Source: Geobacteraceae bacterium (GTDB lineage Bacteria; Desulfobacterota; Desulfuromonadia; Geobacterales; Geobacteraceae). From it: a stretch of 64,000 nt of DNA. The translations under genes and the position numbers were made by a program. Location of the stretch: the NCBI GenBank assembly GCA_009773645.1, contig WSYB01000001.1, forward strand, positions 162,644 through 226,643, in the 5' to 3' direction. Below are positions 1 through 64,000 of this stretch, piece by piece (the first letter of the stretch is position 1; the number at the start of each line of letters is the position of its first letter). A model generated the notes under the pieces. That model was not told the DNA's origin and did no database searches. It was given only the letters and a program-made list of their open reading frames with translations.

Positions 1-166
1 GACGGGGATTCCCCTCCGCCGGTACCCAGAGGGTCGCGTTCTGGCGGGTGCCGCTGAAGTAGTAGACGTCGATGGGGTAGATGAGGAGCGCCCCGTCGAT
101 CCCCTTGGTCCGCAATGCGTGCTGCAGACGGATGATGCGCTGTTCCACTTCCATTTTTGTCAGCAT
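1..166 (-). CDS. M24-type Xaa-Pro peptidase, N-terminal fragment
   Basis: Only the first 55 codons are in the window; the gene runs off the left edge. The translation begins MLTKMEVEQRIIRLQ and continues with a stretch (GIDGALLIYPIDVYYFSGTR) typical of the creatinase N-terminal domain of Xaa-Pro aminopeptidase-like M24 proteins. In that family the N-terminal domain precedes a pita-bread metallopeptidase domain, which is not visible here. The ATG at 166 overlaps the end of the upstream nitroreductase gene by 7 bases, suggesting translational coupling; a second ATG at 154 is possible. The peptidase activity itself is inferred, because no catalytic residues lie in the window. Confidence 0.6.
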   Translation of the reverse strand, partial: MLTKMEVEQRIIRLQHALRTKGIDGALLIYPIDVYYFSGTRQNATLWVPAEGNPR

Positions 167-696
167 TGACTGGTCCCCCATTCGTTGAAGTAGGCGATGT
201 CCGCCAGTGCCTTGCGCGGCCGTGGATTCGGCTCCTGGTCCGGATAGCCTAGCGGGGTTATCCCCACGACCCTGAATCCGGCAGGGACGCCAACGGCTGC
301 CTTGACCAGCACCTCGTCGTACCATCCCATCCAGCAGCTGCCGAGACCGAGGGATTGGGCCGCGAGGCAGAGATGCTCGAACGCGATGGCCGCATCGGCG
401 ATGAAGTACTCGATGCCGTTCTCTACCCCTGATTCGGCCGGGTCGGCGCAGACGACAACCACCACCGGCGCCGAGGCAATCGCCTTTTTCCCCGGGTTGT
501 CATCGGGAAAAGCGGTCAGCAGCGCCTCGCGCTTCTCCGCCGCGGTAAGAACGAGAAAACGCCAGCACTGCATGTTTTTCCACGAGGGGGCGAGCCGTGC
601 GGCGTCGAGCAGTTGCTTGATCTTTTCCCACTCCACCGGGGTGTCCTTATATTTGCGGATGCTCCGCCGGTCTCTGATGACCTGAAAAATGTCCAT
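160..696 (-). CDS. nitroreductase family protein
   Basis: A 178-residue protein of the FMN-dependent nitroreductase fold. The N-terminus (MDIFQVIRDRRSIRKYKDTPV) carries the RRSIR-x-Y signature that contacts FMN phosphate, and ARLAPSWKNMQCWRF is the usual segment after the first helices; LGLGSCWMGW near residue 118 is the typical family helix. Proteins of this size act as homodimers that reduce nitro compounds, quinones or flavins with NAD(P)H; the real substrate cannot be told. A GGAGG ribosome site sits just before the ATG. It is the gene before the M24 peptidase and overlaps it by a few bases. Confidence 0.88.
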   Translation of the reverse strand: MDIFQVIRDRRSIRKYKDTPVEWEKIKQLLDAARLAPSWKNMQCWRFLVLTAAEKREALLTAFPDDNPGKKAIASAPVVVVVCADPAESGVENGIEYFIADAAIAFEHLCLAAQSLGLGSCWMGWYDEVLVKAAVGVPAGFRVVGITPLGYPDQEPNPRPRKALADIAYFNEWGTSQC

Positions 697-729
697 GTTT
701 CCTCCGGAAAAAGAATAACACCTTTACAA

Positions 730-822
730 TGGGACGCGGATCAAGACGAAAAAATCGGATAAAATTCAACAAGCAATTATCTTATGGGGTGATCCGCCTT
801 TTTCGCTTTTATCCGCGTCCCA
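730..822. repeat. 93-bp inverted-repeat element
   Basis: TGGGACGCGGAT at 730-741 is repeated exactly in inverted orientation (ATCCGCGTCCCA) at 811-822. The interior is also partly self-complementary (gacgaaaaaatcggataaa against tttttcgcttttatcc). It lies in the gap between the thioesterase and nitroreductase genes and has no coding potential. It resembles a small non-autonomous or REP-type element; whether it is mobile or only an RNA hairpin cannot be told from one copy. Confidence 0.6.
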
Positions 823-849
823 ATAAGGTTTTTTGATTTTACCAACCTC

Positions 850-1896
850 TCAAATGATGCTGTGGTGCCCCACGACCGACTGGGAGCTGCGGTGCGCCGC
901 CAGGTAGCGAGCGTCCTCGGCGTAGGTGGACGGGTAGATGGCCGGCACCGGGAGATGGTTCAGTTCTCCGTCCACGTTGACGAAGGTGAAGAGACACGAG
1001 TTGGAAAGCGCCTTTGTGGTCCGGTCGCGACTGATCCGCTCGATGCTCGCCTCCACGCAGACGAAGCTGCCGTTTGTATGGACGACCCGAGAGGTGAAAT
1101 GGAGCTTGTCTCCCATCCGGACGGGGGAAAAGAAGTTGATCCGGTTGACGACCGCGATGATGGAGCGGCTGGGAGCCACCAGCTCCGAGCAGATAGCGGA
1201 GAGCTCGTAGGCCCGGCGGATGAGGTAGCCGCCAAAGATCTTCTGCGGCACGTTTTCCTGCTCCGGGTACATCCGCTCCCAGGCGTCGGTGACGAGCCGA
1301 CCGGCCAGGAGTCCGGTGAACCCCTGCTCCTCCTGGGTGTCGTGGAGGGAGGCGAGCATCTCATACTCCTGCCGGCTAGGCGGCTCATGGAGAGCGGTCT
1401 GCTGCTGCCGGTACTCCTCACGCCCTGCTATCGCCTTCTGCGCCCGGGCCTTTTCCTGGTCATCCAGGTACTCCAGTGGCGGCAGCGCCACGCTCACCGC
1501 CCCCTCTCCCATGCCGGAGCGGGCCACCATGGTGAAGTAACACGAAGCGATATGATTGGTCGGCTCCCCCGGCTGTTCCACCCGGATGCCGATCACCAAC
1601 GACGAACGCCCAACATGGTTGATCCGGGCGTGGAAGACGATGTCGCGTTTCACATCGGCCGCATGACGGACGAAGATATTGTCGATGGCCGCCGTCACCA
1701 CCCGTGCCTCCGGGTGGAAACGGGTCACATAGTTCAAGGCCGTCCTTTCGGCCACCAGGTCGAGGATTTCCAGCAGCAGGCCGAAGCGGAGGTTCCCCTG
1801 CAGCTCTTCGTCCACCACCATGAAACGGCGCCGCAGCGCTGGGTCGCTCTCCAGCGGAAGGGTTTCGTAGTACGAGGTTTCGTTCGGGCGGGTCAT
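850..1896 (-). CDS. double-hotdog acyl-CoA thioesterase
   Basis: About 348 residues with two hotdog domains, roughly residues 15-150 and 200-325. The second contains KIFGGYLIRRAYELS, the typical hotdog segment of ACOT9-like acyl-CoA hydrolases, and the first contains GNLRFGLLLEILDLVAER. The family hydrolyses acyl-CoA thioesters to free acid and CoA in the cytoplasm; chain-length preference is unknown. I chose the ATG at 1896 because AGGAG lies seven bases before it; an in-frame start 45 bases upstream lacks support. It is flanked by inverted-repeat elements on both sides, and icmF lies upstream, so a shared role in short-chain acyl-CoA metabolism is possible but not shown. Confidence 0.8.
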   Translation of the reverse strand: MTRPNETSYYETLPLESDPALRRRFMVVDEELQGNLRFGLLLEILDLVAERTALNYVTRFHPEARVVTAAIDNIFVRHAADVKRDIVFHARINHVGRSSLVIGIRVEQPGEPTNHIASCYFTMVARSGMGEGAVSVALPPLEYLDDQEKARAQKAIAGREEYRQQQTALHEPPSRQEYEMLASLHDTQEEQGFTGLLAGRLVTDAWERMYPEQENVPQKIFGGYLIRRAYELSAICSELVAPSRSIIAVVNRINFFSPVRMGDKLHFTSRVVHTNGSFVCVEASIERISRDRTTKALSNSCLFTFVNVDGELNHLPVPAIYPSTYAEDARYLAAHRSSQSVVGHHSII

Positions 1897-1962
1897 CAAA
1901 AAGCTCCTGTGAAACGGTATTTCTGTTGAGTATAGCCGCAATCCGAGTAAAGGAAAGAACCC

Positions 1963-2085
1963 TGGGACGTTCGATTTTTCGGCAAGGTCAAGGCGCCCAA
2001 GGGGGGAGGCGGAGGCGTAGCAGCGCTACGCCGCACAACGAGCCCCGCAGGGCAACGCGGAGATTGCCAAAAAGCGGACGTCCCA
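1963..2085. repeat. 123-bp inverted-repeat element with inner hairpin
   Basis: TGGGACGTTCGATTTTTCGGCAA at the left end is matched, with a few mismatches, by the reverse complement of the right end (ttgccaaaaagcggacgtccca). The centre holds a perfect hairpin, GGCGTAGC-AGC-GCTACGCC, at about 2013-2031. The element ends one base before the icmF stop codon and shares the TGGGACG terminus with the element at 730-822. This is the look of a dispersed palindromic or MITE-like element; it could also stabilise or end the icmF transcript. Confidence 0.6.
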
Positions 2086-2086
2086 C

Positions 2087-5000
2087 CTACATGTTACGCC
2101 GGTATTTGCCTCCGACTTCGTACAACGCCCTCGTAATCTGCCCCAGCGACGCCACCTTCACCGTCCCCATCAGTTCGGCAAAGATATTGCCGCCGGCGAT
2201 GGCCGTCTCCTGGAGACGCTTGAGGGCAAGTGGCGCCTCCTTCCGATTTTTTTCGTGGAAGGCACGCAAGTTGGCGATCTGCTGCTCCTTCTCCTCCTTC
2301 GTTGCCCGGGCGAGCTCTCCCGGCACCTGATACCCCTCCTCGCAGGCCCTGGGATTCAAGAAACAGTTGACGCCGATGATGGGGAGCTCTCCCGAGTGCT
2401 TCTTGTGCTCGTAGAGCATAGACTCGTCCTGGATCTTGGAGCGCTGGTACTGGGTCTCCATGGCACCGAGCACGCCGCCTCTCTGGTCGATCCGCTCGAA
2501 CTCGGCCAACACTGCCTCCTCTACGAGGTCGGTCAGTTCCTCGATGATGAAGGAACCCTGGCTCGGGTTCTCGTTCCTGGCCAGGCCGAACTCGCGGCTG
2601 ATGATCATCTGGATTGCCATGGCGCGGCGCACCGACTCCTCGCAGGGCGTGGTGACCGCCTCGTCGTAGGCGTTGGTGTGGAGCGAGTTGCAGTTGTCGT
2701 AGATGGCCGTGAGCGCCTGGAGGGTGGTGCGGATGTCGTTGAAGTCCATCTCCTGGGCGTGGAGCGAACGCCCGCTCGTCTGGATGTGGTACTTGAGCTT
2801 CTGGCTCCGCTCGCTTGCGCCGTACTTTTCCCGCATGACCACAGCCCAGATACGGCGCGCCACCCGGCCGATGACCGTGTATTCCGGGTCGAGGCCGTTA
2901 CTGAAGAAGTAGGAGAGGTTCGGGGCAAAGTCGTCGATCTGCATGCCGCGGGAGAGGTAGTACTCCACGTAGGTAAAGCCGTTGGCGAGCGTAAAGGCGA
3001 GCTGGGAGATAGGGTTCGCCCCCGCCTCGGCGATGTGGTAGCCGCTGATGGAGACCGAGTAGTAGTTCCGCACCTTCTTGTCGATGAAGTACTGCTGGAT
3101 GTCCCCCATCATCTTCAAGGCGAACTCGGTGGAGAAGATACAGGTGTTCTGTCCCTGGTCCTCCTTGAGGATGTCGGCCTGCACGGTGCCGCGTACCGTC
3201 TGAAGGGTGCAGTCACGGATCTCCGCGTACTCCGAAGCCTCCGGCTCTCGGCCGTTCTTTTCCCGGAAGGCGTCTACCTGCTGGTCGATGGCGGCGTTGA
3301 AGAAGAAGGCGAGCAGCATGGGCGCCGGACCGTTGATGGTGATAGAGACGCTCGTGTTCGGGGCGCAGAGATCGAAGCCGGAGTAAAGCTTCTTCATGTC
3401 CTCCACCGTGCAGATGGAGACGCCGCTCTCCCCTACCTTGCCGTAGATGTCGGGGGGGTAGTCGGGGTCCTCGCCGTAGAGCGTGACACTGTCGAAAGCG
3501 GTGGATAGGCGCTTGGCGTCGTCGTCCTTGCAGAGGTAGTGGAATCGGCGGTTGGTCCGCTCCGGCGTCCCCTCGCCGGCAAACTGGCGCTTCGGGTCCT
3601 CCTCGGCCCGCTTGAAGGGAAAGACGCCCGCGGTGTAGGGAAAGCACCCCGGGGCGTTCTCCAGCATGCACCAACGGAGGATCTCACCCCAGTCGGCAAA
3701 GTCGGGGAGGCAGACCTTGGGAATGCGGGTGCCGGAAAGGGTCGTGGTATAGAGATCGCTCCGGATTTCCCGGTCACGGACTTTAGTGACGAGTTGGTCC
3801 TTGCGGTAGGTCTCCTTCATGCCGGACCACTCACGGAGGATCTTCCGCGGTTCCTCCTGGAGCCTCGCCTCATGGACGGCGATCTGCGTGTCGAGCTCCG
3901 CCACGGTGGACGACTCGCCGACCACCTCCTTTGCCCCGGCAAGCTGGAAGAGCCGGCGAGCAATTATCGCCTGTTCCTGCACCTGCCGGCGATAGGTACG
4001 TGCGGCATGGACGATCTCCCCCAGGTAGTGGACCCTGTCGGGGGGGATGATGTACTTCTTAAGGCTCTCCTTTTCCGTGATCTCCAGGGTGGAGCGGAGC
4101 GCAAGCCCCTTTTTCTCGTTGATCCGGTCGATGAGCGCCCGGTAGAGGACGTTGGTGCCGGGGTCGTTGAACTGGGCGGCGATGGTGCCGAAGACCGGCA
4201 GCTCTTCGTCCGCCACGTCGAAGAGGTTGCGGTTGCGACGGTACTGTTTCCTCACGTTGCGCAGGGCATCCTCGGCCCCCTTGCGCTCGAACTTGTTGAG
4301 GGCCACGACGTCGGCAAAGTCGAGCATGTCGATCTTCTCCAGCTGGGTGGGGGCGCCGAACTCGCAGGTCATGACATAGAGGGCGATGTCGGCGATATCC
4401 ACGATGCGGGCGTCCCCCTGGCCGATGCCGGAGGTTTCCACGATCACCAGGTCGAACCCGGCCGCCCGGACCACGTCGATGGCGTCCTGGATAGCGGCGG
4501 AGAGCTCCGAGTGGGAGTCGCGAGTGGCGAGAGAACGCATGTAGACCTGGCTCGTGTTGATGGCGTTCATCCGGATGCGGTCCCCGAGAAGGGCGCCGCC
4601 GGTCCGCTGCCGTGAGGGGTCAACGGCCAGAATGGCGACGCTCTTCTCGGGGAAATCGCGCATGAAGCGGCGCACGAGCTCATCGGTGAGGGAGCTCTTT
4701 CCGGCACCGCCGGTACCGGTGATCCCCACTACCGGCAGTTCGCGCCCCATGGACCGGATGCGGTCGCGCACTGCGGCATACCCTTGGGAATGCTCGTGCA
4801 CCGCCTGCTCCGCGAGGGTGATGAGGGTGTTCACCGCCCGGATATCCTGGTGCTGCAGCCTGCCGATCTCTTCGTCGAGGTTGCGCTCCGGCGCGAAATC
4901 GCACAGCTCGAGCATGTGGTTCACCATTCCCTGGAGCCCCATACGGCGGCCGTCCTCTGGAGAAAATATCTTGGATATCCCGTACCCCTCGATCTCCCGG

Positions 5001-5335
5001 CTCTCGTCTGGGATGATCACCCCGCCGCCGCCACCGAAGATGCGGATGTGCCCCGCCCCCCGCTCGTCGAGGAGGTGGCGGATATACTTGAAGAACTCCA
5101 CATGCCCACCCTGGTAGCAGCTGACGGCGATCCCCTGGGCATCCTCCTGGATGGCGGCGGTGACGATCTCCTCGACGCTCCGGTTGTGCCCGAGGTGGAT
5201 CACCTCCGCCCCCGACGCCTGGAGGATGCGACGAATGATGTTGGTGGAGGCGTCGTGGCCGTCAAAGAGGCTCGTCGCCGTCACGAAGCGGACCTTGTGT
5301 TTTGACTTGTATGGTTCAGCAGCGGCTGTATGCAT
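2087..5335 (-). CDS. icmF: fused isobutyryl-CoA mutase IcmF
   Basis: A 1082-residue adenosylcobalamin-dependent enzyme fusing three parts in the IcmF order. First is a B12-binding domain (residues about 15-145, with DGHDAS in the position of the cobalamin-ligating DxH motif). Next is a MeaB-like G-protein chaperone (about 170-410) with Walker A GGAGKSS and NKFE as the guanine-specificity motif. Last is the acyl-CoA mutase barrel (about 500-1082) with [10 protein letters not shown] instead of the methylmalonyl-CoA mutase YPFTRG-type signature. The family interconverts isobutyryl-CoA and n-butyryl-CoA and can also act on isovaleryl/pivalyl-CoA; the G domain guards cofactor loading. GGAGATCAGCC precedes the ATG. 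Full length for the family, with no sign of damage. Confidence 0.93.
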
Positions 5336-5360
5336 GGCTGATCTCCATTTTGCTGTTTTT

Positions 5361-5430
5361 GTAGGGGCGACGCATGCGTCGCCCTTCCACCAGATCGCAA
5401 GTAATCGGGCGAGGCATGCCTCGCCCCTAC
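5361..5430. repeat. GTAGGGGCGA-type double palindrome element
   Basis: A 70-bp element bounded by GTAGGGGCGA (5361-5370) and its reverse complement TCGCCCCTAC (5421-5430). It contains two perfect 20-base palindromes, GGGCGACGCATGCGTCGCCC at 5365-5384 and GGGCGAGGCATGCCTCGCCC at 5407-5426, joined by a 22-base spacer. It sits between the small gene at 5438-5986 and icmF. GTAGGGGCGA-type palindromes recur as REP-like elements in many bacterial genomes; that they recur in this genome is inference from one unit. Confidence 0.75.
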
Positions 5431-5437
5431 AATGACA

Positions 5438-5986
5438 TTACCCTTCCACGACAAACTCCCACGCGCACCAGAACGTGTCCGGATGCCTGTCCGGCGGACA
5501 GGCAATACATCTCGTTTGTATTCGCGGATCGACCGTCCGGGCAAACTCGGCATACTCGACGATGCCGACGCTCTTGCAGGGAAAATCATCGAGCCCCTTC
5601 CTCTTCCGGGCCGACTGCACCCGGCAGTCGAGCATGCGGAACACCACCCGGTTGTCGCTTCGCTCAATCACGTCCTGGAGGTTCAGGCGGGCATAGAGTC
5701 GGTGCTTGAGGCATTCGATGAGGGCGGGAATGCCGCCGCCCGGCGCTATCCCCAACCGCTCCATGATCCGTTTCGCCTCGATCACCGTGAAGGAACGCCA
5801 AGCCTCGATGTCCGCCTCGATGGCCACGTCGATGCCGTAGCGTTTCTCCACCGCCTGGAACCACAGGCCGTCGTGGGCGAGCCAGTTCTTGGCGTCGTCG
5901 ACGATGATCCTGATCAGTTCTTCCTTGCTCATGTCGTTGAGGACGCGCACGCCCTCTTCCCCGACCGGTGCTGGTACCTCTCCCAT
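5438..5986 (-). CDS. conserved protein of unknown function, DUF6125-like
   Basis: A 182-residue soluble protein, mostly helical in its first two thirds (MSKEELIRIIVDDAKNWLAHDGLWFQAVE) with a C-terminal segment bearing spaced cysteines: CRVQSARKRKG, then CIACPPD and FWCAWEF at the end. I recall this layout from a family of uncharacterised deltaproteobacterial proteins (DUF6125), some annotated as cytosolic or amino-thiazoline hydrolase-like; I cannot confirm either label. The cysteines and a histidine could bind a metal. GGAG lies a suitable distance before the ATG at 5986. It precedes icmF in the same direction and is separated from it by the palindromic element, so co-transcription is possible. 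A perfect hairpin in the DNA (5485-5503) falls inside the coding region. Confidence 0.55.
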   Translation of the reverse strand: MGEVPAPVGEEGVRVLNDMSKEELIRIIVDDAKNWLAHDGLWFQAVEKRYGIDVAIEADIEAWRSFTVIEAKRIMERLGIAPGGGIPALIECLKHRLYARLNLQDVIERSDNRVVFRMLDCRVQSARKRKGLDDFPCKSVGIVEYAEFARTVDPRIQTRCIACPPDRHPDTFWCAWEFVVEG

Positions 5987-6046
5987 ATCTCCAACCTCCC
6001 GATGCGCAATAAACTTCCGTTTACGTACACTGCCGACAAAAGGGTT

Positions 6047-6082
6047 TTTTCAGCCCCTGCGGCGTCCCGCAGGAGCTGAAAA
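6047..6082. repeat. long hairpin downstream of actP
   Basis: TTTTCAGC (6047-6054) pairs with GCTGAAAA (6075-6082) and CCTGCGG (6056-6062) pairs with CCGCAGG (6067-6073), with one mismatch and a CGTC loop. It lies just after the actP stop in the direction of transcription. The T run is on the wrong side for a textbook intrinsic terminator on either strand, so I call it an inverted repeat; it may still attenuate or protect the actP transcript. Confidence 0.5.
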
Positions 6083-6124
6083 GTGCAACATACAGCTGGG
6101 TACAACATTCCATGGCAGAAACGC

Positions 6125-8107
6125 TCAGTGGTCCGAAGCCTTGGAAATACCGAGACCGGTGATCTGGCGGACCTCGATCTCATCGAACATATCCTCGGCG
6201 CGCTTGTCACGGAAAAGCAGTGCCCCGAGAATGGCGGCGAGGAGTCCCAGCGGCACGGAAACTATGCCGGGGTTTTTGAGCGGGAATATGGCCGCCTTCA
6301 GTCCGACCATGGAGGTGCCGCCGTCGTTCTTTTTGAAGTCGCCGCGCGCCTTGTCCAGCGCCTTGAGATCCTTTTCCGCCAGGACAACACCTTCGGCCTG
6401 CTTCTTTTCCAGGGTGGTGACGATCTTCCTGGCATCGTCAGCGATCTTCTGCGGATAGGTCATGACCGGTGATATGACAACCAGCGCAAGGGCCGAGATT
6501 GTTCCCACCAGTAAGCCGGAAATTACACCGGACGTATTGAAGCGCTTCCAGAAAAGCGACAGCATGACCGCGGGGAAATTGCCCGAAGCGGCCACGGCAA
6601 AGGCCAGGGCCACCAGGGCGACCACGTTTTCCTTCTCGGCCGCCAGCCCCATGATGATGGCGGCTATGCCGACAAACAGGGAGGTTAGCCGGGCAACCCT
6701 GACCTGGGTCTGCTGGTCGGCCTTGCCGTCCTTTATGATGTTGACGTAGACATCGTGGGCAATGGCCGCGGAAGCTGCCAGCACCAGGCCGGAGACAACC
6801 GCGAGAATGGTGGCGAAGGCCACCGCGCAAATGAAGGCAAGGAAAACGTCGCCGCCGAAGGAACCGGCGCCGCCACCCAGTTTCTGGGCGAGAAGGAGCG
6901 TCGCCATGTTGCCTCCCTTGTCAACCGAGCTGATCAGTTGCGGGCTCAGGTAGAGCGCTGCACCAAACCCGATGAGGTTGATGAGGAAAAAGAATGAGCT
7001 GTTGATAAACAGGGCGATGACGATTGATTTACGCGCCTCTTTGGCACTCGGGACGGTAAAGAAGCGCATCAGGATGTGCGGCAGGCCGGCTGCGCCGAGA
7101 GCCCAGGCGATGCCGAGCGATATCTGGTCAAGGGGGTTTTTCAGGAACAGGCCGGGCTCCATGAAACGTTGACCATAGTCAAAACCGGGCTTCGGCAAGG
7201 CATCCTTGAGAACGTTCATTCGCACATGATCCTGGATGTTCTGATTGCCGACGATGTCCGTGAAAAACTGGATCGGGTTCATCCCCGACTTCAGCATGAC
7301 CAGCACGGCGAGGAGGACCGTGCCGGTCATGAGCAGACTCGCCTTGATGATCTGGACCCAGGTGGTTGCTTTCATGCCGCCGAACGCCACGTAACCCACC
7401 ATCAGAATGCCGACGCCTATGACCGAAACGCGGTATGGGATGTCCAGCAGCACTTGCATCAGCTTGCCGGCACCGACCATCTGGGCTATGAGGTAGAAAA
7501 GCGACACAGTGACCGTGGAGAGAGCCGCCACAGCCCGCACCGGCTTGGGCGAAGCGCGGAAAGAGAGAATGTCTCCCAGGGTAAACTTGCCGGCATTGCG
7601 GCACGGTTCGGCCACCACCAGGAGGATGGCGATGAATGAGAACATCGGTCCGACTGCATACATGAAACCGTCGATGCCATAGAGCGAGATCAGGCCGGAC
7701 ATGCCGAGGAACGAGGCCGCCGACATGTAATCACCGGCGATGGCCCAGCCGTTCTGCAGACCGGTTATCCCCCCGCCGGCGGCATAAAAGTCAGCGGCTG
7801 AGGTAGTGCGCTTGGCCGCCCAGACCACGACGCCCAGGGTTACTCCGATGATCACCAAGAACATGGTAATGGTAATGGCACGGTTCGGTTTAACCTTTGT
7901 CGGAGGCGATGGGGCGGCCGGCGTGGCCGGTTTTGCAGCTTCCGGCGCTGCCTGCAACGCCTGAGCCTGGGTGGGAGTGATCGACTGCGGGGTGCTCGCC
8001 GCAACAGCAGGGGCGGACTGGGGTGCCGGCCTTGCCGTTTCCGCAGTGAATCCGACCGTGGTCAGAAGCAGTGTAAGCATGGTGGTTATAATGGCTTTGA
8101 TAAACAT
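6125..8107 (-). CDS. actP: cation/acetate symporter (SSS family)
   Basis: A 660-residue sodium:solute symporter family protein with about 13 membrane segments. An N-terminal signal-like segment (MFIKAIITTMLTLLLTTVGF) is followed by an Ala/Pro-rich spacer to about residue 75. Then TSAADFYAAGGGITGLQNGWAIAGDYMSAASFLGMSG, the hallmark of ActP, begins the transporter core, and PHILMRFFTVPSAKEARKS follows the family pattern. ActP proteins import acetate and similar short carboxylates with a cation. It is longer than the Escherichia coli protein mainly because of the N-terminal spacer and an extra loop near residues 545-600. A strong AAGGAGGGG ribosome site precedes the ATG, and the DUF485 gene lies 11 bases upstream, the usual partner. 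Confidence 0.92.
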   Translation of the reverse strand: MFIKAIITTMLTLLLTTVGFTAETARPAPQSAPAVAASTPQSITPTQAQALQAAPEAAKPATPAAPSPPTKVKPNRAITITMFLVIIGVTLGVVVWAAKRTTSAADFYAAGGGITGLQNGWAIAGDYMSAASFLGMSGLISLYGIDGFMYAVGPMFSFIAILLVVAEPCRNAGKFTLGDILSFRASPKPVRAVAALSTVTVSLFYLIAQMVGAGKLMQVLLDIPYRVSVIGVGILMVGYVAFGGMKATTWVQIIKASLLMTGTVLLAVLVMLKSGMNPIQFFTDIVGNQNIQDHVRMNVLKDALPKPGFDYGQRFMEPGLFLKNPLDQISLGIAWALGAAGLPHILMRFFTVPSAKEARKSIVIALFINSSFFFLINLIGFGAALYLSPQLISSVDKGGNMATLLLAQKLGGGAGSFGGDVFLAFICAVAFATILAVVSGLVLAASAAIAHDVYVNIIKDGKADQQTQVRVARLTSLFVGIAAIIMGLAAEKENVVALVALAFAVAASGNFPAVMLSLFWKRFNTSGVISGLLVGTISALALVVISPVMTYPQKIADDARKIVTTLEKKQAEGVVLAEKDLKALDKARGDFKKNDGGTSMVGLKAAIFPLKNPGIVSVPLGLLAAILGALLFRDKRAEDMFDEIEVRQITGLGISKASDH

Positions 8108-8118
8108 GTATCCCCTCC

Positions 8119-8427
8119 TTATTGGATTTCCTTGACGAGTTCATCGGTCAAACGGTCAAATTCGCTGTTGGCAACCTTTGTGTAGTAGATAGCCACAAAA
8201 AACGCCATGACGAATTGGGACAGGATGAACAGGTAGCCTAAATTGATGACCCCGATGGCTTTTGTCTTGAACAAGTCGGGGGCATAGCCGGAGAGGATCG
8301 GCAACGAAAAGTAATATATCGAAGAAGCAATCCACCAGCCAAACAGGAACTTCCTTTTCTTGCTTTTTAATTCCAGATACTTGGGATTTTGTGCTATCTC
8401 ACTCCAGTTGTACTGTTTCGTTGTCAT
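8119..8427 (-). CDS. DUF485 membrane protein, ActP partner
   Basis: A 102-residue protein with two membrane helices (FLFGWWIASSIYYFSLPILSG and LGYLFILSQFVMAFFVAIYYT), a cytoplasmic N-terminus and a short charged C-terminus. This is the DUF485 layout (YjcH in Escherichia coli), which is nearly always encoded directly before actP. Its role is not settled; a supporting subunit of the symporter is the usual guess. It is the first gene of the two-gene unit and starts downstream of a 459-base intergenic region shared with the divergent MerR gene. Confidence 0.88.
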   Translation of the reverse strand: MTTKQYNWSEIAQNPKYLELKSKKRKFLFGWWIASSIYYFSLPILSGYAPDLFKTKAIGVINLGYLFILSQFVMAFFVAIYYTKVANSEFDRLTDELVKEIQ

Positions 8428-8886
8428 GTCGTTGCTCCTTTCAGGTTAAGTTCATGCCAATTCTTACGCCACCATGTGCAGTATCTGCCTCGTCCCCCCC
8501 CTTTCGCCGTTGGTGCTTAGATCTCTTCAGCAACTCCGGCATGATTAACCTCCGTTTTGTAAATTCCAGCAAAGGAATACTCGCAGAACAATAGTTTATT
8601 ATGTTGACGTAAGATGCACTTTCGCTTTCAAACTACATAACAATCGAGCGTATTTCACCAACAATTAAAAGGATTTAACAAAACATCGTCTCACTTCCAG
8701 GTACCACAAAATTACATTACGCTTACGTGCGTGTCAAGCATTTTTAAAACGATTTTTTATATATTAAAAATAGAGGTTAAGGCGGCGGCGTTCCTGCGCC
8801 ACTTCAGGAACAAATCAAGCAAAATTATTGACAAATCCACGCAACTGCCTTAAGGTTTATTCAATATTTAACGTAAAGGACAAATC
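8428..8886. promoter_or_regulatory. 459-base divergent regulatory region
   Basis: No gene is visible here. It separates the DUF485-actP unit (minus) from the MerR-type gene (plus) and becomes clearly AT-rich from about 8580 onward. The plus-strand side has a good promoter at 8828-8856: TTGACA (8828-8833), 17 bases, then TAAGGT (8851-8856). An AAAGGA ribosome site follows at about 8875-8880, before the ATG at 8887. A C8 run lies at 8494-8501. I did not find a convincing sigma-54 site for the actP side. Control of actP by the MerR-type protein is inferred from the arrangement only. Confidence 0.5.
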
Positions 8887-9300
8887 ATGAACGAACTGAG
8901 GGACGGCGAAGAGATCGAATCGATTGGCGAACTGGCAAAATCGCTGGGGCTAACCACCAGAACCTTGCGCTATTGGGAAGAAGTGGGAATTATTGAATCA
9001 ATGCAGCGTGCTGACGGGGCTACACGGGGATATACTCCCTATTACGTCCGGCGAATCAAATTTATCATGAAGCTGAAGGAATTGGGGTTGACCATCAAGG
9101 AACTGCAGGATCTTTATATCGCCTACGGCGAGGCAAAACAGACCGAAAGAATGATCCCGCGACTTGTCGCGATACTCGATGACCACATCAACATGGTCGA
9201 TGAGAAGATGGCAAAATTGGCCTCATTACGCAAGGAAATCGTCGATTATCGACATCGGATGATCACAAAATTCAATCTGAGCAACGAACAGTCGCGATAA
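8887..9300 (+). CDS. MerR family transcriptional regulator
   Basis: A 137-residue regulator. Residues 12-80 form the winged helix-turn-helix of the MerR family (SIGELAKSLGLTTRTLRYWEEVGII, then YYVRRIKFIMKLKELGLTIKEL), followed by a dimerising coiled coil (about 95-130). There is no cysteine in the C-terminal part, so it is unlikely to be one of the metal sensors; it has no obvious ligand domain either. It is transcribed away from the acetate symporter genes and may regulate them. The ATG at 8887 has AAAGGA upstream. A bidirectional terminator lies about 80 bases after its stop. Confidence 0.85.
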   Translation: MNELRDGEEIESIGELAKSLGLTTRTLRYWEEVGIIESMQRADGATRGYTPYYVRRIKFIMKLKELGLTIKELQDLYIAYGEAKQTERMIPRLVAILDDHINMVDEKMAKLASLRKEIVDYRHRMITKFNLSNEQSR

Positions 9301-9380
9301 CTCCTTGCCGTTTTGACGGGAACAACTGTGAATCTGGGGGCTCCAGGTTCCACGAAAGAAAGGCCACGCGCGAAAAGCAA

Positions 9381-9410
9381 AAGGGGCTAGCCATGATTGG
9401 CTAACCCCTT
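9381..9410. terminator. bidirectional intrinsic terminator
   Basis: AAGGGGCTAGCC (9381-9392) pairs with GGCTAACCCCTT (9399-9410) around an ATGATT loop, with one G-U type mismatch. On the plus strand it is followed by GTTTTTG and would end the MerR transcript; on the minus strand it is followed by TTGCTTTT and would end the tRNA-Cys transcript. Confidence 0.8.
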
Positions 9411-9418
9411 GTTTTTGT

Positions 9419-9493
<75 letters not shown>

Positions 9494-9652
9494 GTATATT
9501 TTTTGTCCCCTGCGGAGAGAAGATCGTGTATCGAACTACTCCTCAGCCAACGGAAAGATGTATATACATTTTTTTCCTTCCAGTGTCAACGGAAAACAGC
9601 CAACCGTCAGTAGAGATGCGCCGATGACATGCTTATCGATCAATCGGCTAAG

Positions 9653-9683
9653 AAAAAAAGGGATAACGTTGTTACGTAACCCC
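9653..9683 (-). terminator. probable terminator after tRNA-Arg
   Basis: On the minus strand GGGTTACGT and ACGTTATCCC form an imperfect stem (one mismatch, one bulge) closed by AACA and followed by seven T residues. It starts about a dozen bases after the tRNA-Arg 3' end. If real, tRNA-Arg and tRNA-Cys are separate transcripts. Confidence 0.5.
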
Positions 9684-9694
9684 TCGATTTCAGA

Positions 9695-9771
9695 TGGTGT
9701 CCCCGACACGATTCGAACGTGCGACCTGCGGATTAGGAATCCGACGCTCTATCCTGCTGAGCTACGGGGAC
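9695..9771 (-). tRNA. tRNA-Arg (anticodon CCT)
   Basis: The minus strand gives a 77-base cloverleaf. The acceptor stem is GTCCCCG with CGGGGAC, the D-arm is GCTCAGCAGGATAGAGC, the anticodon stem CGGAT/ATCCG encloses TCCTA with anticodon CCT, the T-arm is CACGTTCGAATCGTG, and the 3' CCA is encoded. It reads AGG codons. It lies between apt and tRNA-Cys, both in the same direction. Confidence 0.95.
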
Positions 9772-9865
9772 AAAATAGAAGAAATTATATACATTACATT
9801 ATTAAAAAATGCAAGTATTTTCCCTGATTTTCAATATCTGGTTGTTTATGGATGAATCAGTTCCA

Positions 9866-10381
9866 TCAAAATTTAAGAAGTGAAAAAATCTTCCCTTCCG
9901 GAAGCTTATCCCTCCCGTGGAGGAATTCCAGCTCGGCCATGAAGCAGCATTCAACCAAATCTCCTCCCATGCTGTTGACCATGTCGACTACAGCCGACAT
10001 GGTACCGCCGGTTGCCAGCAGATCATCGGCAATCAGGATTTTTTCCCCTCTCTTGATTGCATCGGTATGTATCTCCAGGGTGTCCGTGCCGTATTCAAGG
10101 TCGTAGGTTTTCTTGAAGGTTTCCGAAGGAAGCTTCCCCGGTTTTCTGACCAGGACTATGCCGGCTCCCAGCTTGTAGGCAAGGGCGGCGCCGATTATAA
10201 AACCCCGTGCCTCAACCCCTACCACTTTATCTATCTTCTCACCGACGTAACGGTGGGCAATCAGATCCACCATCCGCTGATACGACTGGGCATCGGCAAG
10301 GAGAGTGGTAATATCCTTGAAAATTATCCCTTTTTTGGGGAAATCCGGGATGTCCCTTATAATGTTTTTCAGATCTTCCAT
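9866..10381 (-). CDS. apt: adenine phosphoribosyltransferase
   Basis: A 171-residue type I phosphoribosyltransferase that converts adenine and PRPP to AMP. The PRPP-binding signature is [14 protein letters not shown] near residue 118, [15 protein letters not shown] matches the family N-terminus, and [17 protein letters not shown] is the conserved middle segment. I chose the ATG at 10381 because GAGGAG lies seven bases before it; a longer reading frame starting 30 bases earlier would overlap the rpoS stop. It is the last gene of the surE-pcm-rpoS-apt block. Confidence 0.95.
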
Positions 10382-10410
10382 GCAGGTCTCCTCATTCAGG
10401 TAATAACTCA

Positions 10411-11379
10411 TTACGCATTGCGTACATTGGTTTCCGTCGATTCAACTATTTTTCTCAGTTTTTCCAATGACTTGGCCTCAATTTGACGAATCCGCTCGCG
10501 GGTTACGCCAAAACTGCGGCCAATAGTATCCAGCGTCTGCGGTTCTTTATCGTCAAGGCCAAAACGCAGGGTCAGAATCTTTTTTTCGCTCTCCGACAAC
10601 GTCTCAAACCACCGTGAAATCATCTCGTATTTGTTCAGGTCTTCAAGCAGGACCGCCGGTGATACCGATGAAGTGTCTTCAATGGTATCTATGAGGAAAT
10701 AATCGTTGTTTTCGCCCATCGGCCGTTCAATGGAATAGGTCTTTTTCAAGAGCACCATCAGTCTTCGGATATAAACAGGTGTCGTATCCATCCCTGCGGC
10801 CACCTCTTTAACCGTCGGCTCACGATTCATCTTTTGCACCAGTTCTCTGGTTACCCTGAGCATCTTGTTAATATCGTCGGAGACATGCACCGGCAGCCTT
10901 ATGGTGCGCGATTGATTCACCAGAGCCCGCTCTATGGATTGCCGTATCCACCATGTTGCGTAAGTGGAAAAACGGCATTCCTTGGAGAGTTTAAAGCGCT
11001 CGACAGCTTTGATGAGCCCCATATTCCCCTCTTCTATCAGGTCGAGGAACGGGAGACCACGGTTAATGTAGCGCTTGGCTATCTTGACCACCAGCCTGAG
11101 ATTCGACTCGATCATCTTGTCACGCGCCGATTTCTCTCCCTTGGCGATGCGTCTGGCCAGTTCCTTTTCTTCGTCAGCCGTGAGGAGCTTGGTCTTTTGG
11201 ATCTCCCGGAGATAAAGTTTGATGGCGTCGTCAAAATGCTCTTCTTCGGGAACCTTTACCCCTTCTTCCTCAATCTCTTCCTCGCTGGCAAGCGCTTCAG
11301 GATCAGGCTCCGCGAATACTTCAGCGGGCTCATTCTGGCCATCTTCTTCTAAATCTTCTATCAATTCATCGTTATCCAT
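10411..11379 (-). CDS. rpoS: RNA polymerase sigma factor RpoS
   Basis: A 322-residue sigma-70 family factor of the RpoS size class. It has an acidic N-terminal stretch, region 1.2 ([18 protein letters not shown]), and region 2 ([37 protein letters not shown], then [18 protein letters not shown]). Region 3 follows, and region 4 carries the -35 recognition helix-turn-helix ([20 protein letters not shown]). The short N-terminus without region 1.1 and the position after surE and pcm support RpoS over the primary factor. The ATG at 11379 has AGGGAG seven bases upstream; an upstream in-frame start is less likely. In Geobacter-type bacteria RpoS serves stationary-phase and stress responses. Confidence 0.93.
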
Positions 11380-11434
11380 AATAACTCCCTGGGGCGAAAT
11401 GAGAGGCAGAGTCTCTACAGTTAAGGGAAAAGCG

Positions 11435-12085
11435 TCAATCATCTCCTGTCCAGCCAAACTTTCCCATCAGTTTTACAAACCGGCACCCAACCAGGGTTTC
11501 CTTGACAATGGAACCGTTATCAGACTTGGAAATCCTCATAAGTGTCTGTTCATATTGGTTTCCCATTGGAATTATCAGCCTCCCCCCAACATCCAACTGA
11601 TCAATCAGGGTTTGAGGGACATCAGGTGCGCCGGCTGTAACGATTATTACGTCAAAGGGGGCTTCCTCTTCCCAACCTGAAGATCCATCGCCTATCTTCA
11701 GGTTGATATTCAGTAATCCCAGACTATCCAATACCTTGCGGGCCTTCAAAGCAAGAGGGCGTATCCGTTCCATGGTATAAACCCTGTTTGCAAGCGTGGC
11801 AAGAATGGCAGCCTGATAACCCGAACCGGTGCCGATTTCCAGAACCTTCTCTTCGCCGGTAAGTTGCAGCGATTCGGTCATGAGCGCAACCATATAAGGC
11901 TGGGAGATGGTCTGCTTTTCTCCTATCGGCAACGAAGAGTCACTATAGGCCTGGGCAGACATGGCCTCTTCAACAAACGTATGGCGCGGTATCTTGAGCA
12001 TTGCGTCAATGACTCGTTTGTCACGTATGCCTCGGGCGACAAGCTGGGTTTCCACCATTCGTTTTCGTGCGATATCAAAATTCAT
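11435..12085 (-). CDS. pcm: protein-L-isoaspartate O-methyltransferase
   Basis: A 216-residue SAM-dependent methyltransferase that methylates isoaspartyl residues in aged proteins so that they can be repaired. [16 protein letters not shown] is the SAM-binding motif I and [17 protein letters not shown] is the family's substrate-loop signature. AAGGCAGCTG precedes the ATG. It lies between surE and rpoS, the classical order in proteobacteria, consistent with a stationary-phase survival role. Confidence 0.95.
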
Positions 12086-12145
12086 CAGCTGCCTTATCCC
12101 GTTGCGCGGGCAGAATATAGCAAATAGAAGGATAAATGTCCAGCA

Positions 12146-12892
12146 CTAGGACAGATCCCAGTCATTAAGCACCGCCATGGAGTTGTAGTTGGTGAGATCC
12201 AGATGAAGGGGGGTTATCGAAATGTGTCCGCGGGAAACCGCGGCATAATCACTACCTTCGGTGTCCAGAAAATTCATGTCGGCACTCCCTATCCAGTAAT
12301 AGTTTCGCCCCCTCGGATCGACCTTATCGATGATGACGCCATCATAACGTCTTTTCCCCTGGCTGGTTATAAGAGGAGAAAGAAGGGATGCAGTGGGAAG
12401 ATCAGGGACATTCACATTCAAGAACGTATCGACGGGAAGCCCTTCTCTTAAGATAATCCCCGCCAGCTTTGCCGCGAACGCCGCCGCTGCAGCATAGTTT
12501 TTCCCCTCATCCGTTGTTACAAGGGAAACGGCAAAAGCAGGAATCCCCATCAGGGTAGCCTCCATGGCCGCAGAAACCGTTCCGGAATATGTTACATCAT
12601 CACCCAGATTGCTACCACGGTTGATTCCGGAAATTACCATATCCGGCTTAAAGGATAAAAGACTGTGTATGCCGAGATTGACGCAGTCGGTCGGAGTGCC
12701 GTCTACCGCAAATACGTTTGGACGGAGCTGTGCGGCCCGCAGGGGGTGGTGAAGAGTAAGTGCATGACCGACGGCGCTCCGTTCCCTGTCCGGAGCTACC
12801 ACCGCTACTTCACCATGTTGCCTGAATACTTCTGCCAGAATTTTAATGCCGGGTGCGTGGATCCCGTCGTCGTTGGTTACCAATATTTTCAT
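12146..12892 (-). CDS. surE: 5'/3'-nucleotidase SurE
   Basis: A 248-residue metal-dependent survival protein and nucleotidase. The N-terminal MKILVTNDDGIHAPGI carries the DD metal ligands, PDRERSAVGHALTLH and VISGINRGSNLGDDVTYSGTV are the other active-site signatures, and the metal-binding Asn is in the latter. The ATG at 12892 has GAGGG six bases upstream; the frame extends two codons further to a TTG that is less likely. First gene of the surE-pcm-rpoS-apt block. A terminator lies immediately upstream, so it needs its own promoter or read-through. Confidence 0.95.
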   Translation of the reverse strand: MKILVTNDDGIHAPGIKILAEVFRQHGEVAVVAPDRERSAVGHALTLHHPLRAAQLRPNVFAVDGTPTDCVNLGIHSLLSFKPDMVISGINRGSNLGDDVTYSGTVSAAMEATLMGIPAFAVSLVTTDEGKNYAAAAAFAAKLAGIILREGLPVDTFLNVNVPDLPTASLLSPLITSQGKRRYDGVIIDKVDPRGRNYYWIGSADMNFLDTEGSDYAAVSRGHISITPLHLDLTNYNSMAVLNDWDLS

Positions 12893-12913
12893 TTCCAACC
12901 CTCTAACTATTGA

Positions 12914-12940
12914 ATAAAAAAACGGCTTTTAATAAGCCGT
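12914..12940 (-). terminator. intrinsic terminator after prsR
   Basis: On the minus strand ACGGCTT pairs perfectly with AAGCCGT around ATTAA and is followed by seven T residues. It lies between the prsR stop (13002) and the surE start (12892), so it should end the dehydrogenase-epimerase-prsK-prsR transcript. Confidence 0.85.
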
Positions 12941-13001
12941 ATATGCTCCGGTCAACGCGACTGCCATTACTTATCAGAGTCATCTTTTTATGTTGCAAAA
13001 T

Positions 13002-14363
13002 TTAAAGCCCATGCTTTTTCACGAGGTCGTAAAGTGTAGGCCTGCTGATACCCAATATTTCCGCAGCCTTTGCAATATTGCCACCCTGGCTTTTGATGGC
13101 GGAAAGGATCATTTCTCTCTCAACCCTGTCCCTTGCGTCTTTCAATGTTATCCCTTCGGCTGACGTTATTTTCTGCAACGTTGTCTTTTCGGCAAACCCC
13201 AGGTCGTCCGGTTCCAGCAATACAGAGTCAGACATAATAACAGCCCTTTGTACCTTGTTTTCCAGCTCTCTTACGTTGCCGGGCCATTCATACGATTCCA
13301 GCAGCTCCAGCGCAGTCGAGCTGAACCCCCTGACCTTTTTGTTGAATTCTTCACTGAATCTCTTTAAAAACAGATTTGCCAGAAGCATGATATCATCACT
13401 GCGCTCCCGCAACGGAGGAAGATTGATGGTGATTACGGCGATCCTGTAATAGAGGTCTTCCCTGAACGTACTTTCCTGGATCGCCTTTGCTATATCTATA
13501 TTCGTAGCGGAAATAATTCTTGTGTCCGCAATGATGTCTTCCCTTCCACCCACCCGCTGCATTACCTTCTCCTGGAGAAATCGGAGTAGCTTTACCTGCA
13601 GGGTAGCGGGCAACTCACCGATCTCGTCAAGGAAAAGGGTCCCCTTATGGGCATACTCGACCTTCCCCTGGACCCTGGCGTGAGCTCCGGTAAATGCACC
13701 TTTCTCAAAGCCGAACAATTCTGATTCAAGCAGGTTCTCCGGTATCGCGCCGCAATTAATGGGGATAAAAGGGGCGTTTGATCTTAGACTTTTTGCATGT
13801 ATGGCACGCGCTACCAGCTCTTTGCCGGTACCGCTCTCACCTGTGAGAAAAATAGCAGCATCAGATGTGGCAACCTTTTCAATCATGGAAAAAACCTGCA
13901 ACATCTGAGGGCATTGCCCGATTATACCCCCCATGCCGATGTTTTTATGATCAAGGGCAATCTGTAAACGACTGTTTTCTTCTTCTATGTTACACAGATG
14001 AAAGGCTCTGCTAATAATGACTTTCAATTCATTGATATCAATCGGTTTTTGAAAATAATCATACGCCCCTATCTGTATCGCCCTGAGGGCGATATTTTTT
14101 TCATCATTGCCGGTGATGACAATTACCTTAGTACGAGGAGCATGCCTGAGGATATCCTCCAGGCACCTGAGCCCCTCTTCTGTGCCATCTTCATGGGGCG
14201 GCAAGCCGAGATCGAGGGTAACCACTTTGGGTTGATGCTTATTAAAAGAAGAAATCCCCTCCTCGCCGTCACCGGCCAGAATCACGTCGAATTCCTTCCC
14301 AAGGCCCCATTTAAGCTGTTTGCGGATGTCTTCATTGTCATCAACTATTAATAGTCTTTCCAT
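13002..14363 (-). CDS. prsR: PEP-CTERM-box response regulator PrsR (sigma-54 activator)
   Basis: A 453-residue NtrC-type response regulator. Residues 1-120 form a receiver domain ([14 protein letters not shown], phospho-acceptor Asp in VVTLDLGLPP near residue 51). Residues about 145-380 form the sigma-54 AAA+ domain with Walker A GESGTGKELVARAIH, GAFTGA loop in FEKGAFTGAHAR, Walker B LFLDEIGELP and arginine-finger region. The C-terminal 45 residues are a Fis-type helix-turn-helix (NIAKAAEILGISRPTLYDLV). The member paired with PrsK activates PEP-CTERM and exopolysaccharide genes from sigma-54 promoters. It overlaps prsK by 23 bases, so the two are co-translated. The transcript ends at the terminator at 12914-12940. 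Confidence 0.92.
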   Translation of the reverse strand: MERLLIVDDNEDIRKQLKWGLGKEFDVILAGDGEEGISSFNKHQPKVVTLDLGLPPHEDGTEEGLRCLEDILRHAPRTKVIVITGNDEKNIALRAIQIGAYDYFQKPIDINELKVIISRAFHLCNIEEENSRLQIALDHKNIGMGGIIGQCPQMLQVFSMIEKVATSDAAIFLTGESGTGKELVARAIHAKSLRSNAPFIPINCGAIPENLLESELFGFEKGAFTGAHARVQGKVEYAHKGTLFLDEIGELPATLQVKLLRFLQEKVMQRVGGREDIIADTRIISATNIDIAKAIQESTFREDLYYRIAVITINLPPLRERSDDIMLLANLFLKRFSEEFNKKVRGFSSTALELLESYEWPGNVRELENKVQRAVIMSDSVLLEPDDLGFAEKTTLQKITSAEGITLKDARDRVEREMILSAIKSQGGNIAKAAEILGISRPTLYDLVKKHGL

Positions 14364-16458
14364 TTCCCTCTCCTGCTATGTTTGATGGCTGAATGAAAGG
14401 TACCCAGACCGTAAATACAGCTCCTTTGCCCACCTCGCTGAGTACCTCAATTTTACCGCCATGGGCTTCAACAATCTGCTTGCACTGGTAGAGGCCGATT
14501 CCCATTCCTTTTTTCTTGGTGGTCTTGAAGGGGGTAAAGAGATGTCGGCGCAGAAAATCATCAGAAATTCCGCACCCCTCGTCCCTCACCCGAATGAAGG
14601 CCTGGTCGCCCCCCCCCACCTCTACCGTGACCGGCCCCTCCCCACCAGTTGCATCCACGGCGTTCAACAGCAGATTTAACGCAACCTTTTGCAGTTCGTC
14701 TTGGTCGACCTCGGCAATTACGGGGCTGCCAGTGACCCGGATTTCTGCGCCCTTTACCAATGCGGCGGTATCTGTGACTAATTGCAGCAGATCGGCAGAT
14801 TCCTTCTGTAACGCATTCTTTTCCGGCAGAGTTTTCAACCTGGAAATGAGAGTCTTCATCTTCGCTACTGTATTGCTGAGGGATTCGAGCATATCCTGCT
14901 GGAACTCCGGTTCGGCTATATAATCTCTCGCGTTGTCCACAATCAGCGAAACTGTATAGACAAGATTTTTCAGGTCGTGTATCACAAAAGAAGAAACCCT
15001 CCCTATCGCCTCCATCTCTCTGGCCTGGGCCAGCTGGTCCGAAAGGTGCAAATTCAGTATCGCGGAAGAGGCCTGGCGGGCAAAAGTTTTCATAAGGTCA
15101 TAGTCTTCGAAGTTGTATGTCTCATCTCTGTTAAGCGGTTTCCCCAGCATGATAAAGCCGTCCATGACGTCGTTCAAGAAGAGCGGAATTACAAAGGATA
15201 CCGCATTTATCCTGAAAAACTCGCCCATTTTCGTTCCGGTCGCAGGGATACCTTCACACACATTGACCACCCATTTTCGTTCAATCATGTACTCAATAAC
15301 GGAATCATTACGGTTGAAAAAGGTAGTTGCCGGCTCAATCTCCAATCTTGCCGCGAGATAATACCCATCCCGGTCGTTATCATTGAGAAAGAGAGCGCCG
15401 CACCCCATGCCGAATGTTTCACAATAGCCGGAAAGGATACTCGTCAGCAACTCGCCGCCGGTTTTTGACGAAGAGAGACGGTCGGTAAACTGCAGCCATT
15501 GGTTCCTGTAATCGTACTTATTCTGGTAGAAATTTTTGTAGAGGAAGACCTTGACCTTTCTTTTTACCGTCTCGGAAAGGAGACCGACGAGCAAACCGAT
15601 ACCGGCAACAAAAGCAATGGCCATTACCATTGAGCGCTGAAAGGATTCTCCAAAATACTTCATCCCCTCCCCTATCAGGCCGAGCCCGATCAGGTAGAGA
15701 CCTATGGCAAACATAACTACCGATTTATAAAACAGATTTCTCGAGACATATATTTTAACCCCGTCTCCTCGCCTCAGTTGAGAGTAAGCTGTGAGTACAA
15801 CTGCCACCAGCAGGGCAACTGACCTGACCGGGACGAGATTCATGTTTATGGTGCGGTAAAGGAGCCCCTGGCTGTAGTAAAAAATCAGGAGCGACAGCAG
15901 AAACCCCGTCCCCAGTATCTCAAACTTTATTTTCCATCGAGAGGCATGTGACGCATTGGCAAGGGTCATTTCAAGGTTGATCAGGGCAACGATCAAATAA
16001 ACCAGCGTTGCGATGTAAAAAACATACCCCGTATCCCCTAAAAACAGCATCCGTTCCTGGTTAAAGTCAGGGGAATAATAGAACGATTGTATAGGGAAAG
16101 TCAGGGCTGTTACGACAAACAGCAGAGACAGGGAAAGAAAAATTCGCTGCAGTAAAGAGATTGATCTCAGTTCTCCTTGCCGGGCGTAGGTAAGACTGAA
16201 AAGGAGCCAGGCAAGGGGAAGGCATGATTCGGCAACTAATGCAAGCTTTTTCCAGAAAAGGAGTCTTTCCGGATAGAGAATCGCCAGAAGATCGAAGCTT
16301 TCAAGGGCTGCGGTACACGAAAGGGCGGCAAACAGTATGAAGGTTATTGCAGATCTATCCCTCCTGCACAGAGAATAGACCGAGAACACAACCGCAAGCA
16401 GAATTGCGGCTGAGGAAAGAGTGGTCTGTATACCGTCAATATGTACGTAGTGGATCAT
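14341..16458 (-). CDS. prsK: PEP-CTERM system histidine kinase PrsK
   Basis: About 705 residues. The first 300 residues form some ten membrane helices; a GAF-like domain follows (about 325-480), then a dimerisation and phospho-acceptor segment with [15 protein letters not shown] and an HATPase domain ([12 protein letters not shown] as N box, [12 protein letters not shown], and [21 protein letters not shown] as G boxes). This matches PrsK, the sensor of XrtA/PEP-CTERM systems, whose signal is unknown. The ATG at 16458 overlaps the epimerase stop as ATGA. The ATPase domain contains a G9 tract (14609-14617) which is in frame here. Confidence 0.92.
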
Positions 16459-17483
16459 ACGACATTCCGCATGTACCATTCCATTGCAGCATCCAGCCCC
16501 TGGTCAATGGTATGGGTAGGGGCGTATCCCAAAAGACGCTTTGCCTTGTAGATATCAGCCTGCGAATGGAGCACATCTCCCTTTCTAAAGTCGCGGTAGA
16601 CGGGATGAAAATCCTGCAAATGGGTGTAATGGGAAAGCAGGCGACGGTGAAGCTTTACAAAAAGTTCGCTGAGAGCAGTGCGGTCATTGAGCGCAGTATT
16701 GTAAACCTGGTTGACAGCTTCCGGGGCCGTAGTCGTTGCGGCGAGCAGATTCATCTGCACGACGTTTTCCACATAACAAAAGTCGCGACTTGTTTCTCCG
16801 GTACCATTGATAAATACGGTCTCGCCCTTGATCATAGCTGCAATCCACTTCGGGATCACCGCAGCATACGCCCCGTCGGGGTCCTGGCGCGGACCGAAAA
16901 CATTGAAATAGCGCAAGCCGATGGTTTCCACCCCGTAAGTCCGGGCAAACACATCTGCATACAGTTCGTTCACGTACTTTGTAACGGCATAAGGGGACAA
17001 CGGTCTGCCGATCTCCTCTTCGATCTTTGGAAGCCTTGGGTGGTCGCCATAGGTGGAACTGCTGGCGGCGTAAACCATCCGTTTGACCTTCTGATCCCGC
17101 ACGGCTACCAGCATATTGAGCGTGCCGGTTACATTATTTTCATTACTGGTGATCGGATCCTCAATGGAACGCGGCACCGAGCCGAGTGCAGCATGGTGCA
17201 AAACATAGTCCGCTCCCTTGCACACCTCCTGGCAGGCGGGCAATTGACGAATGTCCCCCTCGACAAAAGTGAATCGTCCCCACTGTTCTTCGCTCACCAG
17301 GTTCCGAACTTCGATCAGGTTTTTCTGTTTCCCGGTGGAGAAATTATCGACCCCAAGCACAACCTGGTCAAGCTTGAGAAGATGCTCCAACAGGTTAGAG
17401 CCGATGAAACCGGCAACACCGGTTATCGACCACCGCTTCGGCTCAACAAGCAGCCGTTTTCTTACATCCGTATAAACGTTCAT
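16455..17483 (-). CDS. NAD-dependent UDP-sugar epimerase (WbpP/TviC-like)
   Basis: About 342 residues, extended short-chain dehydrogenase fold. [14 protein letters not shown] carries the glycine-rich NAD motif in slightly altered form, [15 protein letters not shown] is the usual WbpP/TviC start, and the catalytic triad is visible as [10 protein letters not shown] and [10 protein letters not shown] (YxxxK). [12 protein letters not shown] is the typical segment of UDP-GlcNAc/UDP-GlcNAcA 4-epimerases. With the preceding dehydrogenase it should supply UDP-GalNAcA or a related acidic sugar for the polysaccharide. The ATG at 17483 has AAGGA six bases before it. Confidence 0.85.
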
Positions 17484-17499
17484 GTTCATTCCTTGATGC

Positions 17500-18789
17500 T
17501 TATAATCTCCAGATGCGCATACCGGCACTCTTGAGCTCCGATGGGTTGTATACCCCCTTTATATCGATGAATACCGGATTCTCATTCATCAAACGGACCA
17601 GATCATCAACCGACCACCCCCGAAAGCAATGATGCGCCACAGCAACAATGACCGCTGACGCGGGCTTCAGCTCTTCCAGGGGGATGAGCGACACTCCGTA
17701 TTCGTGCTCAGCTTCGGCGGGATCCGCCAGGGGATCGTGGACCTGCACGTTCACTCCGTAGTCCCGCAGCTCACTTATAATATCAACAACTTTTGAATTA
17801 CGCAGGTCGGGGCAATCTTCCTTGAAGGTCAGCCCAAGAATAGTCACTATGCTGCCGTGGATATGATGCCCGGCGTGTATCATCTCCTTGATCGTCCGCT
17901 GGGCGACAAATCTCCCCATATTATCGTTGATGCGGCGTCCGGCCAGAATAACCTGAGGGATGTAACCGATCTTTTCCGCCTTATGGGTCAGATAATAGGG
18001 ATCGACCCCGATACAGTGCCCCCCTACCAGGCCGGGCTTGAAATTGAGAAAATTCCATTTGGTGCCGGCAGCTTCCAGCACCGCGCCCGTATCGATTCCC
18101 AGACGGTCAAAGATAATTGCCAACTCATTCATGAGGGCAATATTCAGATCGCGCTGGGTATTTTCAATCACCTTGGCCGCCTCCGCAACTTTTATGGCGG
18201 TTGCACGAAACACTCCTGCCGTTACCACGGATTCATACACCTGGGCGACTATCTCCAGCGTTTCGGGGTCCTGACCCGATACCACCTTTTTTATCTTGGT
18301 AAAGGTGTGCTCTCTGTCCCCGGGGTTGATCCGCTCCGGACTGTACCCGACCGTAAAGTCACTTCCCCCCTTAAGCTTCGATACCCTTTCCAGAACCGGT
18401 ACGCACTCTTCTTCGGTCACCCCTGGGTATACGGTAGATTCGTAAACGACAATATCTCCTTTCTTCAGAGCCTTGCCAACAGTTTCCGAAGCCCTGAACA
18501 TCAGGGAAAGGTCAGGCTGGTTTGCATCATCTACCGGCGTCGGTACGGCAATAATATGGAAATCAGCCCTTTTCAGCTCATCAATACTGTCGGTAAAAAG
18601 AATATCGGCAGATTTCAGCTCCTCTGCCTTCACCTCTCCGGTACGGTCATACCCTTCCTTCAGCTCCCTGATCCTCACCGGGTTTATATCAAACCCGACC
18701 GTCTTCCGCATCTTCCCGAACGCAACCGCAACCGGAAGCCCCACGTAACCGAGTCCAACTACTGATATGATTCGATTTACAGCAGACAT
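17500..18789 (-). CDS. UDP-N-acetylhexosamine 6-dehydrogenase (WbpA/TviB type)
   Basis: About 429 residues of the UDP-glucose/GDP-mannose dehydrogenase family. The N-terminal NAD domain has [18 protein letters not shown], the central domain carries [22 protein letters not shown], the catalytic Cys is in [18 protein letters not shown], and a C-terminal domain follows with [17 protein letters not shown]. The TviB/WbpA signature suggests UDP-GlcNAc or UDP-GalNAc oxidised to the uronic acid with two NAD+. GGGGAAAGA precedes the ATG. It is the first gene of the unit that continues with the epimerase, prsK and prsR. Confidence 0.88.
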
Positions 18790-18880
18790 TCTTTCCCCTT
18801 TCATTGCATAAATTATGTAAGCGTAGAATTATATCTTAAACGAGTCGGAATGTGATGAAACCTGCAAGTCCCGACTAGAT

Positions 18881-18908
18881 AGTATATATGATCAGAAAAA
18901 TTTGTAAA
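18881..18908 (-). promoter_or_regulatory. sigma-70 type promoter for the dehydrogenase operon
   Basis: On the minus strand TTTACA (18908-18903), 16 bases, then TATACT (18886-18881) gives a good -35/-10 pair about 90 bases before the dehydrogenase ATG. It would drive dehydrogenase-epimerase-prsK-prsR. No clear sigma-54 -24/-12 site was found in this gap. Confidence 0.6.
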
Positions 18909-19092
18909 CAATTCCGACAAAATTTCCGGGAAAGTAATAGTTGGCATGGAGAACCGACTGGGGTGCGATATTTCTAAGCGAGCGGAAGTTCAAGTTTTTA
19001 TATGTACATTGACAAGGTAACGCGCTAAAATTTTTTCACGAAGTACCCATGATTCTGGCCTTGCAACAATTTCGATCAAAAGTACGGTATAT

Positions 19093-21339
19093 ATGGAAAT
19101 GACTCTCACTAACCACAGTTGGCCGTTTACACGTCTGTTGCATTTTTTTATTTCATTAAACGTATTTTTTCTTATTTTTTTCGTATTAGTTTCTGCAGCA
19201 TGGCCGTCATCACCCAATGTAACACCGTTCCGTGCTTCTCCTGACCAGGTTCTGGTCATTTACAACGCAGACCGGCACGCAGACTCCCCAACTTCCCGTG
19301 ATTCAAAGGAGGTGGCGGAGTATTATCAGGTAATGCACACCGATCCGGTAACCGGCAAAAGGCCCTACCTTCTCGGTCTTAAATGCAGGCACGGCAAAGG
19401 GCATATAAACCAGTGGTTCATTCGGGAAGAGAGCAACGACAACAAAAACGGCGTGATTTACCGGGGGAAGGGACCGGCTCCCGACGACAGCGGATGGGTC
19501 CGAGATTCAAGAAAGGTGGAGATAATTGTAAAGGAGCCAAACGCAGACTGGAATACCGCCCTTATCAGATGCAAGTCGGAACAAACCGGTGAAGAAAGAA
19601 TCGTAACCCCCATCATGGTCGATCTCAAAATTACCGGTATTCCAGCCACCTTGGGCGACAACGCCAATTATCCCTCCATTGAAAACGGCAAAGGGAGGTG
19701 TTTCAGATTCGACGCTTCAAAACTCTTCCCCGGCACAGTTACGGTTTTCTTCACCATAAAGAACAAAGACGGGAAGGTGATACGCGACCTGTCTCTCCGC
19801 TATTATGACATAAGGGACTTTGCGTTTTCCGCCACTGGGCCGGACGGGATTTCCGACGATAAGATTCTGCAGGAGGATGTGCTCACACCTGTGAAGAGAT
19901 TCCTCGAAGAACCGAAGAATGCACGCCCCGACGGCACGCTCCTGAAAGAGCACATCCTCTATATCGTTGTTGTGCACGGCCTGCCGTACTCTGCAAATGG
20001 CATCTTCGGTATTGACCATGGAGCCACGGCAAACAAGGGTGACCACGGCTCCCTAGCATCCCTTGAACAACGCCTCCAGACCCTGTATTACGGCTGGGAT
20101 GCCCTGAAGCCGCCCCTGATACCATTTTACATGGCTGGAGGTCCCGATGCGGACAAAGGAGTCGTCAACCATATCATCACGACCGCGTTGCGACACCCGC
20201 TGACCGGCAGCCGCTGGAACCCCTACATGCATCCGGATACATACTATTCTCTACGGAGGGAGAAAAAGCCCCCCGAATTTCACAAACTCCCCTCCTTCTC
20301 GATGCAGCGTAAAGAGATCGGTCGGAACTTTTTTGCCTACGGTGTTTCGCGCATCGATGGGGCGAATCCGGAAGAGGCAAAGCGGCTCGTGGACTACGCC
20401 GTCTATGCAACTGCCCATCTCCGCCCGGAAATCGACTGCCGCGTCCGTTCGTCGCTGGCGGAAAAGGGTGGACAGAAACTGGTGAATCTATCGGAACGTC
20501 TCGCAATGGCTGAAAAGAAGAACCTTTGGGGTGAACGGGAGTTGCTGGCGCTCGGCTTTTTCCTTCCGTCTCCCTCCCATGATCAAGGGCTGCCGTTCCT
20601 GGCAAGGAGTGAAGGGGAAAGTGGTAACCTGTGCAGCTCGGGAAAGCCCGATTGGGGCAAGAACGGGTTCTATCCCGGCGGCATGGGAAGAAAGATCATC
20701 AGTGACAATGGACTGAACTTCAAGAAGGCTGAGATCTGGCGCTATCTCAACAAAGGAGTCACGGTCACTGCAGCCGGCGCCCCAGCCTATAGCGGCGGCC
20801 CCCACATCACCAACGCCACATTCTGGGACAACGCAATCCTCACCAAGTACCTCTTGCGGGGACGCGATCTGGGAGAGTGCTTTCTCCGTGCCACCCTGTA
20901 CGTCAACTGGTCCACGTCCCTTATCGGTGATCCGCTGTACCATCCGGACCTGAACCTCACCACCATCGACAGCATTGCCCCGAAAGCGTCGGACTCGGCA
21001 CCGGACATCTCCTTCGAGGAAACCATGGAGGGAGTCATGGCAACGGTCAGTGCTACGCTCCTCGATACGGACAGTGAGCCTGAGGTAGCCGTCCTGACGG
21101 TTCACTCGAAAACGAAAAAAGGGGAAGAGTCCGTCTACTCATCCCCTCTCTTCAGCCGACGCCCGCAGTTGGTAATCGAGAAGCTGCAGCCTGACACCGA
21201 TTACACCATAATTGCTTCCCTGACAGACCCGTACGGCAACACCACCACCCTTCCCTCCAGATCGATCCGGACCCCGACGGTAAACTACCCGATGCTCATG
21301 CTGAAGGACGCAGCAAAGAAACTGTTCAAAGACAAGTGA
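19093..21339 (+). CDS. large secreted protein, TIGR03790-like
   Basis: A 748-residue protein with an N-terminal hydrophobic signal segment (residues 13-38, LLHFFISLNVFFLIFFVLV), so probably exported. The body starts with QVLVIYNADRHADSP and SKEVAEYYQVMHTDP. Its second half carries VTVTAAGAPAYSGGPHI, LLRGRDLGECFLRATLYVNWSTSLIGDPLYHP, which fit the uncharacterised TIGR03790 family often seen with PEP-CTERM systems. Residues about 625-725 look like a fibronectin III or similar beta-sandwich (TLLDTDSEPEVAVLTV). No PEP-CTERM tail. It is the only plus-strand gene in the locus, divergent from the PrsK/PrsR operon. The ribosome site is weak and ATG 19099 is an alternative start. Confidence 0.6.
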   Translation: MEMTLTNHSWPFTRLLHFFISLNVFFLIFFVLVSAAWPSSPNVTPFRASPDQVLVIYNADRHADSPTSRDSKEVAEYYQVMHTDPVTGKRPYLLGLKCRHGKGHINQWFIREESNDNKNGVIYRGKGPAPDDSGWVRDSRKVEIIVKEPNADWNTALIRCKSEQTGEERIVTPIMVDLKITGIPATLGDNANYPSIENGKGRCFRFDASKLFPGTVTVFFTIKNKDGKVIRDLSLRYYDIRDFAFSATGPDGISDDKILQEDVLTPVKRFLEEPKNARPDGTLLKEHILYIVVVHGLPYSANGIFGIDHGATANKGDHGSLASLEQRLQTLYYGWDALKPPLIPFYMAGGPDADKGVVNHIITTALRHPLTGSRWNPYMHPDTYYSLRREKKPPEFHKLPSFSMQRKEIGRNFFAYGVSRIDGANPEEAKRLVDYAVYATAHLRPEIDCRVRSSLAEKGGQKLVNLSERLAMAEKKNLWGERELLALGFFLPSPSHDQGLPFLARSEGESGNLCSSGKPDWGKNGFYPGGMGRKIISDNGLNFKKAEIWRYLNKGVTVTAAGAPAYSGGPHITNATFWDNAILTKYLLRGRDLGECFLRATLYVNWSTSLIGDPLYHPDLNLTTIDSIAPKASDSAPDISFEETMEGVMATVSATLLDTDSEPEVAVLTVHSKTKKGEESVYSSPLFSRRPQLVIEKLQPDTDYTIIASLTDPYGNTTTLPSRSIRTPTVNYPMLMLKDAAKKLFKDK

Positions 21340-21497
21340 TCAGGCGCCGCTCTCCTCCCAGGAGGGAAACAACCTTTGTCGTGCCTTGCGCCCTGGATGT
21401 CTGGCCTGGAGCAACGGCAACATCCTGAGCCAGAGGGAAAGCTGTCTTCGGAACATGTCCGATTGCCTTAATGGTCTCCATCTTGACCTATTCATCA

Positions 21498-22124
21498 TCA
21501 GTCGGGCAGGAAACTGTTCATGAGTGGCAGAAAATCTCTCATGAACGATTCAATGGTCTGGAATGCCCCAATGGCATCGCCCGATGCCGGCGCCGAGAGC
21601 CTGATGAAGGCAGCATCGTTTCGCTGATAACGGAGAGAATTAAGGATCATATACCATTTCAGGCCATAATCACTGGTAATTGAGGCGTTTTTCATGCGGT
21701 ACCAGTAGACGAACGACTCCCGGCTCTCACCCTTCTGGTAAAGGGCCTCGACGAACTTGACAGGGCCGTAGCCGGCAATCTGCGTGGTGCCGGTCCGCTC
21801 GGAAAGCTTCTGCCACCCCCCGCCCGGCAGGCAGTGTTTCGGGGAGTGTATCTGCGCCCCTTCCCGCTGTGCCCCATAGTAGCCCACATACAGCGACAAC
21901 CTCTGCCCGCCGCGCAGATATTCGCGAGAGAGGTATTCGGTCACCTTCAGTTTGTCCAGGACCACATCGGTGAACAGCTGGTCCCTCCCGGTCCACCCGT
22001 TATGCTGCAAGGGGAACTCGGCAAACGGCCGCTTCAGCGGCACGACCTGATGGAACGGCACGAAATGAAGAACAAGGCCTGCGATCAGGAGCAAAGCGGC
22101 AGCTATAAGTAGACGCTTATTCAT
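21498..22124 (-). CDS. epsI: EpsI family protein
   Basis: A 208-residue protein with an N-terminal membrane anchor (RLLIAAALLLIAGLVLHFV) and a periplasmic domain. HSPKHCLPGGGW at about residues 105-116 is the EpsI hallmark. EpsI-like domains accompany or are fused to exosortases; their function is not firmly known. Its start overlaps the xrtA stop by eight bases, so it is translated together with the exosortase. It is the last gene of the long operon before the convergent secreted-protein gene. Confidence 0.9.
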   Translation of the reverse strand: MNKRLLIAAALLLIAGLVLHFVPFHQVVPLKRPFAEFPLQHNGWTGRDQLFTDVVLDKLKVTEYLSREYLRGGQRLSLYVGYYGAQREGAQIHSPKHCLPGGGWQKLSERTGTTQIAGYGPVKFVEALYQKGESRESFVYWYRMKNASITSDYGLKWYMILNSLRYQRNDAAFIRLSAPASGDAIGAFQTIESFMRDFLPLMNSFLPD

Positions 22125-22959
22125 GGCGCTGCCTCCCTAACTTCCCCAGGATAACGGATGAAAGAAGCAACAGTGCCATGGCTACCCCGAAGATCACCAG
22201 CCCGGCAAATTCGTGAAAAAAACCCTCTGCGGCCTTGGAACCGTAACGACTGGCCAGGATCCCGGTGCCGATGACCCTGATGGCGTTGGCAAACACGGCA
22301 ATCGGCAACGCCAGGAAGATCAGTACCCAGCGCTTCACCAGCCCGTGCTGGCTGAACCAGGCAAGTGCCGTGGCCAGGGCAAGGAGGGAAACAATGGAGC
22401 GGATGCCGCTGCAGGCATCAGCCACCTCCAGGGTGGTGCTCACCAGGTTGATGACATTTCCCTCCCGGTAGACCGGGATCCCGATCAGCTTGAGGAATGC
22501 CACCGAATACCTGGAGACCAGGAGTTTCAGCGGGAAAGCGACCGCATCGTAGAGGATATAGGGCAGAGGGATCATGAAGATCAGGTACCCGAAGGGAAAC
22601 GCCACCGCCTTAAATGCGGCAGGTCCTGTCGAGAAGATGATCACCCCTGCCAGGACCACGAGCATCGATATCCGCATGGTGAAGGATTCGCCTGCAACCA
22701 TGCCGAACAGATCAAGGCCGAGCCCGGCGAGGATCACAATCACTCCCCAGTTTGCAGGAAACGGTTCGAGAGAACGCAGGTCATCCTTTCGCAACCAGAG
22801 GAAGTACCCCGAGATGAATGGGACAAGAAACCCATGGGAATAGTTCTCGTCCTGATACCAGTCCATCCCCATACCGTAGAGGGTCTTACCGTAGAGCAAC
22901 ACAAACATCATGAGAATAGCTAACAAGGGGAAACATAATGAATTCCGTTCGTACTTCAT
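22117..22959 (-). CDS. xrtA: exosortase A
   Basis: A 280-residue membrane enzyme with about eight helices. Exosortases recognise the C-terminal PEP-CTERM signal of secreted proteins and are thought to cleave it in a sortase-like transpeptidation. The proposed active-site residues are all present: Cys183 in DACSGIRSI, Arg228 in ANAIRVIGTGIL and His249 in FFHEFAG. The ATG at 22959 is preceded by AAGGATC and overlaps the previous glycosyltransferase stop as ATGA. With EpsI, PrsK and PrsR this defines an XrtA-type system. Confidence 0.95.
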   Translation of the reverse strand: MKYERNSLCFPLLAILMMFVLLYGKTLYGMGMDWYQDENYSHGFLVPFISGYFLWLRKDDLRSLEPFPANWGVIVILAGLGLDLFGMVAGESFTMRISMLVVLAGVIIFSTGPAAFKAVAFPFGYLIFMIPLPYILYDAVAFPLKLLVSRYSVAFLKLIGIPVYREGNVINLVSTTLEVADACSGIRSIVSLLALATALAWFSQHGLVKRWVLIFLALPIAVFANAIRVIGTGILASRYGSKAAEGFFHEFAGLVIFGVAMALLLLSSVILGKLGRQRHE

Positions 22960-24176
22960 GGAAGATCCTTTGATAAGTGTTTTTTGTTTACCTGTGCCGT
23001 ATGAATATCGGCAAATAAAGTCAGTAATTGATTTACTCTGTTCTCCCAAGTATTCTCAGCCGCGTAAGCAATGATCCGGTCATTATCCCAATCTTTACGT
23101 AATGCAGTGATCAGTGCCTTCAGCATAGTAACTTCGTCATCAATATCAAAGAGAACCCCATAATTTTCTGAACAGACAACCTCCATATTGCCACCAACCT
23201 TCGTCGTCGCCACCGGCAAGCCACACGCCATTGCCTCCAGAAAGACATTGGCCCATCCTTCACCACTTGTGGCCAGACAGAAGATATCTGCGGCGCTCAG
23301 CCAAAGATGAAGTTCGCCGTGGGGCTTGGGGCCAGCAAACAACACCATATCCTGCACACAAAATTCTTCAACCAGTTGCTTGAGAAAAAGACCGCAACTA
23401 TGTGCAGACGGCTCGCCACCAACGATAACCAGTAGGACATCCGGGAATGTCTCTCGCAGACGCGGCAACACAGAGATGATACGATGGAATCCCTTACGTT
23501 CAATGAGCCAGCCTACAGAAATTATGATTTTTTTCTGCTGGGGGAGATTAAGAACGTTTCTCGCCGTGGTTTTGTCAATTGGCTTGAACTTATCAATATC
23601 GACACCATTGGGAACAACAGTGACCTTTTCGTTAGGGACACCAAAACTTGTGACAATATCTTTCAAATCTGAACAGACAGAAAATACTCTGTCTGCAGAT
23701 CGCAACGCCCAACATATCTGAAACCTATGCAGTGGACTTTGAAGAATACCACGCAAGTTGCTTTCCCGAACCGTTATGGTCACTGGTTTTCTCAACACTT
23801 TGCCAAGGAGGACGGCTCCAACGCCGTCCGGATAGACGAAATGGGCATCAATAATGTCAAATCTAAATCGGTTGTCAAGCCTGAACAGAGTGAGTAACGA
23901 AGACATAAACAAGAAAATGCCGTCCAAACATTTAAAAAATTTAGGAATGCTGAAAAAACGGGGATGCAGGACTTCGATTCCGTCCTGAAACTCTAGTTGG
24001 TCAACCTTTGGCCGGTATCCAGGTTTAATTAGGCGGATACCTGGAAACCATGCACATGGCGCGACTACTTTCAGTTCACAGTGTCTTGCTACCCTGAACA
24101 TTCGCTCGCGCACAAAAACGCCTAAGGAAGGCAGTTGTTTATTAGGAAACACCGTGGTAAGAACCAATATTTTCAT
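22956..24176 (-). CDS. GT4 family glycosyltransferase
   Basis: A 406-residue GT-B glycosyltransferase. MKILVLTTVFPNKQLPSLGV opens the acceptor domain, NGVDIDKFKP is the linker found in GT4 enzymes, and the donor domain has SVGWLIERKGFHRI and SGEGWANVFLEAMACGLPVATT (the E-x7-E motif). It transfers a nucleotide-activated sugar to a growing lipid-linked glycan on the cytoplasmic face. The donor is unknown. It lies between the amidotransferase and xrtA, with a four-base overlap with xrtA. Base composition is more AT-rich than that of its neighbours. Confidence 0.88.
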   Translation of the reverse strand: MKILVLTTVFPNKQLPSLGVFVRERMFRVARHCELKVVAPCAWFPGIRLIKPGYRPKVDQLEFQDGIEVLHPRFFSIPKFFKCLDGIFLFMSSLLTLFRLDNRFRFDIIDAHFVYPDGVGAVLLGKVLRKPVTITVRESNLRGILQSPLHRFQICWALRSADRVFSVCSDLKDIVTSFGVPNEKVTVVPNGVDIDKFKPIDKTTARNVLNLPQQKKIIISVGWLIERKGFHRIISVLPRLRETFPDVLLVIVGGEPSAHSCGLFLKQLVEEFCVQDMVLFAGPKPHGELHLWLSAADIFCLATSGEGWANVFLEAMACGLPVATTKVGGNMEVVCSENYGVLFDIDDEVTMLKALITALRKDWDNDRIIAYAAENTWENRVNQLLTLFADIHTAQVNKKHLSKDLP

Positions 24177-24179
24177 TGG

Positions 24180-26051
24180 CTACAGCCAGTTCCTGCACCA
24201 CTGTTCGAAAAAGAGCAGTGCCCAAATCTGAGGACTGAGATCTCTTCCTGCTTTTTGATGCGCATATAATAGATTATTCACCTGCAACGGATCAAAAAAC
24301 CCTCTCTCCCGTGCCTCCCGCGAACAAAGCATATCTCGGGCATAACCGGTCAAATCCTTCTTGAACCAGTGGACCAGAGGTACACCAAACCCCATTTTCT
24401 TCCGGTATAAAATATTATTGGGAAGAATCCCTTCCATTGCTTTTTTCAAGATGTACTTAGTTTCACCGTTCTTCAGCTTAAGCGATGAAGGCATCCGCGC
24501 CGCCAGTTCCACCACCTCGTGATCGAGGAGCGGCGCGCGCGTTTCGAGGCTGCAGAGCATGCTCGCCCGGTCCACCTTGGTGAGGATGTCTTCCGCCAGG
24601 TAGAGCTTGGTATCCACGTACTGGATACGGGTGAGATAGTCCGACAGCCACTGGGAGTCATAAAAACGCTTCATGGCCGAAAAGTCGGGCAGTTCCCGAC
24701 CAATGGCAGCCCGCAGGTCGGCAGAAAGAAGCCGCTCCAGATACGGCGACTCACCGAAGGTATTGAGTCCCGCATAGCGCTCGAATGGATCCTTTGAGAG
24801 ATGAAGGAGCGCCCCCTTCCCCTTCACCCCGTCGGGGAGGAGCCGGCCAGGAAGCCCGAAGAGCGTCTTTTTGAGCGGTGCGGGCAGCCAGTCGTGGCGG
24901 CACATCTCCTGTGCCCAGCCGTAGCGCCGGTAGCCGGCAAATGTCTCGTCCCCGCCGTCCCCCGAGAGGATCACCGTAACGTGCTCCCTGGCCAGCTTCG
25001 ACACGTAATAGGTGGGGATGGCCGACGAGTCGGCAAAGGGCTCGTCGAACTCCCAGGCCAGCTTCGGCAGCACCTCTATGGCATCGGGCTCCACCACGAA
25101 CTCGTGGTGTTCGCAGCCAAAACGCTCCGCAATCTGCCGGGCGTAGACGAGCTCGCTGAAATCCTCTTCCTTGAAACCTATGGAAAAGGTCTTCACCGGC
25201 GCGCTCTGCACCTGGCTCATGAGAGCCACCACCGTGCTCGAATCGATACCCCCAGAAAGAAACGCACCCAGAGGCACCTCGGAGATGAGCCGAATCCGCA
25301 CCGCCTCCTGCAACTTCTCCCGCAGCGCCTCGACCCACTGGGCCTCGGTCAGGGAGCCATCGGGAGCATAGGTGATGTCCCAGTATTTCTCTGTCGTAAC
25401 AGAGAGAGCCGTCGACTCTCCCATCCCGACGGAAATCCAGTGCCCCGGCTCCAGTTTCCTGATCCCCTTGAAGATAGTCCCGGGAAACGGGATGTAGTGG
25501 TAGGTGAGGTAATCGGCCAGTGCCTTCGGATCGAGTTCCCGCCTCACCCGTTCATCCTGGAGGATCGCCTTGATCTCCGAAGCGAACAGCAAACGGTTCC
25601 CGTCGGTCCAGTAATAGAAGGGCTTCTTGCCGAGACGGTCACGCGCCGCGAAGAGTTGGCGTTTCCGCTTGTCCCACACCGCGAAGGCAAACATCCCCCG
25701 GAACTTCTCTACGCACCGCTCGCCGTACTCCTCATATGCATGGACAATGGTTTCCGTGTCACTTCGCGTTGCAAAACGGTGCCCCTTATCGATGAGTTCC
25801 TGTCGCAACTCCTGGAAGTTGTACACCTCCCCGTTGAAGGTGATCCAGACCGACCCGTCCTCGTTGGAAAGCGGCTGCCCACCGCCCGAGAGGTCGATAA
25901 TGGAAAGGCGCCGGTGACCGAGCGCTATCGGCCCGTCCAGGTAGTACCCCTCCCCGTCCGGACCCCGATGGTGCATGATCCGGTTCATCCGCTCGATGAG
26001 CCCCCGGTCTGGAGATGCTGTGGAATCAATGACTCCGGCTATGCCGCACAT
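24180..26051 (-). CDS. exosortase A system amidotransferase 1 (asparagine synthase-like)
   Basis: A 623-residue asparagine-synthase-like protein. The glutaminase domain begins MCGIAGVID with Cys2 as nucleophile and has RGPDGEGYY and FNGEVYNFQEL. The synthetase domain has the PP-loop LSGGIDSSTVVALM near residue 260 and LSGDGGDETFAGYRRY. The XrtA-linked subfamily (TIGR03108) is thought to amidate a sugar or other acid group of the polysaccharide, not free aspartate; this is inference. The gene follows the TIGR04063-like glycosyltransferase without a gap. Confidence 0.9.
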   Translation of the reverse strand: MCGIAGVIDSTASPDRGLIERMNRIMHHRGPDGEGYYLDGPIALGHRRLSIIDLSGGGQPLSNEDGSVWITFNGEVYNFQELRQELIDKGHRFATRSDTETIVHAYEEYGERCVEKFRGMFAFAVWDKRKRQLFAARDRLGKKPFYYWTDGNRLLFASEIKAILQDERVRRELDPKALADYLTYHYIPFPGTIFKGIRKLEPGHWISVGMGESTALSVTTEKYWDITYAPDGSLTEAQWVEALREKLQEAVRIRLISEVPLGAFLSGGIDSSTVVALMSQVQSAPVKTFSIGFKEEDFSELVYARQIAERFGCEHHEFVVEPDAIEVLPKLAWEFDEPFADSSAIPTYYVSKLAREHVTVILSGDGGDETFAGYRRYGWAQEMCRHDWLPAPLKKTLFGLPGRLLPDGVKGKGALLHLSKDPFERYAGLNTFGESPYLERLLSADLRAAIGRELPDFSAMKRFYDSQWLSDYLTRIQYVDTKLYLAEDILTKVDRASMLCSLETRAPLLDHEVVELAARMPSSLKLKNGETKYILKKAMEGILPNNILYRKKMGFGVPLVHWFKKDLTGYARDMLCSREARERGFFDPLQVNNLLYAHQKAGRDLSPQIWALLFFEQWCRNWL

Positions 26052-27251
26052 TCAGGATTTCCCCGCCAATTTTCGATATACCGGCAAGTACCTCTCCACA
26101 GCCTTCCGCCAGTCATGCTTAACCCGCACCGTCTCCATTCCCTGCTTCGCAATCGCTGCGAGATCCCGGCCGCCGGAGGCAATTTCCTGCAACAGTTCAG
26201 TCAGCGCCTGCTTGTCACCAGCCTTGAAGAGAAATCCGTCGTGACCATGGGTCACCAGTTCCTTGATCCCTCCCACATCGCTCCCTAGCACCACTTTACC
26301 CATGGCCATCGCCTCCAAAGGTTTAAGTGGGGTGACCAGTTCGGTAAGCCGCATGCTAAGCCGGGGATAGACGAGGAGATCGATCACCGAGTAGTATCGG
26401 TTGACCTCCTCATGGGGGACCTTGCCGGTAATAATCACCGGTCCGACAAGCCCCAAATCCTCGGCCTTGCGACTGACCGCCTCATGCTCTGGGCCCCCAC
26501 CCACCAGCAGAAGGCAAGCGTTCATCCCCTTATTGAATGCCTGGGCAAAGCTTTCGAGCAAGAGCTCAAGCCCTTCGTAGTTATAGAACGACCCGATGAA
26601 GCCGAAGACCCGCTTGCCCCTCACACCCAGCCGCTCCGCAATCGCCTCATCATAGGGGATCGGTGCAAATGCGTCGACATCGACACAGTTGGGGATGATG
26701 GTGATCTTATCGGCCGGTATTCCCCGACCAACCATGTCCTTTTTCAGCCCCTCGCAGATGGTAAAGAGGGCGTCGGCGTCCCTGAACAGTCTGGTTTCCA
26801 AATGTTTACTGACCCGGTACTTGAGCGATCCTTCAGCAAAGGTCCCGTGATCAACGGCGGCATCTTCCCAGAAGGCACGTACTTCATACACCACCGGGAT
26901 ACCGAGCTTTCGTCCTGCCTTCACAGCCGGCATCCCGTTTAAGCTCGGCGAATGGGCATGGATGATGTCCGGTTTCTCGATCTCTGCCACCGCCTCGATC
27001 CTCTCCTGCAGCGCCCGCATCAGCCGCTTTTCCTTCACGAACGGCAAGGAGCCGAACTCGGTTTCTCCGGTCCGGTATACCCGCATCCCGTCAATCTCGT
27101 CCAGTGGGTTTTTCACAGGTCCATGTTTGGGTGAGGTGACAATAACCGGTTCCAGCCCCAGTGCCTGCTGGTTCCTGAGGATCGAAGCGGTTCGAAACAC
27201 GTAGCCGCTGAAGTGAGGCTTGTAGTGGTCGAGGATATGGAGGATTTTCAT
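26052..27251 (-). CDS. glycosyltransferase, exosortase A associated (TIGR04063-like)
   Basis: A 399-residue GT4 enzyme. MKILHILDHYKPHFSGYVFR is typical of the XrtA-associated family TIGR04063. Also visible are HAHSPSLNGMPAV, the linker NCVDVDAFAPI, and the donor-site motif near LTPLKPLEAMAMGKVVLGS. The start codon overlaps the preceding lyase-like gene as ATGA. It should act on the cytoplasmic side in repeat-unit assembly; the sugar is not predictable. Confidence 0.88.
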   Translation of the reverse strand: MKILHILDHYKPHFSGYVFRTASILRNQQALGLEPVIVTSPKHGPVKNPLDEIDGMRVYRTGETEFGSLPFVKEKRLMRALQERIEAVAEIEKPDIIHAHSPSLNGMPAVKAGRKLGIPVVYEVRAFWEDAAVDHGTFAEGSLKYRVSKHLETRLFRDADALFTICEGLKKDMVGRGIPADKITIIPNCVDVDAFAPIPYDEAIAERLGVRGKRVFGFIGSFYNYEGLELLLESFAQAFNKGMNACLLLVGGGPEHEAVSRKAEDLGLVGPVIITGKVPHEEVNRYYSVIDLLVYPRLSMRLTELVTPLKPLEAMAMGKVVLGSDVGGIKELVTHGHDGFLFKAGDKQALTELLQEIASGGRDLAAIAKQGMETVRVKHDWRKAVERYLPVYRKLAGKS

Positions 27252-29902
27252 CGGTTCTCCTTGGATACGGCGTAGGTACCCCTGTTCGGCAATGCAGCAG
27301 ACCGCCGTCGGTTGGAACGGACAAGCCCGAAAACGATGCCACCCGCTGCGGCACAGCCAAGAGCAAGCAGACTCGCGGAGAGTTTCCGGGAGGCTCTGCC
27401 GGCAGGCTCATCAGCAGGCGCTGAAACAGCGGCATGGGGCCGGGCTTGCTCCTTTGACAGCGGATTAAGTACGTAATAACCCATGGTCTGGAAACCAGGG
27501 TGATCCATGAAGCCGTAACTCCCCCAGACCCCCGCTTCGTCCCACAGGGCCATCCGCAGCATCGTGCGCATCTGCGCGAGCCAGCGCTCCTCACCGGTTT
27601 CCTCATACGGCAGTACGGTCCAGAAGGTAGCCTGACCGATGAGTCTGTAGCTGTGATCAGACTTGTTGCGGTCCTCTAGATCATAGACATAGGGAATCCA
27701 GTAGGCCCAGCGACCCCGCTTCGTTCCTTCGAAATAGGGCTCACGAAGCATGAACTCTGACATTGCAAGAAGCAGACGTCGTGCCTCGTTCCTGAGCCTC
27801 CCCTCCCGGCCATGTAGGTAATAGTTAAGAATTCCGTCATACAGGATGGAACCCATCATCAGGTCTGCCTTGACCCCCGGCCAGCCGCTCCCCGAGCCCC
27901 CTGCCACATATCCCCGCTGCCAGTCGATGAAAATGGTGCGCCAAGGCTCCTGAGGGTTATATTTCGCCGCCAGAAGGCGCTCAAAGTTGCGGTCAGCCAG
28001 AGTAAGGTAACTACCGTCACCGGTAAACTCATACAGAGCCGCAAGATTGAACATTCCCATGCCGAAAATCCGCATGTAGATGAGGCTCAGATTCTCGGCC
28101 TTCTTGCGCTGATACTCGCCGAAGTCGAGAATAGCTTCCCGCACACGCTCATCACCCGTCATATAGTACCAGAGGGCCATACCGTACCAGTGGGAATGCT
28201 CGAAATCGAACTGAACCTTGGCCAGTTGCGCCTTCTCAATCTTCTCCCGGGGTTGCAGCTGCTGGCGTGCATAGTCGTACCCGTCCGTACGCCATACCGA
28301 CCAGTCGGCGTTGTACCCAGCAATATTCTCACCTTGCAGATAATACTCGCCGGCCTTGGCAAGGTCCCGGTCCTCACGCAGAAAATTCACCAGCGCTATG
28401 CGTCCGAAATCATGCTGGTTGAGAAACGCGCCATGGGCCCAGTAGTGGTAGCGCCAGACCTTAAATGCCGGTTTGCGAAACCCGACCACGTAATCGGCAC
28501 CTACCTTCCTCGCAAGCTTGGCCTCGTCGGAAAAACTGACAAAATGATAGAGCGGATAGAAACCGTCAGTTGCGCGGTTATACCATTCAATCGGCCCCCG
28601 CGCCACGAGCGGATACTGGAAACGATTGGCATGGGCCCCCGTGTCATCCTCCCCCTTGTGGAACGAGAACAACACCTCGGCGGAATTGTGGCTTCCGTAG
28701 CGGACCCAGTACCCCGCACCGTTCTCTTCCGGCCAGAGAGCCACTGAAAGCCGCTCTCCCACGACACCTCGCATGGCTTTGGGCCAGTTTCCGGCCATGT
28801 AACGGATGCTGGTGGAAAGCCCAACGCCGTCAGCATCATGCAGATCGAGATACGACACATCCGGGAATTCATGGCGATTACCCGACATGACCGTTAAGCC
28901 ACCCTGCTTCAACCAGTAGCCCTCCTGACTGTATCCCTTGTCCTTTTCACGGGCATAATCCGGCGCCACCGGGCCATTGTGGTAAAAACTGTCGCCGTCA
29001 CTCAGCCAGGGAAAATCGGAGACCGCCTGATACAGTGTCACCGCGCCGTTCTTCATATCCAGATGCCGCTGGCCGCCATGGGTCGCCACCTGCGCAGTGT
29101 GCGGAGAAGCCATCAGGCTCAACTCCAGCCGCATCTCCCTGATCCTGATATCGCGAACATCATCCTTGGACGCATTGCGAAGCGTATACTGTGCCATTAC
29201 CTGGCGCTTCCCCTGGGTGAAGAAGAGCCTCAGCGTATAGTCCAACAGCCGCTTGCCGTCATTGACATGGCTGCCGTCAATCCGCACCACGGAGCGGATC
29301 GGTCCGTTCTCCTCGATCCTTAGCTGAGTCCCTCGATCCGAGGCAGCGGTGAACTCCTTCCCGTTGTCATCCAGCAGCACGATCCCTCGCGACGCCCCCC
29401 TGGCAACGATCTCACGGCCATCAACCACAACCCGTTCGAAGATCGAGAAACCCTTGGCGCGCATCTCAACATGGAGGGGACCGGTGTTGACCAAAACGGC
29501 CCCGTCGCGCTCAGTTGCCAGGTCAGCCCCGTCACTCTTGCCAGGACCGGCATTGACGCGGACAGTCGTCCCTTTTCCCGCCGGTACCGAAGCAAGCAAC
29601 TCCACGAGGGCCCATTGCACCGAACCATCGGGCCACCGCTTGAGAACACGTGTCTGGTAGGGCGCCCCCGAGACCCCCAGGAGCGCCCGCCCACCTGCTG
29701 CTTCCCGAACAAGGCCACGTGGAAACGGTAGTCCCACCCGAACATACTCATCGGTGAACGCCGTCCCCTTGACTCCGTTCCGACGTGCCTGAAAGATCTC
29801 AAGCGGCACGGAGAGCTCTTCGGCACACCACCCGGTCAGCGTGGATAAGAGCACCGCAGCCACTGCCACCAGGGCACAGATCAATTGCCGGACTCCGCTC
29901 AT
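27248..29902 (-). CDS. secreted PcRGLX/YetA-like protein (exo-rhamnogalacturonan lyase family) with C-terminal anchor
   Basis: An 884-residue exported protein. Residues 1-27 are a signal peptide (LICALVAVAAVLLSTLTGWCA). Residues about 30-330 resemble the N-terminal RIFT-barrel domain of PcRGLX/YetA-like proteins (VRVGLPFPRGLV, LKRWPDGSVQWALVELLAS). The middle is a helical (alpha/alpha) barrel with FDFEHSHWYGMALWYYMTGD and similar segments. The C-terminus has a hydrophobic helix (SASLLALGCAAAGGIVFGLV) followed by RSNRRRS and 12-15 more residues. Family members cleave rhamnogalacturonan-like chains; here it may trim or release the polysaccharide. It overlaps both neighbours by ATGA. The assignment to the family is by pattern only. 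Confidence 0.65.
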   Translation of the reverse strand: MSGVRQLICALVAVAAVLLSTLTGWCAEELSVPLEIFQARRNGVKGTAFTDEYVRVGLPFPRGLVREAAGGRALLGVSGAPYQTRVLKRWPDGSVQWALVELLASVPAGKGTTVRVNAGPGKSDGADLATERDGAVLVNTGPLHVEMRAKGFSIFERVVVDGREIVARGASRGIVLLDDNGKEFTAASDRGTQLRIEENGPIRSVVRIDGSHVNDGKRLLDYTLRLFFTQGKRQVMAQYTLRNASKDDVRDIRIREMRLELSLMASPHTAQVATHGGQRHLDMKNGAVTLYQAVSDFPWLSDGDSFYHNGPVAPDYAREKDKGYSQEGYWLKQGGLTVMSGNRHEFPDVSYLDLHDADGVGLSTSIRYMAGNWPKAMRGVVGERLSVALWPEENGAGYWVRYGSHNSAEVLFSFHKGEDDTGAHANRFQYPLVARGPIEWYNRATDGFYPLYHFVSFSDEAKLARKVGADYVVGFRKPAFKVWRYHYWAHGAFLNQHDFGRIALVNFLREDRDLAKAGEYYLQGENIAGYNADWSVWRTDGYDYARQQLQPREKIEKAQLAKVQFDFEHSHWYGMALWYYMTGDERVREAILDFGEYQRKKAENLSLIYMRIFGMGMFNLAALYEFTGDGSYLTLADRNFERLLAAKYNPQEPWRTIFIDWQRGYVAGGSGSGWPGVKADLMMGSILYDGILNYYLHGREGRLRNEARRLLLAMSEFMLREPYFEGTKRGRWAYWIPYVYDLEDRNKSDHSYRLIGQATFWTVLPYEETGEERWLAQMRTMLRMALWDEAGVWGSYGFMDHPGFQTMGYYVLNPLSKEQARPHAAVSAPADEPAGRASRKLSASLLALGCAAAGGIVFGLVRSNRRRSAALPNRGTYAVSKENR

Positions 29903-31014
29903 CGGGACACCTCATCGTACAGGTGCGCGTAGCACTCCACCATCCGCTCCAGCGAGAACTCCCTTTCAACCCGGCGTCTTCCCGCAGCACCTTGTTCCTG
30001 ACACCGCCACCTGTCATTCATATACCAGGCAAGTTTATGGGCCAGATCCTCCGCATCGCCTACCGCGAATAGCTCCCCCGTCACACCTCCCGCAACCAGT
30101 TCCGGATTGCCGCCCACCGCCGTCGCCACAACCGGCAGCCCTAACGCCATTGCCTCAAGAATCGTATTGGAAATACCCTCGGCGATGGAGGGTAGGACAA
30201 ACACGTCCAGAGAACTCATGAGCTCCGACACATCCTGCCGCTCTCCCGTAAAAATGACCCGGTCCGCAACGCCCAGCTCGAACGCCAGATTCTTGAGTTT
30301 GGCCTCCTCGGGACCTCCCCCCACGATCAGTGCCCGTGCACCATGTATCCCTCTGGCAGCAAGCAGTGTAACGGCTCGCACAAGGGTTGCCTGATCCTTT
30401 ACCGGATCGAGACGTCCAATGGTGCCAATCAGGAACTCTCCAGGTTCGAAACCCGCATGTCTGCGAGCAATCGAGCGGTCGGTGGCAGGACGAAGCCGGT
30501 CCACGTCCACCCCGTTCATCAAGTGTGTCACCTTATGGGGTGGGAGGCGAACCTCTTCAACAAGCCATCGCCGCAAATCGCCAGACACCGTGTAGTAGCG
30601 GGTGACAAGACAGTCGATAAGCCGACGAAACTGCATGCGGCGGCGGTTGGCGCCCTGCGGGTCAGCGGCATCGCGGCCATGTTCACCATGGATGATCCGC
30701 CGCACTCCGCCGAGCCATCCCCCCAGCACGCCATCGATGGTCCCCCAGTTGCGCGTATGGACAATATGCGGCCGCACCCGCCGCACAACCCGAGCGATCT
30801 TCAGCGGCAGGAGATGATCGGCGCCGCTTCCCTTGCCGATAACGTGTACTGGCACGAGGCGGGTGAACCGCTCTGTCATCGGCCCAGCCTCGGCTATGCA
30901 GCAAATCTCGTGGGTGAACCGCTCCGGGTCGAGCCGGTTGATCAGGTTCACCACCCCGTTCTCCAGTCCACCCACCTGCAGTGAATGGAGAATATGAAGA
31001 ATCCTCAGCCTCAC
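29899..31014 (-). CDS. glycosyltransferase, PEP-CTERM/XrtA family TIGR03088-like
   Basis: About 371 residues of GT4 type. RILHILHSLQVGGLENGVVNLI at the N-terminus is characteristic of the XrtA-linked TIGR03088 family; HTRNWGTIDGVLGG, MNGVDVDRLRP and the donor motif in SIAEGISNTILEAMALGLPVVATAVGGNPELV follow. I chose the GTG at 31014: it has GAGG upstream and overlaps the previous stop as GTGA; the frame stays open far upstream without a matching domain. It acts in glycan chain assembly; donor sugar unknown. Confidence 0.88.
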   Translation of the reverse strand: MRLRILHILHSLQVGGLENGVVNLINRLDPERFTHEICCIAEAGPMTERFTRLVPVHVIGKGSGADHLLPLKIARVVRRVRPHIVHTRNWGTIDGVLGGWLGGVRRIIHGEHGRDAADPQGANRRRMQFRRLIDCLVTRYYTVSGDLRRWLVEEVRLPPHKVTHLMNGVDVDRLRPATDRSIARRHAGFEPGEFLIGTIGRLDPVKDQATLVRAVTLLAARGIHGARALIVGGGPEEAKLKNLAFELGVADRVIFTGERQDVSELMSSLDVFVLPSIAEGISNTILEAMALGLPVVATAVGGNPELVAGGVTGELFAVGDAEDLAHKLAWYMNDRWRCQEQGAAGRRRVEREFSLERMVECYAHLYDEVSR

Positions 31015-32336
31015 CGGCCTCTGCTCACGGCAGTTACAAGCGATGGTTTCATATATGTCAAGGTCTCCCTCTTTGCTTGTTGCTCGTGCTCCTCCAGTGT
31101 AGCCTTCACTTCCTGATCGACAAACACGCCGAGCAAAATCACAAATGATATAATGGCATAAAAGAGATCGAAATAGGCCCTCCCCAGGAAGGTTCCGCCA
31201 ATCATGTAGGCCAAGAGAGCAATCTGGAGCATCTCGGCATAGTTCCGGCCCCATTCAATATTGTAATACATTGCGTGTCGTCTGATTTTGTTCGTCTTCA
31301 GTAGAGTCGAAATCATGAGCAAAACAAAAATTCCGAAAGCAACGAATCCATGCTCGCCAATAACCTCGAAATAGATGCTGTGAACATCATGGTAATTGTC
31401 CGGGTTTGGAGAGTAGCGCCAGAACACTTCCGGGGAAAAAGCCTGGAACCCCCCGCCGGTCAGGGGACGATCCTTGGCAATATTGATCGCCGTATGCCAG
31501 GCATTGATCCGCCCCATGGCAGAAGCATCCTCTTCATAGGTCTTGATGGTGTCGATCCGGCTGAACCACTGATCAGGAATCATCGGGGCAGCGAAAAAAA
31601 GGGCAATTACAGCTATACAGCCTGCCAGAATCTTATGGCGAGTTCGAATAAGGATCAGCATCAGCACACCGGCCAGCGCCAGCGCCCCTCCACGGGAGTA
31701 GGTGAAGATGACGGCAATTATGCTAAAGACAAACATTCCCAGCAACGCGTATCTAAGGAACGTGTTTTTCTCCTCCCGGTAAAGGCAGAATAGAAATGGT
31801 ATCGTCATATTGAGGGCGAGGGCCATATCGTTATTATCGTAGAAAAATGAACCCTGTGGCCCGTAAACCCGGTGAGTACCGCCTGATGCCAGACCAAACA
31901 GCCCCCCCTTCACTCCCAGGAAACCTATGGACATCGCTACAGTAAGTAAAAGATAGCGAAACTTGGACTGGTTGTTGATAAGCATCATCGTAATAAAGGT
32001 CATCAGCAGAACCTTAGCAACACTCTGCCACTCGCCCCACGCGGCATCATGGTTCAAGGCGAAATACGACGTCATTGTGAAATAGAGCCCCAGCAGCAAA
32101 AGCAGCTTCGTTTCGCGTGTCCATGGTATTTTCATCTTGTCGCTGGTAAAAAAAAGGCACACCAGCGCCACCAAAGCTGCCACCTTTGCGAAAGGAAACG
32201 CATACGCAATCCCCCAGGTGAAACGGTGGGGATTCATGTAACTCACCCAGGCAAATATCAGCACCCCGATCCAGGGTCGCTTGAAGGCCAACGGGAGCAA
32301 GGTGAAAAACACAGCCAAAAGAATCAGGTCACGCAC
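31011..32336 (-). CDS. O-antigen ligase-like protein, exosortase A associated (TIGR03097-like)
   Basis: About 441 residues with some 10-12 membrane helices. RDLILLAVFFTLLPLAFKRPWIGVLIFAWVSYMNPH at the start is typical of the XrtA-linked putative O-glycosylation ligase TIGR03097. The large periplasmic loop has GRINAWHTAINIAKDRPLTGGGFQAF and DVHSIYFEVIGEHGF, the ligase/polymerase signatures with histidine. It may transfer or polymerise glycan onto a carrier or protein at the periplasmic face. I chose the GTG at 32336, preceded by GGGAGGA; it overlaps the upstream glycosyltransferase by eight bases. Confidence 0.88.
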   Translation of the reverse strand: MRDLILLAVFFTLLPLAFKRPWIGVLIFAWVSYMNPHRFTWGIAYAFPFAKVAALVALVCLFFTSDKMKIPWTRETKLLLLLGLYFTMTSYFALNHDAAWGEWQSVAKVLLMTFITMMLINNQSKFRYLLLTVAMSIGFLGVKGGLFGLASGGTHRVYGPQGSFFYDNNDMALALNMTIPFLFCLYREEKNTFLRYALLGMFVFSIIAVIFTYSRGGALALAGVLMLILIRTRHKILAGCIAVIALFFAAPMIPDQWFSRIDTIKTYEEDASAMGRINAWHTAINIAKDRPLTGGGFQAFSPEVFWRYSPNPDNYHDVHSIYFEVIGEHGFVAFGIFVLLMISTLLKTNKIRRHAMYYNIEWGRNYAEMLQIALLAYMIGGTFLGRAYFDLFYAIISFVILLGVFVDQEVKATLEEHEQQAKRETLTYMKPSLVTAVSRGR

Positions 32337-33579
32337 GGGTTCCTCCCGCAGGATGCTCTTCAGCGCCCCTCGTAGCTGACAGCTCTTCGTAGAGCGCAAC
32401 AAGCTTCATTGTCTCCCTTTCGCGGGAAAAGTTCTCCAGTGCCCAAATACGGGCAGCCTTTCCTACCCTACAACGCAGCTCTGGATCAGCCACTAGGACA
32501 GTGAGGCGCGTTGCTAAAGCCACGGGATCACCGGGAGGCACGAGAAAACCGGTCCGTCCTTCCTCAATCAACTCCAGGGGGCCACCCAAGGCTGTGGCGA
32601 TCACCGGCTTTTCCATCACCATCCCCTCGGCTATCACCAGTCCCAGCGGCTCCGGATCGGTGGACGCATGCACAACAATGTCGAGGCCCGCCAGGAGTCT
32701 GGGCATATCTGTCCGCTGCCCCATGAACGTCACTTTCCCTCCAATTCCGAGTGACTTCACCAACTCCCTCAGTTGCTCAGGATAATCCGGGTACTCCTCC
32801 ACCCCACCACCGATGACTATGAACCTGGCATTCCCATAGTCGGCCAAAACCTTGGCAGCCGCCTGGAGGAATATACTCTGCCCCTTCCACGGAATCAGGA
32901 GACCCGTGATGCCGATGGCAACTTCACCGGGCGACAGCCCCATCTCCACACGCACCTGAACTGCATCCAGGCAAGTATCGAACCGGCTCCAGTCTCGGAT
33001 GCTCCGTACGATCATCACGGTTTCCGGATCAACGTCTAGTGCTGCCAGTTCACCCCGCACAAAACCAGAAATCGCGATGAGCCGGTCCACCTTGCCGAGC
33101 AGCAGCGATGTGAGCCAAGAGCGCCACAGCGTCCCCCGTACGAACGAAGCTACCGGCAGTCCCATGAGCCGCGCTGCGATAACCCCGCCCATATTGCAGA
33201 CCGGGTCATTGTTCAGCACCACAACCCTTACGTGTTCCCGGCGTAGCAAGGCAACCAGCCTGACAACATACGGAAGGAGATTCACCAGGTAATCAGCCGC
33301 GGAGGCACACCGATCGGCAACTGGTGCCAGAGGCAAAACACGTCTAAAAAACCGGCGGAGCGCGCTCCTGGAAACGGTCTGGTCCGGCAGCACGTGCAAA
33401 GCGGCCACCTTGGTGTAGTCGTCATACCCCGTGCCGCCGCGAGGCGTGACCACCACACACTTGAAGCGATTGGGGTCCAATGCCTTGAGATGATTGAATA
33501 GACTCAGAGCGGCGCCGCCATAACCGATGCCGTTTTCAATAAACATGATTTTCAGGGGGGTAACACCAGAAGTAACCAT
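32329..33579 (-). CDS. GT4 family glycosyltransferase
   Basis: About 416 residues of GT-B type. IMFIENGIGYGGAALSLFNHL is the N-terminal loop, GLLIPWKGQSIFLQAA and HASTDPEPLGLVIAEGMVMEKPVIATALGGP the donor domain, the last containing the E-x7-E motif. An ATG at 33579 with AAGAG five bases before it is the most likely start. It couples into the ligase-like gene by overlap. The acceptor and donor are not predictable from sequence. Confidence 0.85.
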   Translation of the reverse strand: MVTSGVTPLKIMFIENGIGYGGAALSLFNHLKALDPNRFKCVVVTPRGGTGYDDYTKVAALHVLPDQTVSRSALRRFFRRVLPLAPVADRCASAADYLVNLLPYVVRLVALLRREHVRVVVLNNDPVCNMGGVIAARLMGLPVASFVRGTLWRSWLTSLLLGKVDRLIAISGFVRGELAALDVDPETVMIVRSIRDWSRFDTCLDAVQVRVEMGLSPGEVAIGITGLLIPWKGQSIFLQAAAKVLADYGNARFIVIGGGVEEYPDYPEQLRELVKSLGIGGKVTFMGQRTDMPRLLAGLDIVVHASTDPEPLGLVIAEGMVMEKPVIATALGGPLELIEEGRTGFLVPPGDPVALATRLTVLVADPELRCRVGKAARIWALENFSRERETMKLVALYEELSATRGAEEHPAGGTRA

Positions 33580-33605
33580 TACGCTCTTTACCGGCAGGCT
33601 AACAA

Positions 33606-34559
33606 TCAATTGGAGTCGGTCCGATCTCGGACGGTATAGCTCTTGAGATAGTACAAAAACGTCTTTGCATCAAAGGAATGGGCCAGCGCCTTGCCCAGGT
33701 ACTCCCGCGACCGCTTCGGATCGCCCATACCAAGAAAATTGTAACCGCCCCACTTATAGTTCTCCCTTGCCAAGGCAAAGTACCCACTGCTGCTCGCAAA
33801 TAAAGTCCGCTGTTGCGCAATAAAACGGTCGAGAGCCCCCATACGCATGACCAGCATGTGATGCGCTCGGGACGAGAGATTGTTCCCTTCCTCGTACTTA
33901 AACATGCAAATCTCGCTCACATACGCGAAGTCCGCTACAAGAGCAAGATTAAGCCACAATTCCCAATCCTCATTGCCTCGGTTAGCCACATTGAAGCGCA
34001 GACTCTGCTTCTCCAAACTATTTCGGCGCAACATAACCGCCGATGTGGGAATGAAATTTGTCCGCAGCAGCTTATCGAGCGGGTCCACCACCAGTTCACG
34101 GTGGCCGAAAAAACCCTCGCCAAAATTCTTCCGTTCAAACATCACAAAGTGGTCATCCCTACCCTCCCGACGGCGGGTAATGTCCACATCCGTAAAGGTC
34201 AATCCTACTTCGGGATACCTGGTAAAAAGCTCCACCTGCCTGGCAGTCTTGGTTTCTGTCCAGACATCGTCAGCATCCACCAGCGCGATGAAATCACCCG
34301 TTGAATTGTCGATCCCTGTATTTCTCGCCTTGGCCGGGCCTCCGTTCGACTGTGTGATGCATCGGACCGAAAACCCTTCTTCACCAATTACCAGCTCAGT
34401 GAACCGCTCCACTATGGCAACCGTGTCGTCCTTTGAGCCGTCATTGACAACCACCACCTCCAGAGGTCGGTAGCTCTGGGCGCGGACGCTCTCCAGAGTC
34501 TCTGTGATGGTGGACGCCGCATTGTATGCGGGGATGACAACACTTACCAACGAACTCAC
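33606..34559 (-). CDS. GT2 family glycosyltransferase
   Basis: A 317-residue GT-A enzyme. SVVIPAYNAASTITETLESVRAQSY opens the nucleotide-binding fold and ALVDADDVWTETK has the DxD-type metal motif. It starts at GTG with GGGAGGTG seven bases upstream. It is the first of three family-2 enzymes in a row (33606-36563), presumably adding successive sugars. Residues after 230 look like a helical tail with TPR-like FLGMGDPKRSREYLGKALAH. Confidence 0.88.
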   Translation of the reverse strand: MSSLVSVVIPAYNAASTITETLESVRAQSYRPLEVVVVNDGSKDDTVAIVERFTELVIGEEGFSVRCITQSNGGPAKARNTGIDNSTGDFIALVDADDVWTETKTARQVELFTRYPEVGLTFTDVDITRRREGRDDHFVMFERKNFGEGFFGHRELVVDPLDKLLRTNFIPTSAVMLRRNSLEKQSLRFNVANRGNEDWELWLNLALVADFAYVSEICMFKYEEGNNLSSRAHHMLVMRMGALDRFIAQQRTLFASSSGYFALARENYKWGGYNFLGMGDPKRSREYLGKALAHSFDAKTFLYYLKSYTVRDRTDSN

Positions 34560-34610
34560 AACTTTTCACCTCCCGTTCCGGCCAGACAAGAGTAATTATT
34601 TCACACACCT

Positions 34611-35567
34611 TCAGTCGGCAGCTTTTCGTCGCCGCAACATCGCCAAGTGTTCGATGATCTCGCCTGAGGTAAAATACAATTTTAGCTTGTTGTAGAATCG
34701 CTCCACGGCGGTATACGCTAAAAAGGTGCCAATTCCATGACTAGCCCACTTCCTCAAAAGGTAGCGCGGTATGCCCAGCAAGGAAGGGGCTCCATTATAA
34801 CCGCCACACTTGCGCACCTCCGATCTACCACATCTATACTGCCAGCTGAGGAGATACTCCTTCGTAAGGCGGTTTTCATGTACCGGATGGTTGACCACGG
34901 CCGTTGGGATATACATGAACCGCTCTCCCAATCTAATCAGTCGTTGGCAGTACTCCGTATCCTCAGAGAAGCCGAGTTCGTCTCCTTGTGGACCCAGATC
35001 GGTCCGAAATAGTCCGTTCAATTGCACCGCTTCACGTCGGAAAAACATGTTTACACCTGCAGGAGTTTGTGAGACCGTTCGTCCCTTTCCATAAAACACT
35101 TCCTCCTCCCCGTCGAATCGATCCACAAAAACGCTGCGAACGAATCCCATGGATCCGTCCAGGTCAAGCCAATCAGGAAGTCGTTCAGGATAAATTGGCA
35201 CTGTCCTTCCGCCGAAGCACCTGCATTCGCGGTGGCGCTCCAAAGCCGAGATCATCTCGACGATCCACCGACGGTCAACCGTAACATCATCGTCGGTAAA
35301 CGCCACCAAGTTGCCACTAATGCGGTTTAGCGCCGCATTGAGAGCGCGGGATTTTCCCTGCCGCTCCTCGAAGATGGATAGAAGCCGCGATCCGTGACGT
35401 AGTGACAATTCTTTCAGTACTTGAGCTGTTTCGTCTTTTGAGTTGTTGTCAACAATCAGAAGTCGCAGGTTATGCCCTGGCATTAATTCGGACGCGAAAA
35501 TACTCTCGACCGCTCGCACGAGTTTCTGTGCGCGATTATAAGTGCAAATGATCACATCGATGTTCAT
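34611..35567 (-). CDS. GT2 family glycosyltransferase
   Basis: A 318-residue GT-A enzyme. DVIICTYNRAQKLVRAVESI is the N-terminal strand, AFTDDDVTVDRRWI has the DDD metal motif, and GFSEDTEYCQRLIRLGER carries the usual ED(T/V)E-type base segment. It shares layout with the next gene, 35646-36563, and is likely a paralogue-like step in repeat-unit synthesis. GGGA lies before the ATG. Confidence 0.87.
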   Translation of the reverse strand: MNIDVIICTYNRAQKLVRAVESIFASELMPGHNLRLLIVDNNSKDETAQVLKELSLRHGSRLLSIFEERQGKSRALNAALNRISGNLVAFTDDDVTVDRRWIVEMISALERHRECRCFGGRTVPIYPERLPDWLDLDGSMGFVRSVFVDRFDGEEEVFYGKGRTVSQTPAGVNMFFRREAVQLNGLFRTDLGPQGDELGFSEDTEYCQRLIRLGERFMYIPTAVVNHPVHENRLTKEYLLSWQYRCGRSEVRKCGGYNGAPSLLGIPRYLLRKWASHGIGTFLAYTAVERFYNKLKLYFTSGEIIEHLAMLRRRKAAD

Positions 35568-35645
35568 GGTATTTTTCCCATATTGTTTAGTCGGGACGGT
35601 CAGAATGATGCTGCCCCTTGATGCAACCGGACCGGACGCCGTTTG

Positions 35646-36563
35646 TCACCCCTCTCGCCAGCGCTTGAAGGTACCGACAATCATGCCGCATGAATGACTG
35701 GCGGTCATTGCCTCACGTAAAACCCGCGGTCTGCCGGTGAGCACCATCGCAACAACACGGACGGCCTTCCGAAGCGTCTGTGGAAACAGATAGAACGGAA
35801 CACCACAAAGAGTATTCCCGGAAACCGGCAGGTCCCACAGACCCTTCTTGACCCCCTCCGCATAGTGGAGTTTCAGAAAATTGGTTCGACAAAGCCGCCA
35901 CGGCTCCACGAAATGTTCAACCGCCATGTCGGGTCTGAAACGCATCCTTACACCGCGCTGAAGCAACGCGTTGAACATCATCACATCCTCACCGCCACCA
36001 ACCCCCTTACCCTCACGGTTGTAACGGTGATCATACCGGAGACCGTCACGGAAAAGGGCCGTTCGGTACGCGACATTTGCCGTCCAAACCGGGGTTGAAG
36101 CGTCGGTTATCCAGAAGGGATCAGGACCGTAGTCTACCTCCGCCAAGAAGCAGAGCAGTTCATCCCCCAGCCACGTTGGACGCTCATATGGTTCGAACTT
36201 TACCCTTACCCGTCCGCCGACGCACTCGGCCTCCTCACGCTCCAGAGCATCAACCGCAGCGGCCAGCATCCCGGGAAGAGGCAGTTCGTCATCGTCCATA
36301 AAAACTACGTAGTCGCTGCCGAGTGCTTCATCCACCGCCCGGTTCCGAGAGGGAACGATCCCCTGTTTCATCTCTGTCACAAAACGAAGTGGCGGTCCGG
36401 CTTGTTCTGCCAGACCGGTCAGCACCTCGACTGTGTTGTCGCGGCTGTTGTTGTTCACCATAAGCAGCTCATAGTGGATCGGGCATTCCTGATCTCGCAA
36501 GGCAGCTATCAGAGCTGGCAGTCGCTCGGCCCGGTTATACGTACAGACGGCAACTGTTAGCAT
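35646..36563 (-). CDS. GT2 family glycosyltransferase
   Basis: A 305-residue GT-A enzyme. LTVAVCTYNRAERLPALIAAL, VFMDDDELPLPGML (metal motif) and GGGEDVMMFNALLQRGVRM (base segment) define it. The last 60 residues contain a hydrophobic helix, so it is probably membrane-associated. The ATG overlaps the preceding Core-2-like gene by seven bases. Acceptor and donor are unknown. Confidence 0.87.
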   Translation of the reverse strand: MLTVAVCTYNRAERLPALIAALRDQECPIHYELLMVNNNSRDNTVEVLTGLAEQAGPPLRFVTEMKQGIVPSRNRAVDEALGSDYVVFMDDDELPLPGMLAAAVDALEREEAECVGGRVRVKFEPYERPTWLGDELLCFLAEVDYGPDPFWITDASTPVWTANVAYRTALFRDGLRYDHRYNREGKGVGGGEDVMMFNALLQRGVRMRFRPDMAVEHFVEPWRLCRTNFLKLHYAEGVKKGLWDLPVSGNTLCGVPFYLFPQTLRKAVRVVAMVLTGRPRVLREAMTASHSCGMIVGTFKRWREG

Positions 36564-37549
36564 GTACCATTATTTCCTGTACTCACATTATTGTTCCCTA
36601 TATGCTCATCCAACATATCTAGAACTTTTGTATCAACATTTACATCAAACTTCCGAGCAAAATGCCGATCTGATAATATTATTGACGAGAAATCCGTGGA
36701 AGTTAGAGTATCTGGATGTGCTGCATCAGATCGAGACCATGAAATGAAACGCTTATAGTCATTACATATATTTAATTTATTATTATTGAGTAAAATTGTG
36801 TGAAAAAAAGCCTCGTCTGGGATAAGTGTAAATCTGAAATAATCTACATAGCTTGGATTGCTATCGACATAACTAATTATATAATCATAAGCATTTTTGT
36901 TAATGGTAAACCATTGTGCTCCTCCGTAACACTCAAAATCATTATTGAAAATATTATATTGTTTTCTAATACCTACTCTAGTGTTCAATTTCCTGGGTAA
37001 CGGCTTAATTCTTAAGAATGGTTGTATTTCATTAAAAATATTCCGCAGCTTTCTCCCTTTAAGTCTCAGAGTCTCTGGTATTTTATGCCAATATTTAAAC
37101 TTTGGTATTTTGAAATAATTAAAGTAGTATCTATTAAATCCTTCATATTTGTGCCAATACTTAGAGGTTAAAACTTTATCATACAGCAAGTAAGCATCAT
37201 AGGTACTTACTTCATAAAATTCTTTTATCTCGCGCAAAGGTTTGACAGGATAGTCTTGCCCTGATAACAAAAAGAGCCAATCGAACTTCATAGTCAATGA
37301 ATGAATTTTTTTTAAACAATGCAACATCATTCCAACCATGCTAAAATCGCCCCATTCAACACGCACATAGTCATCAATAAAATAAATGTCTTTCAGACTA
37401 CTGAAATAAGCTTTATCAAGTAGCGATGAAGAAGAATCATGATGAATGAAAATTAGTGAATCTGGATCTCCATTCTTTAAACAATATACTAATCTCTTGA
37501 CTTGGTCAGGATTATTATGTGAGCAAATCAAATAAAGTAACTTCGACAT
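36557..37549 (-). CDS. Core-2/I-branching-like glycosyltransferase (GT14)
   Basis: A 330-residue protein resembling the Core-2/I-branching beta-1,6-N-acetylglucosaminyltransferase family. MSKLLYLICSHNNPDQVKRLV, IFIHHDSSSSLLDKAYF, WGDFSMVGMMLHCLKKI, LFLLSGQDYPVKPL and ECYGGAQWFTINKNAYDYI are all family landmarks. In bacteria such enzymes add branching sugars to surface glycans; linkage here is not predictable. The gene is strikingly AT-rich, with many AAA/ATT codons, unlike its GC-richer neighbours, which suggests recent transfer. GAGGTC precedes the ATG. It is followed by a GT2 gene overlapping it by seven bases. Confidence 0.8.
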   Translation of the reverse strand: MSKLLYLICSHNNPDQVKRLVYCLKNGDPDSLIFIHHDSSSSLLDKAYFSSLKDIYFIDDYVRVEWGDFSMVGMMLHCLKKIHSLTMKFDWLFLLSGQDYPVKPLREIKEFYEVSTYDAYLLYDKVLTSKYWHKYEGFNRYYFNYFKIPKFKYWHKIPETLRLKGRKLRNIFNEIQPFLRIKPLPRKLNTRVGIRKQYNIFNNDFECYGGAQWFTINKNAYDYIISYVDSNPSYVDYFRFTLIPDEAFFHTILLNNNKLNICNDYKRFISWSRSDAAHPDTLTSTDFSSIILSDRHFARKFDVNVDTKVLDMLDEHIGNNNVSTGNNGTC

Positions 37550-37573
37550 AATGACCTCAATAAACTAGATATA

Positions 37574-38500
37574 TCATCTATCACTAAAATATTTTACTAT
37601 TTTAACGTGTACACAATATGGCAGATATGAAAGCAATATATACTTCAAGTCAACCTTTAACCCGAATTTTCCTAGTAAACCAGCACGAAAAATTTCACGT
37701 GCTGATCGGATATTATTCCCCCAGTAGAAATTTAACCCCTGGTTAAGCAATCGTCTGTCAACTAACTCTTTCACTTCATTTCTTTCGAAACGCGAGGAAA
37801 CTTCAGGGTGTTTTGTAAGGAACTCTCGCTTGACTTTTCTCTCAGAAATAGCACTCTGCACTGCATTGTCTGATGCCTGTCCTTCGTCATGAAAATGATA
37901 GAAGGCCATAACTTCAGGAACACGCACAATAGGCCTGCGCGTAGCAACCCGCAGCCAAATGGCATAATCTTCTGCATGTGTTAGTGATTCATCGAAGAGT
38001 TGACGGGCTTCCCCCAGAGCGCTGCGTCGGACGAGGACCGCATGGATAGGCCAAGGACAGCACCGCAAGAGGATTTCCAGCTTTCCTTCTGACTCATAAT
38101 CGGGAGGTATATACGGTTCTCCCTGGGGTCCGGGCAACCCGACTTTCTGCCACCCACAGTAGGCGAGCACCGCTTCGGAGTTTTCCTCAAGGGCACTATG
38201 GAGCTTTTCCAGACAATCTTCACGCCAAGTATCGTCGGCATCGAGAAAAGCCACGAATTCCCCTGTCGCCTCCGTAAGCCCCCGATTACGAGCTCGCGAC
38301 ACACCCTTACGAGGCTCATTAATAACGCGTAGCCTACCGTCGTTGAAATTCTCCGGAATCCTCCTCGTGCCGTCGGTTGAGCCGTTGTCAACCACGATCA
38401 GCTCAAAATCGCCATACGTCTGCCCCAGTACGCTACCGATGCCGCGAGCAATATACTTCTCGGCATTCAGACAGGGCATAATGACCGATATCACCGCCAC
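37574..38500 (-). CDS. GT2 family glycosyltransferase
   Basis: About 308 residues of GT-A type: AVISVIMPCLNAEKYIARGI, ELIVVDNGSTDGT, AFLDADDTWREDCLEKL (DxDD metal motif) and THAEDYAIWLRVATRRP (base segment). I chose the GTG at 38500, with GAGAGA upstream and five bases after the previous stop. The C-terminal third is helical and moderately AT-rich. It sits next to the AT-rich Core-2-like gene and may have arrived with it. Confidence 0.85.
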   Translation of the reverse strand: MAVISVIMPCLNAEKYIARGIGSVLGQTYGDFELIVVDNGSTDGTRRIPENFNDGRLRVINEPRKGVSRARNRGLTEATGEFVAFLDADDTWREDCLEKLHSALEENSEAVLAYCGWQKVGLPGPQGEPYIPPDYESEGKLEILLRCCPWPIHAVLVRRSALGEARQLFDESLTHAEDYAIWLRVATRRPIVRVPEVMAFYHFHDEGQASDNAVQSAISERKVKREFLTKHPEVSSRFERNEVKELVDRRLLNQGLNFYWGNNIRSAREIFRAGLLGKFGLKVDLKYILLSYLPYCVHVKIVKYFSDR

Positions 38501-38504
38501 GGAA

Positions 38505-40961
38505 CTATCTCTCAACCAGCTTGTTGTTAGCGGCGAAATCGGCCAGGTACTTTTCGGCGTACTCCACCATAAGGTTTTCCATCTTTGCCCGGGGCAAAAA
38601 CTTCTCCGCATAGCTGTTCACCGGCTGTTCCTTGGGCCAGTCGGTGCGGTAGAAGCGGACTACGCGCGGGACCTTGTAATTGTCGTCAGAGATGTAGAGA
38701 TCGCCGTTCGGCGCCACTGACGGACTGCTATTGCCGTGATAAAAGTGAGAATCGAATTTCCACCCCGGCCTTGGAGGCCAACGATGCTCTTCCTCCGAAT
38801 CCAAGAAACTTGTTACAAACCCGTCGTGATAGCGCCGTATTCCCGAATGATCCCAGCCACCGTTGTAGATGGCTCCAGTGCGTGGGCACTGGGTCTGCCA
38901 GAGGGTCGAGGTGAAAAGCAGCGAGCGTGCATCGGCTGGTCCGTCGATGAGCACCGTATCCTGATGCCTGTTCCAGGCAGCACCGGTGGTGGCCTTCTGC
39001 CAGCTGCCGTCAGCAGCCATGCTGTCGTAAAGGGTTACCACCTTTCCCGTTCCGGTATCGATCGACTGCATCCGCCCGGGGCTGCTTCCGCAAGGGCCAC
39101 AGCAGCCGCCATGCTGGGCGTTGAAAATGTCCCCTTCAGCACCGACACAGGTACCACCGTGGGAGCCGGGACCATCACTTCCGGTACGAAAATTCTTCGG
39201 CACAACTCCATCAAGCGTCAACCGTCGTAGCAAACTGCCCGACTGCAGGTCATAGAGGGCAAGGCTCTGAAACGCATTATTCTCTTCATAGGCCTCCCGA
39301 TCAGAAAACCATGCGGATTTGCCATTTGGTGCGATGAGCGGCCGACGGCCCACCAGCCCCGGGCCAGGGAGGTTGACGTTCTTTACGTCCCCTTCGGTTC
39401 GCACGACGAACAGAGGGGCTCGTCTACCATCCTTAGCCGGTGCAATTTCGAGTTCACCTCCCGCAGGGCTCTTTACTTTTCGGTACATACTGTTCCAGTC
39501 GAGCACCGCCGGGAGGTGGAATACCAGCCCCGTTTTCAGGCAACGGTAAGGAAGAAGCTTCTCAACGTACCGCCATTTCTTCCCTTGGATAAAGTAGAGC
39601 CTGCCAGTGACCGGATCGAGGGCAGACTTCGCTCCCAGGACAAGTCGCGCATCCTCACCAACTCCATCGGTGTCTCCTCTTTCGCGTGGCTTGCCGATGA
39701 CGCTGAGTTTTTTTGAGGTCGGATCGTAGTGAATTATCGCTTCGTCGGCCAAGGCGTATACGTCGGTCACCTCACCACCACCAGGTGCCCACACGAAACA
39801 CATTCCCCAGAAACGTGCTCCCCAGCGGCGGAGGATATCGCCATGGGTCTTTTTCCCCTTCGAGCTGATCTGCTCTGCCAGCGAATCTGGCACACGAAAC
39901 ACCTCTTCCCACTTCCAGGTTCCAGGAGAAAGGATGCGACAGGTACTCTTTGGCCCATACCAGCTCTCTCCCCACCTTACACGATACCACTTTTCACGTT
40001 CAGCCAAGCTCTTTGGATACGGCCGTTCTTCCTTATAGCCCCACTCCTTCAGGGTCCACTCGCGGCCGGCCGAATCCTTCTCCTTCCGCACGGTGGAAGC
40101 GGCTTTTTCTTCGGCCCCAAAAACCACATTCCCCACAAAAACCGCTGCCAGGATAATCGACATCGCAGTCATCAACCCCCCCCCCGCCCGTTCAAGCAAG
40201 CGCCTACCGTAGTAGCGCAGGGAAGTCATAATACTACCGTCATTGTTACCGTAGGCTAGCTTCCGTATAAACCTCGGCAGGGTATCTGTCCCGTAGATGT
40301 CGAGACGCCGCAGGGCGAGATGGTTTATGTCCGCCCCATTGAAGCCCGACATGGTCGTACAGGCTGTAAGATAGCCGGCCTCCCGCACCAGGGCGACAAC
40401 AGCCTCGTTCATCTCACCGTAGGGATATGAAAAATGCCGCACCGGCACTTCGAGCCGTTCCTCCATCACCCGCTTGGATTCCCTCATTTCAGTCAGCGCA
40501 TCCGCCGGCGCCAGTTCCGTAAGCCGTCGGTGGCTCACCGTATGGGAGCCGAACGTAACGCCGCCCCGTAGCATCTCCGCCACATTGTCCCACGTCAGGA
40601 GCCAACGCTCCGGCCCGCCGCACGCCACGTCCCATGCATTCGTCCCGCCGACACATCCGGTCACCAGAAACACGGTTGCTGGAAAGCCGCACCTTTGCAG
40701 AATCGGAAAGGCAGCGGCGAAGTTATCCGCATAGCCGTCGTCAAACGTAATGACCACCGGCCGGAACGGCAGTACGCCTTTCCCCGCCGCCACCTCGGCC
40801 AGCAGATCAAGCGAAACAGGCGTGTACTCGTCTTCGCGGAGAAACTCCATCTGCCGCTCGAACTCCGACAACGGGAGGCAGATTGATCGCTCGCGGGCAT
40901 CGGACGGCTCTGCGATGCTGTGGTACATGAGGATGGGAACGCGTAATGTGGTCATCGCCAT
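38505..40961 (-). CDS. polysaccharide deacetylase joined in frame to a secreted propeller-like protein
   Basis: An 818-codon frame made of two unlike halves. Residues 1-260 are a NodB-type polysaccharide deacetylase: PILMYHSIAEP, VVITFDDGYADNF (catalytic and metal Asp), FGSHTVSHRRL (metal His pair) and HFSYPYGEMNE. Residues 264-283 read MTAMSIILAAVFVGNVVFGA, a good signal peptide, followed by about 530 residues with a repeated beta-propeller look (YALADEAIIHYDPTSKKLSVIG, LALYDLQSGSLLRRL, SVAPNGDLYISDDNYKVP). The halves meet at a run of ten G residues (40176-40185). With nine G residues the first frame would stop at TGA overlapping the ATG of the second (TGATG). So the two are probably coupled genes, fused by tract-length change or by a sequence error. 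Confidence 0.75.
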   Translation of the reverse strand: MAMTTLRVPILMYHSIAEPSDARERSICLPLSEFERQMEFLREDEYTPVSLDLLAEVAAGKGVLPFRPVVITFDDGYADNFAAAFPILQRCGFPATVFLVTGCVGGTNAWDVACGGPERWLLTWDNVAEMLRGGVTFGSHTVSHRRLTELAPADALTEMRESKRVMEERLEVPVRHFSYPYGEMNEAVVALVREAGYLTACTTMSGFNGADINHLALRRLDIYGTDTLPRFIRKLAYGNNDGSIMTSLRYYGRRLLERAGGGLMTAMSIILAAVFVGNVVFGAEEKAASTVRKEKDSAGREWTLKEWGYKEERPYPKSLAEREKWYRVRWGESWYGPKSTCRILSPGTWKWEEVFRVPDSLAEQISSKGKKTHGDILRRWGARFWGMCFVWAPGGGEVTDVYALADEAIIHYDPTSKKLSVIGKPRERGDTDGVGEDARLVLGAKSALDPVTGRLYFIQGKKWRYVEKLLPYRCLKTGLVFHLPAVLDWNSMYRKVKSPAGGELEIAPAKDGRRAPLFVVRTEGDVKNVNLPGPGLVGRRPLIAPNGKSAWFSDREAYEENNAFQSLALYDLQSGSLLRRLTLDGVVPKNFRTGSDGPGSHGGTCVGAEGDIFNAQHGGCCGPCGSSPGRMQSIDTGTGKVVTLYDSMAADGSWQKATTGAAWNRHQDTVLIDGPADARSLLFTSTLWQTQCPRTGAIYNGGWDHSGIRRYHDGFVTSFLDSEEEHRWPPRPGWKFDSHFYHGNSSPSVAPNGDLYISDDNYKVPRVVRFYRTDWPKEQPVNSYAEKFLPRAKMENLMVEYAEKYLADFAANNKLVER
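40176..40185 (-). other. G10 tract at deacetylase/propeller junction
   Basis: Ten C residues on the plus strand, read as GCG-GGG-GGG-GGG in the fused frame. Removing one base would place TGA immediately after the tract and separate the deacetylase from the following signal-peptide-bearing frame starting at ATG 40172. A run of this length is prone to slipped-strand change and also to sequencing error. Confidence 0.9.
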
Positions 40962-41040
40962 TATCTTCTTTTCAGCAGACTGACCTTCATGGGGTAATTA
41001 CGAAGCCGGCACTGCACTATGGAGGGGAGTGTCACATTCG

Positions 41041-42123
41041 TCACTTGATAATCTCACTCCTTAGAGATTCGAGATAACCTCTGCCGAATTTCAGGTCAGG
41101 CTCCATATGATTACCCTCGGCCCACTCGTTCCATGCCTTAATAAAGAGAATTTTTTTCTCAAACGGTTTCCCTTCTGATACCTGCAACGCCTTTATCACC
41201 TGCTGTCGAAACAGTTCAGGAGTGGACCCGTGAAGTACAAGGCCATTTCGCCCGCTTCGCGGAGTGTTGTCCCAATTGGGGATTAAGCAAGGAAAATTCT
41301 CAATCCCGTCAACAGGGTCTTGAATCATGCCCAGACATTCATCGGAATAATTATATATCGCAGGAGCATTCGTCCTGATGCGTTGCCATCTTTCGAGCCG
41401 CTTGAGAGGCTGGCGTCGAGAAATCCAGCAGGTTTTCCATTTATGCAGATTTGGCAGCTTCGGAGTGATTGAGCCGTCGAACCCGAACTCGGCTGGATTC
41501 CAGAAGGGGTCTTCATGCACGCCAACGAAGTAAAGCCCACTGATTCCTGCCTTTGCAGTCATGTTTCTCCAGAAATCGGTTACCCTCTTCGGCTCGGGTA
41601 GCTCATGGGGACGGTAAATAATGAACAGTGGCTTTCCATCGACCTTGACATATCGTTTGTCAGAAAAAGCCCTGAGCAGAAAATCAAAGTGTGCCCGATG
41701 ATCCTCCTCACCCGGATAGGTCTGCTCGATCAGGATGTTGTTCGGCTGGCCGTGCCAGATGCCAGTCCAGGTCTGGTTAGCCCAGCAGATACAGAAAGGA
41801 AAGTCCGGCTCACCAGACCCGAGAACCTCATTGAACGGACGCTCAAGAATGCGTTGGCCGCCAAACCAGTAATGGTAGTAACAGAATGCCTCCACCCCGT
41901 ATTCGCGTGCCAGATCGGCCTGCGCAATCCGAGTTTCGGGGACGCGCAAATCGTAGAACCCAAGATCAGCTGGAATGTGTGGCTGGTAGTGACCCTTAAA
42001 GAGGGGTTTGGCTTTCGCTGAATTAGTCCATTCAGTGAAACCCCTTCCCCACCATTCATCATTTTCTGGAACGGGATGGTACTGGGGCAAATAAAATGCT
42101 ATGGCTCGTGCTCTCGTTTGCAT
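41041..42123 (-). CDS. WbsX-like protein (GH99-like domain)
   Basis: A 360-residue protein of the WbsX family: AIAFYLPQYHPVPENDEWWGRGFTEWTNSAKAKPLF is its hallmark, with EAFCYYHYWFGGQRILERPFNEVL and FIKAWNEWAEGNHMEPD at the C-terminus. The domain resembles glycoside hydrolase family 99 and is common in rhamnan/O-antigen loci, where it is usually annotated as glycosyl transferase; its chemistry is unproven. It is a close relative of the next gene upstream. I use ATG 42123; a GTG three codons upstream is possible. Confidence 0.85.
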   Translation of the reverse strand: MQTRARAIAFYLPQYHPVPENDEWWGRGFTEWTNSAKAKPLFKGHYQPHIPADLGFYDLRVPETRIAQADLAREYGVEAFCYYHYWFGGQRILERPFNEVLGSGEPDFPFCICWANQTWTGIWHGQPNNILIEQTYPGEEDHRAHFDFLLRAFSDKRYVKVDGKPLFIIYRPHELPEPKRVTDFWRNMTAKAGISGLYFVGVHEDPFWNPAEFGFDGSITPKLPNLHKWKTCWISRRQPLKRLERWQRIRTNAPAIYNYSDECLGMIQDPVDGIENFPCLIPNWDNTPRSGRNGLVLHGSTPELFRQQVIKALQVSEGKPFEKKILFIKAWNEWAEGNHMEPDLKFGRGYLESLRSEIIK

Positions 42124-42145
42124 ATATATCACTATAAAATGGGAA

Positions 42146-43384
42146 TTAGTACTTTCTTCTGGTCATAACCTTGATCAATTCAACTTGCTCTGCAAGAACC
42201 TCTTTCGCTTTCCAGTAACAGGACCTAAACGGTGATTTTATTAAAGGGCTTAAGGCCGGCTTATAGGATTCGAGAAGCGACATAGCCTGCTGCTCAACGC
42301 TCAGAGCCCTTTGAGTTGCTTCAAGATAAGCATGTCCCCATTTCTGATCGGGTTCTAGGTGGTTGCCTTCGGCCCACTCGTTCCATGCATTTACGAAAAC
42401 AATTCTCTCATCACCGGTAAAACGAACCTTTGTTCGGATCACAACCTCTTTTAGCCAATTTTCATATTTTTCAGGCGTCGAGTCATAAAAGATGTAGGCA
42501 TTCTTCTTCCGGGCACTATTGTCCCATGAAGGAGTCACACAGTGAAAACGTTTGAATGGCGGTGTTGGTCTGTTCAACATGCTACGTGCCATACTCTGGT
42601 AGCTGAAAACACGATTTTCAATATATCCAGGAGCTAGGAGGCCGAGTTTTGCGAGTAGCTTGTGGGTATTTCCTCCAAATATTCGCTTCCCCCAAGCACC
42701 ATTGAAAGGGGCAAATTCGACTGTAGCATCGAAGCCAATATCTTCAGGATTGCCTGAATCACCAAAACTTTCAACTCGTACAAGATACAAATCTTTGATA
42801 CCAGCACGTCTTGCTTCGTTTCTCCAGATATCAGCTGTATTTTTCGGGCCTGGGAGAAGCCCTGTACGATAAACAAGGAAAAGCGGCTTCCCATCGACCC
42901 GTATGTATCGTTCATCACGAAAAGCGGGCAATAGCGACCGAATATGGTTTATATCATCGTCTATACTGTATTTCTGTTCTAGAAGAATTTGGTGGTCACT
43001 GCCGTCCCATGTCCTTGTCCAGTTCTCATTTGCCCAACAGAGGCAGAATGGGTAATTAGGGTAATGAGAAGACAGCACCTCATTGAACGGCCGTTCCAAG
43101 ATTTTGCGTCCGTTGAACCAGTAATGATAGTAACAAAACCCACGTATTCCATACTGCCTTGCAAGATCTGCTTGAGCTTCCCGAGTCTCCGATGCACGTA
43201 AATCATAGAATCCAAGGTCAGCAGGGAGATGAGGCTGGTAGTGGTCCGGGAACAACGGACGTGCCTTTACTACATTGGTCCATTCAGTGAACCCCCTGCC
43301 CCACCATTCATCATTTTCCGGAATCGGGTGGAATTGGGGGAGATAAAAAGCAATAAGTCTTAAATCGTTTTCAGTCATAGTCAC
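42146..43384 (-). CDS. WbsX-like protein (GH99-like domain)
   Basis: A 412-residue WbsX-family protein with LIAFYLPQFHPIPENDEWWGRGFTEWTNVVKARPLF, GFCYYHYWFNGRKILERPFNEVL, ADIWRNEARRAGIKDLYLV and FVNAWNEWAEGNHLEPD. It shares most landmarks with the neighbouring 41041-42123 gene, implying a tandem duplication followed by divergence. An extra C-terminal stretch of about 45 residues is helical and basic. GAAGG lies seven bases before the GTG at 43384; ATG 43378 is an alternative start. Confidence 0.85.
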   Translation of the reverse strand: MTMTENDLRLIAFYLPQFHPIPENDEWWGRGFTEWTNVVKARPLFPDHYQPHLPADLGFYDLRASETREAQADLARQYGIRGFCYYHYWFNGRKILERPFNEVLSSHYPNYPFCLCWANENWTRTWDGSDHQILLEQKYSIDDDINHIRSLLPAFRDERYIRVDGKPLFLVYRTGLLPGPKNTADIWRNEARRAGIKDLYLVRVESFGDSGNPEDIGFDATVEFAPFNGAWGKRIFGGNTHKLLAKLGLLAPGYIENRVFSYQSMARSMLNRPTPPFKRFHCVTPSWDNSARKKNAYIFYDSTPEKYENWLKEVVIRTKVRFTGDERIVFVNAWNEWAEGNHLEPDQKWGHAYLEATQRALSVEQQAMSLLESYKPALSPLIKSPFRSCYWKAKEVLAEQVELIKVMTRRKY

Positions 43385-43394
43385 AAAATAACCT

Positions 43395-44558
43395 TCAGCT
43401 GTTAATTTCGTACAATCGACTCACAACAGCGTCAAACATGACCCTTATTCGTTTATCCCAAGTTTCATTGCGAGCAGCAGCAATACGCCGCGCACTTTGT
43501 TCGGCTGTATCACAATTAAGCGTATTCTCTATTCCCTGCACAAATTCGAACCTGTCGGAGGTCATAGTAAGATATTCTGCAAAACGCTCAACGCCTGAAA
43601 CTTTAGTCGAAACGATCGGCCGGCCCGATGCCAAATACTGATATAGCTTCAAAGGACTCATCGACCGCGTGTAATCGGTATCCCGATGAGGAATCAGGCA
43701 AACGTCAAGCTTTGATAGAAAGTCCGGAAGTTCACTGTTTGGAATGAAATCAACATAATGCACATTAGGAAATGTCAGCAGCCCTCTCATATACAAATCA
43801 ACGCCATACTGGGGTCCAACAAGGACAAGAGACCAATCGGGCCGCTGCGTAGCAACGAATTCCAACAAATCCAGGTCAGTTCGTTCGGTAAGCCAGCCGA
43901 CATACCCTATTCGTGGTCGTGCACCATTGCGCTGATGGGGAGGAGCAGCCGGCTGACCGAAGAAACGTTCATCGACTCCATTTTCAAACATCAGACAAGG
44001 CGTGGAACCCTCAGAAAACAAATCATAATTCTGTTGTGACGAGGCAATGATCAGATCTGAAAACAAGGGCACTCGCGGATACTGACGCTTAGCAATGTCA
44101 TAGAGCCAGAACGCCGGATCGAACCGGGTGAAGTCATCCACAATCTGCGTTACGACCATCCGGTGGGGCACCATCTTGATTATATCTTCCACGTACTGAT
44201 GCGGAGGGAAAAGCCACAGAACCGTTGTATCGCGTCTGAACCCCTTGCTGCGAAGAACCTTCTTGAATTCGCGCTCAAGCCAAAGTCGCCTGAGCCGCCC
44301 AACGATGCCCGTCTCATCACGGAGTGAAAGAACTTGGTTGACAAGCGTCAGTTTGTCAGAAACCCTACGAACCCAGCACGGGCCACTCTGGCCGGCCAGC
44401 TCCGGCGGGAAGACGGTAACCACATGGCGCACCTCTGGCAACTCGGCCAGATGCTTTGCAACACATTCGTAGGTTCTGCCGAACTGCCCCCAGTCGTCGT
44501 GAAACCAGAAGAGGAGTATGGTAACCCCAGAAGCATCGGTTGCGCGTGCAGTTTTCAT
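43395..44558 (-). CDS. GT-B family glycosyltransferase
   Basis: A 387-residue GT-B enzyme of the family-1/4 type. The N-terminal domain has TILLFWFHDDWGQFGRTYE; the C-terminal domain has RPRIGYVGWLTERTDLDLLEFV, LSKLDVCLIPHRDTDYTRSMSPLKLYQYLASGRPIVSTKVSG, the last a family-1-like SPLK-x-YQYLA motif seen in UDP-galactofuranose/LPS-type transferases. It starts ATG with a four-base overlap onto the iron-sulfur protein gene upstream. Donor unknown. Confidence 0.83.
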   Translation of the reverse strand: MKTARATDASGVTILLFWFHDDWGQFGRTYECVAKHLAELPEVRHVVTVFPPELAGQSGPCWVRRVSDKLTLVNQVLSLRDETGIVGRLRRLWLEREFKKVLRSKGFRRDTTVLWLFPPHQYVEDIIKMVPHRMVVTQIVDDFTRFDPAFWLYDIAKRQYPRVPLFSDLIIASSQQNYDLFSEGSTPCLMFENGVDERFFGQPAAPPHQRNGARPRIGYVGWLTERTDLDLLEFVATQRPDWSLVLVGPQYGVDLYMRGLLTFPNVHYVDFIPNSELPDFLSKLDVCLIPHRDTDYTRSMSPLKLYQYLASGRPIVSTKVSGVERFAEYLTMTSDRFEFVQGIENTLNCDTAEQSARRIAAARNETWDKRIRVMFDAVVSRLYEINS

Positions 44559-45892
44559 TGGGCCTTTCGTTGTATTTGAGAAGCAAGCGGTTCATGCCAA
44601 AGCGGCAGGGTGTACCCGGCGATTAATACCTTTGCTGGCAAGTAAGAACGGTCAACCGGTAGCGACAGATAACGGTCACCGACCAGCAGGTGCTTTGCCG
44701 TCTTCCTAACCACAGGTATACTAAATAAACGATGAACCGCGGCAAAAACGCGTCGGTCACGCTCATTCCAGTCATAACCACACCGAAGTTCGTCTGTCAT
44801 TTCAAATTCGGTTGCCCTTCGTCGTTTTCCATGGGTAAGCTCTATCAGGTACTGCGACTTTATCTTTTTGTTGATTATACCGTTGCGGTGCGTGACGAAA
44901 TCTGAGACCGGTTCGAGAGTCATGTCGGTAGCAGGGCGCAGTGCATTCTCTCCCGCCTCGGTGCGTACCAGCAGTACGCTGTTGCCATCATGCAGCCAGG
45001 TGTCACCGACTGCTATATCGGCGAACTCATTGATCAGGTCGGGACACATGTGGCAGCGCAACGGCGTGAAGATCGGCGCCAAGCCAAGATGTACAGCAAC
45101 GTTTTTCTTGTGCAGCAGGTTGCCGGAGCGCAATCCGACTTTAATGCCATAGCCGTCGGCCTTAGTACGGGTGGAGTAGGACGTTACGTCATGGGGTTGA
45201 ATGCCCTTACTCTTCAGGTAAAAGAGTGTTGCTTCCTGGCCGATGTTGATACCGCAAAATATCCCAATCAGCACTACAATATTCTTGGTCAGATGGGGAG
45301 TATGCTGCTGGGCTTTGCGCAAAGCAGCTATAGCGCAAGGTAGCCCGACGACGGCAACCCGTCGGCCAGTCGACGCGACTTCACGTAAGACCTGATTTAC
45401 AGGAACGCAGACGTAGATGGAATTGGCACAGTGAACCAAGTCCTCCTTTATCGAGACTACTTTGCCTTCCGGCACATAAGGCCGATCTGTGCGGTAGCCA
45501 GCCACCACGGCACCATCAATGACACCTTCGTTGAGAAGATTCACAAGTAACTGCGTCACCAAACCGCCTCCGGCACTCTGACGGTAAATGGTCTCATCCG
45601 TGGTCCGACCAACGAGAAAGCGCCTGGTGATGCCGTAGGGCTCGTCATGCCGGGGCAGCCTGCCAAACAGTCGGCCGTAAAGCGTGGCTTGGGGCGTGCT
45701 ATAACCGGGACATACGGCGACACACCTGCCGCAGCGACTGCAGGGACAATCGGCAACAGCCGTGGGTTTAAGGCTGTCGGGTTCAATGGTGATACTCGCC
45801 ACAGGGCAGACAGCCGAACAGGTTCCGCAGCGGCAGCAGAGACCAGCGCGGAGCACATCCTGCTCAAGAGTTGCCCAATCGGCGCGCGTCAC
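44555..45892 (-). CDS. iron-sulfur F420H2-dehydrogenase beta-subunit-like protein
   Basis: A 445-residue protein. Residues 15-70 hold a two-cluster ferredoxin domain (CCRCGTCSAVCPVASI and CPCSRCGRCVAVCPG). Residues about 85-350 match the coenzyme F420 hydrogenase/dehydrogenase beta-subunit domain (QSAGGGLVTQLLVNLLNEGVIDGAVV, GLPCAIAALRKAQ, FCGINIGQEATLFYL, RCHMCPDLINEFADIAVGDTW). Such proteins recur in polysaccharide loci, often by pyruvyl transferases, and are thought to reduce a sugar or cofactor; F420 use is not implied. It starts at GTG with GAGGGG upstream and overlaps the DUF2264 stop as GTGA. Confidence 0.83.
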   Translation of the reverse strand: MTRADWATLEQDVLRAGLCCRCGTCSAVCPVASITIEPDSLKPTAVADCPCSRCGRCVAVCPGYSTPQATLYGRLFGRLPRHDEPYGITRRFLVGRTTDETIYRQSAGGGLVTQLLVNLLNEGVIDGAVVAGYRTDRPYVPEGKVVSIKEDLVHCANSIYVCVPVNQVLREVASTGRRVAVVGLPCAIAALRKAQQHTPHLTKNIVVLIGIFCGINIGQEATLFYLKSKGIQPHDVTSYSTRTKADGYGIKVGLRSGNLLHKKNVAVHLGLAPIFTPLRCHMCPDLINEFADIAVGDTWLHDGNSVLLVRTEAGENALRPATDMTLEPVSDFVTHRNGIINKKIKSQYLIELTHGKRRRATEFEMTDELRCGYDWNERDRRVFAAVHRLFSIPVVRKTAKHLLVGDRYLSLPVDRSYLPAKVLIAGYTLPLWHEPLASQIQRKAQ

Positions 45893-47475
45893 GATAGTAT
45901 CCCCTCAGCAACTCGCCTACCGGTTGATTTATAGTTGACATCGGCCGTGTCGAACCATGGTGCCCTGTAGCGCGCATCATCACGGTGCACTTCCTGGGGC
46001 GCGAAGAGCCGGCTCTGTCCGGTTGATGCGTCATGTTCGACCCACATTCCCGTGGTGCCCAGTTCAAATCGTGGCGACGGGTCGCTCCAGAAACCTTCGT
46101 TCTCCGTCGCCGTCCAGAAAGGACTTTCGGCGGGCAGCAGCAGCGCCGTGAATAGCTTTGCGCACCAATAGGGCGAAGCTGAGCAGGAATAGTCATCGAT
46201 CAGGGTGCGGTCTTCACCGTAGAACCCCAAGGAGGGCACTCCATGGCACAGAAAGTTAGGGTGGTCGGCAAACTGAAGCAGGTTGCCGCTGCATAACCGA
46301 CGCGCAAAACCTGGATCGAGTGCAGGTGCTGTCGGCCTCATGAAGGCAACGGCAAGCGGAGCCGCAGCAGCGAACCGATAGCAGATGCTCCTGCCCCAGA
46401 CAGGCATAAAGCCGCTCCGCGAGAAGAGATGGGGATAACTGGCAAGGAACTGGTCATTGCGCTTGTAAAACTCATCCCGCAGTTCCGGATACGAATCACC
46501 ATCCCAAGATGCCCAGAAGATCGGATAGAATTGGAGCGCCCAACCGCAATAGAAGTCAAAGCTATCACCATCCCGGAACCATCCACCGTCCACGTGAAGT
46601 CCACGAATCGCTTCCAAAGAGCGCTCGATGATCGGACTACAATAGGAGTAGCCCTCACGTTTCAGGAATGTATTTATTAGAACCGGGAACCACAGCCAGT
46701 TATTTTTAATCACCTCGATCTCAGCAAACTGATGTAGCCAACGGGCTATCGTGTCCCGCTCGTCGGTAGTAAGTGGCTCCCACAGGATGTTGCGTGCTAC
46801 TGTTAGGCTGACCGTAAGTCCCGCCGCCTCCACAATCCGCTGATTAAGATTCGGTACTGTGAGCCAGCCGAAGGTTGCAATGTCAAACCGCCTCACCCCC
46901 CTCAGGAGATAATCTCGATAGTAGTCAGCAACACTCTTTCCGTACAACTGCAAGGATGGATCGTTTACCAACAGCGGTGCCGCCAGAAAAAGTGTTCTTG
47001 CGAAGCCCTCAAGATACGCCTCCTGCGTACCACGTAACGGATCACTGTGCACGCCGGGGTAGCCAGCCGCCAACGACGGTGGGAGCGATAACGGTGCTGA
47101 CATCCCACGCGTATAGGTTAAAGCACCTGACAGCATGGCTCGGGCAATCTCCAGCCAGCCCTCACGTGATAATCCGGAATGGGGCGAGCCTTGGTGGTCC
47201 GGAACCGGGACGGGCAGAACCAAATCGAAAGGAGGACAACCATTAAAACGATTCTCTAGCATGGCAATGTGACGGTAAAGTTTGTCCATCACTCTATGAG
47301 TACCGGGGGGCTCTTGGGCTTCCGCGTTCAATTGCCTATGGTTAGCCTCCAGATCGAGTAAGCGTTGTTCGATAGCCCCCAGCCGGTGAACCCGCAAATG
47401 GATGTCTCGCACTTTGTACAAAGCGTAAAGACTTACTAAAAGCAGCACTACCAAAAGGAATGTGGCGAAGCTCAT
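45889..47475 (-). CDS. DUF2264 domain protein with N-terminal membrane anchor
   Basis: A 528-residue protein. A single membrane helix (ATFLLVVLLLVSLYALYKV) lies at residues 4-22 and is followed by a short coiled segment. A DUF2264-like alpha/alpha-barrel body follows (SREGWLEIARAMLSGALTYTRG, FGWLTVPNLNQRIVEAAGL, FRDGDSFDFYCGWALQFYPIFWASW). DUF2264 proteins resemble uronate- or polysaccharide-degrading barrels; activity here is unproven. It overlaps wzt by ATGA upstream and the iron-sulfur gene downstream. It may process the exported glycan close to the membrane. Confidence 0.78.
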   Translation of the reverse strand: MSFATFLLVVLLLVSLYALYKVRDIHLRVHRLGAIEQRLLDLEANHRQLNAEAQEPPGTHRVMDKLYRHIAMLENRFNGCPPFDLVLPVPVPDHQGSPHSGLSREGWLEIARAMLSGALTYTRGMSAPLSLPPSLAAGYPGVHSDPLRGTQEAYLEGFARTLFLAAPLLVNDPSLQLYGKSVADYYRDYLLRGVRRFDIATFGWLTVPNLNQRIVEAAGLTVSLTVARNILWEPLTTDERDTIARWLHQFAEIEVIKNNWLWFPVLINTFLKREGYSYCSPIIERSLEAIRGLHVDGGWFRDGDSFDFYCGWALQFYPIFWASWDGDSYPELRDEFYKRNDQFLASYPHLFSRSGFMPVWGRSICYRFAAAAPLAVAFMRPTAPALDPGFARRLCSGNLLQFADHPNFLCHGVPSLGFYGEDRTLIDDYSCSASPYWCAKLFTALLLPAESPFWTATENEGFWSDPSPRFELGTTGMWVEHDASTGQSRLFAPQEVHRDDARYRAPWFDTADVNYKSTGRRVAEGILS

Positions 47476-48755
47476 GTCTCGCCTCCTAGATTCAACTGTT
47501 GCATAACCTGTTTATTGTCGGTATTAGAAAAGTCCCAACTCGACGGAATAGAAACGATTCCAAGAATCGGCATATGAACAGTTTTTTCGTTGCATGAGAC
47601 CACATTGAACACCACTATCATGTCACCGCAGAGCATCTCTCGACGGTATTGGTCAAGCACGCCCAGTCGCAGACAATAAACGCCTGGTACGAGTGGAACA
47701 GAGGGAAGATGGCAATCGACCACATTATGACCAGGGACGAAATCACGGCGATCCGATACGCTGGCTGTACCCATTGAGGCGATGTAGAAGAAATCGATAG
47801 TATGGAAACCGTAGACGACCTCTGGCCGTTCAATGGCCTCATCAACCTTAAAGATGCCACGGATGGTAGTCGGTTCGCCCATAGTTACCACGTCCGTAGG
47901 ATTGCCGGCTTCGTCGACAAGACCGTATGAAACCAGTTCAACCTCACCTGTTGATCGGAGATTCCGCCCACTGAAATTCATCTGCCTAGTCTGCATTTCG
48001 ATCTTTTCATTACTGCGCTCGATGAAAAGCTCACATACCTCGTCAGGCACTCCATCCGAAAGAATCCGCCCCCTGTCGAGCAGAATGGCGCGACTACATA
48101 TCCGCTCTATCTGGCGAATATTATGACTGACCAGTAAGACGGTTTTGCCTTGTCGTTTTATTAGGCCTTCCATACGGTCGAAACACTTGCGCTGGAAGGC
48201 GAGATCTCCCACCGCCAGCACCTCGTCGACGATGAGGATATCGGCATCGGCGACGGTTGCGATGCTGAACCCGAGACGCACCTGCATCCCTGAGCTATAA
48301 CGCTTGACCGGTGTGTCGATGAACTCTTCGAGTTCGGCAAAGGCGACGATCTCGTCGAATTTGTACTTTATCTTTTTAGTAGAAAGCCCAAGTATCGTGC
48401 CGTTAAGGTAGATGTTCTCACGACCTGTGAGGTCACCGATGAGCCCTGCACCAACCTCAATGAGGGGGGCTATCTTCCCCTGTACTGTGATATTTCCGCT
48501 CGATGGCTTCGAAATGTTAGAGATAAGCTTGAGGAGGGTGCTCTTCCCTGCACCATTGGTCCCGATGATGCCGACGACCTCCCCCTCTTCTATTGAAAAG
48601 CTCACGCCATCGAGGGCTTTGAACGGTACGGGTCGTTCGACTTCCTTGCCAACGAGGCGGCTTGCTGTCGCAAGGAAGGTTTGCTTGAGGCTCTTGAGCT
48701 GCCCCAGTTGGTATTCCTTGGTAACGTGGTCGACTTCGATGATTGGCATGGTCAT
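47472..48755 (-). CDS. wzt: polysaccharide ABC exporter ATPase with carbohydrate-binding tail
   Basis: A 427-residue ATPase. Residues 1-240 form the ABC domain: Walker A GTNGAGKSTLLKLI, signature YSSGMQVRLGFSIA, Walker B ADILIVDEVLAVGD and H-loop SHN. Residues about 250-427 form a Wzt-type C-terminal carbohydrate-binding domain (GRNLRSTGEVELVSYGL, GFHTIDFFYIASM), which recognises the end-modified glycan before export. It overlaps the permease gene by ATGA, giving a complete Wzm/Wzt pair. Confidence 0.92.
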   Translation of the reverse strand: MTMPIIEVDHVTKEYQLGQLKSLKQTFLATASRLVGKEVERPVPFKALDGVSFSIEEGEVVGIIGTNGAGKSTLLKLISNISKPSSGNITVQGKIAPLIEVGAGLIGDLTGRENIYLNGTILGLSTKKIKYKFDEIVAFAELEEFIDTPVKRYSSGMQVRLGFSIATVADADILIVDEVLAVGDLAFQRKCFDRMEGLIKRQGKTVLLVSHNIRQIERICSRAILLDRGRILSDGVPDEVCELFIERSNEKIEMQTRQMNFSGRNLRSTGEVELVSYGLVDEAGNPTDVVTMGEPTTIRGIFKVDEAIERPEVVYGFHTIDFFYIASMGTASVSDRRDFVPGHNVVDCHLPSVPLVPGVYCLRLGVLDQYRREMLCGDMIVVFNVVSCNEKTVHMPILGIVSIPSSWDFSNTDNKQVMQQLNLGGET

Positions 48756-49570
48756 ATCACATCCGCAAAATAGGCCTCAGCCCGTTTGAAGATAAAATAG
48801 CTGATGGGAAGAGCCACCGTGACGAGGATAAGCCCCTGCCAGATAACGCCGAAGTCGGGCGCCACTCCATAGAACATGGCCTTCTGGAAGCCGTCGATGA
48901 TCCCAACAAGGGGGTTGATGGTGTAGAGGGTAAAAAGGGTCTCGGACCACTTCCCGGCGGCCTGATTTTCGAGCAGGGTCTTTTTGACCATGGCCAGCGG
49001 ATAGATAATGGGCGAGAGGTACATGAAGAGCGAGAGGACCACCGGAAGCGCTGTAGCCACATCTCGGTAATATACGTTCATGGCAGCGCCGGCCATGCTG
49101 ATACAGAGCGCCACGACAACGGTGTAGAGGATGATGAGCGGCACCCACAGGGCGTGCACCGTGGGGGTGATATGGTAAATGGCCATGAGAACGGCCAGGA
49201 TGATGAAGTTGATAAACAGCTCGACGACCTTGGTAAGAACGGCGGTGAGGGGAAATATCACGCGGGGAAAGTAGATCTTTTTCACCAGCACGGCGTTAGA
49301 GACAACGCTATTAACACCCTCGGAGGTGGATTCCTGAAAGAAGACCCAGGGGATGAGCGCACCAAAGGTGAGCACCACGTAGGGGACTGAGCCGGTTTCG
49401 ATGCCGACGAAGCTCCGCACGATGGAGAAGATGAGCACCAGCAACACCGGCTTGAGGATCGTCCAGACAAGCCCCAGATAGGCCTGCTTGTACCGGACAA
49501 TGACATTTTTCCACGCCAGGACGGCGAGGAGCTCGCGGTATTCGTACAGGTCCTTGACAATACGCACCAT
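48752..49570 (-). CDS. wzm: polysaccharide ABC exporter permease
   Basis: A 272-residue permease with six membrane helices of the ABC-2/TagG/Wzm type: KNVIVRYKQAYLGLVWTILKP is the N-terminal landmark, followed by LIPWVFFQESTSEGVNSVVSN and AAMNVYYRDVATALPVVLSLFMYLSPIIYP. It moves undecaprenyl-linked glycan across the inner membrane with Wzt. Its presence in an XrtA locus is unusual. The ATG lies three bases after the TPR gene's stop. Confidence 0.92.
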   Translation of the reverse strand: MVRIVKDLYEYRELLAVLAWKNVIVRYKQAYLGLVWTILKPVLLVLIFSIVRSFVGIETGSVPYVVLTFGALIPWVFFQESTSEGVNSVVSNAVLVKKIYFPRVIFPLTAVLTKVVELFINFIILAVLMAIYHITPTVHALWVPLIILYTVVVALCISMAGAAMNVYYRDVATALPVVLSLFMYLSPIIYPLAMVKKTLLENQAAGKWSETLFTLYTINPLVGIIDGFQKAMFYGVAPDFGVIWQGLILVTVALPISYFIFKRAEAYFADVI

Positions 49571-49573
49571 GGA

Positions 49574-50233
49574 TTACTTTGTCGCCTTTTTTTTCTTGTT
49601 TTTAGCCTTGGCGGGCTGCTCTCCATCGTCAGAAGGCTTTGTAAGGGAGGGGTTCTTGGCCTCTGAGATTCCTTCGGCAAGGGCAGTGAAGTTTACCCCA
49701 AGCTTCTTTGCCTCCAGGTCTTCCTTCTCGGCATTAACAAGGTCACCACTCTTCAAGTAAGCCATGCCAAGATAATAGTGGGACAGACCACTCTTGGGAT
49801 CTTTTCCAATGGCTTTTAGGTAATTCTCAATTGCGCTTTTATACTCCTTTCTTTTCAAATAAATAGCTCCTAGGTTTTGGTAAACCTTGTCAGCAACTGA
49901 GACCGTAGGATGCTTATCCTCTACAATAGCAAGCTTATAATACTCTAATGCCTGATTAGTCTCTCCTTTTTTCTGAGACATAACAGCAAACCCATAATAA
50001 GCAATACCCCACATACGCCTATGCATGGCACCATGGTCCAAATAATAGCGGAACTCGTTATCTGCCTGTTCCCAGTTCCGCGCATCCACCATCCTCATCC
50101 CCTGTTCATAGTGATACCAGTTGTCCCCCTCCCTAGAGAGATCATGGCCGTCGTAAGGCATCTTATTCCAGGCAAAAACTGAAGTTCCTGTGAGAAAAAC
50201 AAATAGCTGGACAATACCTATAAATTTCCACAT
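49574..50233 (-). CDS. secreted TPR-repeat protein
   Basis: About 219 residues. Residues 1-20 form a signal peptide (KFIGIVQLFVFLTGTSVFA), then at least three TPR units (YYGFAVMSQKKGETNQALEYYKLAI, VYQNLGAIYLKRKEYKSAIENYLKAI, YYLGMAYLKSGDLVNAEKEDLEAKKL) and a very lysine-rich tail (KAKNKKKKATK). Periplasmic TPR proteins scaffold envelope complexes; this may anchor exporter parts. The start is ambiguous: ATG 50233 fits the signal peptide, but a GTG at 50242 has the better ribosome site (AGGAAGG). Confidence 0.75.
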   Translation of the reverse strand: MWKFIGIVQLFVFLTGTSVFAWNKMPYDGHDLSREGDNWYHYEQGMRMVDARNWEQADNEFRYYLDHGAMHRRMWGIAYYGFAVMSQKKGETNQALEYYKLAIVEDKHPTVSVADKVYQNLGAIYLKRKEYKSAIENYLKAIGKDPKSGLSHYYLGMAYLKSGDLVNAEKEDLEAKKLGVNFTALAEGISEAKNPSLTKPSDDGEQPAKAKNKKKKATK

Positions 50234-50259
50234 ATTAGCCACCAAACCTTCCTCATGTC

Positions 50260-52080
50260 TCAAACAGTAAAATATCCCTGTAACTTACAAAGAAGATATT
50301 TTTTGTGCCACAACTCAAGCATCAGCAGATGCCAGATGACATCCCCATAGAACGCTGCCCCGGTCTCCCGATGAATCCGAAAAATTTCCTCAAGAAATCC
50401 TTCGCGAAGCCATAGGCTGATCGAACATGACGGCCCTAAGAGCGCATCCTTGACGAACTCAGCAATGTTCTTCTTCGACCTTGTCCACACCCCAATCGGT
50501 AACCCGAAGCCATGCTTCTGCTTGACGATGATCTCCGGTGGCAGAAAATTTCGGAGCGATTCCTTGAATGCGTACCGGAGCCGGTCCCCCTTTACCTTGA
50601 GTCCGACCGGCATGTGCGCAGCGAAGTCGACCAATCGGGGATCAAGGAACGGATAGGCAACCCTAACACCGGCCTTCTCGGTCATACCGGTAACCTTGCG
50701 CAGGTCGTTGTCGGTGATCGTGAACTTCATGTCGAGATAAAGGTGTCGATTAAGCTCATTGTCGGCCCTTGCAGTGGTCCAGAGATCCCGGGCCCAGCCG
50801 TTTGGGTCGTGACCGTCAAGCTGGCGGATGAAATCGGGCGAAAAAATGTTCTCAATCCCGAGAGCAGCCACCGGGTTATAGGAGAAAAAGCGGTCAGGCT
50901 GGGGGATGTTGGCCCGGCGGATGTACTTCTTCCCTTTTTCAATAACAGGATGGGCCGCCGGCGCCGCACCGACCAGCGGCTCGATGAGCCCCTTGCGGAG
51001 CAGAGCGGGAATCCGGTGGTAAGCGTTGAATAACTTGCCGGCTGCATAGCGCTCGTTTCCGCCAAAAATCTCGTCCCCCCCATCTCCCGCCAAGAGCGTA
51101 TCTACCCCATGCTCCCTGGCAAGCTGGGCACAGAAATAAGTTGGAACGGCAGACGCGTTGCCGAACGGCTCGTCGAAGACGTCACCGAGTGCATCAATGG
51201 CAGCAAGAACATCGTCGGGGGTAACGATATACTCGTGATGCTCGACGCCGAAGTGACGGGCAGCGATCCGGGCGTAGTCGAGTTCGTTGTAGCCAGGTTC
51301 GTCAAAGCCGATTGAGAAGGTCTTTGCATTCCCGGAGAGCTTCTTGATCATGCCGGTAACGGTGCTCGAATCGGTACCACCCGAAAGGAAAGCCCCTACC
51401 TGCCGGCCGGCGCCACGCTCGGCGGCGAGGATCGATCCGACCGCATCCTCTATCCCCACAGGAATTCCGGTAAGGATCTCCGCTTCACCAAGGCCGCTGA
51501 CTGTGTAGTCGATATCGTAGTATTGCACGAGGCGGGGTGAGCGTTCTTTCTCGGACAGGGTGAGAAAATGTCCAGGGGGGAGCTTCCTTACGTTACGGTA
51601 GACGGTCCGCGGGCTCGGCACGGCGGACAGGTTGAGGTAATCCACCACGGCACCGGGGTCGACGCCTCCGTGATCGACACCGGGAATGGCAAGTATGTCG
51701 CGAATGCGCGAGGCTGAGATGAAGCGCTTTCCGTCGGCCAAATAGACGATCGGTCGGATGCCGAACCGGTCAGTGGCGATGGTGGCCCGGCCATTTACTT
51801 TGTCGAAGATGCTGACGGCACAGGGGCCGTTGATCCGGGTAAAGAGGTCGGTCCCGAAGCGCTCGTAGAGAAGCGCCAGGAGGTGGGCCGTGCTGTCCGG
51901 CTCGACGCCTACTTCACGGGCCAGATCGCGGGCATTGTAGATGACCCCTTCAAAGGCCACCGCCACGCCTCCACCCTCGTATACCTCTCCCCCCCCGATC
52001 ACCGCCCATGGTACCGGTGAGAAGCTAGAAAAAGATGAGGTATCAACGCTATTTCCACATTGAGATATTACTGTAAACAT
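50260..52080 (-). CDS. asparagine synthase-like protein lacking the glutaminase cysteine
   Basis: A 606-residue protein with the AsnB layout but an unusual N-terminus (MFTVISQCGNSVDTSSF) in place of the MCGI segment; the nucleophilic Cys2 is missing and the RGPD-type segment is absent, though FEGVIYNARDL remains. The synthetase half is intact: LSGGTDSSTVTGMI (PP-loop), LLAGDGGDEIFGGNERY and GMTEKAGVRVAYPFLDPRLVDFA. It probably uses ammonia or a partner glutaminase, or acylates or adenylates a glycan group. A G8 run (51989-51996) lies in the N-terminal part. Compare the complete enzyme at 24180-26051. Confidence 0.85.
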   Translation of the reverse strand: MFTVISQCGNSVDTSSFSSFSPVPWAVIGGGEVYEGGGVAVAFEGVIYNARDLAREVGVEPDSTAHLLALLYERFGTDLFTRINGPCAVSIFDKVNGRATIATDRFGIRPIVYLADGKRFISASRIRDILAIPGVDHGGVDPGAVVDYLNLSAVPSPRTVYRNVRKLPPGHFLTLSEKERSPRLVQYYDIDYTVSGLGEAEILTGIPVGIEDAVGSILAAERGAGRQVGAFLSGGTDSSTVTGMIKKLSGNAKTFSIGFDEPGYNELDYARIAARHFGVEHHEYIVTPDDVLAAIDALGDVFDEPFGNASAVPTYFCAQLAREHGVDTLLAGDGGDEIFGGNERYAAGKLFNAYHRIPALLRKGLIEPLVGAAPAAHPVIEKGKKYIRRANIPQPDRFFSYNPVAALGIENIFSPDFIRQLDGHDPNGWARDLWTTARADNELNRHLYLDMKFTITDNDLRKVTGMTEKAGVRVAYPFLDPRLVDFAAHMPVGLKVKGDRLRYAFKESLRNFLPPEIIVKQKHGFGLPIGVWTRSKKNIAEFVKDALLGPSCSISLWLREGFLEEIFRIHRETGAAFYGDVIWHLLMLELWHKKYLLCKLQGYFTV

Positions 52081-52110
52081 CTGGTCACCAAAGCAGTCGC
52101 GGTTGCAGCG

Positions 52111-53328
52111 TCAGGCTGCAAGAATACCTGTAAACTCCTTGAGATTTGTCGTCCAGCAGTGGTGCTCGGTAATGTAGTTATGCATGCTGTCAATCATCGC
52201 CTGCCGTCCACGGTCGTCACGCAGGGAATCAATGACTGCCCGGGCAAACTGTTGCGGCTCGCTCACGACGCGTATTCCCCCGTGATGGTCACCCAACCCC
52301 TGCACCGCCTCGGGCCTCGCCACCACCGGCACCCCGGCAGCCATGGCCTCCAGCACCTTATTCTGTACGCCGCGGGCTATCCTGAACGGGGCGATGAAGA
52401 CATCGGCCATTGCCAAGTAGGGCCGGACATCGGGAACATACCCGGTAACCGTGACCTGGGAATCACTATCCGCCAGGGCCTTTACCCGCTTTCCCGGCTT
52501 GCTGCCGACGATGAAAAACCGTGCCGACGTCAGTTCCTGTTTGACAAGTGGCCATATTTCCTCGACAAAGAAGACGACGGCATCTTCGTTGGGGAAGTAG
52601 TCCATGGCACCGGTAAAGATAACAGTCGGGCCAGACTTGTCGGTCAATTCGGTTGAGCCGGTTTTTTCGGTAGGAGAGAAATAGTCGGCGTCCACACCAT
52701 TCGGGATCGCCATGGCCCTGGCCTGCGGGCAGAAGGAGCTGAAGAGCTCCACCTCCTTCTCGGAGACGAATATACTCCTGTCAAACACCTCCCCCACTCT
52801 CTTCTCATACTCCTGAAGCAGGCGCCACTCACGTCGGTAAATCGCCGAATAAGGGAACCGGCTGAATCCAGCATACATCCGCCATTTGTCCGAATCGACA
52901 TCGACAAAGTCCATGATGAGCTTTGTCCCGTTCAATCTCCCAGAACGGTAGCTGTCATTGCGAAATACATACTCGGCCATGGGTGACGAGAAACAGATGA
53001 CCGCGTCAACCCTGGTCTCCTGCAACCGCCGATCGATGGCCTGCTGGAGCTTTCTGGAATAAAAACATGGAACACTCAGCGGTTTGTCAGAGAACAGGTA
53101 CGGCAACGACTTGATCTTCTGCCAGCGGGTGTCGATGACATCAAAATCGAAATCGACACAGTACTTCTTCAGTTCATGGAGGTGCTCCAGGTCCCGTTCA
53201 TCGTCCACCAGAAACGCCAGGTGGAGATTGTTCTCCTGTGCCAGGTACTTGATTTCATGAAACGACCGGATCTTATCCCCCTTGTTGGGGGGATAGGGGA
53301 TACGGTGGATGAGAAAAAGGATGTTCAC
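52111..53328 (-). CDS. glycosyltransferase, PEP-CTERM/XrtA family TIGR03087-like
   Basis: A 405-residue GT4 enzyme. NILFLIHRIPYPPNKGDKIRSFHEIKYL opens it, a typical start of TIGR03087 in XrtA loci; also IPNGVDADYFSPTE, FTGAMDYFPNEDAVVFF and FRIARGVQNKVLEAMAAGVPVVARPEAVQG (donor motif). It begins with GTG and overlaps the FemAB-like gene's stop by GTGA. Donor and acceptor unknown. Confidence 0.88.
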   Translation of the reverse strand: MNILFLIHRIPYPPNKGDKIRSFHEIKYLAQENNLHLAFLVDDERDLEHLHELKKYCVDFDFDVIDTRWQKIKSLPYLFSDKPLSVPCFYSRKLQQAIDRRLQETRVDAVICFSSPMAEYVFRNDSYRSGRLNGTKLIMDFVDVDSDKWRMYAGFSRFPYSAIYRREWRLLQEYEKRVGEVFDRSIFVSEKEVELFSSFCPQARAMAIPNGVDADYFSPTEKTGSTELTDKSGPTVIFTGAMDYFPNEDAVVFFVEEIWPLVKQELTSARFFIVGSKPGKRVKALADSDSQVTVTGYVPDVRPYLAMADVFIAPFRIARGVQNKVLEAMAAGVPVVARPEAVQGLGDHHGGIRVVSEPQQFARAVIDSLRDDRGRQAMIDSMHNYITEHHCWTTNLKEFTGILAA

Positions 53329-54395
53329 GGAATTCCCCGCACCAGCTTGGGTCCCAGCCAGTTAGTAACTGCAAGCGGCAACTGCTTCCAGACCTTTATC
53401 ATCAGTTTGTATTTGGGATTGACCGGGCTTACGTTCGGCATTTCCATGGCTTTGACCAGATAGCAGCGGTAGTCGAGCGGCGTGGGCTCGAAGCCCCAGT
53501 GCTTCTTGAAGCGATAGGAGCCGGTCTCCTTCTTGCTCCTGCCAAAGTCAAACACCCCACTTCCCTGTTCGCAGCCGTATTTCATCAACTCCCAGTACAT
53601 GAAGTCGTTGACGGCGTAGTCGAAATACTCCCGCAGGCCCCCGCCGTAGTAAGGCATCAGCATATCCCGAAAGACGAAGGTCAGAACACCTGCGACCATC
53701 TTCCCATCTTTCCAAACCGAGAGGATAAATGCATCTTTATACCCTTCCATGAGTGCCCGGAAAAAGGCAATGGGGTAGACGGGGCTCCCCAGGTCGCGTA
53801 CGTTCTGGGCGTAGATGGCGAAAAACCGGTCCAGGTCTTCCAGGCGACCGATGCGGGAAGAAAGGCCGGATTTCTCAGCTTTTCGGACCATCGCCCGTTG
53901 CTTCCGGGGAATGGCATTCATGTTCTCTTCGACGGTGGGAAGTATCCGCTTCTGGAAGGTGACGTAGAGGTCTTTGCCATGCCAGTTGGTCGCCCCCAAA
54001 TCGTCGCGAGCGGGCAATCCGGCAAGATGGCATGAGCCGTTCGTGCTGTTACGCAGTTCCAGGTAGTCGACCTCCATCAGGCCGGCCAGGGTTTCGGCAC
54101 TTTTCCTGAGGCTTTCGGCAGTTTCTTCATCACGGGTTGATATGCCACCGTAAACACCGTAGGGGACGGAAACAAGGGCATGACCGAAGAGTCGCGATTT
54201 CACCTCGAAGAGGGGAAGTATCCCGCAAATTTCCTCGTCACGCGTCGCCATAATGTAGTGGGGCTTGTGGCCGAAGGTCTTTTCTACGGCCTCCTTCCAC
54301 CCTGTCAGGTGAAAGAGTGATGCATCGTCCGCCGCCAATGCAAACGCGTCCCATTTTCCGCGATAACTCTCGTTGTATGCCTTGATGATTATCAT
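53325..54395 (-). CDS. FemAB-like acyltransferase, XrtA associated (TIGR03019-like)
   Basis: About 356 residues of the FemAB/GNAT type. ESYRGKWDAFALAADDASLFHLTGWKEAVEKTFGH is the N-terminal half and FDFGRSKKETGSYRFKKHWGFEP the C-terminal GNAT-like signature. FemAB proteins transfer aminoacyl groups from tRNA; the XrtA-linked group may aminoacylate the polysaccharide or a protein. The ATG at 54395 lies eight bases after the wecB stop. Confidence 0.85.
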   Translation of the reverse strand: MIIIKAYNESYRGKWDAFALAADDASLFHLTGWKEAVEKTFGHKPHYIMATRDEEICGILPLFEVKSRLFGHALVSVPYGVYGGISTRDEETAESLRKSAETLAGLMEVDYLELRNSTNGSCHLAGLPARDDLGATNWHGKDLYVTFQKRILPTVEENMNAIPRKQRAMVRKAEKSGLSSRIGRLEDLDRFFAIYAQNVRDLGSPVYPIAFFRALMEGYKDAFILSVWKDGKMVAGVLTFVFRDMLMPYYGGGLREYFDYAVNDFMYWELMKYGCEQGSGVFDFGRSKKETGSYRFKKHWGFEPTPLDYRCYLVKAMEMPNVSPVNPKYKLMIKVWKQLPLAVTNWLGPKLVRGIP

Positions 54396-54402
54396 TTCCG
54401 TT

Positions 54403-55530
54403 TTATCCGGCCACGCGACTGCAGATAATGTCGACGATTCTTTCAGCCGCGTGACCGTCCCATAGTGGCGGAATGGAATATTTACGGGCGAAACCGTCGA
54501 GCCTTTTTCTCCCCTCGGCGATGATTTTCTCTCGACCGGCGCCGACCAGAACATTGGTCCCCGAAGTGACGGTAACGGGGCGTTCGGTGTTGTACCTGAG
54601 CGTTATGCAGGGGATCCCCATGACGGTCGTCTCCTCCTGGATGCCACCGGAGTCGGTAAAGACGATACGCGCATCTTTTGTCAGCTTAAGAAAATCAAGG
54701 TAACCCAGAGGCTCAGTTACAAAAATTCCGCGTTGCCCATCTTCTTGCCGGCTGACCCGGGCCGACGATTCTTTCACCAGGTGATCGAACCCGAACTCGG
54801 CAATCCTTCTCCTCGTGCGGGGATGTACGGGAAATACGAGCGGCAGTTCCGATGCAATTTCATTGAGCGCCTCAAGTATTTCTTGCAGATTCTTCCTGTC
54901 GTCAACATTGGACGGCCTGTGAAGGGTGATTACCCCGTATTTTCCTGCTTCGATGCCTAGAGTCCCCAGGATTGACGAGCGAGCCGCCCTCTCCACATGC
55001 TTCAAAAGGGTATCTATCATGGTATTTCCGACAAAAAAAATGCGGTCCCGCGCAACCCCCTCCCGAACCAGGTTGTCGTTGGCGCTCGCTTCCGTGGTGA
55101 AATGGTAGTCGGCAACGGCGTCGGTCAGAAGCCGGTTGATCTCTTCCGGCATGGTTCTGTCAAAGCTGCGGAGCCCCGACTCCACATGCGCCACCGGTAT
55201 ATTGAGCTTCGCTGCGGTGATTGCGGCTGCCATGGTTGAGTTGACATCCCCAACAACAATCAGCAAAGCCGGCTTTTCCTTCTCCAGCACGGGTTCCAGC
55301 CGCATCATGATCTCTGCCGTCTGCTGGGCCTGGGTACCGGAACCGACTCCCAAATCCATATCCGGTTTCGGAATGGCAAGCTCTTCAAAAAAGAGCTTCG
55401 ACATCTTCTGGTCATAGTGCTGCCCTGTGTGAACCAGAATATGAGGTATCCCCCGCTTTTGCAGTTCTTCACAAATGGGAGCAATTTTCATGAAATTCGG
55501 CCTTGCGCCAACTATACTTAATATCTTCAT
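54403..55530 (-). CDS. wecB: UDP-N-acetylglucosamine 2-epimerase (non-hydrolysing)
   Basis: A 375-residue GT-B-fold epimerase converting UDP-GlcNAc to UDP-ManNAc. SIVGARPNFMKIAPI, VHTGQHYDQKMSKLFFEELAIP, HVESGLRSFDRTMPEEINR, FTDSGGIQEE and LRYNTERPVTVTSGTN are all family signatures. It lies after a 194-base gap downstream of the antiterminator gene and may start a new transcription segment. UDP-ManNAc and the UDP-HexNAcA products suggest an aminosugar-rich polysaccharide. Confidence 0.93.
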   Translation of the reverse strand: MKILSIVGARPNFMKIAPICEELQKRGIPHILVHTGQHYDQKMSKLFFEELAIPKPDMDLGVGSGTQAQQTAEIMMRLEPVLEKEKPALLIVVGDVNSTMAAAITAAKLNIPVAHVESGLRSFDRTMPEEINRLLTDAVADYHFTTEASANDNLVREGVARDRIFFVGNTMIDTLLKHVERAARSSILGTLGIEAGKYGVITLHRPSNVDDRKNLQEILEALNEIASELPLVFPVHPRTRRRIAEFGFDHLVKESSARVSRQEDGQRGIFVTEPLGYLDFLKLTKDARIVFTDSGGIQEETTVMGIPCITLRYNTERPVTVTSGTNVLVGAGREKIIAEGRKRLDGFARKYSIPPLWDGHAAERIVDIICSRVAG

Positions 55531-55724
55531 TTTTCCCCTAAACCGTATTTGCGGCGTTCGAATATTTCCAACATTTGCCCATAGCTCCGCCCTTTCAGTT
55601 ACATGTGCGGCAACCTAAATCAGTTCTTCGGTAATTGGCGTTCTTGGTGGGCATGGCAATGCTGTTTAACTTTATGTGATCACTTCGTTTGTCTGAAGGA
55701 ATCGTCTCAAGTATCCCTAACGGT
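55531..55724 (-). promoter_or_regulatory. 194-base gap before wecB, possible antiterminator target
   Basis: No gene is visible. On the minus strand the sequence contains GGGCGGAGCTATGGGC (55592-55577), which faintly resembles the RfaH ops element (GGCGGTAGCxT). It comes directly after the NusG-like gene. No clear -35/-10 pair or hairpin terminator was seen. A pause or recruitment site is a guess. Confidence 0.25.
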
Positions 55725-56234
55725 CTAAACCGCTTCTACATCATCGGCATAAACCTTGACACCAACGCTTCTCCCCAAAAGCTCGATATTAATGAGAAGC
55801 ATGAACCGCTCTTCCTTCTCCACAAGGGTCCCTTCCGCCCCTGCGAGGAGGCCTCGCTTTACCCTGACCCGCGTCCCTTTTTTTAGGTGAGGATAAATAT
55901 CCAGTTCATTGCCGCTTCCAACAATCAGCCTCAAGGAGTTGATTTCTTCGGTCGGAACAGCAGTCGGAAAGCCCGGTTCGGAAGAAAGTAAGGTTACTAC
56001 CCCCCTCGTCTTCAGAATCCTACAAAAATCCTCTTGATCAGACCGGATATGGACGAAAATGTAGCCGGGAAAGAGAGGGAACTCCACCAGTTTTTTTCTA
56101 TCCTTCCATTGTCGTAATCTTTTGACGGCCGGCAGATAAGTCTCCACTCCTTTTCTGAGCAACTCGCTGTTGGTAGCGAATTCATGTTTTGATTTTACAT
56201 GCAGGGCATACCATTGCAGAGCACCGTTGTTCAC
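55725..56234 (-). CDS. NusG-like transcription antiterminator (UpxY family-like)
   Basis: About 169 residues. Residues 8-110 form the NusG N-terminal (NGN) domain (QWYALHVKSKHEFATNSELLRKGVETYLPAVKRLRQW, FPGYIFVHI), and residues about 120-165 a KOW domain (GTRVRVKRGLLAGAEGTLVEKEERFMLLINIELLGRSV). Specialised NusG paralogues such as UpxY, RfaH and LoaP switch on long polysaccharide operons by preventing early termination. It overlaps the deacetylase stop as GTGA if GTG 56234 is used; a TTG at 56240 is another option. Confidence 0.85.
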   Translation of the reverse strand: MNNGALQWYALHVKSKHEFATNSELLRKGVETYLPAVKRLRQWKDRKKLVEFPLFPGYIFVHIRSDQEDFCRILKTRGVVTLLSSEPGFPTAVPTEEINSLRLIVGSGNELDIYPHLKKGTRVRVKRGLLAGAEGTLVEKEERFMLLINIELLGRSVGVKVYADDVEAV

Positions 56235-57076
56235 CGACAATAAACCTCGTCCAGTGACACAATCTCGTTTACGGGGCAGAATTTAAACCTGTTCAGTAAA
56301 TGCGCGACTTTTTTTTCGGTTCTATGTAAATTGACATAATGTCTGAATGACTTCTGAAGCGGAATTTTAATCCTCGGCTGGCCCGGGTCGAGTTCCCACG
56401 GATGAAAATATATGACAGCGGGTTTCTTTTCTATCTTGTTAATCCTGTTAATGCAGAATGAAAGAAACTGGACGGGAAAGAGCCGCAGGTATCCACCACC
56501 AGCCATAGGAATATTGTTTCCTAACAATTTGTACGTTGACGGCGGGACTTCATAGATGGCGCAGCCGTTATCTTTTACAAGAGCAGGGAATCTTTCCCAG
56601 TCTGGAATTCCGTATCGGTCATGATAGACGGGAAATATGCTCGAATCATAGCGGAAGCCTTCTTCCGCCAATATCCAGAGATAGGAGAGGTTACTCTTGA
56701 CCAGTGAATAACTGGTTGCACGGTAGCCGTCAACCCTCGCGCCTGTGACATCTTCTATGATGGATTTGGACCTTCTGATGTCAGCGCGAAACTCATCAGG
56801 ACTCAATTCATAGGCGAGTCTGTGGTCATAGCCATGACTGGCAATCTCGTGTCCGGCAGAGCTGATCTCTCTGATGAGAGTGCCCATCCTCTCGGCAACC
56901 CACCCGAGAACGAAAAAAGTTGCCCTCACACCGTATAATGACAGCAGATCAAGGACCCGTCGGGTATTTTCTTCAATTCTGACCGGAAGATAACACCAAC
57001 TGCTGCGTGAAATATGCGATCCTAAATTGCTCACATGAAAGTAATCTTCCACATCTATAGTTAATGCATTTTTCAT
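56231..57076 (-). CDS. XrtA-system polysaccharide deacetylase (TIGR03006-like)
   Basis: About 281 residues, NodB-like with a DUF3473 tail. ALTIDVEDYFHVSN carries the catalytic Asp and metal residues, HEIASHGYDHRL the His pair, GYRATSYSL and YFHPWELDPGQPRIKI complete the family. It probably N-deacetylates the polysaccharide in the periplasm. No signal peptide is visible, as is usual for this family. Its ATG overlaps the ATPase stop (TGATG at 57076). Confidence 0.9.
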   Translation of the reverse strand: MKNALTIDVEDYFHVSNLGSHISRSSWCYLPVRIEENTRRVLDLLSLYGVRATFFVLGWVAERMGTLIREISSAGHEIASHGYDHRLAYELSPDEFRADIRRSKSIIEDVTGARVDGYRATSYSLVKSNLSYLWILAEEGFRYDSSIFPVYHDRYGIPDWERFPALVKDNGCAIYEVPPSTYKLLGNNIPMAGGGYLRLFPVQFLSFCINRINKIEKKPAVIYFHPWELDPGQPRIKIPLQKSFRHYVNLHRTEKKVAHLLNRFKFCPVNEIVSLDEVYCR

Positions 57077-58224
57077 CAACTGGCCATCCAATTCCACAAA
57101 CCCTTTCTTTTGTTTTCAGGGTTATCATTGCCTTTCTTTTCGAGTGCGGCAGTCTTCTTGTTAAGCAATTCTACATTTGATGATAACGATATTAACTTTT
57201 CTTTCAGTCTTGCCGATTCGGCCGGTGAATTCTCGATCGAGCCGGCTATTAACTTTTCGAGGTCAGCCAGCCTTTCAAATAGATCAGTGACCGTGCTTTT
57301 TTGAATTACTACTTGATTAATATTTTGTTCAATTCTCTCCATCCTTGTGGTTAATTCTTCCAATATAGTATTGTTGATTGGGACCGCGTCTGAAAATGCC
57401 TTGTCTTCCCAATAGTTATTTTCGGTCTCCAGTTCACCAACTACTTCTTTAACCAACTCCAGATCCAGTTCTCTTTTCTCCTCCACATAAGCAGATAGCA
57501 TAAGAAAATCACATATGATATTAATCAGCCTGGGAACGCCCTTGCTGAATTTATAAATGGTATCAAATGTCCCGCTATTGAATTTGACGGCATCCCGATT
57601 GCCGGCCGTATGGAGCCTGTGATAGATATACGCTTCAGTTTCTTCCAGGGAAAGCGGTTGTATGTGACAACTTATGCTGATACGTTGTTTTAGCTGCTTA
57701 AGCTCTGGGCTGGCTAGTATTTTTCTCAATTCTGGCTGACCGACAAGGACTATTTGTAATAGTTTTTGTTTGTCGGTCTCCAGGTTTGACAGCATTCTGA
57801 TTTCTTCAAGGAGTTCGGCGCACAGATTTTGAGCCTCATCGATGATCAGAATTGACTGATTTTGTTTCGCATACTGTTCAATTAGAAAGTCATTCAGTTC
57901 TCTTATTAATGTAATTTTATCTTTTCCAACAACGTTGAGACCGAAATCATCGTTTATCATTGCTATCAGCTGTTCTGAGGATACCTTGGTGTTAAAAATC
58001 TTGGACAAGACAACTCTATCTTGTAACCCCTTGATCAGGTTTCTTAGGATTGTTGTCTTTCCGGAACCTATTTCTCCCGTGAGCAGAATAAAACCGATTT
58101 TTTCTCTTATGCCGTAATCAAGGAAAGTTATGGCTTTTTTGTGTGATCTGCTCAAAAAGAGAAATTCAGGGTTTGGAACTAATTCAAAAGGTTTTGTTTT
58201 CAGATTAAAAAATTCTCCGTACAT
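57076..58224 (-). CDS. XrtA-associated AAA-type ATPase (TIGR03015-like)
   Basis: A 382-residue ATPase of the ExeA/GspA type. LTGEIGSGKTTILRNLI is Walker A (residues about 45-61), SILIIDEAQNLCAELLEEIRMLSNLETDKQKLLQIVLVGQPEL holds Walker B and sensor I. Residues about 285-370 form a coiled coil (RMERIEQNINQVVIQKS, ELLNKKTAALEKK). This family is an XrtA-locus marker, likely serving secretion or chain-length complexes. The gene begins ten bases after the beta-barrel gene ends. Confidence 0.88.
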   Translation of the reverse strand: MYGEFFNLKTKPFELVPNPEFLFLSRSHKKAITFLDYGIREKIGFILLTGEIGSGKTTILRNLIKGLQDRVVLSKIFNTKVSSEQLIAMINDDFGLNVVGKDKITLIRELNDFLIEQYAKQNQSILIIDEAQNLCAELLEEIRMLSNLETDKQKLLQIVLVGQPELRKILASPELKQLKQRISISCHIQPLSLEETEAYIYHRLHTAGNRDAVKFNSGTFDTIYKFSKGVPRLINIICDFLMLSAYVEEKRELDLELVKEVVGELETENNYWEDKAFSDAVPINNTILEELTTRMERIEQNINQVVIQKSTVTDLFERLADLEKLIAGSIENSPAESARLKEKLISLSSNVELLNKKTAALEKKGNDNPENKRKGLWNWMAS

Positions 58225-58234
58225 GTTTGCCTTT

Positions 58235-59476
58235 TCAATAACTGAATTTTGCCTGTACCCAGACTATATTATTGGTGTAGTCATCGATATTGTTAGTTGA
58301 ATCGTTCAGATTAAAGGTATAACCAGCAGTTAGTGTTGTTATTTTTAAAGCGTAATCGAGAGCAAAACCCATACTATATCTATTTACCTTATCGTTATCG
58401 GGCAAGAAATCAAAGTGGGTATATGTACCGGTTAACCTTGGAGTAAGGGCGGCTGTTACCGGTATGCTGGTAGCTAGTGTTGCCCCCAAGGATCTGTCTT
58501 CCCTATTTACTGAATTGTACTCCGCTGTGTTACGAAAAAGGGAAAGTATTGTTGGCATCTGTCCATTATAATTTATGCTTCCATTTATCGTTTTGTTCTT
58601 ATAGGTACCTTGATTCACTGAATCGGCAAAGCTCTCCGAATAGCCGACGGAAAGTGTAAAAATATCGGTCAGGAGATAGCTTGCTTGTGCCTGCCATACA
58701 ATAGAGCTTTGCTCTTCTCTCAACAAATATTTGAACCGCGATTCACCTACCGATCCACTCAATGAAAGCTTTGGTGTCACTTGGTAACCAATGCCAAGAG
58801 AAACGTCCTGCTTGTCATAAACTTCTGTCTTTTGCGGTCGGTGAAACAGATACGAATAGGATAGAGAAGCGTTTAATTTTGGCGAAAATGCCTTTGACAG
58901 AACAGCCTTGAGAGTATGATTTTCCGCATCATCACCTTGTTTTGAATTGTACCATAAATTTTGGTAACTATAACCGACATTTGCCTTCAAAGAACCGCTC
59001 AGAGGGTACTCTATGTACGGGTTTACAAGAAAATTGTTTGAATCGGTAAGATTTACAATCTCATTATCGAAACTAACTTGCCTCCGTTGATCAATAGGAA
59101 CTCGTTGATACTCATCCAATATCCTGATAAAAAATATATCTTTGATAGGAGACAATTTGGTATCAATCTTTGCTCTCTGCTTTCTGTTTAGAGAGGTCTC
59201 ATTCAAGTTGGTATTATTAGCATAATACCTATAAGTGAACCCGTAATCCAGAAAGAGACTAATTAAATCAGTTTTATATGAAAGATTTACGGATGGGGTG
59301 ATATTTGTTATGAAATCTTCCTGTTCATTAGATGGGGTAAGGAAAATATTATCATTATACTCTTCACGAACACTTATGCTTGGAGTTAATGAAATCTCAG
59401 CTCGAGCAACTGGGGCAAAAAAAGAAACAATAACAAGAACCGAAACAAGATATGTAATCGCCGATAATTTTTTCAT
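58235..59476 (-). CDS. XrtA-associated outer-membrane beta-barrel (TIGR03016-like)
   Basis: A 413-residue exported protein. Residues 1-27 are a signal peptide (KKLSAITYLVSVLVIVSFFAPVARA); the rest is full of alternating amphipathic strands (SVNLSYKTDLISLFLDYGFTYRYY, LSASLSYSYLF-type repeats) and ends in a Y-terminated strand (WVQAKFSY), as BAM-assembled barrels do. TIGR03016 is the XrtA-associated family. A role in outer-membrane passage or anchoring of the polysaccharide is inferred. It overlaps the kinase gene by four bases. Confidence 0.82.
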   Translation of the reverse strand: MKKLSAITYLVSVLVIVSFFAPVARAEISLTPSISVREEYNDNIFLTPSNEQEDFITNITPSVNLSYKTDLISLFLDYGFTYRYYANNTNLNETSLNRKQRAKIDTKLSPIKDIFFIRILDEYQRVPIDQRRQVSFDNEIVNLTDSNNFLVNPYIEYPLSGSLKANVGYSYQNLWYNSKQGDDAENHTLKAVLSKAFSPKLNASLSYSYLFHRPQKTEVYDKQDVSLGIGYQVTPKLSLSGSVGESRFKYLLREEQSSIVWQAQASYLLTDIFTLSVGYSESFADSVNQGTYKNKTINGSINYNGQMPTILSLFRNTAEYNSVNREDRSLGATLATSIPVTAALTPRLTGTYTHFDFLPDNDKVNRYSMGFALDYALKITTLTAGYTFNLNDSTNNIDDYTNNIVWVQAKFSY

Positions 59477-60309
59477 TTCCGAACACTGTAATAATAATTA
59501 GTATTGTAGGTATAATAACTGTAATGAGAATCAAACCGGCTGAGTTCTACATTGTTGAATACGACCCCTAAGACATTGGTATCTTTTAGAATATTAAGCG
59601 CGTCCTTCACATTATTCAAGGCCGCACCACCTTCCTTCACCACAAAAATGACCCCATCCACGACCAAACCAAGTGAATGTGCGTCGGCAAACGAAAGCAC
59701 AGGAGGAGTGTCAAAGATTACGTATCTGTCCGGATAGCGTTGCTTTAATTCGTTTATGAATGTCTGCATTCTGTTTGACGAAAAAAGCTCCACCGGGTTT
59801 TCAATCCTGCTTCCTGCAGGTAGTATGACCAGCTTGCCGATACCGGTTTTTATAAGGGCATCGCTTACATCAACACCTTTTGTTAAACAGTCGGTCAGAC
59901 CGATTTGCGGTTGTATACCAAGATAACCGGAGATGGACGGTTTTCTGAGGTCCGCATCCACCAGCAGCACAGTATGGTCATACTCCTGTGCGAGCGTTAT
60001 GGCCAAATTGGTGGCGGTAATGCTTTTGCCTTCCCCCCCCATAGTGCTTGTTACCATCAGGGTATTCTTAAAGCCTCCCGCATTCGTGAGCTTCAAAATC
60101 AAAGATTTTAGTTTTTTATATTCCTCTGCAATCGGCGAACCTGAGTCAGTCACGGTCACGAGGTAGGGGTTTTCGACTATCAGTTTTTGTTCGATTTTAA
60201 AAACCTCAGGCGCCACAGGCTGCAAGGGGATATTTATGGCCCCTTCCGGGAGAGCATCGCCATTTCTAAGCCTCGTTGCTTTTTCCAGAATATCTTCAAT
60301 TCTACTCAT
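59473..60309 (-). CDS. XrtA-associated tyrosine autokinase (TIGR03018-like)
   Basis: A 278-residue bacterial tyrosine kinase of the CpsD/CapB type. VTSTMGGEGKSITATNLAI is Walker A, HTVLLVDADLRKPSI is Walker A', YVIFDTPPVLSFADA is Walker B, and a tyrosine-rich tail (YSYYTYNTNYYYS) provides autophosphorylation sites. It works with the chain-length determinant encoded immediately upstream; the two together correspond to a split Wzc. Confidence 0.93.
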   Translation of the reverse strand: MSRIEDILEKATRLRNGDALPEGAINIPLQPVAPEVFKIEQKLIVENPYLVTVTDSGSPIAEEYKKLKSLILKLTNAGGFKNTLMVTSTMGGEGKSITATNLAITLAQEYDHTVLLVDADLRKPSISGYLGIQPQIGLTDCLTKGVDVSDALIKTGIGKLVILPAGSRIENPVELFSSNRMQTFINELKQRYPDRYVIFDTPPVLSFADAHSLGLVVDGVIFVVKEGGAALNNVKDALNILKDTNVLGVVFNNVELSRFDSHYSYYTYNTNYYYSVRK

Positions 60310-60350
60310 AGATGATTTTCCTCACTTAAAGACTTCCACAGCCCAAAGAA

Positions 60351-61925
60351 TCATGTGCCGATCAGTTTATCAAGTCCCAATTTATTAATGACTCTTTCAA
60401 TTAAGGTTAAGCCCATTAGTTCATGAACCAAAGAAAAACAGATAATACTGAAATAGAAACCCGATGCAGCGTATACGAGACGATCTTTTTTTGTTTCTTT
60501 TTTCTGTTCAACCTCATTGATCATTTTCGGGATAACCGCAAGAACTTCAAGCCCTAGAGTTTTCAAAGTCTGGGTATCCTTAATTGATGAGTCAAGTGTT
60601 TCACGGAGGTATACTCCGCCAAAACCACCGACAAATCCAATAACAATTCCCGCCAGAATCATTTTTATCCGGTCAGGGCTGACCGGCTTCTTGGGCAGAA
60701 CCGCAGGATCCACAATCCTGAAGGTGGAAGCCTTATCTTCGACTTCCATTTGTTTAGACAATTCGGACTGTCCCTGCCGTAACATCAACTGTTCGTATAT
60801 TTGTTTCGCGGAATTTCTTTCACTTTCCAAATCGGCCAGTTTCTTTTTACCCTCGGGAACATTGCGCAGCTCCCCCTCTTTAATGCCGATCGTAGCCTGC
60901 AATTGCCGTTGTTTGGCGTTAATCGCCTCTAACTCGGACTCTGCCTGGAAAAGCTTCTGTTTGAGATCCTGATGTATCGGGTTGAGAGTAGACATCTCCG
61001 GTTCCGGAGTATTGGCTGTTTCATCCTTAGTTCGTGCAGCATTTTGTTTTTTTATGGCATCTATCTCAGCTCTTAACTTTATAACTTCTGGATAGTTCTC
61101 TGTATAACTTACCAGTAGTTGCTTAATTTTATTTTCCAGCGCAGGAATCTGGCTACCCCCACCCTCAGAGCGTCTCGAACTCAGAACGGCAACAGTGAAA
61201 GGCTCTTCGCCCTTAAGCTGCCTTTTTATGCTATCCCTTATCGCGCTTATCTCTTTTTTTCTGATTTGTATATTCTCTATTTCTGTCTGATAATTTTTTA
61301 TGCCAGAAACAAGAGCATTCTCATCTATCGCAACAAACACGCCTCTTTGTTGACGATATTTTATTATATCGTTCTCTGATTTACCAAGTTTTTCCTTAAA
61401 CACGTTTAACTGTTCTGTCAAAAATCTGTTGGCGCCATAAGATTCTTCTCGCTTACCGGATATGTTTTCTTCTACATATTTCCTGACGAGAGTATTAACA
61501 TAATTCATTGCCACTCTTGGATCTTTGTCACGATAAGTTACTATAAAAAGATCATTTCCTTTAATGCTTATTTGTGTGTTATGTTGGAATTTTGCAACCA
61601 GAGCTTCCAACTCTTTCTCGTTCTTTATTTTAGTGTCGATATCAATGTCTTGCAGCACTTTTGTAACAAATACTCTGCTGAGCAAAGCATACCTCAGCAC
61701 CCTTATCTTGTCTTCTACCGAAGGTGTAATAGTGATCCCCTTCACCAGGTCTTTTATGATATTTTTTTCGATGAATACTGTACTTGTTGCCTCATATTGT
61801 TTTGGCAAAAAGTAACTGCCCCACACAATAATAGACATAATACTTAACGAAATGGTTATAAAGAGGCATTTTCTCTTCTGAACCATTTTGAAATATTTAC
61901 GGATATCGTTAGACTGTGTTTCCAT
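60351..61925 (-). CDS. XrtA-system chain-length determinant (TIGR03007-like)
   Basis: A 524-residue polysaccharide co-polymerase. Two membrane helices flank a long coiled-coil periplasmic domain: helix 1 near residues 17-35 (FITISLSIMSIIVWGSYF), helix 2 near 430-450 (MILAGIVIGFVGGFGGVYLRE). A C-terminal extra hydrophobic segment follows (YAASGFYFSIICFSLVHELM). PKKPVSPDRIKM before helix 2 is the Wzz signature. It sets chain length and pairs with the tyrosine kinase downstream. Confidence 0.93.
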   Translation of the reverse strand: METQSNDIRKYFKMVQKRKCLFITISLSIMSIIVWGSYFLPKQYEATSTVFIEKNIIKDLVKGITITPSVEDKIRVLRYALLSRVFVTKVLQDIDIDTKIKNEKELEALVAKFQHNTQISIKGNDLFIVTYRDKDPRVAMNYVNTLVRKYVEENISGKREESYGANRFLTEQLNVFKEKLGKSENDIIKYRQQRGVFVAIDENALVSGIKNYQTEIENIQIRKKEISAIRDSIKRQLKGEEPFTVAVLSSRRSEGGGSQIPALENKIKQLLVSYTENYPEVIKLRAEIDAIKKQNAARTKDETANTPEPEMSTLNPIHQDLKQKLFQAESELEAINAKQRQLQATIGIKEGELRNVPEGKKKLADLESERNSAKQIYEQLMLRQGQSELSKQMEVEDKASTFRIVDPAVLPKKPVSPDRIKMILAGIVIGFVGGFGGVYLRETLDSSIKDTQTLKTLGLEVLAVIPKMINEVEQKKETKKDRLVYAASGFYFSIICFSLVHELMGLTLIERVINKLGLDKLIGT

Positions 61926-61938
61926 TAATTTGCTCCGT

Positions 61939-62775
61939 TTAAAAAATACTTTCTTTAACTATTACAAAATCCCCTGGCATAAGATCGATATTCTGGCTGA
62001 TGTCTCCATCTTTCATAAGGTCCTTTATCTTTACGGTGATCTCCTCCCTTTCATTAGGACCTTTCCTCAGGATAAGGACACTATTCTCCTTGGCAAATTT
62101 GGTGAATCCGCCTGCTTCCAAAATCGCATCCAGAATTTTAACACCTTGCCGGTAAAATATATATTTAGGAGTATTTATAGCGCCCATCAGATAGATTTTA
62201 TTGGCTTCATTATCAGGTAAATAAAGAATATCTTCTGCCTGCAACATCACATCTTTTGATAAATCTCCTTTTATGAGAAGATCGTAGAAATTCACACTCA
62301 GTTTTTTGCCTTCTCTCAATAAATACGAATGCTCCAAATCAATACCTTTAAAGCTGCCAAATCTGATCAGGAACTTGAGAAGAGTCGTCCTGCCAGGCAG
62401 ATTGATCACTCCAGGGGGGACACCACCACCGAAAACATATATTTTGTTATTGGTAATTCCACCCACTATCACAGTTACTATCGGTTTCTTCACAAATTTG
62501 GCCAGCTTCTCTGTAAGTTTTTCACTCAACTGTGCCGGAGAAAATCCTGATGCAACCACATCCCCAACCCCCGGGAGGGTTATTTTACCGTCAGGTCTGA
62601 CAGTAGCCCCTGTGCTGAGCTGTGGGGTGTCCCACACGGATATTTGCAGGCCATCACCATCGCCGATCACATAATCCCCGTCCGTCGCAGCCTGTAGCGG
62701 AACAGCAGCCAATAGAACGGACGAGAACAAAAATAAACTCCATAGTTTTACACTGTTTAAATGCCAAAACCGCAT
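61939..62775 (-). CDS. exopolysaccharide export protein (Wza-like, TIGR03027-like)
   Basis: About 278 residues, SLBB/PES export protein. A signal peptide ends near residue 29 (LLAAVPLQA); it is not an obvious lipoprotein, as no lipobox Cys is seen. VIGDGDGLQISVWDTPQLSTGATVRPDGKITLPGVGDVVASG is the PES motif, and two SLBB-type folds follow (IYVFGGGVPPGVINLPGRTTLLKFL and IYLMGAINTPKYIFYRQGVKILDAIL). GGAG lies before the ATG at 62775. It should form the outer-membrane channel for export. Confidence 0.92.
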   Translation of the reverse strand: MRFWHLNSVKLWSLFLFSSVLLAAVPLQAATDGDYVIGDGDGLQISVWDTPQLSTGATVRPDGKITLPGVGDVVASGFSPAQLSEKLTEKLAKFVKKPIVTVIVGGITNNKIYVFGGGVPPGVINLPGRTTLLKFLIRFGSFKGIDLEHSYLLREGKKLSVNFYDLLIKGDLSKDVMLQAEDILYLPDNEANKIYLMGAINTPKYIFYRQGVKILDAILEAGGFTKFAKENSVLILRKGPNEREEITVKIKDLMKDGDISQNIDLMPGDFVIVKESIF

Positions 62776-62785
62776 ACTTGTTCTC

Positions 62786-64000
62786 CTATCTGCCCCCTCT
62801 GCCAAGAAGGACCACCTTCACAGTTTCCATCACTATCAGAATATCAAGGAAGAGAGATGAATTTTTTATGTAATACAGATCGTATCTCAACTTTTCAATG
62901 GCATCTTCTACTGACGAACCATAAGGATATTTGACTTGCGCCCACCCGGTTAGACCCGGCTTGGCAAAATGTCGCTCCGAATAAAAGGGAATTGCCTCTA
63001 TCAGCTTTGCTACAAATTCAGGCCGTTCGGGTCTCGGTCCGACAAAACTCATATCCCCCTTAAGCACATTGTAAAGTTGGGGAATTTCATCAAGACGGGT
63101 TGCCCTCAAAAATTTGCCGGCTTTCGTAACCCTCGGGTCATCTTTTTGTGACCACACAGCCCCGGTTTTACTTTCTGCATCCTGGTTCATGGAACGGAAT
63201 TTATAGAGCACAAAATTCTTTTCCCTGTTACCGACGCGCGTCTGTTTAAAAAGAATCGGTCCGGGAGAATCATACTTGACTAAAAAAACGATTATCGGTA
63301 ACAGAGGGGCCGCCAGAACCATTCCGACAACAGAGAAGAGGATGTCCGTTAATCTTTTGCAGATGCCGTTAAAATTTGTAACCCTGAAGCCGTCTGAAAA
63401 TATAAACCAGCTGGGGGTTATGTTTTCGATGAGCAACTTCCCCGTCAGTTGTTCATAAAAAGATGGTGCATCTACTACTTGAATACCGCTGAATTTACAC
63501 TTCAGTACCTCTTTTAAGGGAAATGCCCCCCTCCTCTCGGACAAAGATACAACAATTTTGTGGGTTTTTTCTCTGATTGCAGTGTCGTCAAGACCTTCCC
63601 CTTCACCGATAACATGGTGTGAAGGAACAAATACCGTCTCATTGGCACAGTTATAGTAACCTGCCAGTACATGGTTATTATTTGTCGTCGTAATAAGCCC
63701 TCCGATCTGCTTTGCCAAAGGTCCTGTACCAAGGACAAGCACCCTGCTGGCAAGTCCAGCGAGATTCAGACATTTATTACAACCGATATGCCATAAAAAC
63801 TGGAGAGAACCAAAGATAGTCAGCGCCAGCGCTAATAATCCCCTACCGAACATAAATATCGGCATCATATAATAGATTGACGACAGAATAAAAAAAGACA
63901 GGATGAGAGATATGGCGATTTTTATCAGCATCTCCCTCTTTTTTAGGAGCTTCTCATGACTGTAAAATTCCATGAGGAATGATGTGGTAATCAGAACAAG
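62786..64000 (-). CDS. XrtA-system undecaprenyl-phosphate sugar transferase, partial (TIGR03013-like)
   Basis: The frame is open to the right edge, so the N-terminus is missing; about 404 codons are seen. Membrane helices lie in the N-terminal part (ISLILSFFILSSIYYMM). The C-terminal bacterial sugar transferase domain has RLTDILFSVVGMVLAAPLLPIIVFLVKYDSPGPILFKQTRVG, FRSMNQDAES, RVTKAGKFLRATRLDEIPQLYNVLKGDMSFVGPRPERPEFV. It starts repeat-unit synthesis by putting the first sugar-phosphate on undecaprenyl phosphate. Family members are about 460 residues, so roughly 55 more lie beyond the window. Confidence 0.92.
   Translation of the reverse strand, partial: LVLITTSFLMEFYSHEKLLKKREMLIKIAISLILSFFILSSIYYMMPIFMFGRGLLALALTIFGSLQFLWHIGCNKCLNLAGLASRVLVLGTGPLAKQIGGLITTTNNNHVLAGYYNCANETVFVPSHHVIGEGEGLDDTAIREKTHKIVVSLSERRGAFPLKEVLKCKFSGIQVVDAPSFYEQLTGKLLIENITPSWFIFSDGFRVTNFNGICKRLTDILFSVVGMVLAAPLLPIIVFLVKYDSPGPILFKQTRVGNREKNFVLYKFRSMNQDAESKTGAVWSQKDDPRVTKAGKFLRATRLDEIPQLYNVLKGDMSFVGPRPERPEFVAKLIEAIPFYSERHFAKPGLTGWAQVKYPYGSSVEDAIEKLRYDLYYIKNSSLFLDILIVMETVKVVLLGRGGR

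Follow-up and report, generated by a model that had tools for sequence, protein, structure and literature searches.

How many proteins are encoded by the single long open reading frame at positions 38505 to 40961 (minus strand) of the 64,000-nucleotide stretch of DNA analyzed here, henceforth the window, given that a run of ten G residues lies within it? The assembly does contain what a first, sequence-only reading had described at this place, i.e., a minus-strand run of ten G (C at 40176-40185 of the plus strand) within a single frame of 818 aa that is open across the tract, with coding signal present on either side and the translation LRYYGRRLLE-RAGGG-LMTAMSIILAAVF at the seam. Equally correct was the claim about what the loss of one G would do: read from the sequence, the upstream frame would then end with E-R-A-G-G-G followed by a TGA (40174-40172) that shares one base with the ATG at 40172-40170. 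In silico, 9 G therefore give two proteins and 10 G give one frame. The features of the locus are as follows:

40172 to 40961, minus strand: polysaccharide deacetylase (NodB-like) gene (PF01522), 262 aa followed by TGA (40174-40172) with a 9-G tract, without a stop at the tract as assembled.
40176 to 40185, minus strand: G10 tract (C10 on the plus strand), forming the final Gly codons of the deacetylase gene and, judging from the sequence and computed 16S pairing, the likely Shine-Dalgarno sequence of the next gene.
40113 to 40163, minus strand: hydrophobic stretch MSIILAAVFVGNVVFGA with the top Kyte-Doolittle 17-residue mean, a predicted signal peptide if translation starts here and a predicted signal anchor if fused.
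38505 to 40172, minus strand: second gene of 555 aa, open reading frame from ATG 40172 (alternative ATG 40163), an orphan that is probably exported or membrane-inserted.
37574 to 38500, minus strand: GT2 glycosyltransferase (PF00535), the next gene, 45% to G066:C233:57310-58212.

We consider it likely that two neighboring genes in a polysaccharide operon have been joined into one frame at this seam by an accidental extra G. The split state would be the original one, comprising a NodB-family deacetylase (262 aa with 9 G) and a separate protein of 555 aa, and a single additional G would remove the stop codon of the deacetylase such that both genes are read as one frame. The accident may have been either a slippage indel or a base-call error, and we would give somewhat less than an even chance to a slippage indel that arose in the strain or population sequenced.

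The first half of the frame is, as had been claimed, a complete deacetylase of the NodB type. Polysacc_deac_1 (PF01522) matches residues 65-198 with 95.3 bits, compared to a gathering score of 23.1, and is the sole Pfam match of the 818-aa frame at E<=1. The TFDD and HxxxH motifs (D74, D75, H140, and H144), which we take to hold the metal and catalytic residues of the PF01522/NodB/CE4 family, all precede the tract and are shared, in an alignment with the closest relative, by the deacetylase of genome G066, so the first half appears to be a whole enzyme on its own. A complete domain ahead of the tract is what it has in common with PgaB/IcaB/NodB-like members of PF01522; unlike these relatives, it stays below every NCBIfam equivalog cut-off and carries a 555-aa tail as assembled. 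No named subfamily (PgaB, IcaB, NodB, or others) could be assigned, with the deacetylase scoring below the curated cut-off in all 12 of its NCBIfam matches. The enzyme has no export signal.

Matches to the deacetylase part (257 aa) were found in 93 of 97 genomes (own genome counted). To see where proteins of this kind usually end, the frame of each of 109 relatives (29 at loci L035-L063 and the best 80 of 564 confirmed loci in the genome_contigs collection) was read to its stop and the end point measured against query residue 257. All of them stop between -21 and +25 residues from this position (median -8), and on the same scale the 9-G product of 262 aa falls at +5 and the assembled product at +561; a 555-aa tail like the assembled one is found in 0 of the 109. 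This result weighs against a stable functional fusion, i.e., one bitopic protein in which a signal anchor connects a deacetylase in the cytoplasm to an outer domain, which would agree well with the open frame and the coding signal on both sides of the tract but which we regard as distinctly unlikely. Fusions of the deacetylase domain as such do exist, as is evident from long N-terminal extensions in some of the relatives.

The same comparison bears on recoding, in which slippage of RNA polymerase or the ribosome on the tract would yield separate and fused products from one length of DNA. Read from the sequence, a frame shifted by +1 at the Gly codons would indeed run straight into the TGA. However, the frame transition is not conserved as would be indicative of selection on a programmed frameshift, since the second half occurs in none of the relatives searched and all 109 relatives of the deacetylase end normally, and the relevant part of one paper on slippage deals with insertions at A or T runs (PMC5574713). 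We therefore view recoding as highly improbable. The seam rather fits the class of unconserved frame transitions for which a frame-transition survey, in the portion considered here, expects sequencing errors, indels, or gene overlaps as the cause (PMC3711429).

The arrangement of genes in the closest relative points in the same direction as the protein lengths. The deacetylase has its best match in G066, a genome of the same order but another family (41%, 207 bits, next best 119; 97 genomes), and so has the GT2 glycosyltransferase that follows the second half (45%, 272 bits, next best 129; 58 genomes). On contig C233 of G066, the deacetylase is a stand-alone protein of 258 aa ending in TGA, and the GT2 gene begins 45 bases past it with no gene in between. 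The second half thus sits where G066 has nothing and should be a separate gene that was either inserted here or lost in G066; the layout of G066 could also reflect a loss there, which is one point to hold against our preferred explanation. Taken together, the end points of 109 relatives and the gene order of G066 provide good support for the proposal of the sequence-only reading that the frame consists of two genes that belong apart.

The second half itself had been called a propeller protein, but this assignment could not be confirmed by any Pfam, NCBIfam, or credible PDB match. It has no match up to E=10 in Pfam and none up to E=5 in NCBIfam, its best PDB sequence match is an unrelated complex I subunit (E=0.46), and single-sequence structure prediction gave a mean pLDDT of 33.3, which is unusable. 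At E<=1e-3, no relative was found in 96 other genomes of relatives or in 394 other genomes of the phylum (partly overlapping the 96), and none was found in its own genome at E<=10. Scans of the genome_contigs and viral_contigs collections, which reach close relatives only, gave 5 pattern matches and 1 pattern match, respectively, none of them a relative, and neither the plasmids collection nor the 6 genomes behind the other loci contained one. In 294 genomes from the phylum of one of these other-locus genomes, 2 weak matches of 22 bits were obtained, neither of which was counted as a relative; one of them was discarded because it lies in a low-complexity frame. The second half is therefore best described, from its sequence, as a separate gene for a protein of unknown family that is probably exported. 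With no history shared with any deacetylase relative and no relatives of its own, it argues for the presence of two genes. The same lack of relatives also counts against the two-gene reading, in that no other genome could display the second gene standing alone.

The case for export was somewhat overstated in the sequence-only reading, which had credited the second half with a good signal peptide. The stretch MSIILAAVFVGNVVFGA is the most hydrophobic 17-residue segment of the whole 818-aa frame (mean 2.2, next elsewhere 1.4), and to this extent the description holds, but a product started at ATG 40172 has no K or R ahead of it. Sec signal peptides without K/R before the hydrophobic stretch are unusual. 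In the fused reading, RRLLER stands ahead of MSIILAAVFVGNVVFGA and, judging from the residues, would suit a signal anchor inserted with N-in/C-out topology. The objection that one product should hardly carry a signal in the middle of the protein thus went too far: a fused product is not absurd, and this feature speaks for the stable fusion and counts somewhat against the two-gene reading.

Another argument taken from the seam was that its stop/start overlap is exactly the style used elsewhere in the operon, which is an exaggeration because, based on predicted start codons, only 2 of the 8 other junctions overlap (by 4 and 7 nt) and none of the 8 shows a 1-nt TGATG. Although the coincidence of stop and start with 9 G is what is seen in overlapping genes and hence unfavorable to a stable fusion, the TGATG alone is weak evidence: in the long open reading frames of the window, TG or TA precedes 47 of 366 internal in-frame ATGs (13%). 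We therefore set it aside as proof of a gene boundary.

A stronger signal at the seam is the predicted ribosome-binding potential of the tract. The computed energy of pairing between the tract and an assumed 16S rRNA 3' end is -14.9 kcal/mol at 10 G and -14.4 kcal/mol at 9 G, ranging from -13.6 to -16.0 kcal/mol for 8 to 11 G, and this pairing surpasses 9 of the 10 other nearby starts that were checked. The tract ends 3 nt ahead of ATG 40172 and 12 nt ahead of ATG 40163. These computations make it plausible that, with 8 to 11 G, ribosomes bind at the tract to translate the second gene; the second protein would then probably be initiated at the seam in the joined as well as in the separate arrangement. 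Under the proposed joining of two genes, the tract would act as this binding site at any length and the second protein would probably be made in both tract states, such that tract length would mainly set the C-terminus of the deacetylase, which would either end after ERAGGG or carry the second protein as a tail. The strong computed Shine-Dalgarno pairing is thus another reason to read the locus as two genes and speaks against a stable fusion. A general enrichment of G tracts ahead of start codons is not seen: an ATG that opens at least 100 codons lies within 2-12 nt after 5 G tracts of the genome and after 4 C tracts, out of 57 each.

Is the length of ten believable at all? If the tenth G were a base-call or assembly error, the genome would have 9 G and two ordinary overlapping genes, which is a possibility that we find rather doubtful. 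Long G runs are error-prone in sequencing, the draft assembly comprises 78 contigs, and the 9-G reading gives an enzyme of normal length. We inspected the 66 G9 matches of the genome, which represent 57 distinct tracts (7 of them with at least 10 G), by scoring coding signal up to 240 bases on each side of every tract. Clear signal on both sides and on one strand was present at 29 tracts including the seam tract, of which 28 keep the frame and 1 changes it; the other 28 were uninformative (25 with weak coding signal, 2 between opposite strands, 1 at a contig edge). Leaving the seam aside, 27 of 28 informative tracts keep the frame, among them the 3 other informative G10 tracts, and the remaining one marks a real boundary between genes; none of the 28 looks miscalled. 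This suggests that miscalled G runs are uncommon in this assembly and weighs against an error, though a miscall rate of several percent is still compatible with 28 tracts and the seam tract was picked for looking odd.

The frame-changing tract is itself informative. At L067:1502-1516 (own genome, C45:21741-21755), a G9 tract lies where the gene for a histidine kinase (HAMP, HisKA, HATPase_c) meets that for an NtrC-type regulator, two separate genes that overlap by 4 nt just past the tract. Like the seam, this junction combines a G tract with overlapping stop and start codons, with the next gene starting 2 nt after the tract; unlike the seam, it has 9 G, separate genes, and a 4-nt overlap. Read from the sequence, one more G would join the frames of kinase and regulator. 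The same geometry with separate genes thus exists elsewhere in this genome, which further favors the two-gene reading. Elsewhere in the genome (L068:1499-1509 on contig C46), a G11 tract directly follows a lipobox-like VAGC in a frame of 199 codons, where a change in length would put the mature part out of frame.

A different view of the seam would be that of a selected length switch, in which slipped-strand mispairing moves cells back and forth between two separate products and their fusion; a slippage switch was one of the two alternatives offered by the sequence-only reading, the other being an assembled length off by one. The product of the operon is a polysaccharide, and in the relevant part of a study on Campylobacter jejuni, the tracts are mainly G9 and G10, which makes G9-G10 the usual size of switches in that organism (PMC8355987). 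Furthermore, a poly-G junction that splits or fuses neighbors has already been proposed for Helicobacter canadensis: according to the part of that study on HCAN_0660, this gene has a poly-G tract that ranged from G11 to G16 in the reads, and a change of frame there could merge the gene with HCAN_0661, a choice of two proteins or one that the authors called perhaps unprecedented (PMC2823697). The seam shares with this case a poly-G tract at a gene end where a frame change would merge the next gene, but differs from it in that a single length is seen in a single assembly and that the two genes being joined are unrelated (PMC2823697). A second parallel is offered by C. jejuni, where the relevant part of the same study suggests that the cj0045 tract may act on cj0044 via overlap of stop and start codons (PMC8355987). 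As at the seam, a G tract at the 3' end goes along with overlapping stop and next start in one tract state, but the cj0045 tract is thought to alter expression of the next gene through coupling, and no fusion is described in this part of the study (PMC8355987). In PMC2831843, nothing on gene fusion was found.

What speaks against a selected switch is that no conserved relative carries the tract and that the genome shows no clear enrichment of long G runs. In the window, 8 G8 matches compare to a shuffle mean of 5.26, with 22 of 100 shuffles reaching 8. Genome-wide, the 66 G9 matches compare to 90 or 30 expected from order-1 or order-2 Markov models, respectively, and the 9 G10 matches to 25 or 7, with both models trained on the window. 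The verdict thus depends on the model, and enrichment of long G runs is neither shown nor excluded. A selected length switch consequently appears unlikely to us.

In its most far-reaching form, the seam would be a gene end, the ribosome-binding site of the next gene, and a reversible switch in one, with 9 G giving a deacetylase free in the cytoplasm plus a partner that is exported and 10 G adding a deacetylase that this partner anchors to the membrane, a combination that we rate as improbable. If true, a polysaccharide-modifying enzyme would move between cytosol and membrane, and the G9 junction of L067, where an extra G would create a fused kinase-regulator, could make such switching a wider mode in this genome. 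Should tract length vary in living cells, the seam would represent a rare DNA switch that acts on protein architecture and location instead of on/off expression and that can be tested directly. If the tract is invariant, a one-base homopolymer difference would have created a false two-domain protein in the assembly, and the 818-aa frame should not count as evidence of domain fusion.

Two further observations concern the neighboring genes. The Core-2/I-branching-type glycosyltransferase at 36557-37549 of the window has 31.7% G+C compared to 52% for the window and was probably acquired from elsewhere. At 41041-43384, two adjacent frames are alike, both with WbsX glycosyltransferase-like starts that were recognized by Pfam for the second frame and by eye for the first.
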